Source: Sedimenticola thiotaurini
GTDB taxonomy: Bacteria; Pseudomonadota; Gammaproteobacteria; Chromatiales; Chromatiaceae
NCBI RefSeq assembly: GCF_001007875.1
Contig: NZ_CP011412.1
Span: 1,860,001 to 1,924,000 of the forward strand
DNA: 64,000 nucleotides
Direction of reading: 5' to 3'
Shown here piece by piece: positions 1-64,000 of the stretch; position 1 is the first letter of the stretch, and each line of letters begins with the position of its first letter. The notes under the pieces are model-generated. The model was not told the origin of the DNA. It made no database searches and was given only the letters and a program-made list of their open reading frames with translations. A program made the position numbers and the translations under genes.

Positions 1-2268
1 CTCGTTCCGGCCCCGCTGTTGGCGGAGCGCCTCGGCACCGTAGAAGGCGTTGCGCACCTGGCGGGCAACATCTTCGGCAGTCAGACCCAGACTGCGGCCT
101 TCCGGCAGCAGGGCAAAATCCAGCTGTCGCTTGCCCGGCGAGAACCCATCCTTGATGTCGGTCACCAAAGGCAGTTCCGCCAGCTTCTGAGCCAGGCTGG
201 CACTGGCCTCATCCAGCGTATCGATATTGTTGTGGCTCAACTCCACGGTCAGGGCTGCGCCACGTCCCGGCCCACCCAGATCCGACTCAAAACGCAGCGA
301 CTCCACCTCCGGCAGGGGGCCGACCGCAGCGCGCCAGCGTCGTGTCACCTCACCCGCTTCAATCGGCCGGATACCCTCATCGTGCAGGGTCAGGCGTATG
401 CTGCTGACGTTTTCCGCGATGTTGGTGTCGATACTTTTCAGCAGCTGATCACGCCCCACTTCGGCAGCAACCTGCTCGATGGCGTTCACCAGTCTGGTTT
501 CGACCTGCTGCACCTTCTCCAGGGGAGAGCCATAGGGCAGCGTCGCCGTAACTATGGCCCGGTCCGACTCAACCCGGGGCATGAGCGTAAAGCCCATACG
601 CCCACTCAAGGCGTAACCGAGTACCACGCTCAGGACCGCGATACCGATAGCTACCGTGAGATACCGGTTACGCAGACTCACCACCAGCAGTGGTCGGTAG
701 TATCGTTCGACAAAGCGATTCAAACCGTTGGCAACATACTGTTGCCGGTCATGCAGCCAACGGGCTAGCGGATTGTAATGACCGGGGCGTGAGTGGCCTA
801 GGTGGGCCGGCAGAATCACCAGCGCCTCGACCCAGGAGATCAGGAACACGGCCGAGACCACAACCGGTATCACCTGGAACACCTTGCCCATGGTGCCGGG
901 TATAAAATAGAGCGGCATAAAGGCAACCAGGTTGGTCAGAATGCTGAACGCGATCGGCATGGACACCTCCCGCGCTCCGGCAATCGCCGCAGCCAGGTTA
1001 CCCATGCCCTGCTGTCGTCGCTCGTAGATATTCTCACCGGCGATAATGGCATCATCCACCACGATACCGAGGGCGACGATGAAGGCAAACATGGAGATCA
1101 TGTTCAGCGACACATCCATGCTTGGCAGAAACAGGAAGGCGCCGAGGAAACTGGTCGGAATACCCAGGGTGACCCAGAAAGCGAGCTTGAACTCCAGGAA
1201 CGCCCCCAACACGATCAGCACCAACGCCAGACCCAGGAAGGCGTTCTTTAACAGCAGTTCAAGACGCTGCTGGTACACCTCGGACATATCGTGCTCAATC
1301 GTCAGGGATACCCCGGGGGGAAGTTCGGGAGTGATATCGGCAATCACGGTCCGGGTAGCCGATGCTACCTGGCTGGGGGTCTGTTCACCGACCCGGTAGA
1401 CATCCAGGATGATACTCGGGCTGCCATTGAATTTCTGCGAGCTGTCATCATCCTCAAAACCATCCCTGACGGTGGCGATCTGATCCAGGGTCAGGTAACC
1501 CCCGCTATCGGTGGTTACTATGGGGATACGGGCAAACTCCGCTGCCCAGTCGCGGCGCTGCTTTACCCGCAACAGGATCTCGCCGCCGCGGGTTTCCAGG
1601 CTGCCGCCGGGCAGTTCCACGGAGCTGTTATCAATCGTGATGGCTATATCGGCCAGGGTCAGGTTGTAACGGCGCAGGGTATCCCGGTCGATCTCAACCT
1701 GAACTTCGTAATCACGTTCGCCACGCATCTCCAGCTGGGTAATGTCCGGTTGCAGCAGCAGTCGCTCCCGGACGGTCTCGGCAACCTCCCGCAGGATCCA
1801 GTCGCTCACCGGGCCGGCAACCGCCACACCCAGCACCTCCCGCTGACGGCTGGCGAGGGAGACCTGGGGCTCCTCCGCGTCTTCCGGAAAAGTGGTGATG
1901 GCATCCACCTCCTGCTGAATATCCTGGTAGACACGCATCACATCGGCGTCGCTACTGAGTTCGGCGCTGACCGAGGCGCTCCCTTCACCAGCGGTCGCGG
2001 TGATCTCCTCAATGCCTTCGACGCCGCGAATCGCCTCTTCAATAGCCAGCACAATACCCTGCTCCACCTCTTCAGGGCTGGCGCCGGAATACTCCACATT
2101 GATATCCACTTGGTCCAGCGTGAAGTCGGGGAACACCTCCTCCTTGATGGTCCAGGAGGTGAACAGTCCGCCAAACAGCAGCACCAGCATCAACAGGTTG
2201 GGCGTAACCCGGTTGTGCGCCATCCAGGCGATCGGACCACGGGCCTGCCCCTGTGAACCGCCGGGCAT
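1..2268 (-). CDS. RND efflux transporter permease, C-terminus cut by window edge
   Basis: Inner-membrane substrate:proton antiporter of the RND superfamily (AcrB/MexB-like). The 3' end lies outside the window: 756 codons are present of about 1,030 expected. Residues 27-36 (MLVLLFGGLF) form the first membrane helix. Residues 401-415 read GIVVDDAIIAGENIY, the TM4 motif whose paired aspartates (405, 406) match the AcrB proton-relay pair. The ATG sits two bases after the adaptor stop codon; an in-frame GTG two codons upstream would overlap that stop and is a possible alternative start. With the adaptor and outer-membrane factor upstream it makes a complete tripartite pump. The substrate cannot be read from sequence; a BaeSR-like pair upstream suggests envelope-stress or drug control (inference). 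Confidence 0.93.
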   Translation of the reverse strand, partial: MPGGSQGQARGPIAWMAHNRVTPNLLMLVLLFGGLFTSWTIKEEVFPDFTLDQVDINVEYSGASPEEVEQGIVLAIEEAIRGVEGIEEITATAGEGSASVSAELSSDADVMRVYQDIQQEVDAITTFPEDAEEPQVSLASRQREVLGVAVAGPVSDWILREVAETVRERLLLQPDITQLEMRGERDYEVQVEIDRDTLRRYNLTLADIAITIDNSSVELPGGSLETRGGEILLRVKQRRDWAAEFARIPIVTTDSGGYLTLDQIATVRDGFEDDDSSQKFNGSPSIILDVYRVGEQTPSQVASATRTVIADITPELPPGVSLTIEHDMSEVYQQRLELLLKNAFLGLALVLIVLGAFLEFKLAFWVTLGIPTSFLGAFLFLPSMDVSLNMISMFAFIVALGIVVDDAIIAGENIYERRQQGMGNLAAAIAGAREVSMPIAFSILTNLVAFMPLYFIPGTMGKVFQVIPVVVSAVFLISWVEALVILPAHLGHSRPGHYNPLARWLHDRQQYVANGLNRFVERYYRPLLVVSLRNRYLTVAIGIAVLSVVLGYALSGRMGFTLMPRVESDRAIVTATLPYGSPLEKVQQVETRLVNAIEQVAAEVGRDQLLKSIDTNIAENVSSIRLTLHDEGIRPIEAGEVTRRWRAAVGPLPEVESLRFESDLGGPGRGAALTVELSHNNIDTLDEASASLAQKLAELPLVTDIKDGFSPGKRQLDFALLPEGRSLGLTAEDVARQVRNAFYGAEALRQQRGRNE

Positions 2269-2270
2269 GC

Positions 2271-3554
2271 TCACGAGCCTGCCCCCCGTCCGGATAGCGG
2301 CGGCTGGCCGGCGGTCGCCGGATGGGGATCGGCTTGATCGCTCTGCAGCCGCAGCGGCATGCCGGCCACCGGTGTACTCAATTCCACAGTTACGATTCTG
2401 TCACTGCTGTCGATGCCGGACTTCACCAGCACATGATCGCCGGCACGGTGCACCACCTCTACCGGACGTATCTCCAGCTTGTCTTCGGGTGATATGATCC
2501 AGACGGTGTCATCATCATGGAGCAGGCTCCGGGGGAGCTTCACAACCCCCGGGATCGGCTCACCGGCAATACGCACCCGGACGTAATCGTTGACCATCAG
2601 GAGAGGAAGACCGGCATGCTCCTCGCCCAGGGCGAGCGGATCATCCACTTCGATCAACAGGCGCGCCATGCGGCTGTCGCTGTCCAGTTCCGGTATCAGT
2701 CGCAATACCCGGCCGTGCCGCATCTGCACCTCGTTCCGGGCGATCTGATAGATCTCCACCTCGGCTCCCGTGTCACCCGCCTTGCGGGGAATGGCGATCC
2801 GGGCAAGATCGCTGACAGGAATACTGGCCTCAATCCAGAAAGTATCCACATTCACCAGGGTCAGCAGGGCGGTACTGGTGGTCACCCGGGTACCCAGATC
2901 CACACTGCGTGACAGCACCATGCCGTCAAACGGGGCGATCACCCGGGTGCGGGCCAGATCCAGCCTGGCCTGATCAAGCCCGGCCCGGGCACTCGCCAGG
3001 GTGGCCCGGGCACTGGCCAGCTGTGGCTCGCGTAATACCAGCGCCTTATCTGCCGCCTCCAGCTCCCGCCCCAGCAGTTCATACTCCCGTTTGGCGACAG
3101 CCTGCTCCCCCAACTCCTCCTGCAACGCAGCCTGCGCCTCGGCAACCGACGCCTCCTGCTGGCGCAGGGCGAGTTGATAGTCGGTATCATCAATTCGCAA
3201 CATCTCTTCACCGGACGCGAACTGGCCGCCCGGCACCAACTGGTCACTGAGAGCCACCACCGTGCCGCTTACCATGGGGTAGAGCGTACTCTCCTGGGAA
3301 GCCATCACCGTCCCCATGGCCTCAAACAGCGGTATCTGTCTGGCGGGGGTGAAGGTGGTGAATTCAACCAGTCGGGACTGGGGGGGTTGGGGAGCCATAC
3401 GCGCCTTGGGTCCGCTGTTGAGCAACAGCATACCGACGACGACGCCTGCACCGATAATCATAAGCGGTACCAGCCAGCGCAAAAGGCGTCGGCCGATTCC
3501 CGGCGGGTTTTGCCCGGCGCTGTCTGGCTCCATGTTCACTGTGGTCTGACTCAT
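2271..3554 (-). CDS. RND efflux periplasmic adaptor subunit (membrane fusion protein)
   Basis: Periplasmic adaptor linking the RND permease to the outer-membrane channel. The 427-residue protein has a cytoplasmic N-terminal tail, one membrane anchor at about residues 27-45, and a biotinyl-lipoyl half motif (LYPMVSGTVVAL). An Ala/Glu/Arg-rich alpha-helical hairpin follows at about 125-195, then the second lipoyl half (VIAPFDGMVLSRSVDLG) and beta-barrel and membrane-proximal regions. Length and order fit HlyD_D23/MFP adaptors. It lies 12 bases after the outer-membrane factor gene and 2 bases before the permease, so the three genes are almost certainly cotranscribed. Confidence 0.93.
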   Translation of the reverse strand: MSQTTVNMEPDSAGQNPPGIGRRLLRWLVPLMIIGAGVVVGMLLLNSGPKARMAPQPPQSRLVEFTTFTPARQIPLFEAMGTVMASQESTLYPMVSGTVVALSDQLVPGGQFASGEEMLRIDDTDYQLALRQQEASVAEAQAALQEELGEQAVAKREYELLGRELEAADKALVLREPQLASARATLASARAGLDQARLDLARTRVIAPFDGMVLSRSVDLGTRVTTSTALLTLVNVDTFWIEASIPVSDLARIAIPRKAGDTGAEVEIYQIARNEVQMRHGRVLRLIPELDSDSRMARLLIEVDDPLALGEEHAGLPLLMVNDYVRVRIAGEPIPGVVKLPRSLLHDDDTVWIISPEDKLEIRPVEVVHRAGDHVLVKSGIDSSDRIVTVELSTPVAGMPLRLQSDQADPHPATAGQPPLSGRGAGS

Positions 3555-3566
3555 AAATCTGCTATC

Positions 3567-4982
3567 TCAATCATTGGATGGTAGTGCTGCAACGTCCTGT
3601 TCAAGAGAGTCCGCCAGCCAGCCCCCGGAGAGGGCACGATGTAAGGCGATGCGATAGGAGAGCAACTGGCGACGGGCGGTGAGCTGGTCCCGTTGCAGCC
3701 CCTGATGGGTGCGCAACGCATCCAGGACGGTAAGGTAATCGACACTTCCCTTGGTGTAGTTGTAACGGGCACGTTCAACCACTTCCTGGGTGAGTGCCAA
3801 CTGACGATCCAGGCTCTGCAACAGTAGCGATTGCTGCCGCTCCCGCACCAGGGCGTCTTCCACTTCGGTGAGAGCATCGATGACGGTACTGCTGTAATCG
3901 TGCAACGCTGCCCGTGCTGCGGCTTTGCTCCGGTCCACCTCAGCGCGGCGCTGCCCGCCATCAAAAACCGGCCCCAGCAGCTCGGCGGCGAGCAGGGTAA
4001 CCCAGTCGTTGAACAGGTTGCTCAGGCCACCCGCGGTGCTGGACAGGGTGGCACCCAGGGTGATACTGGGGAAGCGATCGGCCACCGCTGTGGCGATGTC
4101 CGCTTCGGCGCCGCGCAGGGTGTGGAACGCCTCCCGCACGTCCGGGCGCTGCTGCACCAGTTGGGCCGGCAGACCGGTCGCCGGCAGCGGCGGCAGTGCA
4201 ATCAATTCACCAACCGGCAGGGTAACATCCGGGTCTGTCGGTGATTTCCCCAGCAACGCCTTGAGCTGGTGCCTGAGCACCGCCTGCTGGGCGCGGGCAT
4301 CGGCCAGCTGCACCTCGAATGACTCGATCAACTGGCGCTGCTGTAAAACATCGGTAGCCTGTACCTTGCCGCGATCAAAACGCAACTCCACCAGTTCCAG
4401 CATCTGCTGATTGGTCTGCTGCTGCTCCTGCAGTAATTGGATCTGGCCAGCCTGCTCGATGAGCTGATACCAGGTGTCCGCCACCTCCGCCGTCAGGGAG
4501 ACAGCCGCCGCATCCAGGGCTTCCCGGCTTGCCAGCCAGGATTGACGGGCCGATTCGGTTTCCGCCTGGAGACCACCCCAGAGATCCAGTTCATAACTGG
4601 CCGCCAGAGTGCCGACATAGCTGCGCGTGCCATCACTCTCTTTGCGGGACAATCCAGCCTCTACCTGGGGTAACAGTTGGGCACCGGTCTTGCGGGCTAG
4701 TGCTGCCGCCTGGTCCAGACGGGCCCGGGTGGCCAGCAGGTCCGGATTGTCCGCCAGTGCGGCCTGTTCCAGGATCTGCAACTGCTCATCGGGCAACGCC
4801 TCCCACCAGCGGGCCGCCGGGGGAACCTGGCCGGATCGGGAGAACTGTCCGATCGGCTCCACGGGGGTAACCGGATCACCGGACAAGGTCGTACAGCCGA
4901 CCAGGGGCAACAGGGCAATCATCAGCAAGCCTTTAAGTCGCCTGAAAGAGAAGATACGGCGGTAATATTGATCCTGACTCAT
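3567..4982 (-). CDS. NodT-family outer-membrane efflux lipoprotein (TolC-like)
   Basis: Outer-membrane channel of the tripartite pump. The 471-residue protein has a signal peptide ending in a lipobox (LVGC, Cys30), marking it as a lipid-anchored OprM/NodT-type factor. Two OEP-type repeats follow, each rich in long amphipathic helices (for example RARLDQAAALARKTGAQLL and LRGAEADIATAVADRFPSI). The family mediates the last step of export through periplasm and outer membrane. It is the first of three closely packed pump genes. The 119-base gap before it separates it from cytochrome b561, so the pump may have its own promoter. Confidence 0.92.
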   Translation of the reverse strand: MSQDQYYRRIFSFRRLKGLLMIALLPLVGCTTLSGDPVTPVEPIGQFSRSGQVPPAARWWEALPDEQLQILEQAALADNPDLLATRARLDQAAALARKTGAQLLPQVEAGLSRKESDGTRSYVGTLAASYELDLWGGLQAETESARQSWLASREALDAAAVSLTAEVADTWYQLIEQAGQIQLLQEQQQTNQQMLELVELRFDRGKVQATDVLQQRQLIESFEVQLADARAQQAVLRHQLKALLGKSPTDPDVTLPVGELIALPPLPATGLPAQLVQQRPDVREAFHTLRGAEADIATAVADRFPSITLGATLSSTAGGLSNLFNDWVTLLAAELLGPVFDGGQRRAEVDRSKAAARAALHDYSSTVIDALTEVEDALVRERQQSLLLQSLDRQLALTQEVVERARYNYTKGSVDYLTVLDALRTHQGLQRDQLTARRQLLSYRIALHRALSGGWLADSLEQDVAALPSND

Positions 4983-5101
4983 CGCTGAATAGTTGCTGTT
5001 GGCTAAACCACGGAAAAAATCGTCGGAGTTAGGATTGTACGGGAGGATTGCGTATCAAATGCGCAAAAATTGGGGAAACGGGGAGTTGGGGCGCACCACT
5101 T

Positions 5102-5686
5102 TCAGCCGGAAGTCATTCTTTTCAACGTACGGTCCTGCAATATGTAGTGATGGTAGAGTGCCGCCAGGGCGTGCCCGGCTATCAGCAACCAGGCGAGCCA
5201 CTGCCCCAGGAGTTGCTTATGGATAAAATCAACCGGCGCTTCGAACTGCTCAAACGTCATGCCCAGGCCACCGGTGACCAGCCAGGAGAAAAGCGCCGTA
5301 TCCTGAAATCGGGGGATCTCGAACAGAAAGAAATAGTTGGTGTTGCCACCGGTACCCAGATAGCCGGTGAGCGGCATAATGATCATCACGGCGTACAGCG
5401 CCAGGTGCCCGATACGGGCGAGACTATTGGCCCACCAACTGGTTGCTTCAGACTCGGGGGCACTGTCATACAGGCGCCACAACAGCCTCAGCAGCACCAC
5501 AACGCCGATAGTGATGCCGAATGACAGGTGCAGCTGAAAAGCGATCATATTCTCGGTTGTCCGGCTTTCGGTAAACCAGTGCCGATAATAGACAGCGCAA
5601 TAGGCGGCCAGAAACAGAGCGGCCGTCAGCCAATGCAGTGACCGGGCGATCAATCCATAGTTTCGTTGACTGTTTTTAAGCGGCAT
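5102..5686 (-). CDS. Cytochrome b561 (CybB-type), di-haem membrane protein
   Basis: Small integral-membrane cytochrome of the bacterial b561 family (194 residues; the family is about 175-200). It begins YGLIARSLHWLTAALF, with the first haem-ligand histidine (H18) in the usual HW motif. Further histidines lie in helix 2 (FQLHLSFGI), helix 3 (IGHLALYAVMI) and helix 4 (IAGHALAALYHHY), giving four helices and two haem b. Bacterial members move electrons between quinol and acceptors such as superoxide; the partner here is unknown. It sits between the efflux pump and the two-component system on the same strand, with gaps of about 120-135 bases on each side, so co-regulation is plausible but unproven. 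Confidence 0.88.
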   Translation of the reverse strand: MPLKNSQRNYGLIARSLHWLTAALFLAAYCAVYYRHWFTESRTTENMIAFQLHLSFGITIGVVVLLRLLWRLYDSAPESEATSWWANSLARIGHLALYAVMIIMPLTGYLGTGGNTNYFFLFEIPRFQDTALFSWLVTGGLGMTFEQFEAPVDFIHKQLLGQWLAWLLIAGHALAALYHHYILQDRTLKRMTSG

Positions 5687-5821
5687 GACCTTATCCTACC
5701 CCCCCGGCTCTGGATACCAGGGCTCCCGTTGTCAGGCGGTTTTCTTTATACAGAGGCTATTCTGAAGTACCAATGTGCAATAATTCTGCAGCAATCATGT
5801 AATCGTCAGACCCATTGCCGT

Positions 5822-6499
5822 TCAACCGTTCGGGTCGTATTTATACCCCACGCCATAGACCGACTGGATCACCTCCTGTCCGGGCAGCAGGGCGGCCAGC
5901 TTGCGACGCAACTTCTTGATATGACTGTCGATCGTGCGTTCACTGACAATGCGTCTGTCCACATAGATACGGTCCATCAACTGATCCCGGGAGTAGATCC
6001 GGCCAACTGACTGGATCAGGGTCTGCAGGAGATGGAACTCCACTGCGGTAAGTTCCAGCGATTTATTACCGGCAACCACTCGCAACTGCTCCTCATGCAG
6101 CTCCAACAGTGGCCCATCACCGGATAACACGGACTGGTTCACCCGGCGTAATACGGCCCGGACCCGCGCCACCACTTCACGGGGGCTGTAGGGTTTGCAG
6201 ATATAGTCATCGGCGCCAAGCTCCAGGCCCAGCAAGCGATCGATCTCCTCTACCCGGGCGGTCACCATGATAATCGGTACGGTGCTGAATGTGCGTACAT
6301 CACGACAGATATCCAACCCATCCGTGCCCGGCAGCATCAGATCCAGCAGAACCAGATCCGGCTGATGCTGACGGATCCAGGCACTCACGCCGTCTCCTTC
6401 ATACAGACACTGAACTGCGTAGCCCGACTGTTTCAGATAGCTGGTGAGCAGCCGCGCCAGTTTTTCTTCATCCTCCACCACTAGGATGGTCCCATTCAT
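5822..6499 (-). CDS. OmpR-family response regulator (BaeR-like)
   Basis: DNA-binding response regulator of 225 residues. The N-terminal receiver (about 5-115) has the acidic pair (VEDEEK), the phosphoacceptor in LVLLDLMLPGTDG and the Lys in YICKPYSPREVV. The C-terminal winged helix (about 130-225) carries the OmpR-type ERTIDSHIKKLRRKL recognition helix and ends VYGVGYKY. The ATG overlaps the kinase stop codon as ATGA, so translation of the pair is coupled. Similarity to BaeR and position next to an RND pump suggest the pump as target (inference). Confidence 0.92.
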   Translation of the reverse strand: MNGTILVVEDEEKLARLLTSYLKQSGYAVQCLYEGDGVSAWIRQHQPDLVLLDLMLPGTDGLDICRDVRTFSTVPIIMVTARVEEIDRLLGLELGADDYICKPYSPREVVARVRAVLRRVNQSVLSGDGPLLELHEEQLRVVAGNKSLELTAVEFHLLQTLIQSVGRIYSRDQLMDRIYVDRRIVSERTIDSHIKKLRRKLAALLPGQEVIQSVYGVGYKYDPNG

Positions 6500-7950
6500 G
6501 CCGGGGTCTCCTTCATCAACGGCAGCTCAAAGGTGAGACTCAAACCACCCAGGGCAGAAGATTCCGCCTTTAATGCCCCCCCGTGAGCTTCCGCAATATT
6601 TTTACAAATAGCCAGACCAAGACCGGTGCCGCCGCTCTTTCGATTGCGCGAGGAATCGGCCCGATAGAGCCGGTCGAACAGTTTCGGCAACTCCGCCGGG
6701 GTAACACCGGGGGCCGAATCTTCCAACTGTAGCCGAACAAGGTCACCCTTGCGGGCCAGGGTCAGCCTGACCCGACCTCCATCGTCAGTATAACGGAGGG
6801 TGTTTTGCAACAGGTTGGAGAGCAGCTGATCGATGCGATCAGGATCGGCGTAGACGATCGTCCGGGACTCATCCAGACCCGCCGTTTCCATCTGTATGGA
6901 TTTGTCCTCGAACGCCTGGGTCAGGCCCTCCAGGACATCCCTGGCGGCCGCCCCCAGATCCACCGGGACCTTGTGATAGTCGAGAGCACCGATATCGGAC
7001 ATCGACAATTCATACAGATCGTTCACCAACCGGGACAGCAGTTGCGCCTCCTGGTGCAGGGAGTTCAATGAGTTCCGGTCCAGTTCATAGACCCCATCCC
7101 GAAGGGCATCGATTTCACCCAGCAGCACCGTCAGTGGCGTACGCAACTCGTGGGAAATATCTGCCACCCAGCGACGACGCAATGACTCGTTCTGGCTGAG
7201 GGTCAGGGCAAGTTCATTGAAGTCCCTGGCCAACTGACCCAGTTCATCATTGGTCTGGTGATCGATACGGGGGCTGTAGTCACCGGATGCCAGTTTACGT
7301 GTCGCCAGCGTCAGTTTTTTGATCGGATCGACAAAGCGCTGGGCCAGGGGCATGGCAATACCGGCCGAGATCAACAGCATGATCACAGCGATGACGAAAT
7401 AGGCTTTGTTCTGCTGCCGGGAGAACTGCAGGTCCCGGGCCGCCGAAAACATCGCGCTCTCTCGCTCCACACCCAGATAGCCAACCACCTTGCCATCGGG
7501 ATTTTTGATCGGACGAAGCTCAAGCTCTCTCAGAGGCTGATCCCTTGGACCGTATATCATCCGCTGCTCGGCATCCAACAGGCGGGTTCGCCATTCAAAC
7601 GGTTGTGGCAAACCGGCGGGAGGATGTGGCAGGTGCCTGGGGGGCCAGCCATTCTCCATCAGACGCTCGGCCCGATGTCTCAGACGATCCCCGGTCAGTG
7701 GCAAACCGACTGATGAAGTCACCAGTTGCAGCCAGCGTTCGGGAAACGCGGCCAATTTGTCCCAGCCTCCATCCTCAGCATAAATGGCGCTCAACTCAAT
7801 GACCAGACTCTCCGCCAACTGGTTCTCGTGCTCATCGATATAGCGAATAAAACCACGGTCGAATGACCACTGCACAAACAGGTACATCCCGGTCACAAGG
7901 ATCAGGGCGATCAACAACTGGATGAAAAAGAATTTTCGGGTAATGGTCAT
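6496..7950 (-). CDS. Sensor histidine kinase (BaeS-like)
   Basis: Membrane sensor kinase, 484 residues. It has helix 1 at about 8-28, a periplasmic loop of about 150 residues, helix 2 at about 185-205, HAMP (PIKKLTLATRKLASGDY), HisKA with the phospho-His in ISHELRTPL, and HATPase_c with N box (LLSNLLQNTLRYT), F box (LFDRLYRADSS) and G box (GGTGLGLAICK). The layout matches BaeS, which senses envelope and drug stress. It is first in a minus-strand series with the regulator, cytochrome b561 and efflux pump. The divergent gene at 8193 shares its upstream region. Confidence 0.91.
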   Translation of the reverse strand: MTITRKFFFIQLLIALILVTGMYLFVQWSFDRGFIRYIDEHENQLAESLVIELSAIYAEDGGWDKLAAFPERWLQLVTSSVGLPLTGDRLRHRAERLMENGWPPRHLPHPPAGLPQPFEWRTRLLDAEQRMIYGPRDQPLRELELRPIKNPDGKVVGYLGVERESAMFSAARDLQFSRQQNKAYFVIAVIMLLISAGIAMPLAQRFVDPIKKLTLATRKLASGDYSPRIDHQTNDELGQLARDFNELALTLSQNESLRRRWVADISHELRTPLTVLLGEIDALRDGVYELDRNSLNSLHQEAQLLSRLVNDLYELSMSDIGALDYHKVPVDLGAAARDVLEGLTQAFEDKSIQMETAGLDESRTIVYADPDRIDQLLSNLLQNTLRYTDDGGRVRLTLARKGDLVRLQLEDSAPGVTPAELPKLFDRLYRADSSRNRKSGGTGLGLAICKNIAEAHGGALKAESSALGGLSLTFELPLMKETPA

Positions 7951-8192
7951 TGTCGGGCACAGTGGTGGTGATCATGGTGAGATGCAGAGTCAATAGTATG
8001 CATCCAATTTGGCAAAAAAAAAGGACATCCCTGCTCCCCCTTTTAAAACCAGCGGGAAGAGTCCCTATCCCGCCTCAAACCTTTCCGAGATTACCGCCTA
8101 TCGGAACAACGTTCACGATTTCTGCACATTGTTTGCCACTTCACTTTCCATACTACAACGGAATCCATCCAAAAAACGGAGGTGCAGTAACA

Positions 8193-8675
8193 ATGAGTAT
8201 GCAAACCCCAGGTATCGGAACATCGGGTTATTACCCCACCCAGTCCTCCGGACAAAACACCTCCTTAACACAGGATCAACTTCAACTGATTGCAGACACC
8301 CTCTCCAACTATGACCCGGACAACCTGACCGAGGCGGACGCCCAGGAGATTGTCAATACATTCAGCGAAGCGGGGATAGCCGAGGGACGCGGCCTGGCGG
8401 AAACCATGGCCAGCTACGGTTTCGATGCCAGAGCCGTTGGGGAGCTGGCCGGTGTCACATCAGACCGTCCCGACGGACCGCCACCACCGCGCGGCGGAGA
8501 GGGGGTAGCCACCCTGAACATCAGTGAGGATATGCTGCAACAACTCAACCAGCTGTTAACCGAGTATTACGATGGTGATCTGACAGATGCCGAGAAGGCC
8601 ACTACGCTGGATGCCATCAAGGATATTTTTCAACAGACCATGCCCGAAGGGGGGTTGGTGGATATTCGCGCCTGA
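8193..8675 (+). CDS. Hypothetical 160-residue protein with internal repeat
   Basis: No family is recognised. The ATG is chosen because a strong ribosome site (GGAGGTG, 8178-8184) sits at good spacing; the frame is open further upstream but without such a signal. There is no signal peptide or membrane helix. Two halves look related: LTQDQLQLIADTLSNYDPDN plus LTEADAQEIVNTF (about residues 25-57) and ISEDMLQQLNQLLTEYYDGD plus LTDAEKATTLDAIKDIF (about 109-145), joined by a Pro/Gly-rich linker (GPPPPRGGEG). The acidic turns resemble but do not satisfy EF-hand loops. It is divergent from the sensor kinase and may be part of that regulon (inference). Confidence 0.75.
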   Translation: MSMQTPGIGTSGYYPTQSSGQNTSLTQDQLQLIADTLSNYDPDNLTEADAQEIVNTFSEAGIAEGRGLAETMASYGFDARAVGELAGVTSDRPDGPPPPRGGEGVATLNISEDMLQQLNQLLTEYYDGDLTDAEKATTLDAIKDIFQQTMPEGGLVDIRA

Positions 8676-8738
8676 CAGCGGGGACGACCCGATCCAATCA
8701 ATCATAACCATGCACAGACTCTGAACGGTCCGGGATAA

Positions 8739-8760
8739 GGGGGAGGCGAACACCTCCCCC
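8739..8760. terminator. Hairpin between convergent genes, possible bidirectional terminator
   Basis: Eight-base-pair GC stem (GGGGGAGG / CCTCCCCC) with a six-base loop, lying between the ends of the 160-residue gene and the alcohol dehydrogenase gene. Neither side has a long T run, so termination strength is uncertain. Confidence 0.5.
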
Positions 8761-8767
8761 GGATAAC

Positions 8768-9820
8768 TCAGGCGTCGACAATCACTTTCAGAGCCTGCTC
8801 CTGGGCCGCATTTCCGAACACTTCATATGCCTTGAGCATCTCGTCAAGGGAGAAATGGTGGGTGATCAGCCGGGCAGGCTGCAACGTACCGGACTGCACG
8901 GTTTTCAACAGCATGGGAGTGGTATTGGTGTTGACCAACCCGGTAGTGAGGGTGATGTTTTTTATCCACAGATCCTGAATCTGCAGATCGACGCTGGTGC
9001 CGTGTACGCCCACATTGGCGATGTGCCCACCGGGCCTCACGATACGCTGACAGACATCGAAGGTCTGGGGAATACCAACCGCCTCAATGGCCACATCAAC
9101 ACCATCCCTGGTCAGCGCCAGGATCGCATCAAGGGTATCGGCGCCGCCGCTGTTGATCAGGTCGGTAGCACCAAACTTCCGCGCCATTTCCAGCCTTGCA
9201 TCATCAAGATCGACCATGATGATCCGACCCGGCGAGAAGAATTGCGCGGTCAGCAGGGCCGCCATTCCGACCGGCCCGGCACCCACGATGGCCACCGTAT
9301 CACCGGGCTTAACCGCACCATACAGCACACCGATTTCGAAGCCGGTAGGCAGTATATCACTGAGCATCACCAGTGCCTCTTCATCGGCACCGTCCGGAAT
9401 CGGGTAGAGACTGTTATCGGCATGGGGAATACGCACATATTCGGCCTGGGTGCCGTCGATCAGGTGCCCCAGGATCCAGCCGCCATCTTCGCAGTGCGCA
9501 TACATCTGCTGCTTACAATACTCACATTTACCGCAGGAGGTGATACAGGAGATCAGCACCCGGTCACCCGGCTTGAAGTTGCTCACCCCATCGCCGACCG
9601 CTTCCACAACCCCCACCCCTTCGTGACCGAGAATCCTTCCTTCGGTCACGGCGGGAACATCACCCTTGAGGATGTGGAGATCGGTACCACAGATAGTGGT
9701 CTTGGTAATACGGACCACGGCGTCGGTCGGTTGCAGAACCGTCGGTTTGGGCACACTGTCGAGCGATTTGGTGCCGGGGCCGTGGTAGACAAGTGCTTTC
9801 ATGGTGTCAGAAGTAGTCAT
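8768..9820 (-). CDS. Zinc-dependent alcohol dehydrogenase (MDR superfamily)
   Basis: Medium-chain NAD(P)-dependent alcohol dehydrogenase, 350 residues. It has the catalytic-zinc motif CGTDLHI, the GHEGVGVVEAVG signature, a structural-zinc loop with four cysteines (CGKCEYCKQQMYAHC) and the Rossmann motif VGAGPVGMAA. The family interconverts alcohols and aldehydes or ketones; the substrate cannot be assigned. The ATG is preceded by AAGGA at suitable spacing. It is convergent with the upstream 160-residue gene and separated by 164 bases from the next lipoprotein gene, so it is probably monocistronic. Confidence 0.9.
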   Translation of the reverse strand: MTTSDTMKALVYHGPGTKSLDSVPKPTVLQPTDAVVRITKTTICGTDLHILKGDVPAVTEGRILGHEGVGVVEAVGDGVSNFKPGDRVLISCITSCGKCEYCKQQMYAHCEDGGWILGHLIDGTQAEYVRIPHADNSLYPIPDGADEEALVMLSDILPTGFEIGVLYGAVKPGDTVAIVGAGPVGMAALLTAQFFSPGRIIMVDLDDARLEMARKFGATDLINSGGADTLDAILALTRDGVDVAIEAVGIPQTFDVCQRIVRPGGHIANVGVHGTSVDLQIQDLWIKNITLTTGLVNTNTTPMLLKTVQSGTLQPARLITHHFSLDEMLKAYEVFGNAAQEQALKVIVDA

Positions 9821-9984
9821 CGTTTATATCCTTCTGGTTTATGCCTGGTCTGTGCCCAAGCTTAACAGGGGGGGCCGGCATCAGTGATTGCTCCGGATCA
9901 GCATCGGAGCCGATTGCAGAACCGCTCTGTTGATTCAACCTTGATCGACACCCATTCGATTCCCCGACCGGATAACGGACCGGT

Positions 9985-10281
9985 TTAGCGACGTCGCCGT
10001 CCGCCCTTGCCAGAAGGGCCGCCTTCAGGGGCACAGGCCAACGTCTCCTGATCACTCTTCAGCACCGTGCAGATACCTTTTACTTCATCATTGCGTGGCC
10101 CGGTGAAACTGCACGCATCACCCTCTGAAAGCTCTTCGCATGCCGCAATCGCCTCGGGTGGCGGTTGCTGGGGCCGTTCACCCCGCTTTTGCGGTCCTGC
10201 CCCGCAGGACGCCAGGCCTGATACCAGGGAGGCGACAAAAAGTGCCGTTAACAGTCTGTGGGTGTGCCAATTGACTGACAT
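9985..10281 (-). CDS. Small Cys-rich lipoprotein, hypothetical
   Basis: 98-residue secreted lipoprotein. The start at 10281 is chosen because it is preceded by AGGAG and opens directly into a signal peptide (LLTALFVASLVSGLASC) with lipobox Cys. The mature part has a compact four-cysteine domain: AACEELSEGDACSFTGPR, then KGICTVL and LACAPEGG. Similar small Cys domains occur in uncharacterised proteobacterial exported proteins (recollection). The C-terminus is basic (GKGGRRRR). The neighbour upstream is another exported protein; function is unknown. Confidence 0.78.
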   Translation of the reverse strand: MSVNWHTHRLLTALFVASLVSGLASCGAGPQKRGERPQQPPPEAIAACEELSEGDACSFTGPRNDEVKGICTVLKSDQETLACAPEGGPSGKGGRRRR

Positions 10282-10403
10282 CTTGAACTCCTGTTTTGTT
10301 GTACTCTCGACGTGTGCCGGAACGCCCTGGACAAGCATCAGGCGCCCGACCTGAATTATTCGCCCACCCCACCGGCCGGTGAAGCGGGGCGAAAAGATCA
10401 CGT

Positions 10404-11039
10404 TCAGCGCACGCTATAACCGCGCGCCTCCAGACAGGCGGTCATGGCCCGCAGGTAATCGCTGCGCCGTTCAGCGCGCTGGTCCCCGCTGACCCCGCCA
10501 CCATTGCGGGTCGGATCATAGCCGGTCTGGTCACTTGCCCACTCGTGGCATTCAAAACGGTCATTAGCCTGCTGCTCTGCGCTTTGTGACTGGCGTGGGT
10601 AGACGAACAGCTCATCCGATGCGGGGTCAGCCACCACCGGTGCCTCGGCCGGTGGCTCCACCACCCGGTAACCATCCCGCTCATGGGCGTAGTAGACAGT
10701 GCCATAGCGGTAGTAAGGCACACCACCAATGGTGAGTAACACCGCACCTTTCGGCAGAACCGGCACCACCAGTCCGACCGGCGGTGCCACTACCATGAAT
10801 CGACTACCCAGCGGCCGATACCAGATACCGTCGTGAAAATGGTAGGGGCGGCCACGATAATTAAACACCCGGTGCCCCCGTGGCACCCGGTCGACTACTG
10901 CTCCCCGGGACGGATAGCGGAAGCTATCATGCCGGGGGCCACCCGGATCCCGTCCCGGAGCAGACTGAGTCGGTAATGCCAGCAGGCTGCCCAACAGTAA
11001 CGCAGTCCCCATGGCCACATATCGAATTGGCTGTTTCAT
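10404..11039 (-). CDS. DUF6515-like exported protein with C-terminal RGYSVR domain
   Basis: 211-residue exported protein. The start at 11039 gives a clean signal peptide (YVAMGTALLLGSLLALPTQS) and follows an AGGTGAT ribosome site. The middle (about 40-125) has the aromatic pattern VFNYRGRPYHFHDGIWYRP and PYYRYGTVYYAHERDGYRVV, typical of DUF6515-type proteins. The C-terminal ~70 residues contain DRFECHEWASDQTGYDP and end ACLEARGYSVR, nearly the same blocks as in the next gene. Function is unknown; a periplasmic or surface location is inferred. Spacing of 14 bases to the next gene suggests an operon. Confidence 0.8.
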   Translation of the reverse strand: MKQPIRYVAMGTALLLGSLLALPTQSAPGRDPGGPRHDSFRYPSRGAVVDRVPRGHRVFNYRGRPYHFHDGIWYRPLGSRFMVVAPPVGLVVPVLPKGAVLLTIGGVPYYRYGTVYYAHERDGYRVVEPPAEAPVVADPASDELFVYPRQSQSAEQQANDRFECHEWASDQTGYDPTRNGGGVSGDQRAERRSDYLRAMTACLEARGYSVR

Positions 11040-11052
11040 AATCACCTCCAGT

Positions 11053-11634
11053 TCAGCGTACGCTATAGCCCCGTGCATCCAGACAGGCCGACAGGGCGCG
11101 CCGGTAAGCCTCCACGCGGCGGTTCTCCGCCTCGATGACGCTGGCGTCGTACCGGGCCTGGGCCGCATCGGCCCGGGCCTGGTGTTCCGCGTCTACGTTG
11201 GCACCAGCCAGCGCACCCACCACTGCACCGACTGCCGCTCCGGCGCCACCATGACGCGGCCCGGTGACCAATGCGCCGACCGCAGCGCCGGTCACCGCGC
11301 CAGTGACTGTCGCGGCGCCGGCAGGCGGGTCGGGTACAACCTGGGTCCCGGTGTGCATGTTCTCGCCCTGCGCAGCCGGGTCATAACCGCTCTGGCGTAC
11401 CGCCCACAGGTAGCACTCATACCGATCCTGTCGGATCTGGCGCTCGCTCTGACCCCGCAATGGATAGGCAACCACTTCGGCGGTGTCGGCCGCCGCCGGC
11501 AGGCTCGGCGTGGCAACACGTGGCGCAGCACAACCGGCCATCAGCGGGATCAGGATAACGCCGGCCCACACCGGCACCAGGGAGACGGCAGACGGAGCCG
11601 TGGACCGCCTGAATCTGTTCCGATTGAGTGACAT
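11053..11634 (-). CDS. Glycine-zipper family lipoprotein
   Basis: 193-residue lipoprotein. The start at 11634 is preceded by CAGGAG and gives a signal peptide ending in LMAGC. The mature protein opens with a QDRYECYLWAVRQSGYDP block, then an Ala/Gly helical zipper (TGAVTGAAVGALVTG and AAVGAVVGALAGANV), then a helix ending ACLDARGYSVR. Gly-zipper proteins of this kind are envelope-associated. The same two flanking blocks occur without the zipper in the downstream neighbour, so the two are related by duplication with insertion or loss of the zipper (inference). Confidence 0.85.
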   Translation of the reverse strand: MSLNRNRFRRSTAPSAVSLVPVWAGVILIPLMAGCAAPRVATPSLPAAADTAEVVAYPLRGQSERQIRQDRYECYLWAVRQSGYDPAAQGENMHTGTQVVPDPPAGAATVTGAVTGAAVGALVTGPRHGGAGAAVGAVVGALAGANVDAEHQARADAAQARYDASVIEAENRRVEAYRRALSACLDARGYSVR

Positions 11635-12035
11635 CGTTATCTCCTGCTTCGTTCTGCTCTTACGCATGAAGTATGCAAGGCCAATAAGGAGTGACTGTGG
11701 ATTAATTATGGAAACCTGCCTCCATCCCAACGCTATTCGGCAAAAATGTCTGCTATAGATAAATATGAACGGCGGTCCCATATGGCTGGCGCATACCGGG
11801 TATTTGTCTTACTATTTGAATCCTTACCGCAGGGTCGCAAGTAGGCGCCACGGTGACCCGCCAACGCAGAGCAGCGCGGAACCCAATACATTACACATCT
11901 GAAATCGACGGGCCCGGTTCGGTCCCGGCGGGTGCCTGTTTCCGGCCCCGTACCGAGTATCGCTGATGCGCGGCGCGGGGGTGCACCACCCACTTGCCGA
12001 GTGCGAACCTCACGCCATGAGTGGGAGAACAGCGA
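11635..12035. other. Intergenic region, 400 bases
   Basis: Divergent region between the Gly-zipper lipoprotein and the CoA-transferase. It should hold both promoters. The stretch 11690-11830 is AT-richer than its surroundings. I see no convincing gene, RNA or strong hairpin; short reading frames here lack ribosome sites. Confidence 0.5.
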
Positions 12036-13550
12036 ATGACCTCATCTGATCGCATCCGAAGTGCGACATTCCGCAGTAAAATCATGTCGGCCGACGAGGC
12101 CGCCGCGCTCATTGCCTCGGGTGAGAACGTGGGTATGAGCGGCTTCACCGGAGCCGGCTATCCCAAGGCCGTGCCCAGCGCCCTGGCGCGCCGCATTGAG
12201 ACAGCCAACGCAGCCGGCCAGCGTTTCCGTATCGGCGTGTGGACCGGCGCCTCCACCGCCCCCGAGCTGGACGGCGCGCTGGCCGAGGTGGACGGCGTCC
12301 ATATGCGCCTGCCCTACCAGTCCGATCCCACCTGCCGCAAGCGTATCAACGCCGGCGAGATGGAGTACATGGACATCCACCTCTCCCACGTGGCCCAGAC
12401 CGTGTGGTCCGGATTCCTCGGCAAGCTCGACGTGGCCGTGGTGGAAGTGGCGGGTATCACCGAAGATGGACGGCTGATCCCCTCCTCCTCGGTGGGCAAC
12501 AACAAAACCTGGATCGAACAGGCCGACCGGGTGATCCTCGAGGTCAACAGCTGGCAGAGCGAAGCGCTGGAGGGTATGCACGATATCTACTACGGCACCG
12601 ACCTGCCGCCCAACCGCAAGCCGATCCCGCTGGTGCGCACCACCGACCGTATCGGTGAGCCCTACTTCCGTATCGACCCGGCTAAAGTGGCGGCGTTGGT
12701 GGAGACCCATGCCTCCGACCGCAACTCCGCCTTTACCCCGCCGGATGAGGCGTCCTGCCGGATCGCCGGCCATATCCTGGAGTTTCTCGAACACGAGGTG
12801 CACAAAGGTCGCCTGCCGAAAAATCTACTGCCCCTGCAGTCCGGGGTGGGTAACATCGCCAACGCCGTGCTCAGCGGTCTCAACGACGGCCCCTTCGAAG
12901 GGCTGACTGCCTACACCGAGGTGCTGCAGGACGGCATGCTCGACCTGATCAAGTCCGGCAAACTCAGCTGCGCCTCGGCCACCGCCTTTTCGCTCAGCCC
13001 GGACGCGCTGACCGAACTCAACGCCGACCTGGCCCGCTACCGCGACCGCATCATCCTGCGTCCACAGGAGATCAGCAACCATCCGGAGGTGATCCGCCGC
13101 CTGGGCGTGATTGCCATGAACGGCATGCTGGAAGCCGACATCTACGGTAACGTCAACTCCACCCACCTGATGGGCAGCCAGATCATGAACGGTATTGGCG
13201 GCTCGGGTGACTTCGCCCGCAACGCCTACATCTCCATCTTCATGACCCCCTCGGTGGCGAAAGATGGCGCCATCTCCTGCCTGGTGCCGATGGTCTCCCA
13301 CGTGGATCACACCAAGCACGATGTACAGGTCCTGGTCACCGAACAGGGGCTGGCCGATCTGCGCGGTCTGTCGCCGAAACAGCGCGCCAAGGTGACCATC
13401 GACAAGTGCGCCCATCCCGATTACAGGGATGCCCTCAGGGACTACTACCAGGACGCCCTGGTGCGCGCCCACGGGAAGCAGACCCCACACATTCTGGAAG
13501 AGGCCCTGGCCTGGCATGTTCGCTACCTGCGACAGGGCACCATGAAGTGA
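12036..13550 (+). CDS. Acetyl-CoA hydrolase/transferase family (succinate/acetate CoA-transferase)
   Basis: Family I CoA-transferase, 504 residues, similar to succinyl-CoA:acetate CoA-transferase (AarC/YgfH type). It moves CoA between acyl groups, linking acetate handling to the TCA cycle. Seen: N-terminal GENVGMSGFTGAGYPKAVP, oxyanion-loop region QSGVGNIANAVLSGL, catalytic glutamate in AYTEVLQDGMLDLI, and C-terminal VLVTEQGLADLRGLSPKQRA. The ATG at 12036 has GGGAGA seven bases upstream; a GTG five codons earlier is in frame but less likely. It stands alone on the plus strand. Codon use is strongly C/G-biased, suggesting high expression. Confidence 0.93.
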   Translation: MTSSDRIRSATFRSKIMSADEAAALIASGENVGMSGFTGAGYPKAVPSALARRIETANAAGQRFRIGVWTGASTAPELDGALAEVDGVHMRLPYQSDPTCRKRINAGEMEYMDIHLSHVAQTVWSGFLGKLDVAVVEVAGITEDGRLIPSSSVGNNKTWIEQADRVILEVNSWQSEALEGMHDIYYGTDLPPNRKPIPLVRTTDRIGEPYFRIDPAKVAALVETHASDRNSAFTPPDEASCRIAGHILEFLEHEVHKGRLPKNLLPLQSGVGNIANAVLSGLNDGPFEGLTAYTEVLQDGMLDLIKSGKLSCASATAFSLSPDALTELNADLARYRDRIILRPQEISNHPEVIRRLGVIAMNGMLEADIYGNVNSTHLMGSQIMNGIGGSGDFARNAYISIFMTPSVAKDGAISCLVPMVSHVDHTKHDVQVLVTEQGLADLRGLSPKQRAKVTIDKCAHPDYRDALRDYYQDALVRAHGKQTPHILEEALAWHVRYLRQGTMK

Positions 13551-13687
13551 ATTCCGGCACCACCCCGGTGGTCAGCAGAGCACTCCAACAGCGATCCGGC
13601 GGGGACAGGTAAGGCCGTACGCCAGATGCTGTAAGGGACATTTTTCAGCAAACCGCGTCAGAACAGGGCGTGCTGGATGTGCGCCCC

Positions 13688-13696
13688 TGGTATAAT
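13688..13696 (+). promoter_or_regulatory. Extended -10 promoter (TGGTATAAT)
   Basis: A perfect TATAAT hexamer with the TGN extension; no good -35 element at 17 bases, as is usual for extended -10 promoters. It is oriented toward the DUF1840 gene about 210 bases downstream. Confidence 0.55.
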
Positions 13697-13828
13697 TTTT
13701 TATCACTAGCGCCTGGCTGGAGAACATTCACTCCCTTGCCATCCTGAGGGATCCTTTATGTGGCAAGGTACAGACGACACTCAATGACAAATCCATGCTA
13801 TACAGGTAGAGGAAAAGCGTTTATTCAG

Positions 13829-13855
13829 ATCCGGGTGGATGAATGACACCCGGAT
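13829..13855 (+). other. Leader hairpin
   Basis: Perfect nine-base-pair stem (ATCCGGGTG / CACCCGGAT) with a nine-base loop, about 55 bases before the DUF1840 start codon. No T run follows, so it is not a terminator; it may stabilise or regulate the message. Confidence 0.5.
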
Positions 13856-13908
13856 TATGCTGATCACTCTCTCCCGTTCAGCACAACACCTAAATAGAGG
13901 TGATAATT

Positions 13909-14226
13909 ATGTTAGTAACCTTCAGCTGTCCCGCCTATGCGGATATTACCCTGTTTGGCGATGTCGCCCTGCGCCTTCTGAAAATGATGGGGCACAGCGG
14001 CGCCGTACCCAGTGCACTGCTTGCCGATGATGTTCCGGCGGCACTGGCGCGGCTGGAGGCAGCCATTGAAGTCGAGAGACAGTCTGAAAAAGGGACTGCC
14101 AAACCTGCCGGAGAGGATGACGAAGAGCCGGTTATCAGCCTCGCCCAGCGCGCTCTGCCGTTGATTGAGTTGCTCAAGGCAGCGGTCAATGATAAATGTA
14201 ACGTGATGTGGAGAAGTGGGACTTAA
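13909..14226 (+). CDS. DUF1840 domain-containing protein
   Basis: 105-residue protein with the whole-length DUF1840 pattern: MLVTFSCPAYADITLFGDVA, LLKMMGHSGAVPSALLADD, VPAALARLEAAIE and ISLAQRALPLIELLKAA. The function of the family is unknown; members are cytosolic proteobacterial proteins. The ATG at 13909 is chosen over an upstream in-frame codon because AGAGGTGA lies at 13896-13903. A low-complexity acidic insert (AKPAGEDDEEP) joins the two helical parts. Confidence 0.88.
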   Translation: MLVTFSCPAYADITLFGDVALRLLKMMGHSGAVPSALLADDVPAALARLEAAIEVERQSEKGTAKPAGEDDEEPVISLAQRALPLIELLKAAVNDKCNVMWRSGT

Positions 14227-14607
14227 CCCTGAGACCGGTAACAACGGTCATTGAGTAACCCCCTGACCCGGTATTTTGCTTACCCGAGCCTGTAAATTGA
14301 CCAAGCAGGTGAAGAAGCAGGGTGACCTTCATTGTCAAAGCTTCGTGAATCGACACGGGACCGGGCGCCCCTGAGTTATTTCCAACTGCCGGCTAGGGCC
14401 TCCTAATTTATCTCAAACTCCTGTTCTGTAACCCGATTACAAGCCTGGTCGTTTGTACTGCCGGCCCAGTCCGTTACCGAACATTGCCACCATTCAGCCG
14501 CGACAGATCAGGATAACCAGGAGGGTTGGCAGGGATTTTTACCTTGGGTTTGGCAACAGCATCCCTGGCAAAGCCAAAACGGCATTATACAGCCGTCGCC
14601 GGCACCG
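14227..14607. other. Intergenic region between convergent genes, 381 bases
   Basis: No gene, tRNA or strong terminator is seen. A small inverted repeat (GACCG / CGGTC, 14232-14248) follows the DUF1840 stop codon but has no T run. Confidence 0.45.
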
Positions 14608-15420
14608 CTACGCTTCGTGGGCGTAGCTCTTGATGATATAACCACCGGACTTATCGTCGAGCTCCAGTTCGATCAACTTGCGCTTCTGCGCCTCCTCCAG
14701 CAGTTCACCAAAGTTGCGAAAACCGTGGTAACGCTCACTGAAGCCGGGCTTGCGACGTTTCAGCGCCTGCTTGACCATGGAGCCCCAGACCTTCTCCTCG
14801 TCACCGCGCTCCTCGAACAGGTCCCCCAGGGTCTCCATCATCTGGTCGATGGCACTCTGTTTTTTCTCTTCTCCGGTCGGATCACTGGTTTTGGTCTTGG
14901 TTTTAGTGCTCGGCTTGCGCTTCGCCTTGTGCGTTTTGTCCGTCTCCCGCACCAGGTCATCGTAGTAGATGAACTCATCGCAGTTGGAAGTCAGCAGATC
15001 CGAAGTGGAGTTCTTCACGCCGACGCCAATGACCACCTTGTTATTTTCTCTCAGTTTGCTGACCAGGGCGGAAAAGTCCGAGTCACCGCTGATAATAACG
15101 AAGGTATCCACATGGGACTTGGTGTAACAGAGATCCAGCGCGTCCACCACCATGCGGATATCTGCCGAGTTCTTGCCTGACTGGCGCACGTGGGGGATCT
15201 CTATCATCTCAAAAGAGGCCTCATGCATCGCGACCTTGAACTCTTTGTAGCGTTCCCAGTCGCAATAGGCCTTCTTGACCACGATATTGCCCTTGAGCAG
15301 CAGCCGCTCCAGCACCTTCTGAATATCGAAAGCGGCATATTTTGCGTCCCGCACACCGAGCGCGACATTTTCAAAGTCACAGTACAGAGCCATGCTCTGG
15401 GTGTTCTGTTTTGTACCCAT
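14608..15420 (-). CDS. NYN domain protein with C-terminal OST-HTH/LOTUS domain
   Basis: 270-residue PIN-like NYN protein (LabA/DUF88 type), a predicted RNA nuclease fold. The N-terminal domain has conserved acidic motifs: ALYCDFENVALG, KNSADIRMVVDALDL, VIISGDSDFSALVSKL and TSNCDEFIYYDDL. A Lys/Thr-rich linker (residues about 170-195) leads to a LOTUS-like domain (VWGSMVKQALKRRKPGFSER, then GYIIKSY). NYN plus LOTUS proteins are thought to act on structured or G-rich RNA. The start at 15420 follows GGAGGAG. It lies downstream of guaA but beyond a terminator, so it has its own message. Confidence 0.85.
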   Translation of the reverse strand: MGTKQNTQSMALYCDFENVALGVRDAKYAAFDIQKVLERLLLKGNIVVKKAYCDWERYKEFKVAMHEASFEMIEIPHVRQSGKNSADIRMVVDALDLCYTKSHVDTFVIISGDSDFSALVSKLRENNKVVIGVGVKNSTSDLLTSNCDEFIYYDDLVRETDKTHKAKRKPSTKTKTKTSDPTGEEKKQSAIDQMMETLGDLFEERGDEEKVWGSMVKQALKRRKPGFSERYHGFRNFGELLEEAQKRKLIELELDDKSGGYIIKSYAHEA

Positions 15421-15554
15421 AACTCCTCCATCAGGCACCAAGGCAAGATCCGGTATCAGTTCAGTACCTTACTCCCCCCTGCACCAGAAACAAACCCTCC
15501 GGCTAAAAGCCGGCCTTCAAGAATCGACCTGCCACAACGACACCCGGCAATAGA

Positions 15555-15592
15555 AAACAGCCCAACCCGCTATCAGACGGATTGGGCTGTTT
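15555..15592 (-). terminator. Rho-independent terminator of guaA
   Basis: Eleven-base-pair stem (AAACAGCCCAA / TTGGGCTGTTT) extended by three more pairs after one mismatch, eight-base loop, T-rich on the minus strand side. It lies 38 bases after the guaA stop codon. Confidence 0.8.
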
Positions 15593-15629
15593 CTAACGAG
15601 CTTAAGAACTCAGCAGATGCTGGAACTGT

Positions 15630-17213
15630 CTATTCCCACTCAATAGTCGCCGGCGGCTTGCTGGAGATATCGTAGGCCACCCGTGAGATACCGCTCACTT
15701 CGTTGATGATGCGCCGGGAGACCAGTTCCAGGAACTCGAACGGCAGATGGGCGAAACGGGCGGTCATGAAATCCACCGTCTCCACGGCGCGCAGGGAGAC
15801 CACGTACTCGTAGCGCCGGGCATCGCCCACTACGCCCACCGATTTTACCGGCAGGAACACGGCAAACGCCTGGCTCACCTGGTCATAGAGATCGTGATTG
15901 CGCAGCTCCTGAATAAAGATGTGGTCGGCCTGGCGCAGCAGATCGGCGTAGGCTTTTTTCACTTCGCCCAGGATACGCACGCCCAGCCCGGGACCCGGGA
16001 ACGGGTGACGGTAGACCATCTCGGAAGGCAGGCCCAGTTCGACGCCGATCTTCCGCACTTCGTCCTTGAACAGTTCACGCAGCGGCTCAACCAGTTTCAG
16101 CTTCATGTAGTCCGGCAGGCCACCCACATTGTGGTGGGACTTGATGACATGGGCCTTGCCCGACTTGGCACCGGCGGATTCGATCACGTCCGGATAGATG
16201 GTGCCCTGGGCCAGGAACTCCACGCCCTCGATCTTGGCCGCCTCTTCCTCGAAGATGTCGATAAACAGGTTGCCGATGATCTTACGTTTCTTCTCCGGGT
16301 CGGCCTCGCCGGCCAATGCCGCCAGGAAACGCTCTTCGGCGTCGACCCGGATCACTTTCACGCCCATGTGTTCAGCGAAGGTCGCCATCACCTGGTCACC
16401 TTCATGCAGTCGCAACAGGCCGTTGTCGACAAAGATACAGGTGAGGCGGTCACCGATCGCCTTGTGCAGCATAGCCGCCACCACAGAAGAGTCAACACCG
16501 CCGGAGAGGCCCAACAGCACCTTGCCTTGGCTACCTACCGTCTCCCGGACCTGCTCGATACTGTCCTGGATGATACTGGCCGGGTTCCACAGTGCCTCGC
16601 AGCCACAGATTTCGAACAGGAAGCGCTCCAGAATCCGGCCACCCTGGCGGGTGTGGGTCACTTCCGGATGGAACTGGATACCGTAGAAGCCGCGGGTTTC
16701 ATCCGCCATACCGGCCAGTGGCGCATTGGCGGTTTCGGCGATCACGGTGAAACCTTCCGGCAGCTCCTCCACCCGGTCGCCATGGCTCATCCAGACATCC
16801 AGCAGGCCGTAGCCCTCTTCGTTGGTGTGGTCCTCGATATCCCGTAACAATCTGGAATGCCCGCGGGCCCGCACCTGGGCATAGCCATATTCGTGGGCGT
16901 CGGAGCCGGCCACCTTGCCACCCAGTTGGGCCGCCATGGTCTGCATGCCGTAGCAGATGCCGAGCACCGGCACACCCAGCTCAAACACCAGCTCCGGCAC
17001 ACGCGGGGTATCCTCACCCGTCACCGATTCCGGACCACCCGACAGGATGATGCCGGCCGGCTGCTGTTCCCGGATGGCGGCTTCGCAGTTGTCGTAGGGC
17101 CAGATCTCACAATAGACCCCGGCCTCGCGCACCCGCCGGGCAATCAGCTGGGTGTACTGGGAACCGAAATCGAGGATGAGTATGCGGTGAGCGTGGATAT
17201 CCTGATTAGTCAT
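15630..17213 (-). CDS. guaA: GMP synthase (glutamine-hydrolysing)
   Basis: Converts XMP to GMP using glutamine and ATP; last step of GMP synthesis. The 527-residue protein has an N-terminal class I amidotransferase (nucleophile Cys in [20 protein letters not shown], catalytic His/Glu in [11 protein letters not shown]). The central ATP pyrophosphatase has its P-loop in [17 protein letters not shown], and the C-terminal dimerisation domain ends [18 protein letters not shown]. The ATG at 17213 is chosen; a TTG five codons earlier is possible, and neither has a strong ribosome site. It lies 97 bases after guaB, forming the classic guaBA operon. Confidence 0.97.
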
Positions 17214-17247
17214 AGGTCTGCATTCCAATCATGTTGAAACAAAAGAA

Positions 17248-17285
17248 CCGCAGAGAGGTAGTGACTACTCACCACCGGTCTGCGG
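17248..17285 (-). other. guaB-guaA intercistronic hairpin
   Basis: Seven-base-pair outer stem (CCGCAGA / TCTGCGG) enclosing a small inner inverted repeat (GTAGT / ACTAC) in the gap between the two gua genes. No T run, so probably an mRNA-stability or processing element rather than a terminator. Confidence 0.45.
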
Positions 17286-17310
17286 CTTCCGGACAGTTAC
17301 AACGTGGCGA

Positions 17311-18846
<1,536 letters not shown>

Positions 18847-18898
18847 TCAAAATCAATATTTATTTCTAAAACCGAGTCAACGCCAGCGTGGCCCCTTT

Positions 18899-20263
18899 AT
18901 GCCCCCCAGTGATACAGAACTTAATTTCCAGCGGGATATCTACAGTGTCTCCCGCCTCAACAGCGAGGTCCGGGCCGTGCTGGAGGGCAGCTTTCCGCTG
19001 CTCTGGGTAGAGGGGGAGATCTCCAACCTGGCGCGCCCCGCCTCGGGCCATATCTATTTCACCCTGAAAGATCCCCAGGCCCAGGTGCGCTGTGCCATGT
19101 TCCGCATGAAGCGCCAGCGACTGCGCTTCCAGCCGGAAAACGGCCTCAAGGTACTGATCCGGGCCCGGGTGGGCCTGTACGAGGGCCGTGGCGAGTTCCA
19201 GCTGGTGGCGGAGCACATGGAGCTGGCAGGCGAAGGGGATCTGCAACAGGCCTTTGACGCCCTGAAACTGAAGCTGCAGCAGGAGGGGCTTTTCGACAGC
19301 AGCCATAAACTGCCCCTGCCCCTGCTGCCGAAACGGATCGGGCTGATCACCTCCCCCAGTGGCGCCGCCATCCGGGACGTGCTGAGCGTACTGCAGCGAC
19401 GACTGCCTGCCGTGCCAATTCTGATCTACCCGACCCAGGTCCAGGGAGAGGAGGCCCCACGCTCCCTGGTCAACGCCCTGCGGTTGGCCGAACAACGCCA
19501 GGATTGCGATCTGCTGATCCTGACCCGGGGTGGCGGCTCCCTGGAAGACCTGATGGCGTTCAACGATGAGGCGGTAGCCCGGGTCATCCACGATCTCACC
19601 ATCCCGCTGATCTCCGCAGTGGGTCACGAGGTGGATTTCACCATTGCCGATTTCGTCGCCGACCGGCGCGCCCCGACCCCGTCAGTGGCGGCGGAGCTGG
19701 CCACTCCGGACAGAGAGGAAGTGCTGGACCGGATCAACTCCCTGCAACGGCGTATCCGCCTGGCAACGATCCGCCATCTTACCGATAGCCGCAGGAGCCT
19801 GGAGAACCTCACCAAGCGGTTGGAGCGGGGCCATCCGGGTAACCGGTTGCAGCAGCAGCTACAGTACCTGGATGACCTGAGCCTACGCCTGGCGCGCGGT
19901 ATCCGGAGTCAACTGGACCGGCGCCTGGCGACCATCGGGTTACTGGAAAGTCGGCTGCAGGGAGTTATCCCGACTCACCAGATCCGGCGACAACGGGAAC
20001 AGTTCGACGGACTCAGTCATCGGCTTATCCTGGCCGCCGCCGCCAACTTGCGCATCAAACGTCAATCCCTCGAATCGGCCATCGGAAAACTGGACACCCT
20101 GAGCCCGCTCGCCACACTCCATCGCGGCTACTCCATCACCCGGGTACTGCCGAGCCATGAGCTGTTGCAACAGGCCAGCCAGGTGCAGCCCGGTGACGAA
20201 CTGGAGACCCGGGTCATGGATGGAACCCTCATCTCGGTGGTTAGCCGTATCGACAGCAATTAA
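18899..20263 (+). CDS. xseA: Exodeoxyribonuclease VII large subunit
   Basis: Catalytic subunit of the single-strand-specific exonuclease VII used in mismatch and damage repair. The 454-residue protein has an N-terminal OB-fold (LPLLWVEGEISNLARPASGH, residues about 25-110). The catalytic domain follows with GLITSPSGAAIRDVL, LLILTRGGGSLEDLMAFND and the VGHEVDFTIADFVADRRAPTP block, then a long coiled-coil region. Length and order are standard. It is divergent from guaB, with 121 bases between the start codons. The small subunit gene is not in this window. Confidence 0.95.
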   Translation: MPPSDTELNFQRDIYSVSRLNSEVRAVLEGSFPLLWVEGEISNLARPASGHIYFTLKDPQAQVRCAMFRMKRQRLRFQPENGLKVLIRARVGLYEGRGEFQLVAEHMELAGEGDLQQAFDALKLKLQQEGLFDSSHKLPLPLLPKRIGLITSPSGAAIRDVLSVLQRRLPAVPILIYPTQVQGEEAPRSLVNALRLAEQRQDCDLLILTRGGGSLEDLMAFNDEAVARVIHDLTIPLISAVGHEVDFTIADFVADRRAPTPSVAAELATPDREEVLDRINSLQRRIRLATIRHLTDSRRSLENLTKRLERGHPGNRLQQQLQYLDDLSLRLARGIRSQLDRRLATIGLLESRLQGVIPTHQIRRQREQFDGLSHRLILAAAANLRIKRQSLESAIGKLDTLSPLATLHRGYSITRVLPSHELLQQASQVQPGDELETRVMDGTLISVVSRIDSN

Positions 20264-20484
20264 CAAGCAAACAAATTGCCGCTGTACGACCCCGATATTT
20301 GACAGATTTTCCCCTGATACCGATGGCACAATCCGGGGCGGTCAGACGACGAAAAAGCGTCGTCCTGTCCATCCCATTGGCGACAGGTTGCGTACGATAC
20401 GAAACAAATACCACACAAATAGATGGATTCTCTGTTTCATGTGTAACTATTGCGCCCAAAACAGAAACCCGTTATGAATGCGCT

Positions 20485-21720
20485 ATGATCTCACCAAAAT
20501 CCCTTCTCACCGCAGCCATCATTGCCTCTCTGGTAGCCATTGGCCCGCTCTCCACCGACATGTATCTGCCGGCCTTTCCCATGCTGATGCAGAGCTTCGA
20601 TGCCGATATCAACCAGGTGCAGAATACCCTGAGTATATTTCTGATCGGCTTCGCCCTGGCCCAGCTGATCTACGGCCCGTTGTCCGACCGGTTCGGCCGA
20701 AAGCCGGTGTTGATGGGCGGATTACTGCTGTTTGCCCTGAGCAGCCTGGCGATTGTCTTTACCGACTCCATCAGCACCCTCTCAGCGCTGCGCCTGTTGC
20801 AGGCCATCGGTGGCAGCGCCGGGCCGGTGCTGGGGCGCGCCATGGTGCGGGACATTTACGGCCCCACGGAATCGGCTCGCCTGCTCTCCTACATCAGTAC
20901 CGCCATGGCAGTGGCCCCGGCTGCTGCGCCCATTATCGGCGGTTACCTGTTGGTCTGGTTTGGCTGGCACTCCATCTTCCTGTTTCTTGCCGTCTACGGC
21001 GCTATCGGTCTCCTGCTACTGGGGATACGCATCCCGGAAACCGCACCGCCTGGCAGCCACCACGTTATGTCCGTCAGCAGTCTGCTGAAAAACTACGGTA
21101 TTCTGCTGAAACACCCGACCTGGCGCTGGTACACGCTCACTTGCAGCTTTGTCTTTGCCGGGCTGTTCTCTTTTCTGTCCGGTTCATCTTTTATCATCAT
21201 TGAGTTTCTCGGTTACAAGGAGGAGCAGTTCGGGCTCTTTTTTGCCCTGGTGGTGATCGGTTTCATGCTCGGCACCCAGATCGCCGGTCGCCTGGTACGC
21301 CGCATCGGTATCAACCGGCTGCTCGGTTATGGTTCGCTGATCGCCGCCACCGGCGGCATCAGTATGCTGATCCTGGCCCTGGCCGAAGTGCATCATGTGG
21401 CTGCGGTGGTGGTGCCCCATATGGTCTATATGGTTGGCGTCGGCATTGTCATGCCGCAATCCATGGCAGGCGCCCTGGCCCCGTTCCCGCACATGGCGGG
21501 TGCCGCATCGGCATTACTCGGTTTTATCCAGATGTCGTTCGCTGCCGGCGTGGGTGTACTGGTAGGGCACTATCATGATGGCTCTCCACTCACCATGTCC
21601 TTCTCCATCGCCCTGATGGGCACGCTCACTCTGATCAGTTTCCGCCGGCTGCAGCGGATCAATCGGCAAAACGAAGATGATGATCAGGATGGCGAAGAGG
21701 AGCCGGCCAGCGCCGCATAA
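20485..21720 (+). CDS. Bcr/CflA-family multidrug MFS transporter
   Basis: Inner-membrane proton-coupled exporter of the major facilitator superfamily, 411 residues with 12 predicted helices. It opens like Bcr/CflA proteins (ASLVAIGPLSTDMYLPAFP) and carries the MFS motif A in LIYGPLSDRFGRKPVLMGG and motif C-like RLLQAIGGSAGPVLGRAMV. The start at 20485 puts helix 1 right at the N-terminus; longer upstream starts would add a non-homologous tail. Known relatives export bicyclomycin, sulfonamides or chloramphenicol; the substrate here is unknown. The C-terminal tail is short and acidic (NEDDDQDGEEE). Confidence 0.88.
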   Translation: MISPKSLLTAAIIASLVAIGPLSTDMYLPAFPMLMQSFDADINQVQNTLSIFLIGFALAQLIYGPLSDRFGRKPVLMGGLLLFALSSLAIVFTDSISTLSALRLLQAIGGSAGPVLGRAMVRDIYGPTESARLLSYISTAMAVAPAAAPIIGGYLLVWFGWHSIFLFLAVYGAIGLLLLGIRIPETAPPGSHHVMSVSSLLKNYGILLKHPTWRWYTLTCSFVFAGLFSFLSGSSFIIIEFLGYKEEQFGLFFALVVIGFMLGTQIAGRLVRRIGINRLLGYGSLIAATGGISMLILALAEVHHVAAVVVPHMVYMVGVGIVMPQSMAGALAPFPHMAGAASALLGFIQMSFAAGVGVLVGHYHDGSPLTMSFSIALMGTLTLISFRRLQRINRQNEDDDQDGEEEPASAA

Positions 21721-21749
21721 CAGCAGACCGGATTGGTGAACGGCTCAGG

Positions 21750-23138
21750 CTACTTGCGCTTACTATGGGATTTAAGTCGCTGACGCTTCTGCACCTGGCG
21801 CTGGGTCAGCTTGTTCTTGCGATCCTTGAAAGGGTTGTCACCCGATTTGAACTCGATGCGGATCGGCGTGCCGGTCAGTTTCAGTACCTCCCGGAAACGG
21901 TTCACCAGATAACGTTTATAGGTGGTTGGTACCGCATCGGTCTGATTGCCATGAATCACGATAATCGGTGGATTCTGCCCACCCTGGTGAGCATAGCGCA
22001 GTTTGATCCGACGTCCATGCACCATAGGTGGTTGGTGCTCCTGCACTGTCCATTCAAGGATGCGGGTCAACTCCGGGGTGGCCAGTTTGCGGGTGGCATT
22101 GGCATAGGCTGAATCCAGCGCCTGGTAGAGTTTGCCCACACCGGAACCGTGCAGTGCGGAGATGAAACGCTTGGCGGCAAAATCGAGAAATGGCAGTTTC
22201 CGGTCGATATCATCCTTGACCCGATCCCGTTGGTCCGGTTGCAGGCCATCCCATTTATTGATCACCACCACCAGGGCACGACCGCTCTCCAGAATGTGCC
22301 CCGCCAGGGTCGCATCCTGTTCACCAACACCTTGCTGTGCATCCAGCACCAGCATCACCACATTGGCCCGTTCAATCGCCTGCAACGTCTTGATGACGCT
22401 GAACTTCTCGATCATTTCACTGACCCGGGCGCGACGCCGGACACCGGCCGTATCGATCAGCGTGTAGGGTTTGTCATCATGGGTGTAGGTGATGAAAACG
22501 CTGTCCCGGGTGGTACCCGGCTGGTCAAAAGCGACCACCCGCTCCTCGCCGAGCATCCGATTAACCAGGGTGGATTTTCCCACATTGGGGCGACCCACCA
22601 CGGCGATCAGGGTGCCGGTATCCTGCTCCGGCGCCAGCCCGTCCGGTTCGGGGAACGCGTCCAGCACGTCATTGATCAGAGAGCGCACGCCACGGCCATG
22701 GGCGGCGGAAATGGGTAAGGGCTCACCCAGCCCCAGGGAGAAAAAATCCGCACCGGCCATCGCCCCATCCAGGTTTTCACTCTTGTTCACCACCGCGCTG
22801 ACCGGCTTGCCGGTACGGCGGAGTTGGCTTGCGATGACGGCATCCGCGGGCGTGCAGCCGGCCCGGGCATCCAGCAGAAAGAGAATATGGTCGGCTTCTG
22901 CAATGGCCGCCTGCACCTGCTGTTCCATCAGCTGATCGACCCCGCTCTCCTCGCCACTCAGGCCGCCGGTATCCACTACCACGTAGGGACGGTCGCCCAG
23001 CTTACCAACCCCATACTGACGATCGCGGGTCAATCCCGGCTGATCCGCCACCAGCGCATCACGACTTCGGGTCAACCGGTTAAACAGGGTCGACTTGCCC
23101 ACATTGGGTCGGCCTACCAGGGCAATTACGGGCAGCAT
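21750..23138 (-). CDS. der: Ribosome biogenesis GTPase Der (EngA)
   Basis: Double GTPase needed for 50S subunit assembly. The 462-residue protein has two G domains, each with a P-loop GRPNVGKST (near residues 7 and 185), DxxG switches (DTGGL and DTAGV) and NKxD motifs (NKSE, slightly variant, and NKWD). A KH-like C-terminal domain ends in a basic tail ([12 protein letters not shown]). The ATG at 23138 ([11 protein letters not shown]) matches family starts; a GTG three codons upstream is the alternative. It lies 24 bases after bamB, as in many gammaproteobacteria. Confidence 0.96.
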
Positions 23139-23162
23139 GTTTGGCACATTTATACTCGATGA

Positions 23163-24329
23163 TCAGCTATCGGAAATCGTCACGGCAGCCATCTCGCCAC
23201 CATCCGCATAAATATAGACGACACCATCAATGACCAACGGTGGCGTTGAAATGGCGGACTTTGCAATCCGCACACGTCCTTCCAGGCGACCGTCAACACG
23301 GGACAGGAAGTGCAGATAACCTTCAAAATCACCCACCAGTACATGCTCACCCAACACCATCGGAGCCGTCAGCTTGCGATACTGAAGCGCTTTGTTCTTC
23401 CAAAGCGCGGAGCCATTACCGGGATCCACCGACACCACATGGTCGGCCTCGTCAGAGACATAGATCTGGCCGTAATCAGCCCCCATACCGGCATAGGATG
23501 AGAGCTTACGCCGCCACAGCACGATACCGGTCTGGATCGATACAGCGGTCATTTCACCCTGATAGGTAACGGCATAGACCACGTCGCCAATTACCAGTGG
23601 ATCGCCGTCGATATCCACCATTCGCTCCAGTTCAGAGCGTCCGCTGGGCGCTGACACCGTGATCTCCCAGAGCAGATCGCCTTTCTGCAGATCCAGCATC
23701 ACCAACTTACCGCTGGCGAAACCACAGATCACATAACCATCCACGATCACCGGGGAACTGCTGCCATGCAGCGTCAGTACCGGGATGGATCGGTCATATA
23801 CCCACTTCTCAGCGCCGTTTTCCGCATCCAGCCCAAACAGCTTGCCGTCGATGGTATGCACCACCACCACACCTCGGCCGGCCTTGGGTACTGACAGCAC
23901 TTCACTGCTCACCTGGGCCCGCCATTTCTCCTGCCCGGTATCCTGTTCCAGGGCAACCACTTCGGCATTACTGGTGCCGAACAGCACCAAACCTTCGCCG
24001 GCACCGGGTCCGCCGGAGATCTCCAGTTCAGTATCGACCGACCAGACAGGTCGACCGGTGGCCGCTTCCAGGGCACGCACCGTGCCACTTCGACTGGCAC
24101 CGTAGATCCGATCCCCCGCCACAAAGGGAACCAGCTTGACCCGCTGTTCATCCGCACCATCGCCGATCGAAGCCGACCAGATCACCCGGGCAGGGACGGA
24201 ACTGGCCATCTCCACCAGTTCCGCAGGCGGCTCTGAATTGTCCTCATCGGACAGCCAGTTAAGCGGATTCATGGAACTGCAACCAGCCAGCAGGAGCACC
24301 AGCGGCAAACTCAACAGATAGCGCGTCAT
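23163..24329 (-). CDS. bamB: Outer-membrane assembly lipoprotein BamB
   Basis: Lipoprotein of the BAM complex that inserts beta-barrel proteins into the outer membrane. The 388-residue protein has a signal peptide with lipobox (LVLLLAGC) followed by an eight-bladed PQQ-like beta-propeller; repeated blades are visible as GRPVWSVDTELEISGGPG, GQEKWRAQVSSEVLS, GAEKWVYDRSIPVLTL and GIVLWRRKLSS. The ATG at 24329 has GAGGA at good spacing. It is preceded by yfgM (15-base gap) and followed by der. Confidence 0.95.
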   Translation of the reverse strand: MTRYLLSLPLVLLLAGCSSMNPLNWLSDEDNSEPPAELVEMASSVPARVIWSASIGDGADEQRVKLVPFVAGDRIYGASRSGTVRALEAATGRPVWSVDTELEISGGPGAGEGLVLFGTSNAEVVALEQDTGQEKWRAQVSSEVLSVPKAGRGVVVVHTIDGKLFGLDAENGAEKWVYDRSIPVLTLHGSSSPVIVDGYVICGFASGKLVMLDLQKGDLLWEITVSAPSGRSELERMVDIDGDPLVIGDVVYAVTYQGEMTAVSIQTGIVLWRRKLSSYAGMGADYGQIYVSDEADHVVSVDPGNGSALWKNKALQYRKLTAPMVLGEHVLVGDFEGYLHFLSRVDGRLEGRVRIAKSAISTPPLVIDGVVYIYADGGEMAAVTISDS

Positions 24330-24344
24330 GGGCAATCCTCGGGG

Positions 24345-24971
24345 TTATTCAGCTGCGGCAAGATCATCGAACTTCATCTGCACCAGGGCGCTGTTGCTCA
24401 CATCGTATTCCAGCGCCTCCTTATAGGCCTGGCGCGCCGCCGCCGGGTTTCCCTGCTGCAGGGCAATATCACCTTTCAGTTCGGCGAAGTCGCCCCTGAA
24501 GCTGTCTGCCGGGGCCTGCGCCACCAATGCGGAAGCCTCATCCAGAGCCCCCTGATCCAACAGCAGTCGGGCCAGACGCAGACGGGCAATCTGCTGCAGG
24601 GAGGGGTCGCCCGCCTCGGCAATGACCCACTGCAACTGCGTCTTCGCCCCATCCACATCACCCTGTTGGAATTTCACTTTAGCCAGATCCAGGGCGGCAA
24701 ACACCGCGTAGGGGGTCTGCCCGTACTGGGTCACGATGGCCTCTGCCTGGCTAACCACAGCTGGCGAATTGGTCGCCACACTGTTGCTCAACAGCTCAAA
24801 CTGCTGTGAAGCCTGCTCAGTGACCTGCTGCTGATGCTGGCTCCAGTATTGCCAGCCAAACACACCACCCAGGCCGAGAACAATACCGGCGATAACCGAC
24901 TTGCCGTTCTCTTTCCACCAGTTTTTAAGTGCCTCTACCTGTTCCTCTTCGGACAGATTCACATCAACCAT
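24345..24971 (-). CDS. yfgM: YfgM-family TPR membrane protein
   Basis: 208-residue inner-membrane protein with a short cytoplasmic N-terminus (VNLSEEEQVEALKNWWKENG), one helix (SVIAGIVLGLGGVFGWQYW, about 24-42) and a periplasmic tetratricopeptide domain. E. coli YfgM sits beside SecYEG and chaperones such as PpiD, helping secreted proteins. Position between hisS and bamB is conserved. Confidence 0.92.
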   Translation of the reverse strand: MVDVNLSEEEQVEALKNWWKENGKSVIAGIVLGLGGVFGWQYWSQHQQQVTEQASQQFELLSNSVATNSPAVVSQAEAIVTQYGQTPYAVFAALDLAKVKFQQGDVDGAKTQLQWVIAEAGDPSLQQIARLRLARLLLDQGALDEASALVAQAPADSFRGDFAELKGDIALQQGNPAAARQAYKEALEYDVSNSALVQMKFDDLAAAE

Positions 24972-25097
24972 GTTGTCCTCCCTTTCCGCCGCCAGCGGAT
25001 AAATAATTTGTTACCGGTATCGCCATGCGTCCGCCCGATACTACTCCAGACGACTCGCGCATAGGGCAGCCCGTCTGAAAATCCCGACCGACCGCGG

Positions 25098-26366
25098 TCA
25101 AATCATGTCCCGCAGGTAGTCTGCCAGGCTGTCCAGCGCCACCTGCTCCTGTTCCCGCTCCTCGCGTAGATGCTTGACGCCGATAACCCCCTGGGTTAAT
25201 TCGTCCTCACCCAACACCAGCGCGAAACGGGCGCCGCTCCGATCCGCTTTTTTGAACTGGCTTTTGAAACTGCCACCACCACAGTGACAGAGCAGGCGCA
25301 GTTCAGGCAGTTCCCGCCGCAACCGGTCCGCCAGCAGCACCCCCTGTTTCTGCGGCGTATCACCCACCAGTACCAGATAGGCATCCAGGGTCTGCAACTG
25401 CAACGGGTTGTCCCGCTCCTGCAGTAACACAATCAGCCGCTCCACCCCCATCGCAAATCCGATGCCGGGGGTCGGTTTACCACCCAGTTGCTCCACCAGC
25501 CCGTCATACCGTCCACCGGCACAGACGGTGCCCTGAGCACCCAGTCGATCGGTCACCCACTCGAACACAGTACGGGCATAGTAATCGAGTCCACGCACCA
25601 GGCGGGTATTCACCACATAGGGCACACCGGCGGCGTCCAGCCCCTCGCAGAGGGTCTGAAAATGGGCTTTTGACTCGTCGCCCAGGTAATCCAGAAGCGA
25701 GGGAGCCGCTGCAATCAGCTCACGCATGGCCGGATTTTTGGAGTCCAGCACCCGCAGGGGATTACTCTGCAGACGGCGCAGACTGTCTTCATCCAGCTGC
25801 GTCTGATGTTCGGTCAGATAGGCGACCAGTTTTTCACGATACACCGCCCGTTCATCGGGAGTACCCAGGGTGTTGATCTGCAGTTCCAGGCCATCCAGAC
25901 CAAGCGACTCCCAGAAACGCCGGGTCAGCAGAATCATCTCGATATCGATATCCGGACCGCTGAGTCCGTAAGCCTCGGCACCGATCTGGTAGAACTGGCG
26001 ATAGCGCCCTTTCTGGGGACGTTCATGCCTGAACATAGGGCCGTAGTACCAGATGCGCTGCACCTGGTTATGAAACAGCCCATTTTCAATACCGGCCCGG
26101 ACACAGCTGGCGGTGCACTCCGGTCGCAGGGTCAGACTGTCGCCATTGCGGTCCTCGAAGGTGTACATCTCCTTCTCAACGATATCGGTCACTTCGCCAA
26201 TGGATCGTTTGAACAGATCCGTCATCTCCACCACCGGCGTGCGCAGTTCCCGGTAACCGTAACTGTCCAGTACCGTGCGCACTTGCTGTTCCAGGAAATG
26301 CCAGATGGGTGTCTGGTCGGGCAGGATATCGTGCATGCCACGAATGGCCTGTATGTTTTTTGCCAT
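25098..26366 (-). CDS. hisS: Histidyl-tRNA synthetase
   Basis: Class II aminoacyl-tRNA synthetase charging tRNA-His. The 422-residue protein begins [18 protein letters not shown] and has motif 2 ([20 protein letters not shown]), the HisA motif ([13 protein letters not shown]), motif 3 ([15 protein letters not shown]) and a C-terminal anticodon-binding domain. In related genomes ispG usually precedes hisS; here rodZ lies directly upstream instead. Confidence 0.97.
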
Positions 26367-26533
26367 TACTCTTTCTATACCATTACTTAACTGTTTCCGG
26401 GCTTTCAGGCTGTCCCGTCAATTCAGGCCGTATCAATCCGGCCTGCAGAAGAATTGGTCTCGCTGCAGGTTGCACGACCGGTACAAACAGGCGTGCGGTT
26501 TTGGTTGACCAGGGTAACCTGTTCCGTCCTCTC

Positions 26534-27523
26534 TCACTCAATTCGGAGGGTCAATTTGGCAACGTTGCCGCGGATATGGGGAGCCAGATCATAAGGTTCT
26601 CCACGTACCGTAACCCTCACCGCCGACGCGTTGCCGAATACCATCTGATAGGGCGCTTCGCCGCCAAGCACCAGGCGATCACCAGCGACTTTATTACCGA
26701 TCACCCGAAAATTGCCCGAAGCATCCTTGATGTCGGTCCAACAGGCATCGGAGAAGCTGACGCTGACCACCGCTGACAGGTCGGCCTGGTCAGTTGCTGC
26801 AGTGGGCGCCAGACTCTCAGCCAGAGGGGCTTCCACCATCCCCTCCGCACTATCTTCAGTCGGCTCAGAAGATATCTCACCCGGGACCATCGTCCCGGCT
26901 TCCGGACCCTCACTGCTCGTCGTGACGCTGGATTCCTCCGGCTCGGTAACGGGCGCATCGAGGATCTCCGGTTTATCCAGCAGTGCCGGTAACGTAACGC
27001 TCCCATCCTCTGCCACCAGAGGGCCACCCGGTTCCGCCAGGGATTGATCAACCTGCTGCTCTATCGCCTGGGTATCGCTGCCGGCACTGCCGCCAAGCGG
27101 CCACTGCAGATAGCCATACCACCAGGTCACCACCAGGCCGATTATGGCGATCACAATCAACCAGGTAATCAGTCGAATCAAGGTATGACTGCTGCGCACC
27201 TCCCGCTTGATCTCTGCCGGTTGCAGATTGGCGTTCTCTTCTTCTGCAGGTCGATAGAGATGAAAGGCATCCAGGATGGGGCCCACCGGCACATCCAGCA
27301 GACGGGCATAGTTACGCAGATAACCCTGCACGAACACAGCGCTGGGTAATTTGCTGAAATCATCCGCTTCCAGCGCTTCCAGCATGGAGACGTTCAGATG
27401 CAGCAGACTGGCCACCCGGTTGACGTCCATCTCTTTGGCGACGCGAACATCCCGCAACTGTTTTCCAGGGCCCTGGATAACCGGGGTATCAGGTGCCTCT
27501 TCGGTATTTTCGGCGGCATTCAT
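26534..27523 (-). CDS. rodZ: Cytoskeletal/cell-shape protein RodZ
   Basis: Bitopic membrane protein that links MreB to the cell-wall elongation machinery. The 329-residue protein has an N-terminal HTH_25 domain (LRDVRVAKEMDVNRVASLLH, GYLRNYARLLDVP; about 22-92), a basic juxtamembrane segment, one helix (LITWLIVIAIIGLVVTWWYG, about 117-137), an acidic low-complexity periplasmic linker, and a C-terminal DUF4115 domain. Its ATG overlaps the pilW stop codon by four bases (ATGA). Confidence 0.92.
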   Translation of the reverse strand: MNAAENTEEAPDTPVIQGPGKQLRDVRVAKEMDVNRVASLLHLNVSMLEALEADDFSKLPSAVFVQGYLRNYARLLDVPVGPILDAFHLYRPAEEENANLQPAEIKREVRSSHTLIRLITWLIVIAIIGLVVTWWYGYLQWPLGGSAGSDTQAIEQQVDQSLAEPGGPLVAEDGSVTLPALLDKPEILDAPVTEPEESSVTTSSEGPEAGTMVPGEISSEPTEDSAEGMVEAPLAESLAPTAATDQADLSAVVSVSFSDACWTDIKDASGNFRVIGNKVAGDRLVLGGEAPYQMVFGNASAVRVTVRGEPYDLAPHIRGNVAKLTLRIE

Positions 27524-28323
27524 TGTCGTTCCAGTTCTCTCAATAGCTGCACTTCCCGGGAATCGGGGAAGTTGTTCTTTAACATCAGCGAATAACTGGA
27601 CACGGCATTCCGATCACCCAGCACCCGTTCATTCTGAATACCCAGCCAGAGTGACGCCGCAGTTGGTTTGGATCGCTCCAGGAAACGCTGTAGATAGGCC
27701 CGGGAAGAGAGGTTCTCGCCGATCTGAAAACTCAATTGCGCCATCTGTATCAGCGCCAGCGGAAAATTCCCGTTGTGCGTCAGGGCACGACGCAGATAGC
27801 TCTCGGCCTTTTCCAAATCATTGTTGCGCGAGGCGCAGATGCCGGCGTTGGTCAACGCCACTTCGGGGGTCTGGTAAAGCGGGTTATCCAGCGCCTTCAG
27901 AAAAGTTTTATCCGCCTCTTCAAAACGCTGCTGTTTACACAGGTATGAAGCATAGGCGTTTAATACATAGGAGTTTTTCGGGTCCAGTTTCAGGCTGCGA
28001 TTAAAATGTTTCTCCGCCAGATCAGGCTCATCCAGACGTTCATACAACAACGCGATCACGTTATGAGCCTCGGCATTCGTCGGCTCCACTGCCAACGCCT
28101 GTTTGACCTTCTGCAGGGCGACATCAAGATGACCCTCCCGCATATAGGCAACCGCCAGCTTCACATACACGTCGCCCGCACCGGTTCGGCTGCTCTGACC
28201 GAAACGGCCGGTATTGTCCACCATATCCGGCGAACTGCCGTCCGGACGCACCCCAGCCTGTTGGCATCCAGCTAAAAACAACAGTGACAACACTCCCAAG
28301 ATAGAGACCCGACGCACTTTCAA
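27520..28323 (-). CDS. pilW: Type IV pilus biogenesis/stability lipoprotein PilW (PilF)
   Basis: TPR lipoprotein that helps the PilQ secretin assemble. The 267-residue protein has a signal peptide with lipobox (LFLAGC), then six TPR-like units such as [40 protein letters not shown] and [20 protein letters not shown]. It overlaps rlmN upstream by four bases and rodZ downstream by four bases, so rlmN-pilW-rodZ are translationally coupled. Confidence 0.92.
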
Positions 28324-29402
28324 CGTACAACTCCTCCTGCATGTTTCAATTCACGACGACTGCGATCCTTCACTCGCCCAACCAGCTGTCCACAGGCCGC
28401 GTCGATATCGTCACCACGGGTTTTACGAGTGGTGGTCACAATACCGGACTTGACCAGGCGCTGGCGGAAGGCATCGATCCGCTCCGGGGACGAGCACTGG
28501 TAGCGGGTTCCGGGAAACGGATTGAACGGAATAAGATTGATCTTCGAGGGGGTGCCTTCCAGCAGTCTGATCAGCTGTTTGGCCTGTTTATCACTATCAT
28601 TGATGCCGTCCAGCATCACATATTCCCAGGTCACCTTACGGCGTTTATCACCCCTGAGGTACTCCCGACAGGCGGGAATCAACTGTTCCAGGGGATATTT
28701 CTGGTTGATCGGGACCAGTTGGTCACGCAATTCATTGGTCGGCGCATGGAGCGAAACCGCCAGGCTCACTTCGGACAGTTCAGTCAGCTGCCTGAGGGCG
28801 GGCACGATACCCGAGGTACTGATGGTAACCCGGTACTTCGACAGCATGTAGGCCAGATCGTCCTGCATGATACGGGTTGCGGTGACCACCGGATCAAAGT
28901 TGGCCAATGGCTCCCCCATCCCCATGAACACCACATTGGTAAGGCGTTTGCCAAGCTCATGTTCCGCCACCCATAACTGACCGATAATCTCCGCCGTAGT
29001 CAGGTTGCGATTGAACCCTTGCTGGGCCGTGGAACAGAAACTGCAATCCAGCGCACAACCGACCTGGGAAGAGATACAGAGGGTGGCGCGATTGGGTTCA
29101 GGGATGTAGACCGATTCGATACGATTATTACAGTCCAGTTCGAGTACCCACTTGTGGGTACCATCCAGTGCCGGCTGATCAAACACCACTTCCGGCACCC
29201 GGACTTCAGCCACCTGCTTGAGCTGCTCACGCAGCTTCTTCGACAAGTCGGTCATGGCGTCGAAATCGGTCACGCCGTGTTTGTGAATCCACTTCAGCAC
29301 ATTGCGACCATTGAACGCCTTGGCGCCCAATCCTTCAATGAAGGACTCCAGCCCCTGGCGGTCAAGATTCAGCAGGTTGACTTTCTGTTCAGTGCTCTGC
29401 AT
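28320..29402 (-). CDS. rlmN: Dual-specificity 23S rRNA/tRNA methyltransferase RlmN
   Basis: Radical-SAM enzyme that methylates C2 of adenosine in 23S rRNA (A2503) and some tRNAs. It is 360 residues long. The 4Fe-4S motif is CALDCSFC within [20 protein letters not shown]; the methyl-carrying Cys lies near the end (DIDAACGQL). [12 protein letters not shown] binds SAM. The ATG at 29402 is chosen over an upstream start because the downstream sequence ([13 protein letters not shown]) matches family N-termini. Confidence 0.96.
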
Positions 29403-29441
29403 TACCCCATCACTCCACACGGTAAATTAAAGAGATTGCCC

Positions 29442-29463
29442 CCACCCCTGCAACCAGGGGTGG
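29442..29463 (-). other. Hairpin between ndk and rlmN
   Basis: Perfect nine-base-pair stem (CCACCCCTG / CAGGGGTGG) with a four-base loop, 52 bases after the ndk stop codon. The following minus-strand sequence is G-rich then T-rich, so it may be a weak terminator or part of the rlmN leader. Confidence 0.5.
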
Positions 29464-29515
29464 CCCGGCAATCAGTGCTCAGACTGAGGCAATGCAGATT
29501 GCTCAAGGTATGACC

Positions 29516-29944
29516 TCAACGCAACCTTTCGCAGACACCTTCGGGAAAGAAGAAGGCAATCTCAGCCGCTGCGGTTTCCGGTGCGTCCGAACCGTGGACG
29601 GCATTCTCATCGACGGTTTCAGCGAAGTCCGCACGAATGGTGCCGGGCGCGGCCTCCTGGGGATTGGTGGCACCCATTACCTCGCGATTCTTGGCGATGG
29701 CATTCTCACCCTCCAGAACCTGTACCATAACCGGACCTGAAGTCATGAAATCGATCAGATCGTTATAGAAGGGGCGCTCCTTGTGCACCGCGTAGAACTC
29801 ACCGGCCTGTTCCCGGGTCAGCTGCAACATCTTTGCAGCGACGATTTTAAGGCCCGCTTCTTCAAATCTGCTGTAGATCTTGCCGATAATGTTCTTCGCC
29901 ACCGCATCCGGTTTCACAATTGAGAAAGTACGCTCGATCGCCAT
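29516..29944 (-). CDS. ndk: Nucleoside diphosphate kinase
   Basis: Transfers the gamma-phosphate of ATP to other nucleoside diphosphates through a phospho-histidine. The 142-residue protein begins [18 protein letters not shown] and has the active His in [20 protein letters not shown]. The ATG at 29944 follows TTGGAG and matches family starts. Confidence 0.97.
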
Positions 29945-30194
29945 CAAAAACTCCAATAAATTCAAACAATAAAAAAACCATGCCCAGCCAACAGGCTACG
30001 CAAGAAATGTGAATTCAGCTCTCTGAAACGACCGCATGCGAATCCCTGACCGGCAGTCGCCTGAAAAAAATCGCACCGTTAAACCGAATGGGTCCGAGAG
30101 AATCTGTTTTCTGTTTACAAAATCAGCGCTTAGTTTACCTTGCAGCGGGGGAAACAGGCAATTTATGATTCCAGCACCCCCAACCCGGGCCGCC

Positions 30195-32423
30195 TCAAAC
30201 AGCCCGCCTGGCCGACAATACATCGGGCAACTGGGCGATTTTGTCCAGCAGCCGACTGAGCTGTCGCATGTTGCCGATCTCAACAGTAAAACGCATATTG
30301 GCCTGGTCCATCTTGCGGTTCGACTGGGTATTCACTCCGAGCACATCCACCTCTTCATTGGTGAGGATAGCGGATATATCCCGCAACAACCCTTTGCGAT
30401 CAGTAGCGGTGATCTTGATATCCACCTGATAGGAACTGCTGCCCCCTTCACCCGCCCAGGCCACATCCACCAGCCGTTCCCGGTCACTCTCATCCAGGTG
30501 CGTAATCATGCCGCAGTCCCGGCGATGCACGGTGACTCCCCGGCCACGGGTGATAAAACCGAGGATGTCGTCATTGGGTACCGGCTTGCAACAGCGCGCT
30601 ATGTGGGTCATCAGGTCATCCACACCCTCAACGATCACTTCGCTGCGCCCGGCCTTCTTCGACTTGGAGGTCTTGCGATGTGGGGCTGGAGCCTGCTCGA
30701 CCTGGGTGCTTTTGCGGCTCGGCAGATCATGCGGAACGCCCATCCCCGCCACCTGGATAGGGGATACCTCACCCCGTCCAATGGCCGCCAGCACGTCATC
30801 ACTCTTCTTGAAATTGAACCGTTTTACCGCAGCGGACAGATCCGGCTTTGGCACGCCCAGCCGGGCAACTTCCCGTTCCAGGCTGATTTTGCCGGCGTGC
30901 AGATGCTGCTCATAATCCTGCTGTTTGAACCATTGCCGAACCCGGTTGCGCGCCCGACTGGTTTTCAGGTAGCCCAGGTGGGGGCTGAGCCAGTCGCGGC
31001 TCGGACCGCCCTCCTTGACAGTCAGAATCTCCACCAGCTGTCCACTCTCCAACGGCCGGGTAAGCGGACGGATCTTTCCATCGATCTTGGCGCCACGGCA
31101 GCGATGCCCCACGTCCGAGTGTATGGCGTAGGCAAAATCGACTGCCGTGGCACCCTTGGGCAGCTCTACCACCTTGCCCTGTGGGGTCAGGACGTAAATC
31201 TGCCGGGATTCAAATTCATTCTTCAGATTGTCGACAAAATCTTCCGAACCGGCCGGGTCATCCTTCACCTCAATCCAGTTGCGCATCAGGGAGATACGCC
31301 GTTCAAACTCCGCATCCCCTTTACTGCCACCCTCTTTATAGCGCCAGTGGGCAGCCACACCGAGTTCAGCATGTTCATGCATGTCGTGGGTACGGATCTG
31401 GATCTCCAGGGTCTTGTCTTCGGGACCAATCACCGCCGTATGAATGGACCGGTACATGTTCGCCTTGGGGGTTGCGATGTAATCGTCGAACTCACCCGGT
31501 ATGTGGCGCCACAACCCATGTACCACACCGATAGCGGCATAGCAGTCCGCCACACTGTCCACCAGCACCCGAACGGCCCGCAGATCGAATATCTGCTCGA
31601 ACGGCACCGACTTCCGCACCATCTTCTTCCAGATGCTGTAGATATGTTTCGGTCGCCCGGTGATCTCGGCATCAATATGCATTTCGGCGAACTTCGCCTC
31701 CAGAATATCGATCACCTGATCAATATACTCCTCCCGGTCCGTCCGCCGACCATCCAGCTTTTTGGCCAGGTCCTTGTAGGTATCCGGCTCCAGGTAGCGG
31801 AGACAGAGATCTTCCAATTCCCACTTTATCTGCCAGATACCGAGCCGGTTGGCCAGGGGGGCGTATATCTGCTGGGTTTCCCGCGCCTCCTTGACCCGCA
31901 TCGCTTCCGGCAGCGATTTGAGAATACGCATGGTGTGCAGCCGCTCCGCCAGCACAATCAGCACCACCCGGATGTCATCGGCAATACTGAGCAGCATGCG
32001 GCGCAGATTCTCCGTATGTGCCAACTCCTTGTCATGCTGACTGACAGCCCGATCCCGGGAGACGAAGCCGATGCGTGCCATGTCATGCACCATGCGGGCA
32101 ACAGCCGGGCCGAATTTCTTCTCCAGAACCTCCGGATTTACCTGGTCGCCAGGCAACACGTCATGCAGAATAGCGGCCGCCAGGGTTTCCCAGTCCAGAT
32201 CCATGCCGGCGAGAATTTCCGCCACGGCCAGAGCGTGGCGCAGGGTGGTTTCCCCGGTGACTTCAACACCCTCTCGATGGATCTCAAATGCCAGGTCACA
32301 CGCCTCGTGCAGCTTTTCCATCTCCTCTGCACTGCGTTTGACAGCCAGCCCCGCCAGCCATACCCGTATATCCCGTTCATCCAGCGCATTGCTTTCAGGA
32401 AGGTTGGTGGTAATGCTAACCAT
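30195..32423 (-). CDS. relA: (p)ppGpp synthetase RelA
   Basis: Ribosome-associated alarmone synthetase of the stringent response, 742 residues. Order: N-terminal pseudo-hydrolase, synthetase, TGS (VVELPKGATAVDFAYAIHSD), helical and zinc-finger region (ARCCKPVPNDDILGFITRGR), ACT (VDIKITATDRKGLLRDISAIL). The synthetase carries the acidic EFDD motif of monofunctional RelA, followed by ATPKANMYRSIHTAV. The hydrolase HD box reads HDVLPG instead of the HDxxED of SpoT/Rel, so ppGpp hydrolysis is probably lost (inference). About 250 bases separate it from ndk. Confidence 0.94.
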   Translation of the reverse strand: MVSITTNLPESNALDERDIRVWLAGLAVKRSAEEMEKLHEACDLAFEIHREGVEVTGETTLRHALAVAEILAGMDLDWETLAAAILHDVLPGDQVNPEVLEKKFGPAVARMVHDMARIGFVSRDRAVSQHDKELAHTENLRRMLLSIADDIRVVLIVLAERLHTMRILKSLPEAMRVKEARETQQIYAPLANRLGIWQIKWELEDLCLRYLEPDTYKDLAKKLDGRRTDREEYIDQVIDILEAKFAEMHIDAEITGRPKHIYSIWKKMVRKSVPFEQIFDLRAVRVLVDSVADCYAAIGVVHGLWRHIPGEFDDYIATPKANMYRSIHTAVIGPEDKTLEIQIRTHDMHEHAELGVAAHWRYKEGGSKGDAEFERRISLMRNWIEVKDDPAGSEDFVDNLKNEFESRQIYVLTPQGKVVELPKGATAVDFAYAIHSDVGHRCRGAKIDGKIRPLTRPLESGQLVEILTVKEGGPSRDWLSPHLGYLKTSRARNRVRQWFKQQDYEQHLHAGKISLEREVARLGVPKPDLSAAVKRFNFKKSDDVLAAIGRGEVSPIQVAGMGVPHDLPSRKSTQVEQAPAPHRKTSKSKKAGRSEVIVEGVDDLMTHIARCCKPVPNDDILGFITRGRGVTVHRRDCGMITHLDESDRERLVDVAWAGEGGSSSYQVDIKITATDRKGLLRDISAILTNEEVDVLGVNTQSNRKMDQANMRFTVEIGNMRQLSRLLDKIAQLPDVLSARRAV

Positions 32424-32815
32424 CTGAAGTCCTTATAAAAATATCTATCAAAGCCGTGCCAATCATGGTAAAGCCCCGTGCCTGAACATGCCGCCACAAC
32501 GCAATTTCATATTGGAAAACGGTCATCGAAATGGTCCTCTGTCCATGCGCGGGTATGGCTTGGCTTGAAATAACCACATGGGATTCCGGTGAAATCAGGG
32601 CGCATTATTCAGGAAAACGGAACCAATGCCAAACCGCCTCACCAGACCCCAGTTTGGCTTTACAGTCTGTAACAGACACGGGAAAAACCAACTGGTTCAC
32701 TGCTAAAACAGCCCCGTCAAACCACACGCCCGGCACTCTCGGAGAACCGCTGCTTTTCTGGATCGACTACTCAGTTATAAAACCATTAACCACAGGAATA
32801 AACAGGTAACACGGA
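32424..32815. other. Intergenic region, 392 bases
   Basis: Upstream of relA and downstream of the DUF1015 gene. It should contain the relA promoter. No convincing gene, RNA or strong hairpin is seen; a 92-codon plus-strand frame at 32531-32809 lacks a ribosome site and any recognisable fold. Confidence 0.45.
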
Positions 32816-34057
32816 TCATTCAAGCAGGTGGCTGACCAGTCCGTCTGCCAGTTTCGGCTCAAACCAGGTGGACTTTGGCGGCATGATCTGGCCTGCGTCG
32901 GCAACCGCCATCAACCCATTCATGCTGGTGGGATAAAGGGCAAACGCAACCGCCCATTCGCCACTGTCGACCCGCTGCTCCAGCGCCTTGAGCCCCCGGA
33001 TACCACCGACAAAATCGATCCGGCTGTCGGTCCGTTGATCGGAAATTCCCAGCACCGGCTCCAGTATTTCATGGCTCAGCAGGCTCACATCCAGACTCGC
33101 CACCGGATCCAGGGACGGTATGCGGGATTCCGGCAGTACCAGTCGATACCAGCTGCCATCCAGGTACATACCAAAATGTCCCGTCTGCTCCGGTTTGACC
33201 GGTTCGTCCACGGACTCTACCTGGAAACGCTCACCTATCGCCTGAAGAAACTGGCTTACGGTCATCCCATTTAAGTCCCGGACCACTCGATTGTAGTCCA
33301 GAATCTGGGTCTGCTTATGGGGGAAAATCACCGACAGAAAATAGTTATAGGGTTCATTACCCGTATGCTGCGGGTTGGCCAGCTTCCGTTGTGCCGCTAC
33401 CCGGGATGCCGCTGCTGAGCGATGGTGCCCGTCAGCGATATACAGGGCCGGCAGTTCATCGAACAGCAGGGTCAGCGCGGTAATGCGTGTCCTGTCTGAC
33501 AACACCCATATCTGGTGTCTTACCGAATCGCTGGCGGTCACGTCCATGGCCGGCTCGCCCTCGGCCGCCCCCCTGAGCAGATCATCGATCCGTTCATCGC
33601 TGGGATAGACCAGAAATACCGGACCGGTCTGTGCGTTCAGAGCAGATATCTGCTTGACCCGATCCAGCTCCTTGTCCGGGCGGGTCAGTTCATGCCGCTT
33701 GATCCGGCCACTGTCATAGGCGTCCACGGAAGCCGCCGCCACCACACCCAGCTGCGTATGGGCACCCATGGTGAGTCGATAGACGTAGTAACAGTCACGA
33801 CTGTCGGTGGTAAGTACGCCTTCACGCCGCATGGCGGCCAGATTTTCCGCCGCTTTGGCGTAAACTTCCGGGGCATGGGGGTCGATACCGGCAGGCAGGT
33901 CTACTTCAGGACGGGAGATATGCAGGAAACTCCAGGGTCGGTTTTTCACCATCTCCCTGGCTTCCGCCTCACTCAGTACATCATAGGGCGGAGCGGCAAC
34001 ATCCTCGGCACGCCCGTCGGCGGGCCGGAGCCCGGGGAACGCTCTGATCAGCGACAT
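32816..34057 (-). CDS. DUF1015 family protein
   Basis: 413-residue cytosolic protein with the DUF1015 signature: LIRAFPGLRPADGRAEDVAA, PPYDVLSEAEAREMVKNRPW, YIADGHHRSAAASRVAAQRK and FLSVIFPHKQTQILDYNRVV. The conserved ADGHHR motif resembles a nucleotide- or substrate-binding site, and related proteins in other bacteria sit near serine metabolism genes, but no activity is established. The ATG at 34057 follows GAGGA. It lies downstream of the ISC operon on the same strand with a 139-base gap. Confidence 0.88.
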   Translation of the reverse strand: MSLIRAFPGLRPADGRAEDVAAPPYDVLSEAEAREMVKNRPWSFLHISRPEVDLPAGIDPHAPEVYAKAAENLAAMRREGVLTTDSRDCYYVYRLTMGAHTQLGVVAAASVDAYDSGRIKRHELTRPDKELDRVKQISALNAQTGPVFLVYPSDERIDDLLRGAAEGEPAMDVTASDSVRHQIWVLSDRTRITALTLLFDELPALYIADGHHRSAAASRVAAQRKLANPQHTGNEPYNYFLSVIFPHKQTQILDYNRVVRDLNGMTVSQFLQAIGERFQVESVDEPVKPEQTGHFGMYLDGSWYRLVLPESRIPSLDPVASLDVSLLSHEILEPVLGISDQRTDSRIDFVGGIRGLKALEQRVDSGEWAVAFALYPTSMNGLMAVADAGQIMPPKSTWFEPKLADGLVSHLLE

Positions 34058-34196
34058 AATTGTCCTCAAAGAATACGCATGGAACGGCAGCCCGATTCAG
34101 CGCGCATTGTTCCAAAGCGTTCCCCTGCTGTCCAGACAGAAAGGTTTATCACGACATTAAATCAGAAGAACGCTGATCGTTCCGTCTGATCCCGGG

Positions 34197-34397
34197 TTAT
34201 TCCCGCTCTTCGATCCAGGCCATCTGGATCGCTTCCAGAATCCGCTCACCGGTACGCTGCGGATCATCATCAAAATCCGGCAGCTCCATGACCCAGCGAT
34301 TCAGGTCCACGAAGTTGACATGATTAGGGTCAACATCGGGATATGTCTCATCCAGTTCGATCGCTATATCGAGCGTATCGGTCCATTTCAAACCCAT
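34197..34397 (-). CDS. iscX: Fe-S assembly protein IscX
   Basis: 66-residue acidic protein that binds IscS and modulates Fe-S cluster assembly. It matches IscX along its length: LKWTDTLDIAIELDETYPDV, FVDLNRWVMELPDF and ERILEAIQMAWIEE. It is the last gene of the ISC operon, 12 bases after fdx. Confidence 0.95.
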   Translation of the reverse strand: MGLKWTDTLDIAIELDETYPDVDPNHVNFVDLNRWVMELPDFDDDPQRTGERILEAIQMAWIEERE

Positions 34398-34409
34398 AAC
34401 TGTTCACCC

Positions 34410-34748
34410 TCAGTGGTTTTCAGAGACCATGTTGATAGTGTATTTGGGTATCTCGATCACCAGATCCTTATCACCCACGATCGCCTGACAACTGAGCCGG
34501 GAGTCCGGCTCCAGGCCCCAGGCCTTGTCCAGCATGTCTTCCTCCACCTCGTCGGCCTCATTCAGTGAATCGCCCCCTTCGCGGAGGATCACATGGCAGG
34601 TGGTGCAGGCACAGGATTTCTCGCAGGCGTGCTCTATCTCTATGCCATTCTGATTGGCGGCATCGCATATTGAGATGCCCGGCTCCACCTCGATCACCGC
34701 CCCTTCCGGGCAGATCTCTTCATGGGGAAGAAAAATTAGTTGCGTCAT
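34410..34748 (-). CDS. fdx: ISC-type [2Fe-2S] ferredoxin
   Basis: 112-residue adrenodoxin-type ferredoxin that supplies electrons for Fe-S assembly. Cluster ligands are visible in CEKSCACTTCHVI (C-x5-C-x2-C) and a distal LSCQ. The ATG at 34748 gives the usual MTQLIFLPHEE start. It lies 24 bases after hscA. Confidence 0.96.
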   Translation of the reverse strand: MTQLIFLPHEEICPEGAVIEVEPGISICDAANQNGIEIEHACEKSCACTTCHVILREGGDSLNEADEVEEDMLDKAWGLEPDSRLSCQAIVGDKDLVIEIPKYTINMVSENH

Positions 34749-34772
34749 GATCAATCCTGATGGCTACTTCGG

Positions 34773-36644
34773 TTATTCGAATTCTTCAACACTGTGGCCT
34801 GACATGGCCTTGCGCACACTGGCGTTCATACGCCGTTCCACATAAAACTCGCAGGTTTTTTCCAGCGCCTCCACGGCCGCTTTGATCGCCCCGTAATCGC
34901 CATTCCGATTGGTCTCCGCCAGGGTCTGCAGAGCAGACTCCACCGTGCCCCGCTCATCGGCGCTCAACAGTGCATCGCCGTCATCCGCCAGGGCGGCGGT
35001 TAACGCCTCAATCACCCGCTCCGCCTCAACCTGCTGCTCCCGCAGCTTGCGCGCCTCCATATCCTCTTTGGCGTGGTCGAAGGATTCCCGCAGCATCGAC
35101 TCGATTTCCCCATCAGTCAATCCATAGGAGGGTTTGACCTCAACACTGGCCTTCACGCCACTGCTCTGCTCCTGGGCTTCGACACTGAGCAGACCATCCG
35201 CATCCACTGAAAAGGTCACCCGGATGCGGGCCGCACCGGCCACCATGGGGGGAATCCCGCGCAACTCGAAACGGGCCAGCGACCGGTTATCCGCCACCAG
35301 TTCCCGCTCACCCTGCAGCACATGTACGGCCATGGCGGTCTGACCATCCTTGAAAGTGGTGAACTCCTGGGCCCGGGCTACCGGAATGGTGGTGTTTCGG
35401 GGAATCAGTTTCTCCACCAGGCCACCCATGGTCTCGATACCGAGCGAAAGCGGATTGACATCCAGCAACAACATCTCGTTATCGGATTTATTACCCACCA
35501 GAATATCGGCCTGGATTGCGGCACCGATCGCCACTACCCGGTCAGGATCAATATCAACCAGCGGTTCGGTACGGAAAAACTCCCCCACCAGTTCCCGCAC
35601 CCGCGGCACCCGGGTGGAACCTCCCACCATCACCACATCCTCGATATCCTCGGGCTTCAGACCGGCGTCACGCAATGCCCGACGACAAGGGCCCAGGGTT
35701 TTACGGATCAGGGGGTCAACCAGACTGTTGAACTGCTCCAGACTCAACTCACCCTGCCAACGGGTACCGTCAGCCAGGGCAACCGTAATCGGCGCACTGT
35801 CGGCCTCGGTGAGCTGCTCTTTCGCCCGGCAGGCGACCTGCAGCAACTGGCGCAGGACAGAACGATCCGCATCCCGGTCAATACCGGCCTGGGCCATGAT
35901 CCACTCGGCGACCGCATGATCCAGATCATCACCGCCAAGTGCGGAATCACCGCCCGTGGAGAGGACTTCAAACACGCCCTTATTGAGACGCAGGATGGAG
36001 ATATCGAATGTACCGCCACCCAGGTCATAAATCGCATGCACACCATCGGAGCCGGTATCCAGGCCATAGGCAACCGCTGCGGCAGTGGGCTCATTCAGCA
36101 GCCGCAGGACCTTGAGGCCGGCGATGGTCGCCGCATCCTTGGTGGCCTGGCGCTGGGCATCATCAAAATAGGCAGGGACAGTAATAACGATCCCCTCCAA
36201 CTCGCCACCCAACGACTGTTCCGCCCGTTTGACCAGGGCCTTCAGAATCTCCGCCGAAACCTCCACTGAACTGACATCACCCCGTACTGTGTGGATGCGG
36301 GGAACGGCAGCATCACCGGACAGGAACTGATAAGGCAGCTCATTCCCGAGTGACTTCAGATCCTCGACGCCGCGACCGATCAGTCGCTTGACAGAAATAA
36401 TGGTATTCAGGGGATCGCTGGCAGCCATCTGCTTGGCGTGCTCACCCACTTCGATACCGGTCTTGGTGTAACGCACCACGGAGGGGAGCAGGTGCTCGCC
36501 CGCCTCATCCGGCAGGGTAACCGCTTTTCCACTGCGCACAGCAGCAACCAGGGAATTAGTGGTCCCCAGATCAATTCCCGCCGCCAACCGATGCTGGTGG
36601 GGTGCGGCGGACTGTCCGGGTTCAGAGAGTTGCAGTAAGGCCAT
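34773..36644 (-). CDS. hscA: Fe-S assembly chaperone HscA
   Basis: Hsp70-type chaperone that releases clusters from IscU. The 623-residue protein has the ATPase domain with [32 protein letters not shown]-type motif (here [17 protein letters not shown]) and [14 protein letters not shown], then substrate-binding and helical-lid domains ending [15 protein letters not shown]. Shorter than DnaK and with an N-terminal extension, as expected for HscA. It lies 15 bases after hscB. Confidence 0.97.
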
Positions 36645-36659
36645 AATCGGGGCGACTCA

Positions 36660-37205
36660 TCACAGGGCGTCATCCAGCTCGGCTTCGAGGGATTCAGCAT
36701 CATTACCAAGTTTTTTCAGAAATTGCATCTTGAGCAGATTCTCTTTGGCCGCCTCAAGCTGCTCCGGCGTCGACCCCTTGAACTGGACCGCCATCTCATC
36801 AACCAGCACATCGATACGCTGCTGTATGTCAGCCATGAAATCGGCGATCACCGCGTAGGGGTCCGGTTTATTGGGCGCCTCTTCCAGCGTTTCCCGAAGT
36901 TCCATCTGCTCCATGAGGAACAGGGTATCCCGGGTGGTCTCCTGGCCATTACCCATATCCACACCTTTCAGATCAAGCAGATAACGGGCGCGCCGGACCG
37001 GATCCTTCAGTGTCTCGTAGGCCTCATTAATATGCACCGCCCCCTGCATTGAAATGCGGCGCTCCTGTTCAGTTGAGTTGGCGAACCGGTCTGGATGAAC
37101 TGCTTTCTGTAACTCACGATAATGAGTTGAAAGGTGATCAGCGTCTACTATGTAATCCACCGGCAAACCAAACAACTCAAAGTAGTTCTTCGAGAAATCC
37201 AGCAT
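36660..37205 (-). CDS. hscB: Co-chaperone HscB
   Basis: J-protein partner of HscA that delivers IscU. The 181-residue protein has an N-terminal J domain with the HPD tripeptide (LQKAVHPDRFANSTEQERR) and a C-terminal three-helix IscU-binding domain (ELRETLEEAPNKPDPYAVI). Standard length, ISC operon position. Confidence 0.96.
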   Translation of the reverse strand: MLDFSKNYFELFGLPVDYIVDADHLSTHYRELQKAVHPDRFANSTEQERRISMQGAVHINEAYETLKDPVRRARYLLDLKGVDMGNGQETTRDTLFLMEQMELRETLEEAPNKPDPYAVIADFMADIQQRIDVLVDEMAVQFKGSTPEQLEAAKENLLKMQFLKKLGNDAESLEAELDDAL

Positions 37206-37264
37206 CGCTTTCTATTTACAGTTGTTGGGTAACGGGGGCTCTGCGGCGGCCCCCAAATGACCGG

Positions 37265-37588
37265 TCAGACGTTGAAGCTTTCGCCACAACCGCAAGCGTC
37301 CTTGACATTGGGGTTATTAAATTTAAACCCTTCGTTGAGTCCCTCTTTGGTGTAGTCCAGTTCCGTACCATCCAGATAGAGCAGGCTCTTCGGATCGACC
37401 AGCACCTTGACTCCGTGCTGTTCAAAAATCTGGTCATCCGCTTCACTGTCGTCTGCAAACTCCAGCACATAGGCCATGCCGGAGCAACCGGAGGTGCGTA
37501 CACCCAGCCTGATACCCAGACCGGACCCGCGGTTCTCCAGATAGTTACGTACGTGCCTGGCGGCCGCTTCAGTAATGGTAATACTCAT
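37265..37588 (-). CDS. iscA: A-type Fe-S carrier IscA
   Basis: 107-residue A-type carrier. Three conserved cysteines are present: [14 protein letters not shown] and the C-terminal CGCGESFNV. It begins [16 protein letters not shown] as in IscA. It lies between iscU and hscB in the usual order. Confidence 0.97.
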
Positions 37589-37659
37589 ATCGTCTCACTC
37601 CGGGATCCAGCACGGCCCCGATCCACATCAACATCAGAGGCAATATAATGCCGGATCAG

Positions 37660-38046
37660 CTACTCTTTTGCATTCTTGGCGGCGTAATCCTGCACGGCAG
37701 CCTTGATAGCATCTTCCGCCAGCACCGAACAGTGTACTTTCACCGGCGGTAGCGCCAACTCTTCGGCAATCTGGGTGTTCTTGATCTGTTGGGCCTCTTC
37801 CAGGGTCTTGCCCTTGACCCATTCGGTCAACAGGCTGCTGGAAGCAATAGCCGAACCACAGCCGTAGGTTTTGAACTTGGCGTCTTCGATCACACCCTGT
37901 TCGTTGACCTGAATCTGCAACCGCATCACGTCACCGCAAGCAGGTGCCCCGACCATCCCGGTACCAACATTCTTGGCATCCTTATCCATCACACCCACAT
38001 TGCGGGGGTTCTCATAATGATCCAAGACCTTCTCACTGTATGACAT
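37660..38046 (-). CDS. iscU: Fe-S scaffold IscU
   Basis: Scaffold on which clusters are built. The 128-residue protein has three ligand cysteines (APACGDVM, TYGCGSAIASSS, KVHCSVLAEDAI), the conserved Asp (GAPACGD) and the HscA recognition motif LPPVK. Length is standard. Confidence 0.98.
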   Translation of the reverse strand: MSYSEKVLDHYENPRNVGVMDKDAKNVGTGMVGAPACGDVMRLQIQVNEQGVIEDAKFKTYGCGSAIASSSLLTEWVKGKTLEEAQQIKNTQIAEELALPPVKVHCSVLAEDAIKAAVQDYAAKNAKE

Positions 38047-38148
38047 ACTCGATTCTCCGGATTCAATGCCCGGCCCGATTCAGGCCGGTAACATACGAAA
38101 GCTGTAAATTAAACTGACCTTGTTATCTGTTGAGACAGCGGCGTACTG

Positions 38149-39363
38149 CTAATGTGCTGCCCACTGGACTGAATTCAGGTCAACTCCTTCCTTGAACATA
38201 TCCCACAATGGTGAGAGTTCGCGCAGGCGGTTAACCTGCTGACTGATCAGGCTGATCACGTAGTCGATCTCTTCCGCCGTGGTGAAACGACCAATCGTGA
38301 ATCGGATGGAGCTGTGTGCCAGTTCGTCCGGTCGCCCCAGGGCTCGCAGCACGTAGCTGGGCTCCAGGCTGGCCGAGGTACAGGCCGAACCGGACGAAAC
38401 GGCAATATCCTTCAGAGCCATGATCAGGGACTCACCCTCGACATAGGCGAAACTGACATTCAGGTTGCCGGCCACGCGACGCTCCAGGTCACCATTGAGA
38501 TAGATCTCGTCCATCTCCTTGATGCCATTCCAGAGCCGGTCGCGCAACTGGATAATACGTTCGTTCTCCTGCGCCATCTCTTCTTTGGCAAGACGGAAGG
38601 CCTCTCCCATACCGACAATCTGGTGAGTTGCCAGGGTGCCGGAGCGCATACCCCGCTCATGGCCGCCGCCGTGCATCTGGGCTTCGATACGTACCCGTGG
38701 CTTACGCCGCACATACAGCGCCCCAATACCCTTCGGCCCATACACCTTGTGCGCAGAGAGCGACAACAGGTCGACCTTCATGCGCTCCATATCCAGCGGC
38801 ACTTTGCCGGCACTCTGGGCGGCATCCACATGAAGCAGGATCTTGCGAGGCCGGGTCATTTCGCCGATCGCCTCGATATCCTGGATCACACCGATTTCAT
38901 TGTTCACATGCATGATGGAGACCAGAATGGTGTCATCGCGCATCGCGGCTTCGAGCTTACCCAGATCAATCAAGCCATTGGGCTCCGGGTCAAGATAGGT
39001 TACTTCAAACCCTTCCCGTTCCAGTTGACGACAGGTATCCAGGACCGCCTTGTGTTCAGTCTTGCTGGTGATGATATGTTTACCCTGCTTCTGGTAGAAG
39101 TGGGCAGCACCTTTGATGGCCAGGTTATCCGATTCCGTCGCACCGGATGTCCAGACGATCTCCTTCGGATCGGCATTCAGCAGGGCAGCAACGTCACACC
39201 TCGCCTGCTCTACCGCATCATCTGCCGCCCAACCAAAGGTATGGGACCGGGACGCAGGGTTGCCGAACACACCATCCGGCGTCAGATACTGGCACATTTT
39301 CTCCGCAACCCGCGGATCAACAGGCGTGGTTGCCGAGTAGTCCATATAGATGGGTAATTTCAT
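38149..39363 (-). CDS. iscS: Cysteine desulfurase IscS
   Basis: PLP enzyme providing sulfur from cysteine for Fe-S clusters, tRNA thiolation and cofactors. The 404-residue protein has the PLP lysine in [18 protein letters not shown] and the sulfur-carrying Cys in [20 protein letters not shown]. The third of three consecutive start codons (39363) is chosen because GGAG then lies at five bases and the protein matches the 404-residue E. coli length. It lies 28 bases after iscR. Confidence 0.97.
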
Positions 39364-39391
39364 CATCACTCCAAAATGTTATTGGTAAATA

Positions 39392-39910
39392 TCAGGCTCT
39401 CACGCCCGTACCCACCACGGTGGATCCGAACTTTACATCTGCTGACGAGGCAGCCTTATCAACGGTCTCGGTCAACTCTTTATCCTGGCGCTGGGCCACC
39501 TGCTTAACCCCACGCCTCTCCATCAGATCATGCAGACTGATCCGATTAAGATAATCATAAATCTGATCACTGAGATCGTGCCAGAGATCGTGGGTCAGAC
39601 AACGCTCATTGTCCTGGCAGTTATGGTTACCACCACAGCGGGTGGTATCGACTTTCTCATCCACAGCGGTAATCACCGAAGCGATAAATATCTCATCCGC
39701 TTCCTTACCCAGCACATAACCGCCGCCCGGACCGCGAACACTGGCCACCAGCAGTTTTTTCCGTAGTCGAGAGAACAGCTGCTCGAGGTACGAGAGGGAG
39801 ATTCCTTGCCGCTCAGCAATATCCGCCAGGGTAATTGGCCCCTGCCCTTGATGAAAGGCCAGATCCAGCATGGCGGTTACTGCATAACGTCCTTTAGTAG
39901 TTAACCTCAC
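39392..39910 (-). CDS. iscR: Fe-S cluster regulator IscR
   Basis: Rrf2-family repressor that senses Fe-S status. The 172-residue protein has a winged helix ([40 protein letters not shown]) and the three-Cys cluster motif [16 protein letters not shown]. The start is GTG, preceded by AGGAGAGCTGCT. It is the first gene of iscRSUA-hscBA-fdx-iscX. A type 1 IscR-like site overlaps its promoter, fitting autorepression. Confidence 0.97.
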
Positions 39911-39940
39911 AGCAGCTCTCCTAAAATATTGGATGACGCT

Positions 39941-39969
39941 AATATATAATACTTGAGTGATTTGATCAA
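39941..39969 (-). promoter_or_regulatory. iscR promoter
   Basis: Minus-strand -35 TTGATC and -10 TATATT with an exact 17-base spacer, about 30 bases before the iscR start codon. The -35 lies inside the predicted IscR site. Confidence 0.65.
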
Positions 39970-39973
39970 CTAT
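39949..39973. promoter_or_regulatory. Predicted IscR type 1 binding site (iscR promoter)
   Basis: A 25-base imperfect palindrome beginning ATACTTGA and ending TCAACTAT. By my comparison 22 of 25 positions fit the E. coli IscR type 1 consensus (recalled from the literature). It covers the -35 element and spacer of the iscR promoter, where apo/holo-dependent repression is known in E. coli. It also overlaps the last codons of cysE. Confidence 0.65.
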
Positions 39974-40794
39974 TCTGGACTATTACTTTCCTTGGCATGC
40001 TCTGCCCGAGGCGAATCCTCAGTACCTTGAATTTTAAGCAATTCTTCAGCTGTGGAGGCAATCTCGCAGGAATCAATTTCGGGCACTTCGAGATCCGGCT
40101 GCTCCTCGCTGACACGCCGCAGGATTTCGCACATGGTCTGCATGCGCTGATCCATAACATGAATATGGTCGAGCATGCAGTTGATGGCATGAGCCACCGG
40201 ATCAGGGGCGTCAGCGGTCGCCCCGTAGGCATCAAACCCCATCTTTTCCGCCGTTGCAGAGCGCCTGGACAGCGCCTCGGAAGAGGCCTCGACCAGACGC
40301 GCCGGAACACCGACCACGGTAGTGCCGGCCGGTACCGACTTCAGAACAACCGCATTCGAACCGATTCTGGCGTCATCCCCGATGTCGATCGGCCCCAGCA
40401 CCTTGGCACCGGCACCCACCACCACGTTATTGCCCAACGTCGGATGTCGCTTTCCCTTCTGCCAACTGGTCCCCCCCAATGTCACGCCATGGTAGAGGGT
40501 ACAATCGTCCCCGATCACCGCCGTCTCACCAATAACCACACCCATGCCATGATCAATAAAGAAACGACGCCCGATGGTGGCACCGGGATGGATCTCAATA
40601 CCGGTAATCCAGCGAGCAAAAGTTGACAACAACCTGGCCAGCCAGCAGAGCCCGATATTCCATAACCAGTGATTGACCCGGTAGAGCAGTAATGCGTGCA
40701 GACCCGGATAGGTGGTCAATACTTCAAAAGCATTGCGCGCCGCGGGGTCACGCTCAAACACACTGGCCATATCTTCTTTGAGACGGGTGAACAT
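39970..40794 (-). CDS. cysE: Serine O-acetyltransferase
   Basis: Makes O-acetylserine from serine and acetyl-CoA, the first step of cysteine synthesis. The 274-residue protein has an N-terminal helical region, then left-handed beta-helix hexapeptide repeats ([40 protein letters not shown]) with the catalytic His region in [11 protein letters not shown]-terminal tail of about 80 residues is longer than in short CysE forms. It is immediately upstream of iscR, the cysteine-consuming Fe-S pathway. Confidence 0.95.
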
Positions 40795-40842
40795 TCCGGG
40801 CTTCCGTTAACGCTATTAGAGTTAGAATATCAGTGGAGAACT

Positions 40843-40867
40843 ATTCCCGACTATTCTACTCGATTAT
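40843..40867. promoter_or_regulatory. Second IscR type 1-like site upstream of cysE
   Basis: Read on the minus strand this 25-base stretch begins ATAATCGAGTAG and ends TAGTCGGGAAT; by my comparison 21 of 25 positions fit the E. coli IscR type 1 consensus. It lies about 50-75 bases before the cysE start codon, where a poor -35/-10 pair (AGTCGG / TATTCT) can be drawn. The block AATAGTC-NN-GAATAGTT here recurs next to the iscR site. Confidence 0.45.
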
Positions 40868-40923
40868 TTTGCCGACTGGCCAGTGGGCCCTTTGCCGCCT
40901 GATAGAAAAGCGGGTTACTGAAA

Positions 40924-41655
40924 CTACTGCCGCCGCATGGATTTGCGACCCTGAGCCGCACTGAGGATACCGCGCAGGATATTGACCTCTTCCGGGTCGG
41001 GTCGGGCCCGTAAAAACAGACGGCGCAGCCGGCGCTGTAACTTCTCTGACTGGCGGGGGTTGCTGAAACCGATATCCAGCATCGCCTGCTGAAGATGCTG
41101 AAAAAAACCTTCCAGCGTCTCCATGGATGCGACAGCCTCAAGCTCACCCCTGTCTGCCGGACCGTTATCCGACAGGGACTGGATGTAGATCTCGTAGGCG
41201 ATCACCTGCAGGGCCTGGGCGATATTGAGCGAACTGTATTCCGGATTGGCCGGAATATGCACCAGGTAGTGACAGCGATCCAGTTCACTATTACGCAGAC
41301 CGGAACTCTCCCGCCCGAACAGGATTGCCACCTCCCCTTCAGCCGATTCCCGCCACACCTGTTCGGCGCAGGCGCGCGGCAGCAGTTGCGGCCAATGCAC
41401 GGTTCGCAGTCGGGCGCTGGCACCGACGACCAGCCGGCACCCCTGCAACGCTTCATCCAGAGTTTCATACACTTGACACTGCTCCAGGATACTGTCCGCC
41501 CCGGCAGCCCTGGCAGTCGCCTCCGCACTGGGATAGGTACGGGGCGCGACCAGACAGAGTTGCGACAGAGCCATATTTTTCATGGCCCGGGCGGCGGCAC
41601 CGATATTACCCGGATGGGTCGTCCCGATAAGCACAATCTTGATATTCTTCAACAT
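40924..41655 (-). CDS. trmJ: tRNA (cytidine/uridine-32-2'-O)-methyltransferase TrmJ
   Basis: SPOUT-class methyltransferase acting on position 32 of several tRNAs. The 243-residue protein begins IKIVLIGTTHPGNIGAAARA and has the knot motifs VAILFGRESSGLRNSELDRC and IPANPEYSSLNIAQALQVIAYE. The ATG at 41655 matches family starts; an upstream GTG (41682) is possible. It is divergent from suhB and upstream of cysE-isc, as often in this class. Confidence 0.93.
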   Translation of the reverse strand: MLKNIKIVLIGTTHPGNIGAAARAMKNMALSQLCLVAPRTYPSAEATARAAGADSILEQCQVYETLDEALQGCRLVVGASARLRTVHWPQLLPRACAEQVWRESAEGEVAILFGRESSGLRNSELDRCHYLVHIPANPEYSSLNIAQALQVIAYEIYIQSLSDNGPADRGELEAVASMETLEGFFQHLQQAMLDIGFSNPRQSEKLQRRLRRLFLRARPDPEEVNILRGILSAAQGRKSMRRQ

Positions 41656-41782
41656 AGCCGCAAAGCGTACCCGATTCGGCACCTTTTCTCAGCCCGATTT
41701 CAGATAAAACAGCAAGAAATTGTGCATTGAAAATGCTGATTTCTCTTTATTAGATGCGCTGGTTGATGTATCTTCCTCGCCC

Positions 41783-42580
41783 ATGCACCCGATGATGAAT
41801 ATTGCTGTCCGCGCCGCCCGCAGCGCCGGTAACATACTCCTCCGATATTACGAGCGAACAGATACCCTGAAGGTTACCCAGAAGGGGCTGAACGATTTTG
41901 TATCGGAGGTGGATCGCGCCTCCGAGCAGGCCATAATCGACACCTTGCGGAGCTCTTATCCCAATCACGCCATCCTGGCGGAGGAGAGCGGTAACAAGAG
42001 TGGTAACGACTATCAGTGGATTATTGATCCCCTCGACGGCACCACCAATTATCTGCACGGATTCCCCCAGTTTTCCATCTCTATCGCCCTGAAACACCGG
42101 GGTGTACTGGAGCATGGCCTGGTCTATGATCCGCTGCGGGATGAGATTTTCACCGCCAGTCGTGGTGAAGGGGCCCTGTTGAACGACCGCCGAATCCGCG
42201 TCACCAACCGAAAAAGCCTGGACGGCGCCCTGCTCGGCACCGGCTTCCCCTATCGGGACCAGTCCCACCTGGACGCCTACCTGGGCATGTTCCGGGCCCT
42301 GATCAAGGATACCGCCGGTATCCGCCGACCCGGCTCTGCAGCACTGGACCTGGCTTACGTCGCCGCGGGACGCCTGGACGGGTTCTGGGAACTGGGTCTC
42401 TCGGAGTGGGATTTCGCCGCCGGCGCACTGCTGGTCAAAGAGGCCGGCGGTACCGTATCGGATATCAATGGTGGTGGACGCTTCTTCGAGACCGGTAACA
42501 TCATCGCCGGTGGCCTGCGCCTCCATTCCGCCATGGCCAGCGTCATCCGCCCCCACCTTACCGACCATCTGCGCGGCTGA
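41783..42580 (+). CDS. suhB: Inositol-1-monophosphatase SuhB
   Basis: Mg-dependent inositol monophosphatase that also works in rRNA antitermination complexes in E. coli. The 265-residue protein begins MHPMMNIAVRAARSAGNILL and has metal motifs EVDRASEQ, AEESG, IDPLDGTTNYLHGFPQFS and LSEWDFAAGALLVKEAGG. The ATG at 41783 matches family starts although no clear ribosome site is seen; longer in-frame starts begin at 41720. Confidence 0.95.
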   Translation: MHPMMNIAVRAARSAGNILLRYYERTDTLKVTQKGLNDFVSEVDRASEQAIIDTLRSSYPNHAILAEESGNKSGNDYQWIIDPLDGTTNYLHGFPQFSISIALKHRGVLEHGLVYDPLRDEIFTASRGEGALLNDRRIRVTNRKSLDGALLGTGFPYRDQSHLDAYLGMFRALIKDTAGIRRPGSAALDLAYVAAGRLDGFWELGLSEWDFAAGALLVKEAGGTVSDINGGGRFFETGNIIAGGLRLHSAMASVIRPHLTDHLRG

Positions 42581-42704
42581 GTGCCGCCACTGCGGGAGAG
42601 AGAACCCACTCTCCCGCAGCCTCAAGTATTCTCCCAACCGACCGATAACCGGATTAAGTCAATGAGGACGCCCTCTTTATTGTGGAATCCGGAGATCCAG
42701 CGGC

Positions 42705-42950
42705 ATGAAGGACAATTCAGCTACAACCACCAACGTCGGTGAAGGCGCACTGGAGATGATCATGCGCGACGTGCTGGACGGACTGTTGGAACTCTCCCTG
42801 GAATCCTCGCTCTGCGCCGACATCGACGGACTCGACATCCTGGAGATCCGTCATCCGGCCTACCATCCATACTGGCATGAAGAGCACGATGCGAGCGTGG
42901 GCGACGCCACCATCATCGACTTCCCTGACCAGCGGCGGGCCTGCGGCTGA
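42705..42950 (+). CDS. Small hypothetical protein, 81 residues
   Basis: No family is recognised. A GGAG-type ribosome site lies about ten bases before the ATG, and a strong terminator follows 18 bases after the stop, which supports a real gene. The protein is acidic and His-rich, with LEMIMRDVLDGLLELSLESS, LCADIDGLDILEIRHPAYH and HPYWHEEHDASVGDATIIDF. No signal peptide or membrane helix. It is 124 bases after suhB and may be cotranscribed. Confidence 0.55.
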   Translation: MKDNSATTTNVGEGALEMIMRDVLDGLLELSLESSLCADIDGLDILEIRHPAYHPYWHEEHDASVGDATIIDFPDQRRACG

Positions 42951-42967
42951 GTCAAACGCCAGAATAC

Positions 42968-43009
42968 AAAAAAAGCCCGCTGGAATCATTGGTCCAGTGG
43001 GCTTTTTTT
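42968..43009. terminator. Bidirectional Rho-independent terminator
   Basis: Symmetric hairpin with A7 on the left arm and T7 on the right, stem AGCCC-CTGGA / TCCAG-GGGCT with one bulged position and an eight-base loop. It separates the convergent small gene and secF and can serve both strands. Confidence 0.9.
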
Positions 43010-43033
43010 CGTTCAGTCGATCGCCTACGGAAA

Positions 43034-43972
43034 TCAGGGCTCCGCGTCTACATTTGCCCCCTCTTTCACCACCGGCATCAGATCCGCCTTGCTGATACCG
43101 AGCATCAAAGCGGCAGTACTGGCTACATAAATCGAGGAGTAGGTGCCCACCAGAACCCCGACAATCAAGGCAAAGGCGAATCCGTGAATAATCTCCCCAC
43201 CAAACACAAACAGTGCCGTCAGCACCAGCAAGGTGGTGAGCGAGGTCATCAAGGTACGTGACAAGGTCTGGTTCAGGGAGCTGTTAACAATCTCCACTGC
43301 TGTACCCTTGCGCATCTTGCGGAAGTTTTCACGAATACGGTCGAAAACAACAATGGTGTCGTTCAGCGAGTAGCCGATCACCGCCAGCACCGCCGCCATC
43401 ACAGTGAGATCAAACTCGATCTGGAAAATGGAAAAGATACCCAGGGTAATAAGCACGTCATGCACCAAAGCGATAACCGAGCCGAGGGCGAAACGGTATT
43501 CGAAACGCAGCGCCACATAGACCAGAATCCCAATCAGCGCATAGAGCATCGCCAGACCACCATCCTCGGTCAGCTCATCACCCACCTGGGGGCCCACAAA
43601 CTCAACCCGGCGCAGCGTCGCCTCACCGGCATCGGCCTTTTTGAGGGCAGCAAAGGCGCGGTCACTCATCTTGGCGCTGTCCTCTTCCGCATTAGGCGCC
43701 AACCGAATCAACACATCCTTTGAAGTACCAAAGTGCTGCACCTGGGCATCACCAAAGCCGTCCGCAGTCAACACATCACGAACCTTGGAGAGCTCCACGG
43801 CATCCTGATAACCAACCTCAACCAGGGTACCGCCGGTAAAGTCGATACCAAGACTCAAGCCCCTAACCAAAATCGAACCGATAGCGATCAGCACCAGAGC
43901 CACCGACAGGATTACGGCCAGCTTGCGCTTGCCCATGAAGTCGATTTCGCTTTTTCTCTTAAAAATCTGCAT
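43034..43972 (-). CDS. secF: Protein-export membrane protein SecF
   Basis: Subunit of the SecDF complex that uses proton flow to aid export through SecYEG. The 312-residue protein has six predicted helices, an N-terminal helix after MGKRK, the DFTGGTLVEVGY periplasmic motif, and the FDRIRENFRKMRKG cytosolic motif. A second ATG three codons upstream (43981) is possible; the spacing to secD is 5 or 14 bases. Confidence 0.95.
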   Translation of the reverse strand: MQIFKRKSEIDFMGKRKLAVILSVALVLIAIGSILVRGLSLGIDFTGGTLVEVGYQDAVELSKVRDVLTADGFGDAQVQHFGTSKDVLIRLAPNAEEDSAKMSDRAFAALKKADAGEATLRRVEFVGPQVGDELTEDGGLAMLYALIGILVYVALRFEYRFALGSVIALVHDVLITLGIFSIFQIEFDLTVMAAVLAVIGYSLNDTIVVFDRIRENFRKMRKGTAVEIVNSSLNQTLSRTLMTSLTTLLVLTALFVFGGEIIHGFAFALIVGVLVGTYSSIYVASTAALMLGISKADLMPVVKEGANVDAEP

Positions 43973-43986
43973 CAGAGTCATCCAAA

Positions 43987-45840
43987 TCAGATACTGAGTT
44001 TAGCGACACGCTTGCCGCCATAGATCAGATTGACCACGGCACGGGTTCCCACAATCGCGGTAAACATGGAGGTGAGAATGCCGATAAACAGGGTCACGGC
44101 AAAGCCTTTGATGGGCCCGGTACCGAAACTGAACAGCACCACCGCAGCGATCAGTGTGGTGATATTGGCGTCCACGATAGTTGACAGCGCCTTCTCATAA
44201 CCGGCAAAGATGCTCGCCTGGGGCGTACTGCCGTTGCGAACCTCCTCCCGGATACGTTCAAAGATCAGTACATTGGCATCCACGGCCATACCTACCGTGA
44301 GTACGATACCGGCGATACCCGGCAGGGTCAGGGTCGCCTGCAGCATGGAGAGTATCGCCACGATAAAGACCAGGTTCATCAACAGGGCCAGATTCGCCAC
44401 CAGGCCAAATACCTTGTAATAAACCACCATGAAGACCATCACTACAGCCAGGCCAATCACGACCGAGGCAAAACCCTGGTCGATATTATCCTGCCCCAGG
44501 CTCGGGCCGATAGTACGTTCCTCCACAATATCGATTGGCGCGGCCAGTGCGCCCGCTCGCAACAGCAAGGCCAGATCATGGGCCTCCTCCGGGGAGTCCA
44601 GACCGGTGGTCTGGAAGCGACGACCAAAGGGTTCGAGGATATTGGCGACGCTGATCACCTCCTCCACCTGAACCTTGCGGGTGACCGGTTTGCCATCCAC
44701 CATGCGGGTCTCTTTACGGGACTCGATAAAGACCACCGCCATCGGCTTGTTCACGTTCTCCGTGGTCACGTTGCGCATGCGCCGGGCACCCTGGCTGTCC
44801 AGGCTCACCGACACCATCGGGCTGCCATTGCGGGAATCGAATCCGGATGAAGCATCGGTGATCTGGTTGCCGGTGACGATCACGCGCTTCTTCAGCAGAA
44901 TGGGTTGTCCGTCCCGGGTGTAGTAGAGCTTGGATCCAGCTGGCACACGCCCGGCAAGGGCATCCTCCACACTGTGTTCCGTATCCTGCAGCCGGTACTC
45001 CAGGGTTGCAGTAGCACCCAGCAGCTCTTTCAGTTTGGAAGGATCCTGTACACCGGGCAGTTGTACCACGATGCGCCGCTCGCCCTGCTGTTGAATCACC
45101 GGTTCAGAAACACCCAGTGCATTGACCCGGTTCCGCAGCGTGGTGATATTCTGGTCCAGGGCGAACTTCTTCACCGCACGCTGCTCGGTGGCACTCATCT
45201 TGGCCTGGACCAGGAATTCACCCCCCTCGTCCAGGGCCGTTAGCTGCAGATCGCGATACTCATCACCGATCGCCTCCAGTGCCTGATCACGCAGGGCTGC
45301 ATCCTTAAAGGTCACCAGGATGGCATCCGCCCGGTTGATCACCCGGCTGTAACGGAGCTTCTCATTCCGGAGCAGGGTACGGATATCACCGTTATAGCGC
45401 TCGATCGCCTGTGCCACCGCCGCATCCATATCCACATCGATCAGCACGTGGATACCGCCCCGCAGATCCAGACCCAGGTACATGGGCAGAGCGCCCATGC
45501 TCTGCAGCCAGCCCGGCACGTCAGTAGAGAGCGTCAGGGCCTGGGGATAATCAGCGCCAAGCGCCGTCGCCAGGACCTCTTTGGCCTTCAGCTGGCTTTC
45601 TGAGTCAGGAAACCTGACCAGTAACCGATCCTTGCCGGCTTCCATCGACTTTATTTCGACATTTGCCTTATCAAGGGCTTCACGAACGGCCTGCTCGGTT
45701 GTTGAATCAACCACTGCCCGGCGACTGCCGCTGATTTCCAGGGAGGGGTCCTGATCAAACACGTTCGGCAAGGCATAGACCAGACCTAACAGTACCAGCA
45801 CCACTACGAGGATGTTCTTCCAGAGAGGATATCGGTTCAT
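43987..45840 (-). CDS. secD: Protein-export membrane protein SecD
   Basis: RND-related partner of SecF. The 617-residue protein has helix 1 (NILVVVLVLLGLVYALP), a large periplasmic P1 domain with LGLDLRGGIHVLIDVDMD, and helices 2-6 containing the conserved Asp motif GMAVDANVLIFERIREE. Length matches family. Organised yajC-secD-secF downstream of tgt. Confidence 0.96.
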   Translation of the reverse strand: MNRYPLWKNILVVVLVLLGLVYALPNVFDQDPSLEISGSRRAVVDSTTEQAVREALDKANVEIKSMEAGKDRLLVRFPDSESQLKAKEVLATALGADYPQALTLSTDVPGWLQSMGALPMYLGLDLRGGIHVLIDVDMDAAVAQAIERYNGDIRTLLRNEKLRYSRVINRADAILVTFKDAALRDQALEAIGDEYRDLQLTALDEGGEFLVQAKMSATEQRAVKKFALDQNITTLRNRVNALGVSEPVIQQQGERRIVVQLPGVQDPSKLKELLGATATLEYRLQDTEHSVEDALAGRVPAGSKLYYTRDGQPILLKKRVIVTGNQITDASSGFDSRNGSPMVSVSLDSQGARRMRNVTTENVNKPMAVVFIESRKETRMVDGKPVTRKVQVEEVISVANILEPFGRRFQTTGLDSPEEAHDLALLLRAGALAAPIDIVEERTIGPSLGQDNIDQGFASVVIGLAVVMVFMVVYYKVFGLVANLALLMNLVFIVAILSMLQATLTLPGIAGIVLTVGMAVDANVLIFERIREEVRNGSTPQASIFAGYEKALSTIVDANITTLIAAVVLFSFGTGPIKGFAVTLFIGILTSMFTAIVGTRAVVNLIYGGKRVAKLSI

Positions 45841-45905
45841 CGTTGCTTGTTGTTGTGTAAGCGCTACGGGGTGGACCAGGAATGGCTGGCGTCACCGATA
45901 AAACA

Positions 45906-45924
45906 GCCGGCCACAAGGGCCGGC
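45906..45924 (-). other. yajC-secD intercistronic hairpin
   Basis: Seven-base-pair GC stem (GCCGGCC / GGCCGGC) with a five-base loop, just after the yajC stop codon; no T run. Possibly an mRNA stabiliser that tunes yajC against secDF. Confidence 0.45.
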
Positions 45925-45930
45925 CAGTGA

Positions 45931-46263
45931 TTAAAGCTCTTTCAGGGTGCCTTTCGGCATGATGGCGGCCACCGCCTGTCGGCGAATCTTGACCTCGACA
46001 CCTTCGGCGATCTCAACTTTGACGAAGTTCTCACCCAGATCTGAAATCCGCCCCATCAATCCGCCTTCGGTCTGCACTTCATCCCCTTTGGCCAGGGCCT
46101 CGATCAGCTTCTTGTGCTCTTTCTGACGCTTCATCTGGGGACGGATCATCAGAAAATAGAGCATGATGATCAGGCCGACCGGCAGGATCAGGCCTTCCAA
46201 TCCAGGTGCGCCCGCACCGTCGCCAGCAGCCTGAGCCATGGCATCTGAAATAAAGAAACTCAT
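45931..46263 (-). CDS. yajC: Preprotein translocase subunit YajC
   Basis: Small bitopic membrane protein associated with SecDF. The 110-residue protein has one helix (LILPVGLIIMLYFLMIRPQM) followed by the conserved basic stretch KRQKEHKKLIEALAKGDEV and GGLMGRISDLGENFVKVEI. Standard length and location. Confidence 0.95.
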   Translation of the reverse strand: MSFFISDAMAQAAGDGAGAPGLEGLILPVGLIIMLYFLMIRPQMKRQKEHKKLIEALAKGDEVQTEGGLMGRISDLGENFVKVEIAEGVEVKIRRQAVAAIMPKGTLKEL

Positions 46264-46442
46264 GGTTTTCTTACCTTATTAATAATGGTCAAAAATGTAT
46301 CGACTCCGTACAAACCGGGCCTGTACAGGAATCACAAGCCGGGCATTATGCCACACTTGTTGGGATTAAAGAATTTATGGCGCCACACCTGCCTACCAGA
46401 GTTGATGCCAAGACCACTACCTGAGGCCCGGCAACAGGGATT

Positions 46443-47540
<1,098 letters not shown>

Positions 47541-47569
47541 TTATATCAACATAAATGGTTTTTAATTTC

Positions 47570-47596
47570 TTGACACACCGCAGCATATATTAGAAA
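47570..47596 (+). promoter_or_regulatory. Possible promoter for an orphan small RNA
   Basis: Plus-strand TTGACA (47570-47575, perfect -35) with TAGAAA after 15 bases; an overlapping TATATT (47586-47591) is a better -10 but lies too close to that -35. Either could start a transcript near 47600. Confidence 0.35.
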
Positions 47597-47599
47597 CTA

Positions 47600-47688
47600 C
47601 GCAAGTACTGAAACACAAGCAGTACACACTCCTCCATCCTCCTTTGGTGGATCAATTTACGCGGCAATCCACTTGCCGCGTTTTTTTT
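47600..47688 (+). ncRNA. Candidate small RNA between tgt and queA
   Basis: About 90 bases on the strand opposite to tgt and queA. Seen: hairpin 1 (GTACTG / CAGTAC, 47605-47625), a CU-rich stretch with two UCCUCC copies (47630-47635, 47637-47642) beside an ATCC/GGAT hairpin, and a terminal hairpin with U8. This matches the build of Hfq-type sRNAs (established pattern). No known sRNA is recognised. Alternative: the minus-strand reading is simply a tgt leader, where the same bases give GGAGG motifs and a 15-codon frame. Confidence 0.45.
47660..47688 (+). terminator. Orphan Rho-independent terminator
   Basis: Perfect eight-base-pair stem (CGCGGCAA / TTGCCGCG), five-base loop, then eight T. The T run is on the plus strand only, while both neighbouring genes are on the minus strand, so no annotated gene uses it. 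Confidence 0.8.
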
Positions 47689-47720
47689 GCCCGGAATAAA
47701 TGGTCAATCAACCAAACGGC

Positions 47721-48752
47721 TCACGAATCTTCCGGGCGCTCCAGAAACATCGCGTCTCCATAACTGAAAAAACGGTAGCGTTGATCCACCGCATGACGGT
47801 AAGCCGCCATAATCCGCTCATAGCCGGAGAAGGCCGCCACCAGCATCAGCAGGGTGGATTCCGGCAGATGGAAATTGGTTAGCAGGGCATCCACGCTGCG
47901 GAAGCGGTAGCCGGGGGTGATAAACAGCCGTGTGTCGCCACGGAATGGCTCAATCGCCCCGTTCCGGGAGGCGGACTCCAGGCTGCGCACACTGGTGGTA
48001 CCCACAGCAACCACCCGTCCACCCCGCTCCCGGGTCGCCCGCACCTGGTTGCATACCGCCTCGCTCACTTCCGCATACTCACTATGCATCACGTGATCTT
48101 CCAGACGATCAACCCGGACCGGCCGAAAAGTACCCGCTCCCACATGCAGGGTGACACAGGCGCGCTGGATTCCCATGGCGTCGAGCCGGGCCAGCATGGC
48201 CTGATCGAAATGCAGGCCTGCGGTGGGCGCGGCCACCGCCCCCTCCTGCCGGGAGTAGACCGTCTGATAACGCTCCTCATCTATCGCCTGATCGGCGCGA
48301 CTGATATAGGGGGGCAACGGTATATGCCCAGCCTGGCGCATCAGATCCGGCAACTCCACGTCACCGGAGGAGATAATAAACAGATCATCCTGACGCCCCA
48401 GGATCTCCAGCACACCGCCACCTTCCAGCAGTATGCGGCTACCCGCCCTGGGTGACTTGCTGGCCCGGATATGGGCCAGACCCCGGTTCGGCTCCAGCAC
48501 CCGTTCAATCAACAGTTCAACCTTGCCGCCGCTCTCCTTGGCACCAAACAGTCGGGCCCGCATCACCCGGGTATCGTTGAAGACCAGCAGATCGCCTGGA
48601 TTAAGCAACGAGGGCAGATCAACAAACAACCGGTCCATCGGAGACGCATCGCCAGCCGGCAGGTGGAGCAAACGGCTGTCCCGCCGGTTTCCGGTGGGAA
48701 ACTGGGCAATCAGCTCTTCGGGGAGATCGTAATGGAAGTCGCTTCTCTGCAT
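47721..48752 (-). CDS. queA: S-adenosylmethionine:tRNA ribosyltransferase-isomerase
   Basis: Transfers and rearranges the ribose of SAM onto preQ1-tRNA to form epoxyqueuosine. The 343-residue protein begins [14 protein letters not shown] and has the [13 protein letters not shown] motif, [17 protein letters not shown] and [11 protein letters not shown]-type C-terminus (here [18 protein letters not shown]). It is 183 bases upstream of tgt; the gap holds an orphan terminator on the other strand. Confidence 0.97.
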
Positions 48753-48810
48753 GGGGGGCGCATCTTAACATAGACTGGCAAAGCGCAAAGCGTTCTGTCA
48801 CCCCTGGGGA

Positions 48811-48838
48811 TTGCACTGCCCCATGAAACGATTATACT
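48811..48838 (+). promoter_or_regulatory. tRNA-Leu promoter
   Basis: -35-like TTGCAC and -10 TATACT spaced 16 bases, with the tRNA starting 15 bases after the -10. The -35 match is weak. Confidence 0.5.
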
Positions 48839-48853
48839 ACCGGTCTTTGATCT

Positions 48854-48940
48854 GCCGGGGTGGTGAAATTGGTAGACACAGGGGATTCAAAATCCCCCGG
48901 GGGCAACCCCTTGTCGGTTCGAGTCCGACCCTCGGTACCA
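48854..48940 (+). tRNA. tRNA-Leu (anticodon CAA)
   Basis: 87-base class II tRNA with encoded CCA. The acceptor stem (GCCGGGG / CCTCGGT) has two G-U pairs. The D arm contains GGTAGAC and the anticodon loop TTCAAAA sits on a GGGGA/TCCCC stem, giving anticodon CAA for UUG codons. The long variable arm (GGGG-GCAA-CCCC) and T arm (GTCGG TTCGAGT CCGAC) are intact. It is followed directly by a terminator. Confidence 0.96.
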
Positions 48941-48946
48941 ATCATG

Positions 48947-48983
48947 AAAAATCCGCTAAACCATTGAGATTTAGCGGATTTTT
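48947..48983 (+). terminator. Terminator of tRNA-Leu
   Basis: Fourteen-base-pair stem including an A5/T5 base (AAAAATCCGCTAAA / TTTAGCGGATTTTT) with a nine-base loop, six bases after the tRNA CCA end. Confidence 0.92.
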
Positions 48984-49673
48984 ATACGCTTGTGGTACAC
49001 GCTGTTTATTGTTGTCATCCGCTATGCATCTGCCTAACAGTTGCAAGCAGGTCGATAAATCATGCTTACTCTGGATTCAACCCTGCTCCCCACCACTACC
49101 ACCTGACTTAGCTCCACTTCTTCACTTGATCAATCATTTCGAACATTACCTCAGCTGAAGCAGTAGTCTAGGCTGTTAAATTCCTCCCACTTCCCTTTTC
49201 CTGAAGGGATAGCTTCGACACTAACCCACCCATCTCCTGTATCTTTTCTCGTGATGGTTACCTTTATGACAATAAACTTCTTTCTGTAACCACTAAAAGG
49301 AACAATTTGATTATAATGTTGAGGTTAATGTAATCTACATCCCACAATAACTACACCATATTAGGACAAGGAAAGTGCTAACGATGCTCCCCTATAGATA
49401 CTCTGAAGAAAGCAGAGAAAGATTTAGACAGACGCCTAAAGCAGATCTGCAACCAGCCAGCCTCAATTGAACCTGACTAGCCAACTTAATCAGACACCAA
49501 TCGAGCGGCCGTCTATAAAGATCAGGAATAATAACGTTAGAAGGCCTAGGGACTAGTTAATATTTCCGTCGCACTGAATATTAACCCAGCCTGATTACAA
49601 ATAGTTGATCTGCGTGCATCAAACGACTTGCCTTTGTATTGAATAGATAATCAATAAATCAGGAATTCAACCA
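48984..49673. other. AT-rich stretch without clear genes, 690 bases
   Basis: Base composition drops sharply from the surrounding chromosome. No recognisable gene: the longest suggestive frame is a 28-codon one at 49384-49470 (begins MLPYRYSEES) with AGGAAAG eleven bases upstream, too weak to call. No second copy of the tRNA 3' end was found that would mark an integrated element. Probably decayed accessory DNA next to a tRNA (inference). Confidence 0.5.
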
Positions 49674-50477
49674 GTGAAATACAGACTTAATAATATGTTC
49701 AGCCAACCCTTATTTAAAATTTCCTTTTACGCAATGTCAGTATTGACGCTTTACGGTTGCGCAAACAGTGCTAGTCATCAAGTGATGAAAAAGGAGAAAG
49801 CTGGAGATGAATACCTTACATGTCGGGAAATAGACAGAGAAATACGAAAAGCCCGGATTGTTATCCGTGGAGTAGAACAAGATAAAGAGGATATGACGGG
49901 TGATGATGTAATTGATGGTCTTTTATGGTTTCCATTCAACGTTATTGCCAAGCAATCGAACTACTCAAGCGCCATAAAAGCAGCTGAAGGTAGAATTGAA
50001 CACTTAACACTACTAGAAGTACAACAAGGCTGCCGCGACAACATAGCAGGATCAAGTAAAACGGGGAGGGCTGATGGAGCAGACTTAGAGGTTGCTAACC
50101 AGTTACGGCAACTTAACTCGTTATATAAATCCGGAGTACTGTCAAAAGAAGAATATATAATTAAAAAGAAAAACATTCTTGATCGTATCGGAAACGACCA
50201 AAGTGAAGAGAAGTATATGTCTCACACTGAGTCCACCTATAGCAATTCTGCAGACTATCCGCTCATGCAGAAAGCAATTGATACTACCGCTAAAAAAGAC
50301 ACGCCAAAAGAATCAGGTAAACATCTCTATCAAGCAGAGCAGCTTGCTGTGGATAGAGAATGTACTCCTGTGGATTTTATGGTTAAGGATTCTACAAAAG
50401 ACTTTTACAGCGCTAACTGTCAAAACGGCTTAAAGATAATTAGTTGTGAATGGGGATCATGTGCCTTTGTTGACTAG
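49674..50477 (+). CDS. AT-rich predicted lipoprotein with SHOCT domain
   Basis: 267 residues from a GTG start with AGGA nine bases upstream; an ATG at 49695 is an alternative. A signal peptide leads to LYGC, a plausible but imperfect lipobox (Tyr at -2). A central SHOCT motif (LRQLNSLYKSGVLSKEEYII, about residues 143-165) is clear. Such short C-terminal domains act as oligomerisation or regulatory modules in many envelope proteins. The C-terminal part is unrecognised, with cysteines in CTPVDFM, ANCQNG and SCEWGSC. Codon use is much AT-richer than the neighbours, indicating recent transfer. Confidence 0.72.
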   Translation: MKYRLNNMFSQPLFKISFYAMSVLTLYGCANSASHQVMKKEKAGDEYLTCREIDREIRKARIVIRGVEQDKEDMTGDDVIDGLLWFPFNVIAKQSNYSSAIKAAEGRIEHLTLLEVQQGCRDNIAGSSKTGRADGADLEVANQLRQLNSLYKSGVLSKEEYIIKKKNILDRIGNDQSEEKYMSHTESTYSNSADYPLMQKAIDTTAKKDTPKESGKHLYQAEQLAVDRECTPVDFMVKDSTKDFYSANCQNGLKIISCEWGSCAFVD

Positions 50478-50545
50478 CCATGAGAGTCTAAGCATTACCG
50501 TTAGTGTTGTTGACAGTCCTGTAACTGCCAGCCTTAAGTAGTCCA

Positions 50546-50654
50546 CAGGGCTTCGGTGATATCCTTTACCCAACCCACCGAGATACCTGCCGGGTATACA
50601 ACAATCTAGACCAAGACCGACAGCCGGTATTAAACCAGGCTGTCGGGCCTTTTT
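50546..50654 (+). ncRNA. Candidate 3'-UTR or independent small RNA
   Basis: Downstream of the SHOCT gene. TTGACA at 50510-50515 with TTAAGT after 18 bases could start a transcript near 50546. It would fold into three stems: TCGGTG/CACCGA, ATACC/GGTAT and the terminator hairpin. It may equally be only the 3' UTR of the lipoprotein gene. Confidence 0.3.
50617..50654 (+). terminator. Rho-independent terminator
   Basis: Nine-base-pair stem (CCGACAGCC / GGCTGTCGG), twelve-base loop, then GCC and five T on the plus strand. It ends transcripts from the SHOCT gene or a downstream small RNA. Confidence 0.85.
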
Positions 50655-50712
50655 CATTTTCAGATAACAGGCCTGATTTCAAGCCCCGAGCCTGAAACAC
50701 CCAAAGGCATCC

Positions 50713-50925
50713 CTAAAACAGGTGCGCGCGCTTGTTGTCGCTCATCAGGGCAAACTTCAACAAGCGCAATTCAGATTCGGGCATGCAGCTGTCTGGCTGG
50801 TCAGCCGTGGCCATCATCCAGCGATTGACGACGTCCAGTGGTACATCCAGGTGTCGTGCCACATCCGCCTCGTTCAAGTGCATATCCTGCATAAGGTGAA
50901 CCAATTCAGTACTGGTGGACGTCAT
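50713..50925 (-). CDS. Small HTH-like protein, 70 residues
   Basis: No named family. The central helices resemble a Cro/C1-type helix-turn-helix (DMHLNEADVARHLDVPLDVV, then NRWMM) followed by MPESELRLLKFALMSD. A strong GGGAGGAG ribosome site precedes the ATG, supporting a real gene. It is last on the minus-strand accessory cluster, 26 bases after a GST-like gene, so it may be a local regulator. No ligand-binding part is present. Confidence 0.65.
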   Translation of the reverse strand: MTSTSTELVHLMQDMHLNEADVARHLDVPLDVVNRWMMATADQPDSCMPESELRLLKFALMSDNKRAHLF

Positions 50926-50951
50926 CCCATCTCCTCCCCGAGGTACGCTGA

Positions 50952-51743
50952 TTAATAGTCGGTGATTACCACGTCTTTCAGCCGCTTGCCCCGGATGTCC
51001 TCCAGTGTGGGCATCAACTCGTAGGCCACCACGTTCTGCCCGGAGAAGCTCTTATGGGTCTTGATCCGCTCAAACCAGGCGTTCAGATTCGGCCGCTGCT
51101 CAACCAGGTCTGCTTCTCCCAACAGGGTCAACAGGTGTATGTAAGCGGTCCAGTGGATATCCGCGTAGGAGTAGTCACCGACTACAAACGTCTTGCCATC
51201 GAGTTGCGCATCAATGGCATCCAGTGGGCCGCGAAGCGCTTCCCGTGCAGCCTCCACCGCTGCTCGGTCCGTGCCATAGGCGGTATTAGCCATCGGACCG
51301 AGCACCTGTTCCTGCATCAGCAGCTCAACATGGGGTGCCACATTGGAACGGGCTATGTCGATCCAGTAGGTCTGCTCCGCCAGTCTGGCGGCATTGCGTG
51401 GGGCGAGACGATTACCCAGCCCACGACCCTCGATAAAGGTGACAATCCCCAGGTCGCCGGTCACGGTGTAGTGCGCCTCTTTCAATGCCGGAATAATGCC
51501 CAGTGGGGAGAGCTTGCGATACGCCTCACTCTTCTGCTGGGCCTCGGTAATATCCAGTACGCCACTCTCCACCTCGATACCCTTCTCCGCAGCAACCAGC
51601 AGGCACTTGAGCGTATCCGCATCGCCGGGGAACCCGAGCAACTGCATCACGTATTGGGTCTTTTTCATATCGCCGGTACTGCCGTAACGCTGATCGGAGT
51701 CCAGGTTGGTGGCGCCGGACCCGAAGGCAAATAGATCTGTCAT
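50952..51743 (-). CDS. Glutathione S-transferase-like protein (paralogue 2)
   Basis: 263-residue GST-fold protein. The N-terminal thioredoxin-like part starts after a ~25-residue extension (MQLLGFPGDADTLKCLLVAA); the helical part has VVGDYSYADIHWTAYIHLL, the usual N-capping Asp motif. The G-site Glu-Ser pair of classical GSTs is replaced (VTGDLGIVTFIEGRG), so glutathione binding is uncertain. The C-terminal tail MPTLEDIRGKRLKDVVI recurs in the two other paralogues here. The ATG at 51743 follows GGGAGG. It starts 26 bases after paralogue 1. Confidence 0.82.
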   Translation of the reverse strand: MTDLFAFGSGATNLDSDQRYGSTGDMKKTQYVMQLLGFPGDADTLKCLLVAAEKGIEVESGVLDITEAQQKSEAYRKLSPLGIIPALKEAHYTVTGDLGIVTFIEGRGLGNRLAPRNAARLAEQTYWIDIARSNVAPHVELLMQEQVLGPMANTAYGTDRAAVEAAREALRGPLDAIDAQLDGKTFVVGDYSYADIHWTAYIHLLTLLGEADLVEQRPNLNAWFERIKTHKSFSGQNVVAYELMPTLEDIRGKRLKDVVITDY

Positions 51744-51769
51744 GCTGTTATTCCTCCCGGATTCTCTAT

Positions 51770-52474
51770 TCAGGCAACCGACTTGAGCTGCTTCTGTTTG
51801 ACGTCGTCCAGTGACGGCAGACTGGCAAAGCTGTTGCGCGCCTGCATCCTTCCGTACCATGCCTTGAGATTGGAATGGGATTCGATCAGTGCTCCCTCAT
51901 CCATCAGCATGCAGAGATGGGCAATAGCGGTCCAGTAGATATCGGCAAAGGAGTAATCCCGGACGATAAAGTTTTTCCCGGCCAACTGCCTGTCCAGTAC
52001 CTCCATAGTCTCTGACAGGGTTGTGCGGGCAGCGTAGACTCGCCCGGCATCGGCACTAAAGCCGCTGCTGTTCATGGGACCACACACCTTCTCCTGCATC
52101 AGTACATTCACCGCCGGCCCCGCGATCTCCTCCGCGACCTGCACCCAGTGATTCTGCTCACCGAGGAACGCTGCTTTCTTGGGGTTCAGGGAACCACCCT
52201 GGCCACGAATGTCCAGGTAAGCCAGGACGGCTGGCGCACCGGAAGTTACGAATCCGCCCTCCTTCAGACAGGGACACTTGCCGAATGGTGAGATGGAGCG
52301 GTAGTCCTGCTGGTCGCAGGCACCATCCATCACGTCCAGCAGCTCCACATCAAGCTGTATCCCCTTCTCCGCGGCCATCAGCAGACACTGGTCGGTGTTG
52401 ATATCACCGGGAAAGCCACGCAACTGCATACGTGTTTGTCTGTTGGCCTTTTTTTTCTTTCCGAAAAAAAACAT
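51770..52474 (-). CDS. Glutathione S-transferase-like protein (paralogue 1)
   Basis: 234 residues. A basic N-terminal tag (MFFFGKKKKANRQTR) precedes MQLRGFPGDINTDQCLLMAA. The cis-proline region (SPFGKCPCLKEGG) and helical domain motif IVRDYSFADIYWTAIAHL mark the GST fold. The Glu-Ser pair is altered (VTSGAPAVLAYLDIRG). It ends LPSLDDVKQKQLKSVA, the shared tail. Clearly homologous along its length to its neighbour at 50952-51743, hence a tandem duplicate. Confidence 0.82.
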   Translation of the reverse strand: MFFFGKKKKANRQTRMQLRGFPGDINTDQCLLMAAEKGIQLDVELLDVMDGACDQQDYRSISPFGKCPCLKEGGFVTSGAPAVLAYLDIRGQGGSLNPKKAAFLGEQNHWVQVAEEIAGPAVNVLMQEKVCGPMNSSGFSADAGRVYAARTTLSETMEVLDRQLAGKNFIVRDYSFADIYWTAIAHLCMLMDEGALIESHSNLKAWYGRMQARNSFASLPSLDDVKQKQLKSVA

Positions 52475-52583
52475 TTCCTCACCTCTTTATAATCATGTGC
52501 ACAGTTCGGAGGTTGGTTACTGCATTAACCCTGACTCCGGACCTCTTTCTGTCTCTCTCTCATTATCTGATCTGTCGCTATAC

Positions 52584-52613
52584 GACGAACCCGACTTACT
52601 GGTCGGGTTCGTC
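52584..52613 (-). other. Perfect 12-bp hairpin between membrane micro-protein and GST genes
   Basis: GACGAACCCGAC / GTCGGGTTCGTC with a six-base loop, starting 12 bases after the stop codon of the small membrane protein gene. No T run on the minus strand; likely an mRNA 3'-end stabiliser or processing site inside the operon. Confidence 0.55.
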
Positions 52614-52624
52614 ACGGCACCTGT

Positions 52625-52825
52625 CTATTCCCACTTAAAGGGTTCGTCTTTTGCGATGGCAAAAAACAGCCAGACATCGGTGATCAGCAGCGTCAGGAAA
52701 GCTACTGAAGTACCCAGTGCCCAGAGTGGATCCCGGTGGTACTCCCCGACATTAAGCTCCAGCGCACCCCAGGCCACGATTGCAGTCAGTATGGCTACCG
52801 CCAGAATACCTTTGAATGAACTCAT
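52625..52825 (-). CDS. Small two-helix membrane protein
   Basis: 66 residues from ATG 52825, chosen because GAGGAGAGAGAG lies just upstream; the frame stays open further but with no signal. Two predicted helices: ILAVAILTAIVAWGALEL (about 7-24) and LWALGTSVAFLTLLITDVW (about 34-52), joined by NVGEYHRD. No family is recognised. It follows the di-iron hydroxylase by 86 bases on the same strand, so it may be a hydroxylase subunit or membrane scaffold (inference). Confidence 0.7.
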   Translation of the reverse strand: MSSFKGILAVAILTAIVAWGALELNVGEYHRDPLWALGTSVAFLTLLITDVWLFFAIAKDEPFKWE

Positions 52826-52911
52826 CTCTCTCTCCTCTTTTCTGATCTGCGGCGATGGGGCCATCCTGGCCGGCCCATGCATCCCTGCACCCTCGCCATT
52901 ACCCATTGCCG

Positions 52912-54093
52912 TTACGCAGTCTGGGCGGCGGTTGGCATATCCACCCAGCCGGCTTTACGGTTCATCCGCTCAGCAATGCGACGTTCGCCTTCACTGGCCA
53001 TCTCCTCATCCCATTTCGCCAGTTTCGGCTTGATGAATGCTTCCCACATGGGCGGCACCAACAACATGGAGAACATGGCAAAGTAACCGATGCCGGTATC
53101 TGGCGCGCCCACCTCTTCCAGTTCCCAGAAGTGGGTCTCTCCCCGATCATGGTGATCACCCTGGCGACCGATTTCGATGAAACCGAACTGGGTGAACGGT
53201 GACTCACCCACATCCCAGGAGTGGCGGTACTCGATCGGTTGACCTTTTTCACGGATCAGGCCGTAGTGCTCCAGGAAGTTCAGCACCTCAAGTTCAAAGC
53301 CTGAGATGATCCAGGTGATGGCCATGATGCCCAGGCCGGTCCAGCCACCGGCATACCAGAACATGAACACCGTTGGCAGGCTCATCATGTAACCGCGGAT
53401 CCAGCGATTCTGCGGTGAGATAAAGGGAATACCACGACGCTGCAGACGCTGCTGTTCCATCTTGAACAGGAAGCGCGACTGACCAAAGTGGGACAACAGG
53501 TAATGCTTGTAGATGTTACGTCCCCGCGGGCAGGTTGCGGGGTCATCCTCATGTGCCAGTTCCAGATGATGGTTGTAGACATGGGCATAGCAGAAGTGGG
53601 CAATCCCGCTGAGGGCCATCATCCAACGCGACAGGATAAAGGTCGGCCCCTTGGTATGGGACAGCTCATGACCGAACATGATACCCAGGCCCAGGAACAT
53701 ACCGGCGGAGATTGACGCACCAATCAGGTTGACGCCGCTGATGCCGGTCTGGATGGTAAGCCCCATCACTTCCATGGTACCGAACGGTACACCGGAAACG
53801 TACTCGTAGACTCGCCACACCAGTGACACTTGTAACAGCACAAACACCGGATACTGGGCGTACATCATGGTGTTCAGCAACCAGGGTATACCATTCAGCT
53901 CGCCATTCTCATCCACCCCAGCCGGTTCCGCATGCACCGGTAATACACTGAGCAGCCAGTCGAGAATTATCGCAGCACCAAACATGGCTACGCCGAGCCA
54001 CACCCAGGTACCGCCAGCTACGATACCGAGCATGGCGCCGATAATCAGCGCCGGCGTCATAAAGTATCTTAGATTGACGAAGAATTTTTTCAT
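52912..54093 (-). CDS. XylM/AlkB-type membrane di-iron hydroxylase with one variant ligand
   Basis: 393-residue integral membrane monooxygenase. By recall it is closer to XylM (xylene monooxygenase hydroxylase) than to AlkB: FLEHYGLIRE, HFWELEEVGAP and PPMWEAFIKPKLAKWDE have XylM counterparts. Eight of nine AlkB-type iron ligands are present: HELSH (142, 146), HVYNHH (171, 175, 176), EHYG (276) and DHH (314, 315). The ninth is Gln311 (GRQGDHH) where AlkB has RHSDHH and XylM NHINHH. At least six hydrophobic segments are visible. Paired with the upstream XylA-like reductase; it would hydroxylate or epoxidise a hydrophobic substrate. Confidence 0.85.
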   Translation of the reverse strand: MKKFFVNLRYFMTPALIIGAMLGIVAGGTWVWLGVAMFGAAIILDWLLSVLPVHAEPAGVDENGELNGIPWLLNTMMYAQYPVFVLLQVSLVWRVYEYVSGVPFGTMEVMGLTIQTGISGVNLIGASISAGMFLGLGIMFGHELSHTKGPTFILSRWMMALSGIAHFCYAHVYNHHLELAHEDDPATCPRGRNIYKHYLLSHFGQSRFLFKMEQQRLQRRGIPFISPQNRWIRGYMMSLPTVFMFWYAGGWTGLGIMAITWIISGFELEVLNFLEHYGLIREKGQPIEYRHSWDVGESPFTQFGFIEIGRQGDHHDRGETHFWELEEVGAPDTGIGYFAMFSMLLVPPMWEAFIKPKLAKWDEEMASEGERRIAERMNRKAGWVDMPTAAQTA

Positions 54094-54323
54094 TTATCCA
54101 CCTCCTCTATATTTATTGGCATCTAAAAAGTTACAAGAGGATGGCGGTCATACCTATACGTAATACCACATGATTTATTTAAAAAATTATCATTTCCGGA
54201 GAATTTCTATCATGCGGTTAATAAGCAAAGGGCATCTGTCGAAACATGGTTTCGACGGATGCCCCGATGGAGGAAAAAAATAGCGCTGTTTTGTGCTAAT
54301 AAAAATGCATCAGCGGATCTATA
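54094..54323 (-). promoter_or_regulatory. Structured control region between reductase and hydroxylase genes
   Basis: 230 bases. In minus-strand order it holds a short stem followed by T7 (54274-54280), a 16-base-pair hairpin (54230-54264), an AT-rich segment (54170-54197) and a direct repeat ATACC-N8-ATACC (54150-54167, plus-strand reading). GAGGAGG precedes the hydroxylase ATG. It looks like a terminator or attenuator plus a promoter, so hydroxylase and reductase levels can differ. Confidence 0.5.
54230..54264. terminator. Strong palindromic hairpin
   Basis: GGGCATC-T-GTCGAAAC / GTTTCGAC-G-GATGCCC, sixteen pairs counting one T-G, with a three-base loop (ATG). The minus-strand side continues TTTGCTTATT, a weak U-tract. 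The centre (GAAACATGGTTTC) also resembles the palindromic boxes bound by StyR/TodT-type regulators. Confidence 0.55.
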
Positions 54324-55427
54324 TCAGGCACGCCCACCCGGCATACTGCTGGCGTCAAGGAATTTGTCGAAATAGATATTGGATTCATCAACACCTTGTT
54401 GCTTGAGCACCTCTATGGCCGCATCAATCATTGGCGGCGGCCCACATAGGTAGGCCTGGGTGTTGACCCAGTCGAGGGACTGACTGGCAACCTCATCAGT
54501 CACCATCCCGCGCAAGCCGGTCCAGTCACTATGCTCGGGCTCTTCGGACAGCACCGGCAGGAAACGCAAACTGCCACTGCCGTTGCGCGCCGCCTCCAGT
54601 GCCTTCAGTTCGTCCAGACAGTAGAGATCCTGCTGGGTTCGGGCACCGAACAGATAGACGGTCTCACGTTGGCTACCACTGTTGTTGGCCTGTTCCAGCA
54701 GGGCCATGATCGAACTCATGCCGCTACCACCGGCAATGCAGATAACCGGTCCTTCACCCTCCCGCATCCAGAATGAACCGTACGGCCCCTCCACCGTGAC
54801 CCGGCTTCCCACCCGGTTCTCGGCGAACAGCCAGCCGGTTAACTCACCGTTGGGGACTTTACGAACAAAGAAGGTGAGTTCATTCTCCCGCTCATTCTCC
54901 GGTGCCCGGGCAAATGAGTAAGATCGGGGTTTTTCAATGCCCGGAAAGGAGATATCGGCGTACTGGCCGGCCCGGTAACCATATCCATCACCACCGGGCT
55001 CGGCAGCATGTGGAAACGGCCCGTCGAGCTTGATGGTCAACTCCATAATGTCATGGGTAAGCAGACGTGTACCTGCCAGCACACCCGTAACCGATGAGAC
55101 TGCGCCCCCGGCATCCTGATTGGAGGCCAGCGCCACCTCCACAATCACATCACTTTTGAGCTGCGTCTGACAGGCCAGGATCATCCCTTCCCTGAGTTGA
55201 TCCCCATCCAGGACATAGGAGAAATCAGACAGCTCCTTGATTTTGCCCTGTTTCAGCTGGCAGCGGCAGGAGCCGCAACTTCCGACCCGGCAATCATGGG
55301 GCCAGTTCAGGCCGGCGGCCAATGCCGCTTTGAGGAGATTATCTCCCGCCTTGATCTGTACCCTTTCTCCAGCCGGGAGAACCTCCGCCGTGAAGTCCTG
55401 CTGCTTCTTTTTCAGAAAACCAAACAT
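54324..55427 (-). CDS. XylA-like NADH:ferredoxin reductase, electron donor of the hydroxylase
   Basis: 367 residues. The N-terminal plant-type [2Fe-2S] domain has ligands Cys46, Cys51, Cys54 and Cys86 (CRVGSCGSC and ILACQ). The FAD-binding domain has RSYSFARAPENE and the NAD-binding domain ICIAGGSGMSSIMALLEQ plus AYLCGPPPMIDAAIEVL. The same ferredoxin-first layout is found in XylA of xylene monooxygenase and CymAb, which feed XylM-type hydroxylases; classic AlkB uses rubredoxin instead. The ATG at 55427 is chosen over an in-frame TTG. It is 53 bases after GST-like paralogue 3. Confidence 0.92.
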   Translation of the reverse strand: MFGFLKKKQQDFTAEVLPAGERVQIKAGDNLLKAALAAGLNWPHDCRVGSCGSCRCQLKQGKIKELSDFSYVLDGDQLREGMILACQTQLKSDVIVEVALASNQDAGGAVSSVTGVLAGTRLLTHDIMELTIKLDGPFPHAAEPGGDGYGYRAGQYADISFPGIEKPRSYSFARAPENERENELTFFVRKVPNGELTGWLFAENRVGSRVTVEGPYGSFWMREGEGPVICIAGGSGMSSIMALLEQANNSGSQRETVYLFGARTQQDLYCLDELKALEAARNGSGSLRFLPVLSEEPEHSDWTGLRGMVTDEVASQSLDWVNTQAYLCGPPPMIDAAIEVLKQQGVDESNIYFDKFLDASSMPGGRA

Positions 55428-55480
55428 GATTACCAACCACCACTCAGAGTTGCGTTAAAACCGCACTATTCCAGTCACAT

Positions 55481-56158
55481 TCAGACATTGATGGTGACGG
55501 ATTTCAGCCGATTATTTTTAATCTCATCCATACTGGGCAGAATAGTGGAAGCGATGAAGTTCTCCTTACTGGTACTCTTGTGCGCCTTGATTTTTTCCCA
55601 CCAGGTCAACACCGCCTCTCGTGATTGGATCAGATCCCCATGGCCGGTGATCATGCAGGCATGCACATAGGGCGCCCAGTGCAGATCCGCCATGGAAAAC
55701 TCGCCAACCAGGAAGTCGCCACGATGCTTCTTGCTCTTCAGGGTATTCTCCATTACATCGAATGCCGCATTCAGAGTGGCTACCGCATCATCGACACCTT
55801 CGTTGGTCAGCAGTTGGTTAACCGCCGGCGCCACCGTTTCGTTGGCAATATGGATACATTGATAATGCAGCGCCCGCACCACACCATTACGCGGCACCAG
55901 TGAGGGGCCAAATCCTTTGTCGTCCAGGTAGGACATGATGGCCGGTGTACCGCACAGGGTAAAGTCCACATCGCGCAGACAGGGGATGGTGCCAAAGGGA
56001 GACATGCTGCTGATCTCCTGGGTGGCAGTGTCGCTTACTGCGATACTGTCAATATCCACACCTTTCTCACCCGCCGCCATCAGACACTTCAAGGTATCGG
56101 GGTCAGAAGGAACACCATACAGTTTCATTTTGCTACTCAGATGATCGCCTACAGACAT
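55481..56158 (-). CDS. Glutathione S-transferase-like protein (paralogue 3)
   Basis: 225 residues from ATG 56158, behind GGAGGATTGAGT. N-terminal KLYGVPSDPDTLKCLMAAGE and cis-Pro region SPFGTIPCLRDVD; helical part LVGEFSMADLHWAPYVHAC. The classical Glu-Ser pair reads Cys-Gly (LCGTPAIMSYLDDKG). It ends LPSMDEIKNNRLKSVTI, the tail common to all three. It sits on the reductase side of the cluster while the other two lie beyond the hydroxylase. Confidence 0.82.
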   Translation of the reverse strand: MSVGDHLSSKMKLYGVPSDPDTLKCLMAAGEKGVDIDSIAVSDTATQEISSMSPFGTIPCLRDVDFTLCGTPAIMSYLDDKGFGPSLVPRNGVVRALHYQCIHIANETVAPAVNQLLTNEGVDDAVATLNAAFDVMENTLKSKKHRGDFLVGEFSMADLHWAPYVHACMITGHGDLIQSREAVLTWWEKIKAHKSTSKENFIASTILPSMDEIKNNRLKSVTINV

Positions 56159-56201
56159 ACTCAATCCTCCAATATTATTTTTTTACAGATCGCGCTTGGC
56201 C

Positions 56202-56384
56202 CTACTCCTGATATCGCAGTGCACCGGAAGGGCATTGAGCTGCAACACGCTTAATCTCTTCTTCACTTGCCGCCTGCTCATTTATGACGAAACTGCCGTC
56301 TTCGATCTTGAATACCTGCGGCAAACCCGCTACGCACTTTCCTGCGTGAGTACAAACCTCCGCATCCCATGTCACTCTGCTCAT
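56202..56384 (-). CDS. Fer4_19 (YjdI-type) iron-sulfur protein
   Basis: 60 residues from ATG 56384, with AGGAGA eight bases upstream; two other in-frame ATG/GTG codons lie before it. The pattern WDAEVCTHAGKCVAGLPQVF and CPSGALRY matches divergent ferredoxin-like Fer4_19 proteins such as E. coli YjdI. Three cysteines (11, 17, 51) and His13 are possible ligands. It may carry electrons or act with the reductase or haemoglobin. It lies 43 bases before GST-like paralogue 3. Confidence 0.82.
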   Translation of the reverse strand: MSRVTWDAEVCTHAGKCVAGLPQVFKIEDGSFVINEQAASEEEIKRVAAQCPSGALRYQE

Positions 56385-56448
56385 ATGCATCTCTCCTGTT
56401 GTTGCCAGATCTCGTCTGACGCTGCGCAATAGCGGGTTAGAAGATTAA

Positions 56449-56817
56449 TCAGACGTGTACGATCTCGCCTTTCAGCGAGTAGAGAATAGCCAGCACCTCA
56501 TCCTTCTCCTGCTGACCAGCATCATTTTTAGTCATGGCATCCAGCACATCATCAATAACCGAGTTAAACTCCTGATCATTGATATTCATGCCACGGTGCG
56601 CGCTCAACATATCCCGGCCGGTATAGGTCTCAGGTCCACCGGTGCCGGCGCAGAACATCTCCCGCACCAGTCGTTTGACGTTCTCCGGATCGGAGTCGAT
56701 ATAACGCTGCTTAACTACCGGATTGCTGGTGTGGTTGGCCCAGATATCCTCCACAATGGCGGCGATTCCGCTCTGGCCGCCAAGACGTTCGTACAGGCTT
56801 GCTTGAGTATTTGACAT
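56449..56817 (-). CDS. Group 1 truncated haemoglobin
   Basis: 122 residues, standard for trHbN. Seen: LYERLGGQSGIAAIVEDIWA, the CD/E region VKRLVREMFCAGTGGPETYT, and the proximal His (H74) in MLSAHRGMNINDQEF. Group 1 globins bind O2 and detoxify NO or deliver oxygen. At the head of the hydroxylase gene series it could supply O2 to, or protect, the di-iron enzyme (inference). A GGGAGGAG ribosome site precedes the ATG. Confidence 0.92.
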   Translation of the reverse strand: MSNTQASLYERLGGQSGIAAIVEDIWANHTSNPVVKQRYIDSDPENVKRLVREMFCAGTGGPETYTGRDMLSAHRGMNINDQEFNSVIDDVLDAMTKNDAGQQEKDEVLAILYSLKGEIVHV

Positions 56818-57263
56818 TATTATCTCCTCCCACTCTGATGATTAAAGGCCGTGACATTGATTGGCGATTTAGATCCTCATGCCCGGCCGCAGTGACACAC
56901 CGACCGCCTGATTACCTACACTGGCCTCCACCAGTCTGGCTGGCCAGCAGATCAGTTTTTCTGTCAGTGAAATTTAAATTACAGCCCCTGCCGGGGGTGG
57001 TAAATACGCATAACTACGTGAATTGAGCTGCGCTCAAAAAGGGGATCAGGAAAGTGATTAACACGCCTGCCGTCAGGATGTTGAAAGATGAAAACTGAGG
57101 CGATAAAAAGAGCGATCCGGGGAGAGATAGGGAACTGCCACTTTGTTATCAACGGCGGGGAATCAAAGCTTCCCCGCTACAGGTGAAAAGGCTCTGCTTA
57201 ATGGCCAACGACCCGCATAGATGCCACTCATCGTGACCGGATCTATCGACACTGGAGAGTGTA
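56818..57263. other. Intergenic region, 446 bases
   Basis: Probably carries the promoter of the trHb-to-hydroxylase series and the 3' end of the two-component operon. A hairpin GCGGGGAA / TTCCCCGC lies at 57155-57177, 87 bases after the regulator stop codon; it lacks a T run. No gene or RNA is recognised. Confidence 0.5.
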
Positions 57264-57911
57264 TCAATTTCCCGCACCAGGGGGGGATACGAACTCCTCA
57301 TCAGACTCCGCAAGGAGCGCTATTCGCACCACGTCCGACAGGGAATTTGCCTCGAACTTTGCCATGATGCTGGAACGATGTAATTCCACGGTACGAAAAC
57401 TGATAAACAGCTCTTCCGCAATCTGCTTGTTGCGTTTGCCCGCCACCAGCCCTTCCATCACCTCACGCTCACGGCGCGTCAGGCGCGCCAGACGTTCGGC
57501 CGCCTGTTTACGCCATTCGATGGTGCGTCGTCGCTTGGCTTCGCCGCTCAGACACTGGTGAATACGCGCCAGCAGTTCTTCACCGTCAAACGGTTTTTCG
57601 ACAAAGTCGCTGGCACCCCCTTTCATAGCCCTGACCGCCGTGGGCACATCGGCATGCCCGGTGAGCACAATTACCGGTATTTCAAAGTCCCGTTCTCGCA
57701 GGGCTTCCTGCAACTCCAACCCGCTCATATCCGGCATACAGACATCCAGTAGCAGGCAGCCCGGTCCGATTCGATCAAGCGAATCCAGAAACGCCTGGCC
57801 GGTTGCAAAGCTTTCGGACCTGATGCCGTCCGACTTGGTAAGAAAGCGCAGCGCCTTACGCACCGGCTCTTCGTCATCAACGATATAAACAGTCTGTTCA
57901 ACCGATTGCAT
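57264..57911 (-). CDS. FixJ/TodT-family response regulator
   Basis: 215 residues from ATG 57911. The receiver domain has VYIVDDEEPVRKALRF, the phosphoacceptor in LLLDVCMPDMSGLEL and VEKPFDGEELLARI; a LuxR-type HTH follows (LTRREREVMEGLVAGKRNKQ, LFISFRTVELHRSSIMAKF). The start overlaps the kinase stop by 14 bases, implying coupled translation. Relatives (StyR, TodT, FixJ) activate aromatic degradation or respiration genes. The hydroxylase cluster is the obvious target (inference). Confidence 0.91.
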   Translation of the reverse strand: MQSVEQTVYIVDDEEPVRKALRFLTKSDGIRSESFATGQAFLDSLDRIGPGCLLLDVCMPDMSGLELQEALRERDFEIPVIVLTGHADVPTAVRAMKGGASDFVEKPFDGEELLARIHQCLSGEAKRRRTIEWRKQAAERLARLTRREREVMEGLVAGKRNKQIAEELFISFRTVELHRSSIMAKFEANSLSDVVRIALLAESDEEFVSPPGAGN

Positions 57912-59943
57912 GGTCTGAATCACTACCCCCCGTCGGTAAAGTAAAACTGAAGGTGGCACCGCCCTGCTTGTTCGATCGGGCCGACAGGCAGCCACCGTGG
58001 GCGTCAATAATGGAACGGGAGATCACGAGCCCCATGCCCATGCCATCAGATTTAGTGGTAAAAAAGGGCTCGAATATCTGCTTCAGATTCTCCTCTGTAA
58101 TACCACTACCGGTATCAATCACCTCAACTAAAAGTTTGTCTGCTTGCGGCTGTGAAGTGCGTATGGTTAAACGACGCCGCTCTTTCTCGGTGTGGTGCAT
58201 CGCCTCTATACCGTTACGTACCAGATTCAGCACCACTTGCTCGATCAGTATCCGGTCACCACAGGTAGCGGACAGGGGCTCCGATAGTTGCAGACTGACC
58301 GGTAACTGGTTCCAGCGCGCCTCCACCTCCACCAGGTTTACAACTGTTCGTACCAGTTCATTCAGTTCAATAGGTGCATAACGCATCTCCTCATTACGCA
58401 CGAAGTTACGCAGGCGAACCACAATCTCCCGGGCGCGGTTGGCCTGTTGGTTGATATCGGTAAGTGACTCCAGTATCTCTTCCCGGTCACCGGTTCCGGC
58501 ACGCAACATCTTTACACAACCGGTGCTCAAGCCGGCAATCGCAGTCAGGGGCTGGGCCAGTTCATGGGCGATCTGACTACTCATTTCACCAATGGTGGTT
58601 ACCCGGGACACATGGGCCAGTTCCACCATGTGTTTCTTTTCACGCTCCTCCACCTGCTTCCGTTCCGTAATATCAGTAAACACCCCCAGGCAACCCACAT
58701 ATTGGTTGTCGGTATCAAAGATCCGTTTCGGTGAGGTGAGGGTATAAATCTTCTCCCCCTGCTTGGTGACCCAGGCGGTTTCATAGCGCTGTACGCCGCT
58801 GATCCGAACCGGCTTGGACATGCGTTGACGCATGATGTCGTAGTCATCCTGATGAACAAAATTGAGCAGGTTTTTACCAATCACCTCGTCACTTGAATAA
58901 CCGAACATGTCACAGAAGCTCTCGTTGACATAGGTAATAAAATGCTGCTCATCGGTCAGGGCCAACGCCTCGCTCATGGTCTGTACCAGCTCCCGGTAAC
59001 GCCGCTCGCTGATTCGCAAGGCCTCCTCCGCCTCACGCCGCTCCTGCTCGGCCCGTACCCGTCCGCTCACATCCTGAAGAATCACTGTGGCACCCAGTTG
59101 GCCGGAACGGTCTACCAGGGAAGAGGCCATCACTTCGATAAAACAGACCGTGCCCACACTGCTGCTGATGTCGAACACTTTTGGCCGCCGCATCCGGGTC
59201 GGTGCCACACATTGGGCGATCATGTTGCGCAGCTTCTCCCGATCCGGCTCCGGGAAAAAATCAAACAGTGAGGTTCCCAATGCCTCCCGTTCGGTCAGCC
59301 GGAGGATCTGGCTTGCCCGTCGGTTGAGGCCCAAAACCGCGCCCTGGATATCAACATTGAGCACACCAATCGGGGCATGATCCAGCAGTCGATCGAGATA
59401 GTGGGTGACCTGAGGCCGTTCCCGCTGCACGTCGCCCAGGCGTTTTTGCGCCGCGGCAATCGAACCACGGTAGGCACGACGCTTTTGCGTCCGGATCACC
59501 GTCTCTATCAGTATGCCAGGCAACTTCCCCAGTTCCCCGGTGGACCAGGGCACCACATGATTACCAAGAAAAGGGGCAAACTTGAGCGCCTGCCGGAGCT
59601 GTTCGTAGCGCGCCGGTTCCGTCAGTATCAACAGGGGGATATCCCTGCCCATGGAGTGGATGCGCTGCGCGATACGTACCGGCTCTTTCAACTGTACGCC
59701 GAGCAGCATGGCATCGACCTGATAATTCATCTGCTCCAGTTCAACGAACAACTGGCCGGCGCTGGCCATGTCATCGAAGCAGAGCTGTTCACCACCCTTG
59801 TCGGATAACAGATGCCTCACGTTGAGGTCGACGTTCAGCAAAATGACACGACCGGCGCCGGACATCGACACAGCGGGATCGACCGCCTCTGCACCAGTTG
59901 ACTGGACTGACGAAAGCTTTCCGGTTGGGTTTTTCCCTGTCAC
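57898..59943 (-). CDS. PAS-domain sensor histidine kinase (FixL/TodS-like)
   Basis: 681 residues from GTG 59943, two bases after the acyl-CoA dehydrogenase stop codon and behind GGGAG; a longer in-frame start at 59994 would overlap that gene. No membrane helix. Order: degenerate receiver-like domain (RVILLNVDLNVRHL, DAMLLGVQLKEP, IPLLILTEPARYEQL; about 30-150), PAS 1 (HAPIGVLNVDIQGAVLGLNR), PAS 2 (DEQHFITYVNESFCDMFGYS), HisKA with His460 (IAHELAQPLTAIAG) and HATPase_c (GSGITEENLKQIFEPFFTTK). A soluble sensor of a small molecule or redox state is inferred. Confidence 0.9.
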   Translation of the reverse strand: MTGKNPTGKLSSVQSTGAEAVDPAVSMSGAGRVILLNVDLNVRHLLSDKGGEQLCFDDMASAGQLFVELEQMNYQVDAMLLGVQLKEPVRIAQRIHSMGRDIPLLILTEPARYEQLRQALKFAPFLGNHVVPWSTGELGKLPGILIETVIRTQKRRAYRGSIAAAQKRLGDVQRERPQVTHYLDRLLDHAPIGVLNVDIQGAVLGLNRRASQILRLTEREALGTSLFDFFPEPDREKLRNMIAQCVAPTRMRRPKVFDISSSVGTVCFIEVMASSLVDRSGQLGATVILQDVSGRVRAEQERREAEEALRISERRYRELVQTMSEALALTDEQHFITYVNESFCDMFGYSSDEVIGKNLLNFVHQDDYDIMRQRMSKPVRISGVQRYETAWVTKQGEKIYTLTSPKRIFDTDNQYVGCLGVFTDITERKQVEEREKKHMVELAHVSRVTTIGEMSSQIAHELAQPLTAIAGLSTGCVKMLRAGTGDREEILESLTDINQQANRAREIVVRLRNFVRNEEMRYAPIELNELVRTVVNLVEVEARWNQLPVSLQLSEPLSATCGDRILIEQVVLNLVRNGIEAMHHTEKERRRLTIRTSQPQADKLLVEVIDTGSGITEENLKQIFEPFFTTKSDGMGMGLVISRSIIDAHGGCLSARSNKQGGATFSFTLPTGGSDSDHAIG

Positions 59944-59944
59944 A

Positions 59945-61144
59945 TCAGGCTCCCAGTATCGGTCGACCCAGCAACGTACGCCCGGTCCATACACGCAACA
60001 GGTCGGTGGTTGGTGCCATCACATGGGCGGCGCGGGCATCGCGCAGCAGCTGATGCAACTTGGATCCCTCCCGATAGGCCATGCCACCGGTCAGGGTCAT
60101 CACTTCATTGACCATTTCAACCGCGCATTCGGCCACCTCAGCTTTGGTGGTGAACACCGCCGGCAGGGCGTCCGGATCACCGGCATCAAAACTGGCCGCG
60201 GCGTGATAGGCCAGTCGCCGGGTGCGTTCCAGCATGCCCCACAAAGTCCCCAGGCGATGTTGCAGGACCGGCAACTCCGCCAGGCTGGAACCACTTTCTG
60301 AATAGTGCCGTTTGATCAGGTGATTGCGCGCTATCTCCAGCGCGGCACTGGCGATTCCCAGGTAGGTACCGGACATGGCCATCAGGAAATAGGGCGCCAC
60401 CACCTGGAACACATACCAGATCTGATCGCCCTCTTCCCCCAGCAGGTCATTGCGGGGCACCATCACCTGATCCAGATGCAGCGCCCGGGACGAGTTTCCA
60501 CGCATGCCCAACCCGTCCCAGGGCGGCCCCCAACGGAGGCCCTCCGCATGATTACGGATCACAATGCAGGAGAACTGCCCGGTGGGGGCGTCCGGATCAG
60601 CCGCCACGGTGGAAATCACATAGGAGTCCGCATAGGCTGCGTTGGTAACGAAGGTCTTCTTGCCCGTCACCCGATAAAAATCCGGCGACACCGCTTCAAG
60701 TTTGGTATTGGGGATATAAAAGTGGGAGCCGGTGCCGGCCTCACTCAACGACAAAGTGGTGAGATGCCGTCCCTCGATAATCGGCAGCAGGTAACGCTCC
60801 CGTTGATCGGGGGTCGCCTTGGCCGACAACACCGCCGATCCCACGCAGTGCATACCGAAACACATGGCTGTGGAGGCACACGCCTGACCCAGGATTTCAC
60901 AGACCTGGGCGACGCCGAACGATCCCTGGCCCAGACCACCCAGCTCCTGGGGTACCGTCAGCCCGCCGAGGCCGGCATCCAGTAAAGCGCGAACACCCGA
61001 TTCCGGCCAACGCCCTTCCTGATCAACAGCCGACGCATTCGGCGCCACCACATCTTTTGCAATCTCCTGCACCCGTTCCAGGATCGATTCCAGATCCTGA
61101 GGATATCCGAACTCCGTTCCTGACCTGCTGTGATTGGAAAGCAT
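59945..61144 (-). CDS. Acyl-CoA dehydrogenase family protein
   Basis: 399-residue flavoprotein of the ACAD superfamily. Seen: N-terminal helical domain, LSLSEAGTGSHFYIPNTKLE and TNAAYADSYVIST (flavin and substrate site), and the catalytic-base position in GGMAYREGSKLHQLLRDARA, where Glu is retained. It oxidises an acyl-CoA at the alpha-beta bond; the substrate is unknown. Its stop is two bases before the kinase start, so enzyme and sensor are coupled. A GGAGATGG ribosome site precedes the ATG. Confidence 0.92.
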   Translation of the reverse strand: MLSNHSRSGTEFGYPQDLESILERVQEIAKDVVAPNASAVDQEGRWPESGVRALLDAGLGGLTVPQELGGLGQGSFGVAQVCEILGQACASTAMCFGMHCVGSAVLSAKATPDQRERYLLPIIEGRHLTTLSLSEAGTGSHFYIPNTKLEAVSPDFYRVTGKKTFVTNAAYADSYVISTVAADPDAPTGQFSCIVIRNHAEGLRWGPPWDGLGMRGNSSRALHLDQVMVPRNDLLGEEGDQIWYVFQVVAPYFLMAMSGTYLGIASAALEIARNHLIKRHYSESGSSLAELPVLQHRLGTLWGMLERTRRLAYHAAASFDAGDPDALPAVFTTKAEVAECAVEMVNEVMTLTGGMAYREGSKLHQLLRDARAAHVMAPTTDLLRVWTGRTLLGRPILGA

Positions 61145-61679
61145 GTTGCCATCTCCAGCCAGTTTTGTGCATGACCTACCGGCACTGGCTTATCACCTTG
61201 CCGAACCAGGTACACAAAAAATGCTTTTAATCTATTTAGTCCAAATCAGGCTACGGAACGGCAGCAGAGCGATCATATGGACACTGTCAGCTCACGCCGG
61301 CCCACTACACTACGATCGTCGTGCCGTTGCAAGCGCGCTATGCACGGAGGCAGAATCCATGCCAACGAGAAGGGGTATGCACAATTATTTTTTCAATTAC
61401 ATGAATCACTGATAATTCGGGCTATATGACGTGTTTTTGCAGTTGCAGCATTGTGCACCGCAGTAACGAACATGTTGCTCTAGTTACATGACAGTCTGCC
61501 TGAACAGTGACGCTGATGTTACAGATGAAGAGACGCACTTTCCTGATAGCAGGTAGGTGGCCGCCGGCTGGCATCGACCCGTCAGGAGTGATCGAAAAAA
61601 AGATGTTCCACTCCACCGGCAGGAAGTTGACGTTACACACTCCGAGGCCGCGTAATGAATAATCGGGAACCGCCTGTGA
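61145..61679. other. Intergenic region, 535 bases
   Basis: Upstream of the acyl-CoA dehydrogenase and downstream of the GGDEF/EAL gene. It should contain the dehydrogenase-kinase-regulator promoter, but no confident -10/-35 pair was found. Short frames (for example 61422-61640 minus) lack ribosome sites and recognisable folds. No RNA gene seen. Confidence 0.45.
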
Positions 61680-64000
61680 TCAATGCTCAGTCAGGGTATG
61701 ACTATCTGTTTTTTTAACCACGCCCGATAACGATCCATGAGACTTTTTCTGGTCCAGCAATCGCTTAAATCCCTCTGCTGTTACCGGCTTGCTAAACAGG
61801 TAGCCCTGTACCATATCGAGACCGTTATCCTGTAGGTAGTGCAGTTGTGCGGTGGTCTCCACTCCCTCACCCACCACTTCCAGCTTCAACTGGTGGGCCA
61901 TATGAATAATGGCGGCGGCCAGCGCAGCATCGTCAGGATCATTGATCACATCACGTACAAATGACTGGTCAATCTTCAGCACATCAAAGGGAAATTTTTT
62001 CAGGTAGCAGAGAGATGAGTAGCCAGTACCAAAATCATCAATACTGATACGAACTCCCATCCGGTGCAGTTTATTCAGTATCTCCTGAATCTCGGGCGCA
62101 TCGTCCAGTAACAGCCCCTCGGTTATCTCCACTTCCAGGCAATGCGCGGGAAGGCCACTCTCTTCGAGTACGGAAGCGATGGTTTGAACAATATTACCGT
62201 TTCTGAATTGACGCACTGAGGCGTTGACACAAACCCGGACTGGTGTTCTGCCACTCTGCTGCCAGGTCATTGCGGTATGACAGGCGGTCCGCAGCACCCA
62301 GTCACCAATCGGCAGGATCAGCCCGATATCCTCCGCCAGCGGAACAAAAGTATCAGGCGATACACGACCGAGCGTCGGATTATTCCAGCGCAGCAAACCC
62401 TCTGCGGCCACGATCTGTCCTGAGCGGGCATCCACGATCGGTTGGAAGTGGAGCTCCAGTTCACGGTTCTCCTGGGCATGCCGCAGTTCGGACTCGATCT
62501 CCAGCCGCGCCCTGGCCTGGTTATTCATGGTCTGGGTGAAAAAGCAGAAGCTGTTGCTGCCTTGTGCTTTCGCCTGATACATGGCCACATCAGCGTTCCG
62601 CAGCAAAATCTCCGGGCTGTCACTGTCCTCCGGATAGATGGTGATGCCGATACTGGCGGTGATATAGAGCTCCCGGCCATTCAGAAAAAACGGCGCCGCC
62701 ATGGCTTGTAGCACCTTCCGGGCTATCAGTTCAGCATTCTGTGTCTTCTGGATACCGGGCAGAATAATCAGAAACTCATCGCCACCCAGCCGGGCGACGG
62801 TATCCTCCACCCGAATACAGCTCCTGAGACGCTTGGCCGCTTCGACCAGCAACTCATCGCCGAGGGCATGTCCCAGGGTATCGTTGACATTCTTAAACCG
62901 GTCCAGATCCAGGAACATCACCACGACGTGGCACTTTTCCCGCTGGGCGGTTACCATCGCTTGTGCTATGCGATCAAAGGCCAACAGGCGATTGGGGAGA
63001 TTGGTCAGGCCATCATAGTTGGCCTGATGCAGCAGTTGCTCTTCATAGGATTTTCTGAGCGTAATATCCTCATTGACCAGGATATAGCGAATAATCTCCC
63101 CGTTTTTATCCAGCACCGGACCGATCTTTACGCTCTCCCAATAGATGGTGCCGGACTTGCTTCTGCTTTTTAACTCCCCCGCCCAGACGCCGCCGCTACG
63201 GATGGTTTCCCAGATCTGTTCACTCACCTCATCCGCAGTCAGGCCAGCCGTAAGCTGAGCCGGTTTTTTGCCATACACGTCATCAAGGGTGTAGCCGGAT
63301 ATTTCGGTAAACGTTGGATTGACATATACGATATTGCCATCCGCATCGGTGAGCAGCACTGAACTCGGGCTCTGTTCCACTGTCGTCGCAAAAACCCGCA
63401 GATCATCCTCCCGGTTCCGCAGCGTTTTAACCATGTGGTTGATCGATGCCGCCAGGCTGTCCAGCTCATCTGGTTGATGCCTGGCCGAGCGCTTTCGATT
63501 CAGGCTGAAAAGCGGAAGATCCTGTTCCTCACCGAACCGGTCAGCAAACTGCTTCAGATCCAGTATGTATCGCCCCAACAGATGATAAAAAAGAAACAGG
63601 CTGAACAGCGCCACCAGGGAGGTCTTTAAACCGTTACCAAACAGGATAAACAGGACCCGATCCATGAGACGGTGATAAACATTGTCCAGTGTCCCGATAA
63701 TAACCAGCTCCCCGATCTCCAGCGTCTCTCCTCGGTGTTGATAGGTGAGTGGGAATCGGGCCGATACTTGATCACGGTCCGGCTGTTGGCCGACCGCCCA
63801 GCGCTGCTTCCCCTCCACGTTGACAGCGGCAAACTCAATACTGGAAAGCTTTGTCAATCCTTTCAGTTGATTTCTCACCTGCAGCTCATCCAGAACCCAG
63901 ACACTCTGTGACACACTATGCAGGCTGCTGTGACGAATCTGCTCAAACTCGGCATCAATGTCGGACAGTTCCTGTTCATAATCGACGCGGATCTGGATGG
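61680..64000 (-). CDS. Membrane GGDEF-EAL protein with PAS domain, N-terminus outside window
   Basis: Open to the right edge; at least 773 codons. Layout: extracytoplasmic sensor end, helix (LVALFSLFLFYHLLGRYILD), HAMP-like linker, PAS (TVEQSPSSVLLTDADGNIVY), GGDEF (VARLGGDEFLIILPG, intact with an RxxD inhibition-site motif RVED upstream) and EAL. The EAL signature is AAEGLLRWNNP (EGL); DDFGTGYSSL and GEGVETTAQ are intact. It makes and/or degrades cyclic di-GMP. It follows the accessory cluster but is separated by 535 bases, so a functional link is uncertain. Confidence 0.92.
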   Translation of the reverse strand, partial: IQIRVDYEQELSDIDAEFEQIRHSSLHSVSQSVWVLDELQVRNQLKGLTKLSSIEFAAVNVEGKQRWAVGQQPDRDQVSARFPLTYQHRGETLEIGELVIIGTLDNVYHRLMDRVLFILFGNGLKTSLVALFSLFLFYHLLGRYILDLKQFADRFGEEQDLPLFSLNRKRSARHQPDELDSLAASINHMVKTLRNREDDLRVFATTVEQSPSSVLLTDADGNIVYVNPTFTEISGYTLDDVYGKKPAQLTAGLTADEVSEQIWETIRSGGVWAGELKSRSKSGTIYWESVKIGPVLDKNGEIIRYILVNEDITLRKSYEEQLLHQANYDGLTNLPNRLLAFDRIAQAMVTAQREKCHVVVMFLDLDRFKNVNDTLGHALGDELLVEAAKRLRSCIRVEDTVARLGGDEFLIILPGIQKTQNAELIARKVLQAMAAPFFLNGRELYITASIGITIYPEDSDSPEILLRNADVAMYQAKAQGSNSFCFFTQTMNNQARARLEIESELRHAQENRELELHFQPIVDARSGQIVAAEGLLRWNNPTLGRVSPDTFVPLAEDIGLILPIGDWVLRTACHTAMTWQQSGRTPVRVCVNASVRQFRNGNIVQTIASVLEESGLPAHCLEVEITEGLLLDDAPEIQEILNKLHRMGVRISIDDFGTGYSSLCYLKKFPFDVLKIDQSFVRDVINDPDDAALAAAIIHMAHQLKLEVVGEGVETTAQLHYLQDNGLDMVQGYLFSKPVTAEGFKRLLDQKKSHGSLSGVVKKTDSHTLTEH

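Follow-up and report, generated by a model that had tools for sequence, protein, structure and literature searches.

IsoI of isoprene degradation is encoded by a glutathione S-transferase (GST) family gene that lies next to a monooxygenase, one of another oxygenase kind than that treated here. DmoA is a flavin-dependent, luciferase-like enzyme. The GST fold also occurs in FzlA, the FtsZ-binding protein of Caulobacter (PDB 5nr1), which, according to the published work on it, does not bind glutathione, is without catalytic residues, and needs its C-terminus for function. In Methylophaga, the first step in the breakdown of dimethyl sulfide (DMS) is given as unidentified in a 2019 study (PMC6548844). 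A literature search of CC-licensed PMC papers found nothing connecting an AlkB/XylM-like enzyme or GST-like proteins with DMS breakdown, the induction data in that study being the sole exception; the papers cited for this analysis are PMC4472907, PMC6548844, PMC5739008, PMC9563715, and PMC5760450.

In the window, a 64,000-nucleotide stretch of the Sedimenticola thiotaurini genome, three genes for GST-like proteins surround those of a putative membrane monooxygenase, all on the minus strand. An earlier note on this DNA had placed the three reading frames correctly: GST1 (50952..51743, 263 amino acids), which has a conserved N-terminal extension as well as a C-terminal tail; GST2 (51770..52474, 234 amino acids); and GST3 (55481..56158, 225 amino acids). 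Each matches at least one GST Pfam model above cut-off, with the C-domain matches of GST3 slightly below it. GST2 begins with MFFFGKKKK, a hydrophobic and then basic stretch, and the N-terminus of the reductase is similar. Between GST2 and GST3 lie the genes for a small putative membrane protein of 66 amino acids (52625..52825; a longer ORF reaches 52906), a membrane hydroxylase of the AlkB/XylM superfamily (52912..54093), and a XylA/BenC-like reductase with 2Fe-2S ferredoxin, FAD, and NAD domains (54324..55427). Many related loci encode a homologue of the 66-amino-acid protein, either beside the hydroxylase or immediately following the reductase. Beyond GST3 are genes for a truncated (bacterial-type) globin (PF01152; 56449..56817), which is a frequent neighbour, a FixJ-type response regulator (57264..58007; start uncertain, overlapping the next gene), a PAS sensor histidine kinase (57898..59994), the families of both regulators being assigned by eye, and an acyl-CoA-dehydrogenase-fold protein (59945..61144) that, by eye, neighbours this hydroxylase in many loci.

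The hydroxylase matches PF00487 with 90 bits and carries HELSH and HVYNHH (boxes 1 and 2) as well as LEHYGL, which contains HYG. Its GRQGDHHDRGETHFW has Gln where relatives carry His; this first His of box 3 is Gln in 25 of 25 rows of the subfamily, while all 11 rows from other AlkB/XylM relatives have His.

GST1, GST2, and GST3 are diverged relatives, as had been proposed from the sequence: they group in a single clade (support, 100/99) that excludes all 16 other GST rows, a set that spans some but not every GST class and includes only two phi-class rows, both outside the clade. Site and tail counts use 14 outgroup GSTs, without the phi rows, and L004 (124 amino acids, glutaredoxin-like by eye), L007, L019, and L021 were left out as outgroups. 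With the A1 profile, full-length family ORFs in the fetched loci scored at least 182 bits and the best ordinary GST scored 41 bits; intermediate scores came from ORF fragments, from an odd ORF in G555, and from the truncated GST2s of two genomes (G238 and G378; 61 to 67 bits). The shared C-terminal tail described in the earlier note is present in all three proteins (MPTLEDIRGKRLKDV, LPSLDDVKQKQLKSV, LPSMDEIKNNRLKSV), but GST1 reads MPT instead of LPS; it is no common feature of GSTs, a family-fitted pattern matching 43 of 46 members and none of 14 other GSTs. Because of this gap in scores and this difference in tail pattern, the resemblance of the three proteins goes beyond chance. Tail identity between paralogue groups (34 to 39%) is barely above that of the body (31 to 35%), which does not support the tail as the best-conserved part; at the sequence level, it is the presence of the tail, rather than its identity, that is diagnostic of the family. 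Counted from the last Trp that they share, the C-terminal stretch is 39 to 42 residues long in GST1 and GST3, 27 to 35 in GST2, and 21 in the two truncated GST2s, versus 15 to 26 in 13 of the 14 outgroups and 37 in one. In AlphaFold models of GST3 and GST1, tail pLDDT averages 87 to 97 per ten residues and is 62 to 77 in the final 3 to 5 residues, and residues 15 to 29 of GST1, in the conserved N-terminal extension, are modelled with pLDDT below 50. Both models match GSTs with VIA Z scores of about 21 to 24; by their Pfam matches, and for GST3 and GST1 by predicted fold too, the three proteins belong to the GST superfamily. Membership in the FzlA, IsoI, SspA, and maleylacetoacetate isomerase families was ruled out, with all scores below model cut-offs; FzlA model NF050814 (cut-off, 300 bits) gave 47.7, 35.2, and 38.9 bits for GST1, GST2, and GST3, and IsoI model NF049950 (cut-off, 300 bits) gave 13.5 bits for GST1 and no match at E 0.1 for GST2 and GST3.

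The Glu-Ser pair of the glutathione site is replaced in all three proteins, as first noticed from the sequence, and the position reads GD, GA, and GT in GST1, GST2, and GST3. Of the 46 aligned family members, 44 have Gly at the Glu position and 2 have Ser, versus Glu, Gln, or Asp in all 14 outgroup GSTs, and the window proteins are without the Glu, Gln, or Asp followed by Ser, Thr, or Gly that marks the gamma-glutamyl site of a catalytic GST. The N-terminal motif GxPxDxxTxxCL stands in the three window proteins (GFPGDADTLKCL, GFPGDINTDQCL, GVPSDPDTLKCL), but its Asp is not family-wide. This Asp aligns with the catalytic Ser of phi-class GSTs, and the window proteins have it in place of the Ser, Tyr, or Cys of a catalytic GST near the N-terminus of helix 1; Asp also occupies this column in 2 of 14 outgroup GSTs. 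We consider the window GST-like proteins to be probably glutathione independent. Some family members could still bind a thiol, because 15 of the 46, including 13 GST3s, have Cys in the catalytic column and because the Ser position holds Thr in 15 of 20 GST3s. The GST-like proteins might still be enzymes whose remodelled site uses glutathione or another thiol to trap formaldehyde, methanethiol, or a hemithioacetal released by the hydroxylase, a reading that we regard as unlikely, if far from negligible. It is favoured further by the cis-Pro kept in 44 of 46 members, by glutathione-synthetase matches in all but one of 23 genomes (the 22 hydroxylase-bearing genomes plus G128), and by the thiol and formaldehyde genes that keep company with the set. 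Against it stand the Gly at the Glu position, the Asp rather than Cys in all three window proteins, the two GST2s of G238 and G378, which have lost the cis-Pro/alpha-2 stretch and yet are retained as genes, and G233, which keeps GST3 with no glutathione-synthetase match found.

The 22 hydroxylase-bearing genomes comprise 10 from an order sample and 13 from a class sample, with G000 common to both and G447 counted from contig-edge fragments. All 22 encode formaldehyde-activating enzyme (Fae), which was found in 10 of 10 such genomes versus 23 of 185 others in the order sample and in 13 of 13 versus 36 of 356 others in the class sample (compared by Fisher test; the co-occurrence tests ignore shared descent). 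Class genomes having just weaker AlkB-type profile matches carried Fae in 3 of 24 cases. The SBP56/MtoX family (PF05694) was likewise present in 22 of 22 hydroxylase-bearing genomes, versus 18 of 30 Fae-bearing controls. The MtoX copy of the window genome, which lies outside the window, scored 795.3 bits with equivalog model NF052453 (cut-off, 650); copies in other genomes were scored by PF05694 only. Methanol as a common substrate was rejected, with TIGR03075 (methanol-dehydrogenase type) found in 8 of 22 hydroxylase-bearing genomes and 24 of 30 Fae-bearing controls and a search of the window genome giving no match. One genome, G128, has GST1, GST3, and the reductase with no match for the hydroxylase, Fae, or PF05694; it was added to the glutathione-synthetase, TIGR03075, and PF05694 searches and likewise had no TIGR03075 match.

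This gene company supports a thiol (methanethiol) context for the GST-like proteins and suggests the breakdown of DMS, a major marine sulfur gas. Several observations count against DMS. In the window genome, MtoX lies at 369 kb, distant from the cluster at 1.91 Mb, and the acyl-CoA dehydrogenase neighbour has no place in a DMS scheme. FadL-like porins suit larger hydrophobic substrates. The substrate could instead be some other methylated and hydrophobic molecule (alkylaromatic, longer thioether, or short alkane), with the MtoX and Fae link reflecting a shared marine methylotroph lifestyle. The FadL/TodX-type porin (PF03349), the dehydrogenase, and the regulators, of the FixJ/PAS type that aromatic pathways have, would all suit such a substrate, XylM ranked first among named enzymes in the plasmid search (31% identity), and the 18 controls with PF05694 have no hydroxylase. 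We nevertheless think this alternative improbable, though it merits serious attention, since PF05694 tracks the hydroxylase inside one family (10 of 11 hydroxylase-bearing genomes of presumed Methylophagaceae versus 2 of 46 others), since 15 of the 30 genomes that carry both have PF05694 on the same contig as the hydroxylase or GST3 and no more than 25 kb away (G315 and G447 from contig-edge fragments), and since the system is present in genomes of about 1.1 Mb.

Of 24 genomes in the presumed genus Methylophaga, 2 have the hydroxylase, and the same 2 have an SBP56/MtoX-family protein; one of them fits Methylophaga thiooxydans; the gene set of G612 runs hydroxylase-globin-GST3-reductase-FadL, and its two MtoX lengths agree with those of M. 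thiooxydans. The transcriptome study reports that M. thiooxydans on DMS induced a "fatty acid desaturase," an NAD(P)H flavin reductase, and a FadL-like porin among many genes and that 280 transcripts were highly up-regulated (PMC6548844); the trio is therefore three of many. MDMS009_226 is a tentative candidate for this hydroxylase, as locus tags are not positional. Earlier work describes M. thiooxydans as being without DMS monooxygenase activity and proposes a methyltransferase, which counts against a DMS monooxygenase; in the transcriptome study, H4F-pathway enzymes increase on DMS (PMC6548844), a rise that would fit the methyltransferase route.

In 19 of 20 loci, the XylA-like reductase has GST3 directly upstream in the same orientation, and in the remaining one the contig ends; GST1 and GST2 accompany one hydroxylase clade in the tree. 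GST-linked hydroxylases form one clade (29 rows; support, 96/94), outside which fall the hydroxylases of G315 and of G440 with G032, G096, and G168. For G032, G096, and G168, no such GST was found by profile search at E 1e-10 or between hydroxylase and reductase. Nor was any found for G440 and G315 at E 1e-30 (for G440 also within locus L110; the G315 check covered 4 kb around the hydroxylase), in a search that is not fully sensitive, having missed the divergent GST3 of G335, with G542, G447, and G586 not re-examined. On the strength of these five genomes, an invariable dependence of the hydroxylase on GSTs was rejected, and the GSTs are therefore not required by the entire subfamily. The conserved gene linkage supports a putative accessory role for the GST-like proteins; the chaperone and channelling roles raised in the earlier note are candidates. 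Rather than subunits, they might be regulatory or assembly factors that act transiently in metal-site maturation or folding of the hydroxylase, as could be suggested by its unusual box 3 and by FzlA and SspA, which have a GST fold but do not function as GSTs and which rank with the closest matches in profile and fold; the adjacency of GST3 to the reductase and the occurrence of the same box in subfamily members with no GST found argue against this, and we hold it to be distinctly unlikely. Canonical GSTs conjugating an epoxide made by the hydroxylase, the analogy with isoprene and styrene pathways drawn in the earlier note, would account for the fold and the monooxygenase neighbourhood, but this is highly improbable and was rejected on the loss of the glutathione site and the model scores (IsoI included); the genes that are linked to the system or co-occur with it also speak for the chemistry of formaldehyde and methanethiol rather than of epoxides.

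The best explanation, to which we give a little less than even weight, is that the GST-like proteins are accessory subunits, probably glutathione independent, of a XylMA-type monooxygenase acting on DMS or a similar methyl thioether. The system would consist of the hydroxylase, reductase, small membrane protein, and GST3, plus GST1 and GST2 with one hydroxylase clade. The GST-like proteins, most likely without catalytic use of glutathione, would bind one another, the reductase, and the hydroxylase at the inner membrane and may aid electron delivery or hold reactive products. The hydroxylase would most likely hydroxylate a methyl group of the thioether to an unstable hemithioacetal that breaks into formaldehyde and methanethiol, which would pass to the tetrahydromethanopterin pathway and to MtoX, respectively. 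We propose, tentatively and at clearly under even weight, that this is a new type of membrane monooxygenase, whose ligand box is altered and whose GST-fold subunits do without glutathione, and that it is the missing enzyme for the first step of DMS degradation, both in Methylophaga and in many marine Gammaproteobacteria that oxidise sulfur. The gene set offers a specific candidate for that step in Methylophaga, and its GST-fold proteins seem to have been turned from enzymes into oxygenase partners; if true, the genes could serve as markers for a sink of a marine sulfur gas, and GST folds would be shown to be used in a new way.

Compared with known systems, the locus resembles XylMA of TOL plasmid pWW0 in its membrane PF00487 hydroxylase, 2Fe-2S reductase, and nearby outer-membrane transport protein gene, but identity is 31%, the branch in the tree is very long, box 3 has Gln for His, and GST-like proteins, a globin, and the 66-amino-acid protein are added. 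Phi-class GSTs (plant GSTF; 1aw9, 5f06, and 6f05) are the best sequence matches of all three proteins and the best Foldseek matches of GST3 (TM, 0.72; 23 to 29% identity), whereas the window proteins have Asp for the catalytic Ser, no Glu-Ser, and an extra C-terminal tail. FzlA is among the top VIA matches, tied with many others, and is like GST3 (Z, 22.2; root mean square deviation, 2.1 over 193 residues) and GST1 (Z, 23.5; 2.0 over 209 residues), but identity in these alignments is 21 to 22%, and the gene company of the window proteins is an oxygenase rather than division genes. In contrast to IsoI, the window proteins form a different GST family with the glutathione site lost. DmoA shares the proposed reaction, from DMS to methanethiol and formaldehyde, whereas the candidate here is of the membrane PF00487 type.

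The three GST-like proteins encoded on the minus strand, GST1 (50952-51743), GST2 (51770-52474), and GST3 (55481-56158), all match GST domains, and phi-class GSTs are their closest solved relatives by sequence. In a tree of the first 36 of the 46 relatives in the family set and 16 other GST rows, the family formed one clade (support 100/99), with subclades for GST1 (98/95), GST2 (99/95), and GST3 (90/90). In an alignment of all 46 members with 14 other GSTs, Gly (44 members) or Ser (2) replaces the Glu of the Glu-Ser pair that binds glutathione, whereas the outgroup has Glu (12), Gln (1), or Asp (1) there. The position of the phi-class catalytic Ser is occupied by Asp (28 members, including all three proteins of the window), Cys (15), His (2), or Asn (1). 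The cis-Pro is retained in 44 of 46 members, the exceptions being GST2 of genomes G238 and G378, in which this stretch is absent, and the C-terminal tail pattern occurs in 43 of 46 members versus none of the 14 outgroup GSTs. The earlier note, which had described three related GST-like proteins with an altered glutathione site and a shared tail, was right, on a stronger basis than its reader could know; its analogy to the epoxide-trapping GSTs of isoprene and styrene pathways found no support. The set is a distinct family attached to a distinct oxygenase, and it is probably glutathione-independent.

Several individual loci depart from the common form. Two GST2 homologues of ~184 aa (L097, 9184-9738, and L101, 9031-9582, both minus strand) have neither a cis-Pro/alpha-2 region nor a tail motif, yet still lie beside GST1. 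A 178-aa open reading frame of G555 (L095, 11691-12227, minus strand) matches both the hydroxylase N terminus and a GST-family profile; it could have arisen through a fusion by deletion or as an artefact of assembly. The 1.1-Mb genome of G233 (L105), in which a search found no glutathione-synthetase match, retains GST3 and the reductase.

The hydroxylase (52912-54093, minus strand) belongs to the AlkB/XylM superfamily, with XylM as the top-ranked named plasmid enzyme (31% identity). Its box 3 (residues 309 to 322) reads RQ(G/A)DHHDRGET(H/S)F in 25 of 25 subfamily rows, and the Gln is His in 11 of 11 other family members. In AlkB, this His is an iron ligand. An added His is found in 24 of 25 subfamily rows, ten residues past the Gln and six past the HH pair.

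The cluster runs, on the minus strand, as an acyl-CoA-dehydrogenase-like gene (59945-61144), a PAS kinase and a response regulator (both named by eye), a truncated globin (56449-56817), GST3, a XylA/BenC-like reductase (54324-55427), the hydroxylase, a 66-aa putative membrane protein (52625-52825), GST2, and GST1. The first gene, which lies near this hydroxylase in many loci, encodes an acyl-CoA-dehydrogenase fold with weak likeness, far under cut-offs, to the sulfur-compound enzymes SfnB and DszC. The genome's two contigs total 3,962,284 bases, of which 3,928,944 belong to the larger one, and Sedimenticola thiotaurini SIP-G1 is a sulfur oxidiser from salt marsh with published sizes of 3,928,944 and 33,340; its description names alkane-1-monooxygenase as a distinguishing gene, without mention of the GST-like genes (PMC4472907).

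This gene company is conserved. In 19 of 20 loci, GST3 immediately precedes the reductase and shares its strand; at the twentieth, the contig breaks off. The globin is a common companion of these two genes. Hydroxylases linked to these GSTs fall in a single clade of 29 rows (96/94), which also takes in additional copies from those genomes, as well as rows from G542 and G586, genomes in which a GST is not shown. Outside it fall the hydroxylases of G315 and of G440 with G032, G096, and G168, and no GST of this family was found in these five hydroxylase-bearing genomes. One hydroxylase clade (10 rows, 100/100) is accompanied by GST1 and GST2, within ~3 kb in 9 of 10 cases; in G141, two contigs end in between. 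Homologues of the 66-aa protein adjoin the type-a hydroxylase or follow the reductase in many loci and also adjoin the G315 hydroxylase, with no match in L042 to L044, L110, L141, or loci with a lone extra hydroxylase copy (e.g., L093, L094, L099, and L100). Counter to the pattern, the fragmented genome G128 has GST1, GST3, and the reductase, but searches of it found no hydroxylase, formaldehyde-activating enzyme (Fae), or SBP56. By eye, five Methylophagaceae loci (L159, 10660-13568, plus strand; L160, L161, L162, and L165) carry a pair of MoxR/VWA-type genes oriented away from the hydroxylase, possibly a metal-site maturation pair, and hydroxylase or GST genes lie near methanofuran/tetrahydromethanopterin biosynthesis-like genes in L091 (G196), L164 (G576), L037 (G141), and L041 (G128).

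The hydroxylase co-occurs with Fae and with SBP56/MtoX-family genes. Fae was present in 10 of 10 hydroxylase-bearing genomes of the order versus 23 of 185 others (195 genomes; Fisher P = 5e-9) and in all 13 subfamily-bearing genomes of the class versus 36 of 356 others (369 genomes; P = 9e-13), values that are overstated because relatives are not independent; class genomes with only weaker AlkB-type profile hits had Fae in 3 of 24 cases. The SBP56/MtoX family (PF05694) was found in 22 of 22 hydroxylase-bearing genomes versus 18 of 30 Fae-bearing controls, and in g4, the sister genus of the window's own, two copies occur in 4 of 5 genomes with the hydroxylase versus one copy in 5 of 5 without. 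Among 57 presumed Methylophagaceae, PF05694 occurs in 10 of 11 hydroxylase-bearing genomes versus 2 of 46 others (P = 1.6e-8). Of the 30 genomes with both, 15 have an SBP56 gene no more than 25 kb from the hydroxylase or GST3 on the same contig, two of these 15 being counted from contig-edge fragments. In several of the remaining genomes, the genes sit on separate draft contigs. In G335, the neighbours are hydroxylase, GST3, reductase, FadL-type porin, MtoX-family gene, and SCO-MauG-like and TlpA-like genes, with Fhc-like genes on the opposite strand (the porin and the last-named genes identified by eye). The S. thiotaurini copy is methanethiol oxidase (MtoX) by the NCBI equivalog model (795 bits; cut-off, 650) and lies apart from the cluster (369 kb versus 1.91 Mb), followed by an SCO1-MauG fusion and a TlpA-like protein, an arrangement also described for MtoX in PMC5739008 and PMC6548844. 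This second locus (L139, genome C1:362000-379900) further holds a FadL-type porin and OsmC-like and GcvH genes, as well as genes for a PAS kinase and a response regulator, both assigned by eye.

In the apparent Methylophaga genus (24 genomes), hydroxylase and PF05694 occur together in the same two genomes; of six Methylophaga species compared in a published study, only M. thiooxydans and M. sulfidovorans had mtoX. The two MtoX-family genes of genome G612 are 465 and 467 codons long, an internal Met in the latter giving 427, and because these match the M. thiooxydans lengths of 465 and 427 (the latter with a possible 40-residue extension) in PMC6548844, G612 is very probably M. thiooxydans. In G612 and G609, both presumed Methylophaga, the genes run hydroxylase, globin, GST3, reductase, 66-aa protein, and FadL-type porin (by eye). 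The M. thiooxydans study reports 280 transcripts highly up-regulated on dimethyl sulfide (DMS), among them strongly induced fatty acid desaturase MDMS009_226, NAD(P)H flavin reductase MDMS009_61, and FadL-like porin MDMS009_906 (PMC6548844). A trio of this kind, possibly these very genes, surrounds GST3 in the operon of G612. The same source attributes induction of the desaturase to lipid repair and notes that the first DMS enzyme, still missing, might be a monooxygenase. Against the link, earlier M. thiooxydans work found no DMS monooxygenase activity, and a methyltransferase was proposed. DMS is the leading but unproved candidate substrate of the oxygenase. A DMS-hydroxylating route would admit substrate through the FadL-type porin, pass NADH electrons via the reductase to the membrane metal site, and hydroxylate a methyl group; the product would decay to methanethiol and formaldehyde, to be finished by MtoX and the tetrahydromethanopterin pathway.

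The adjacency of GST3 to the reductase and of GST1 and GST2 to one hydroxylase clade suggests that the GST-like proteins act as a scaffold or in coupling. The hydrophobic-basic N terminus of GST2 (MFFFGKKKK), like that of the reductase (MFGFLKKKQ), suggests docking at the membrane. AlphaFold models of GST3 and GST1 are of high confidence, with mean pLDDT of 91 and 90 and tails averaging 87 to 97 per ten residues except for the last 3 to 5 residues, and GST1 residues 15 to 29 fall below 50. Their top fold matches, many tied at Z of ~21 to 24, are ordinary GSTs and FzlA. GST1, GST2, and GST3 all score below the cut-off of the FzlA family model. FzlA is reported not to bind glutathione and to require its C terminus for division (PMC5760450), and it is therefore the best precedent for how these GST-like proteins might work.
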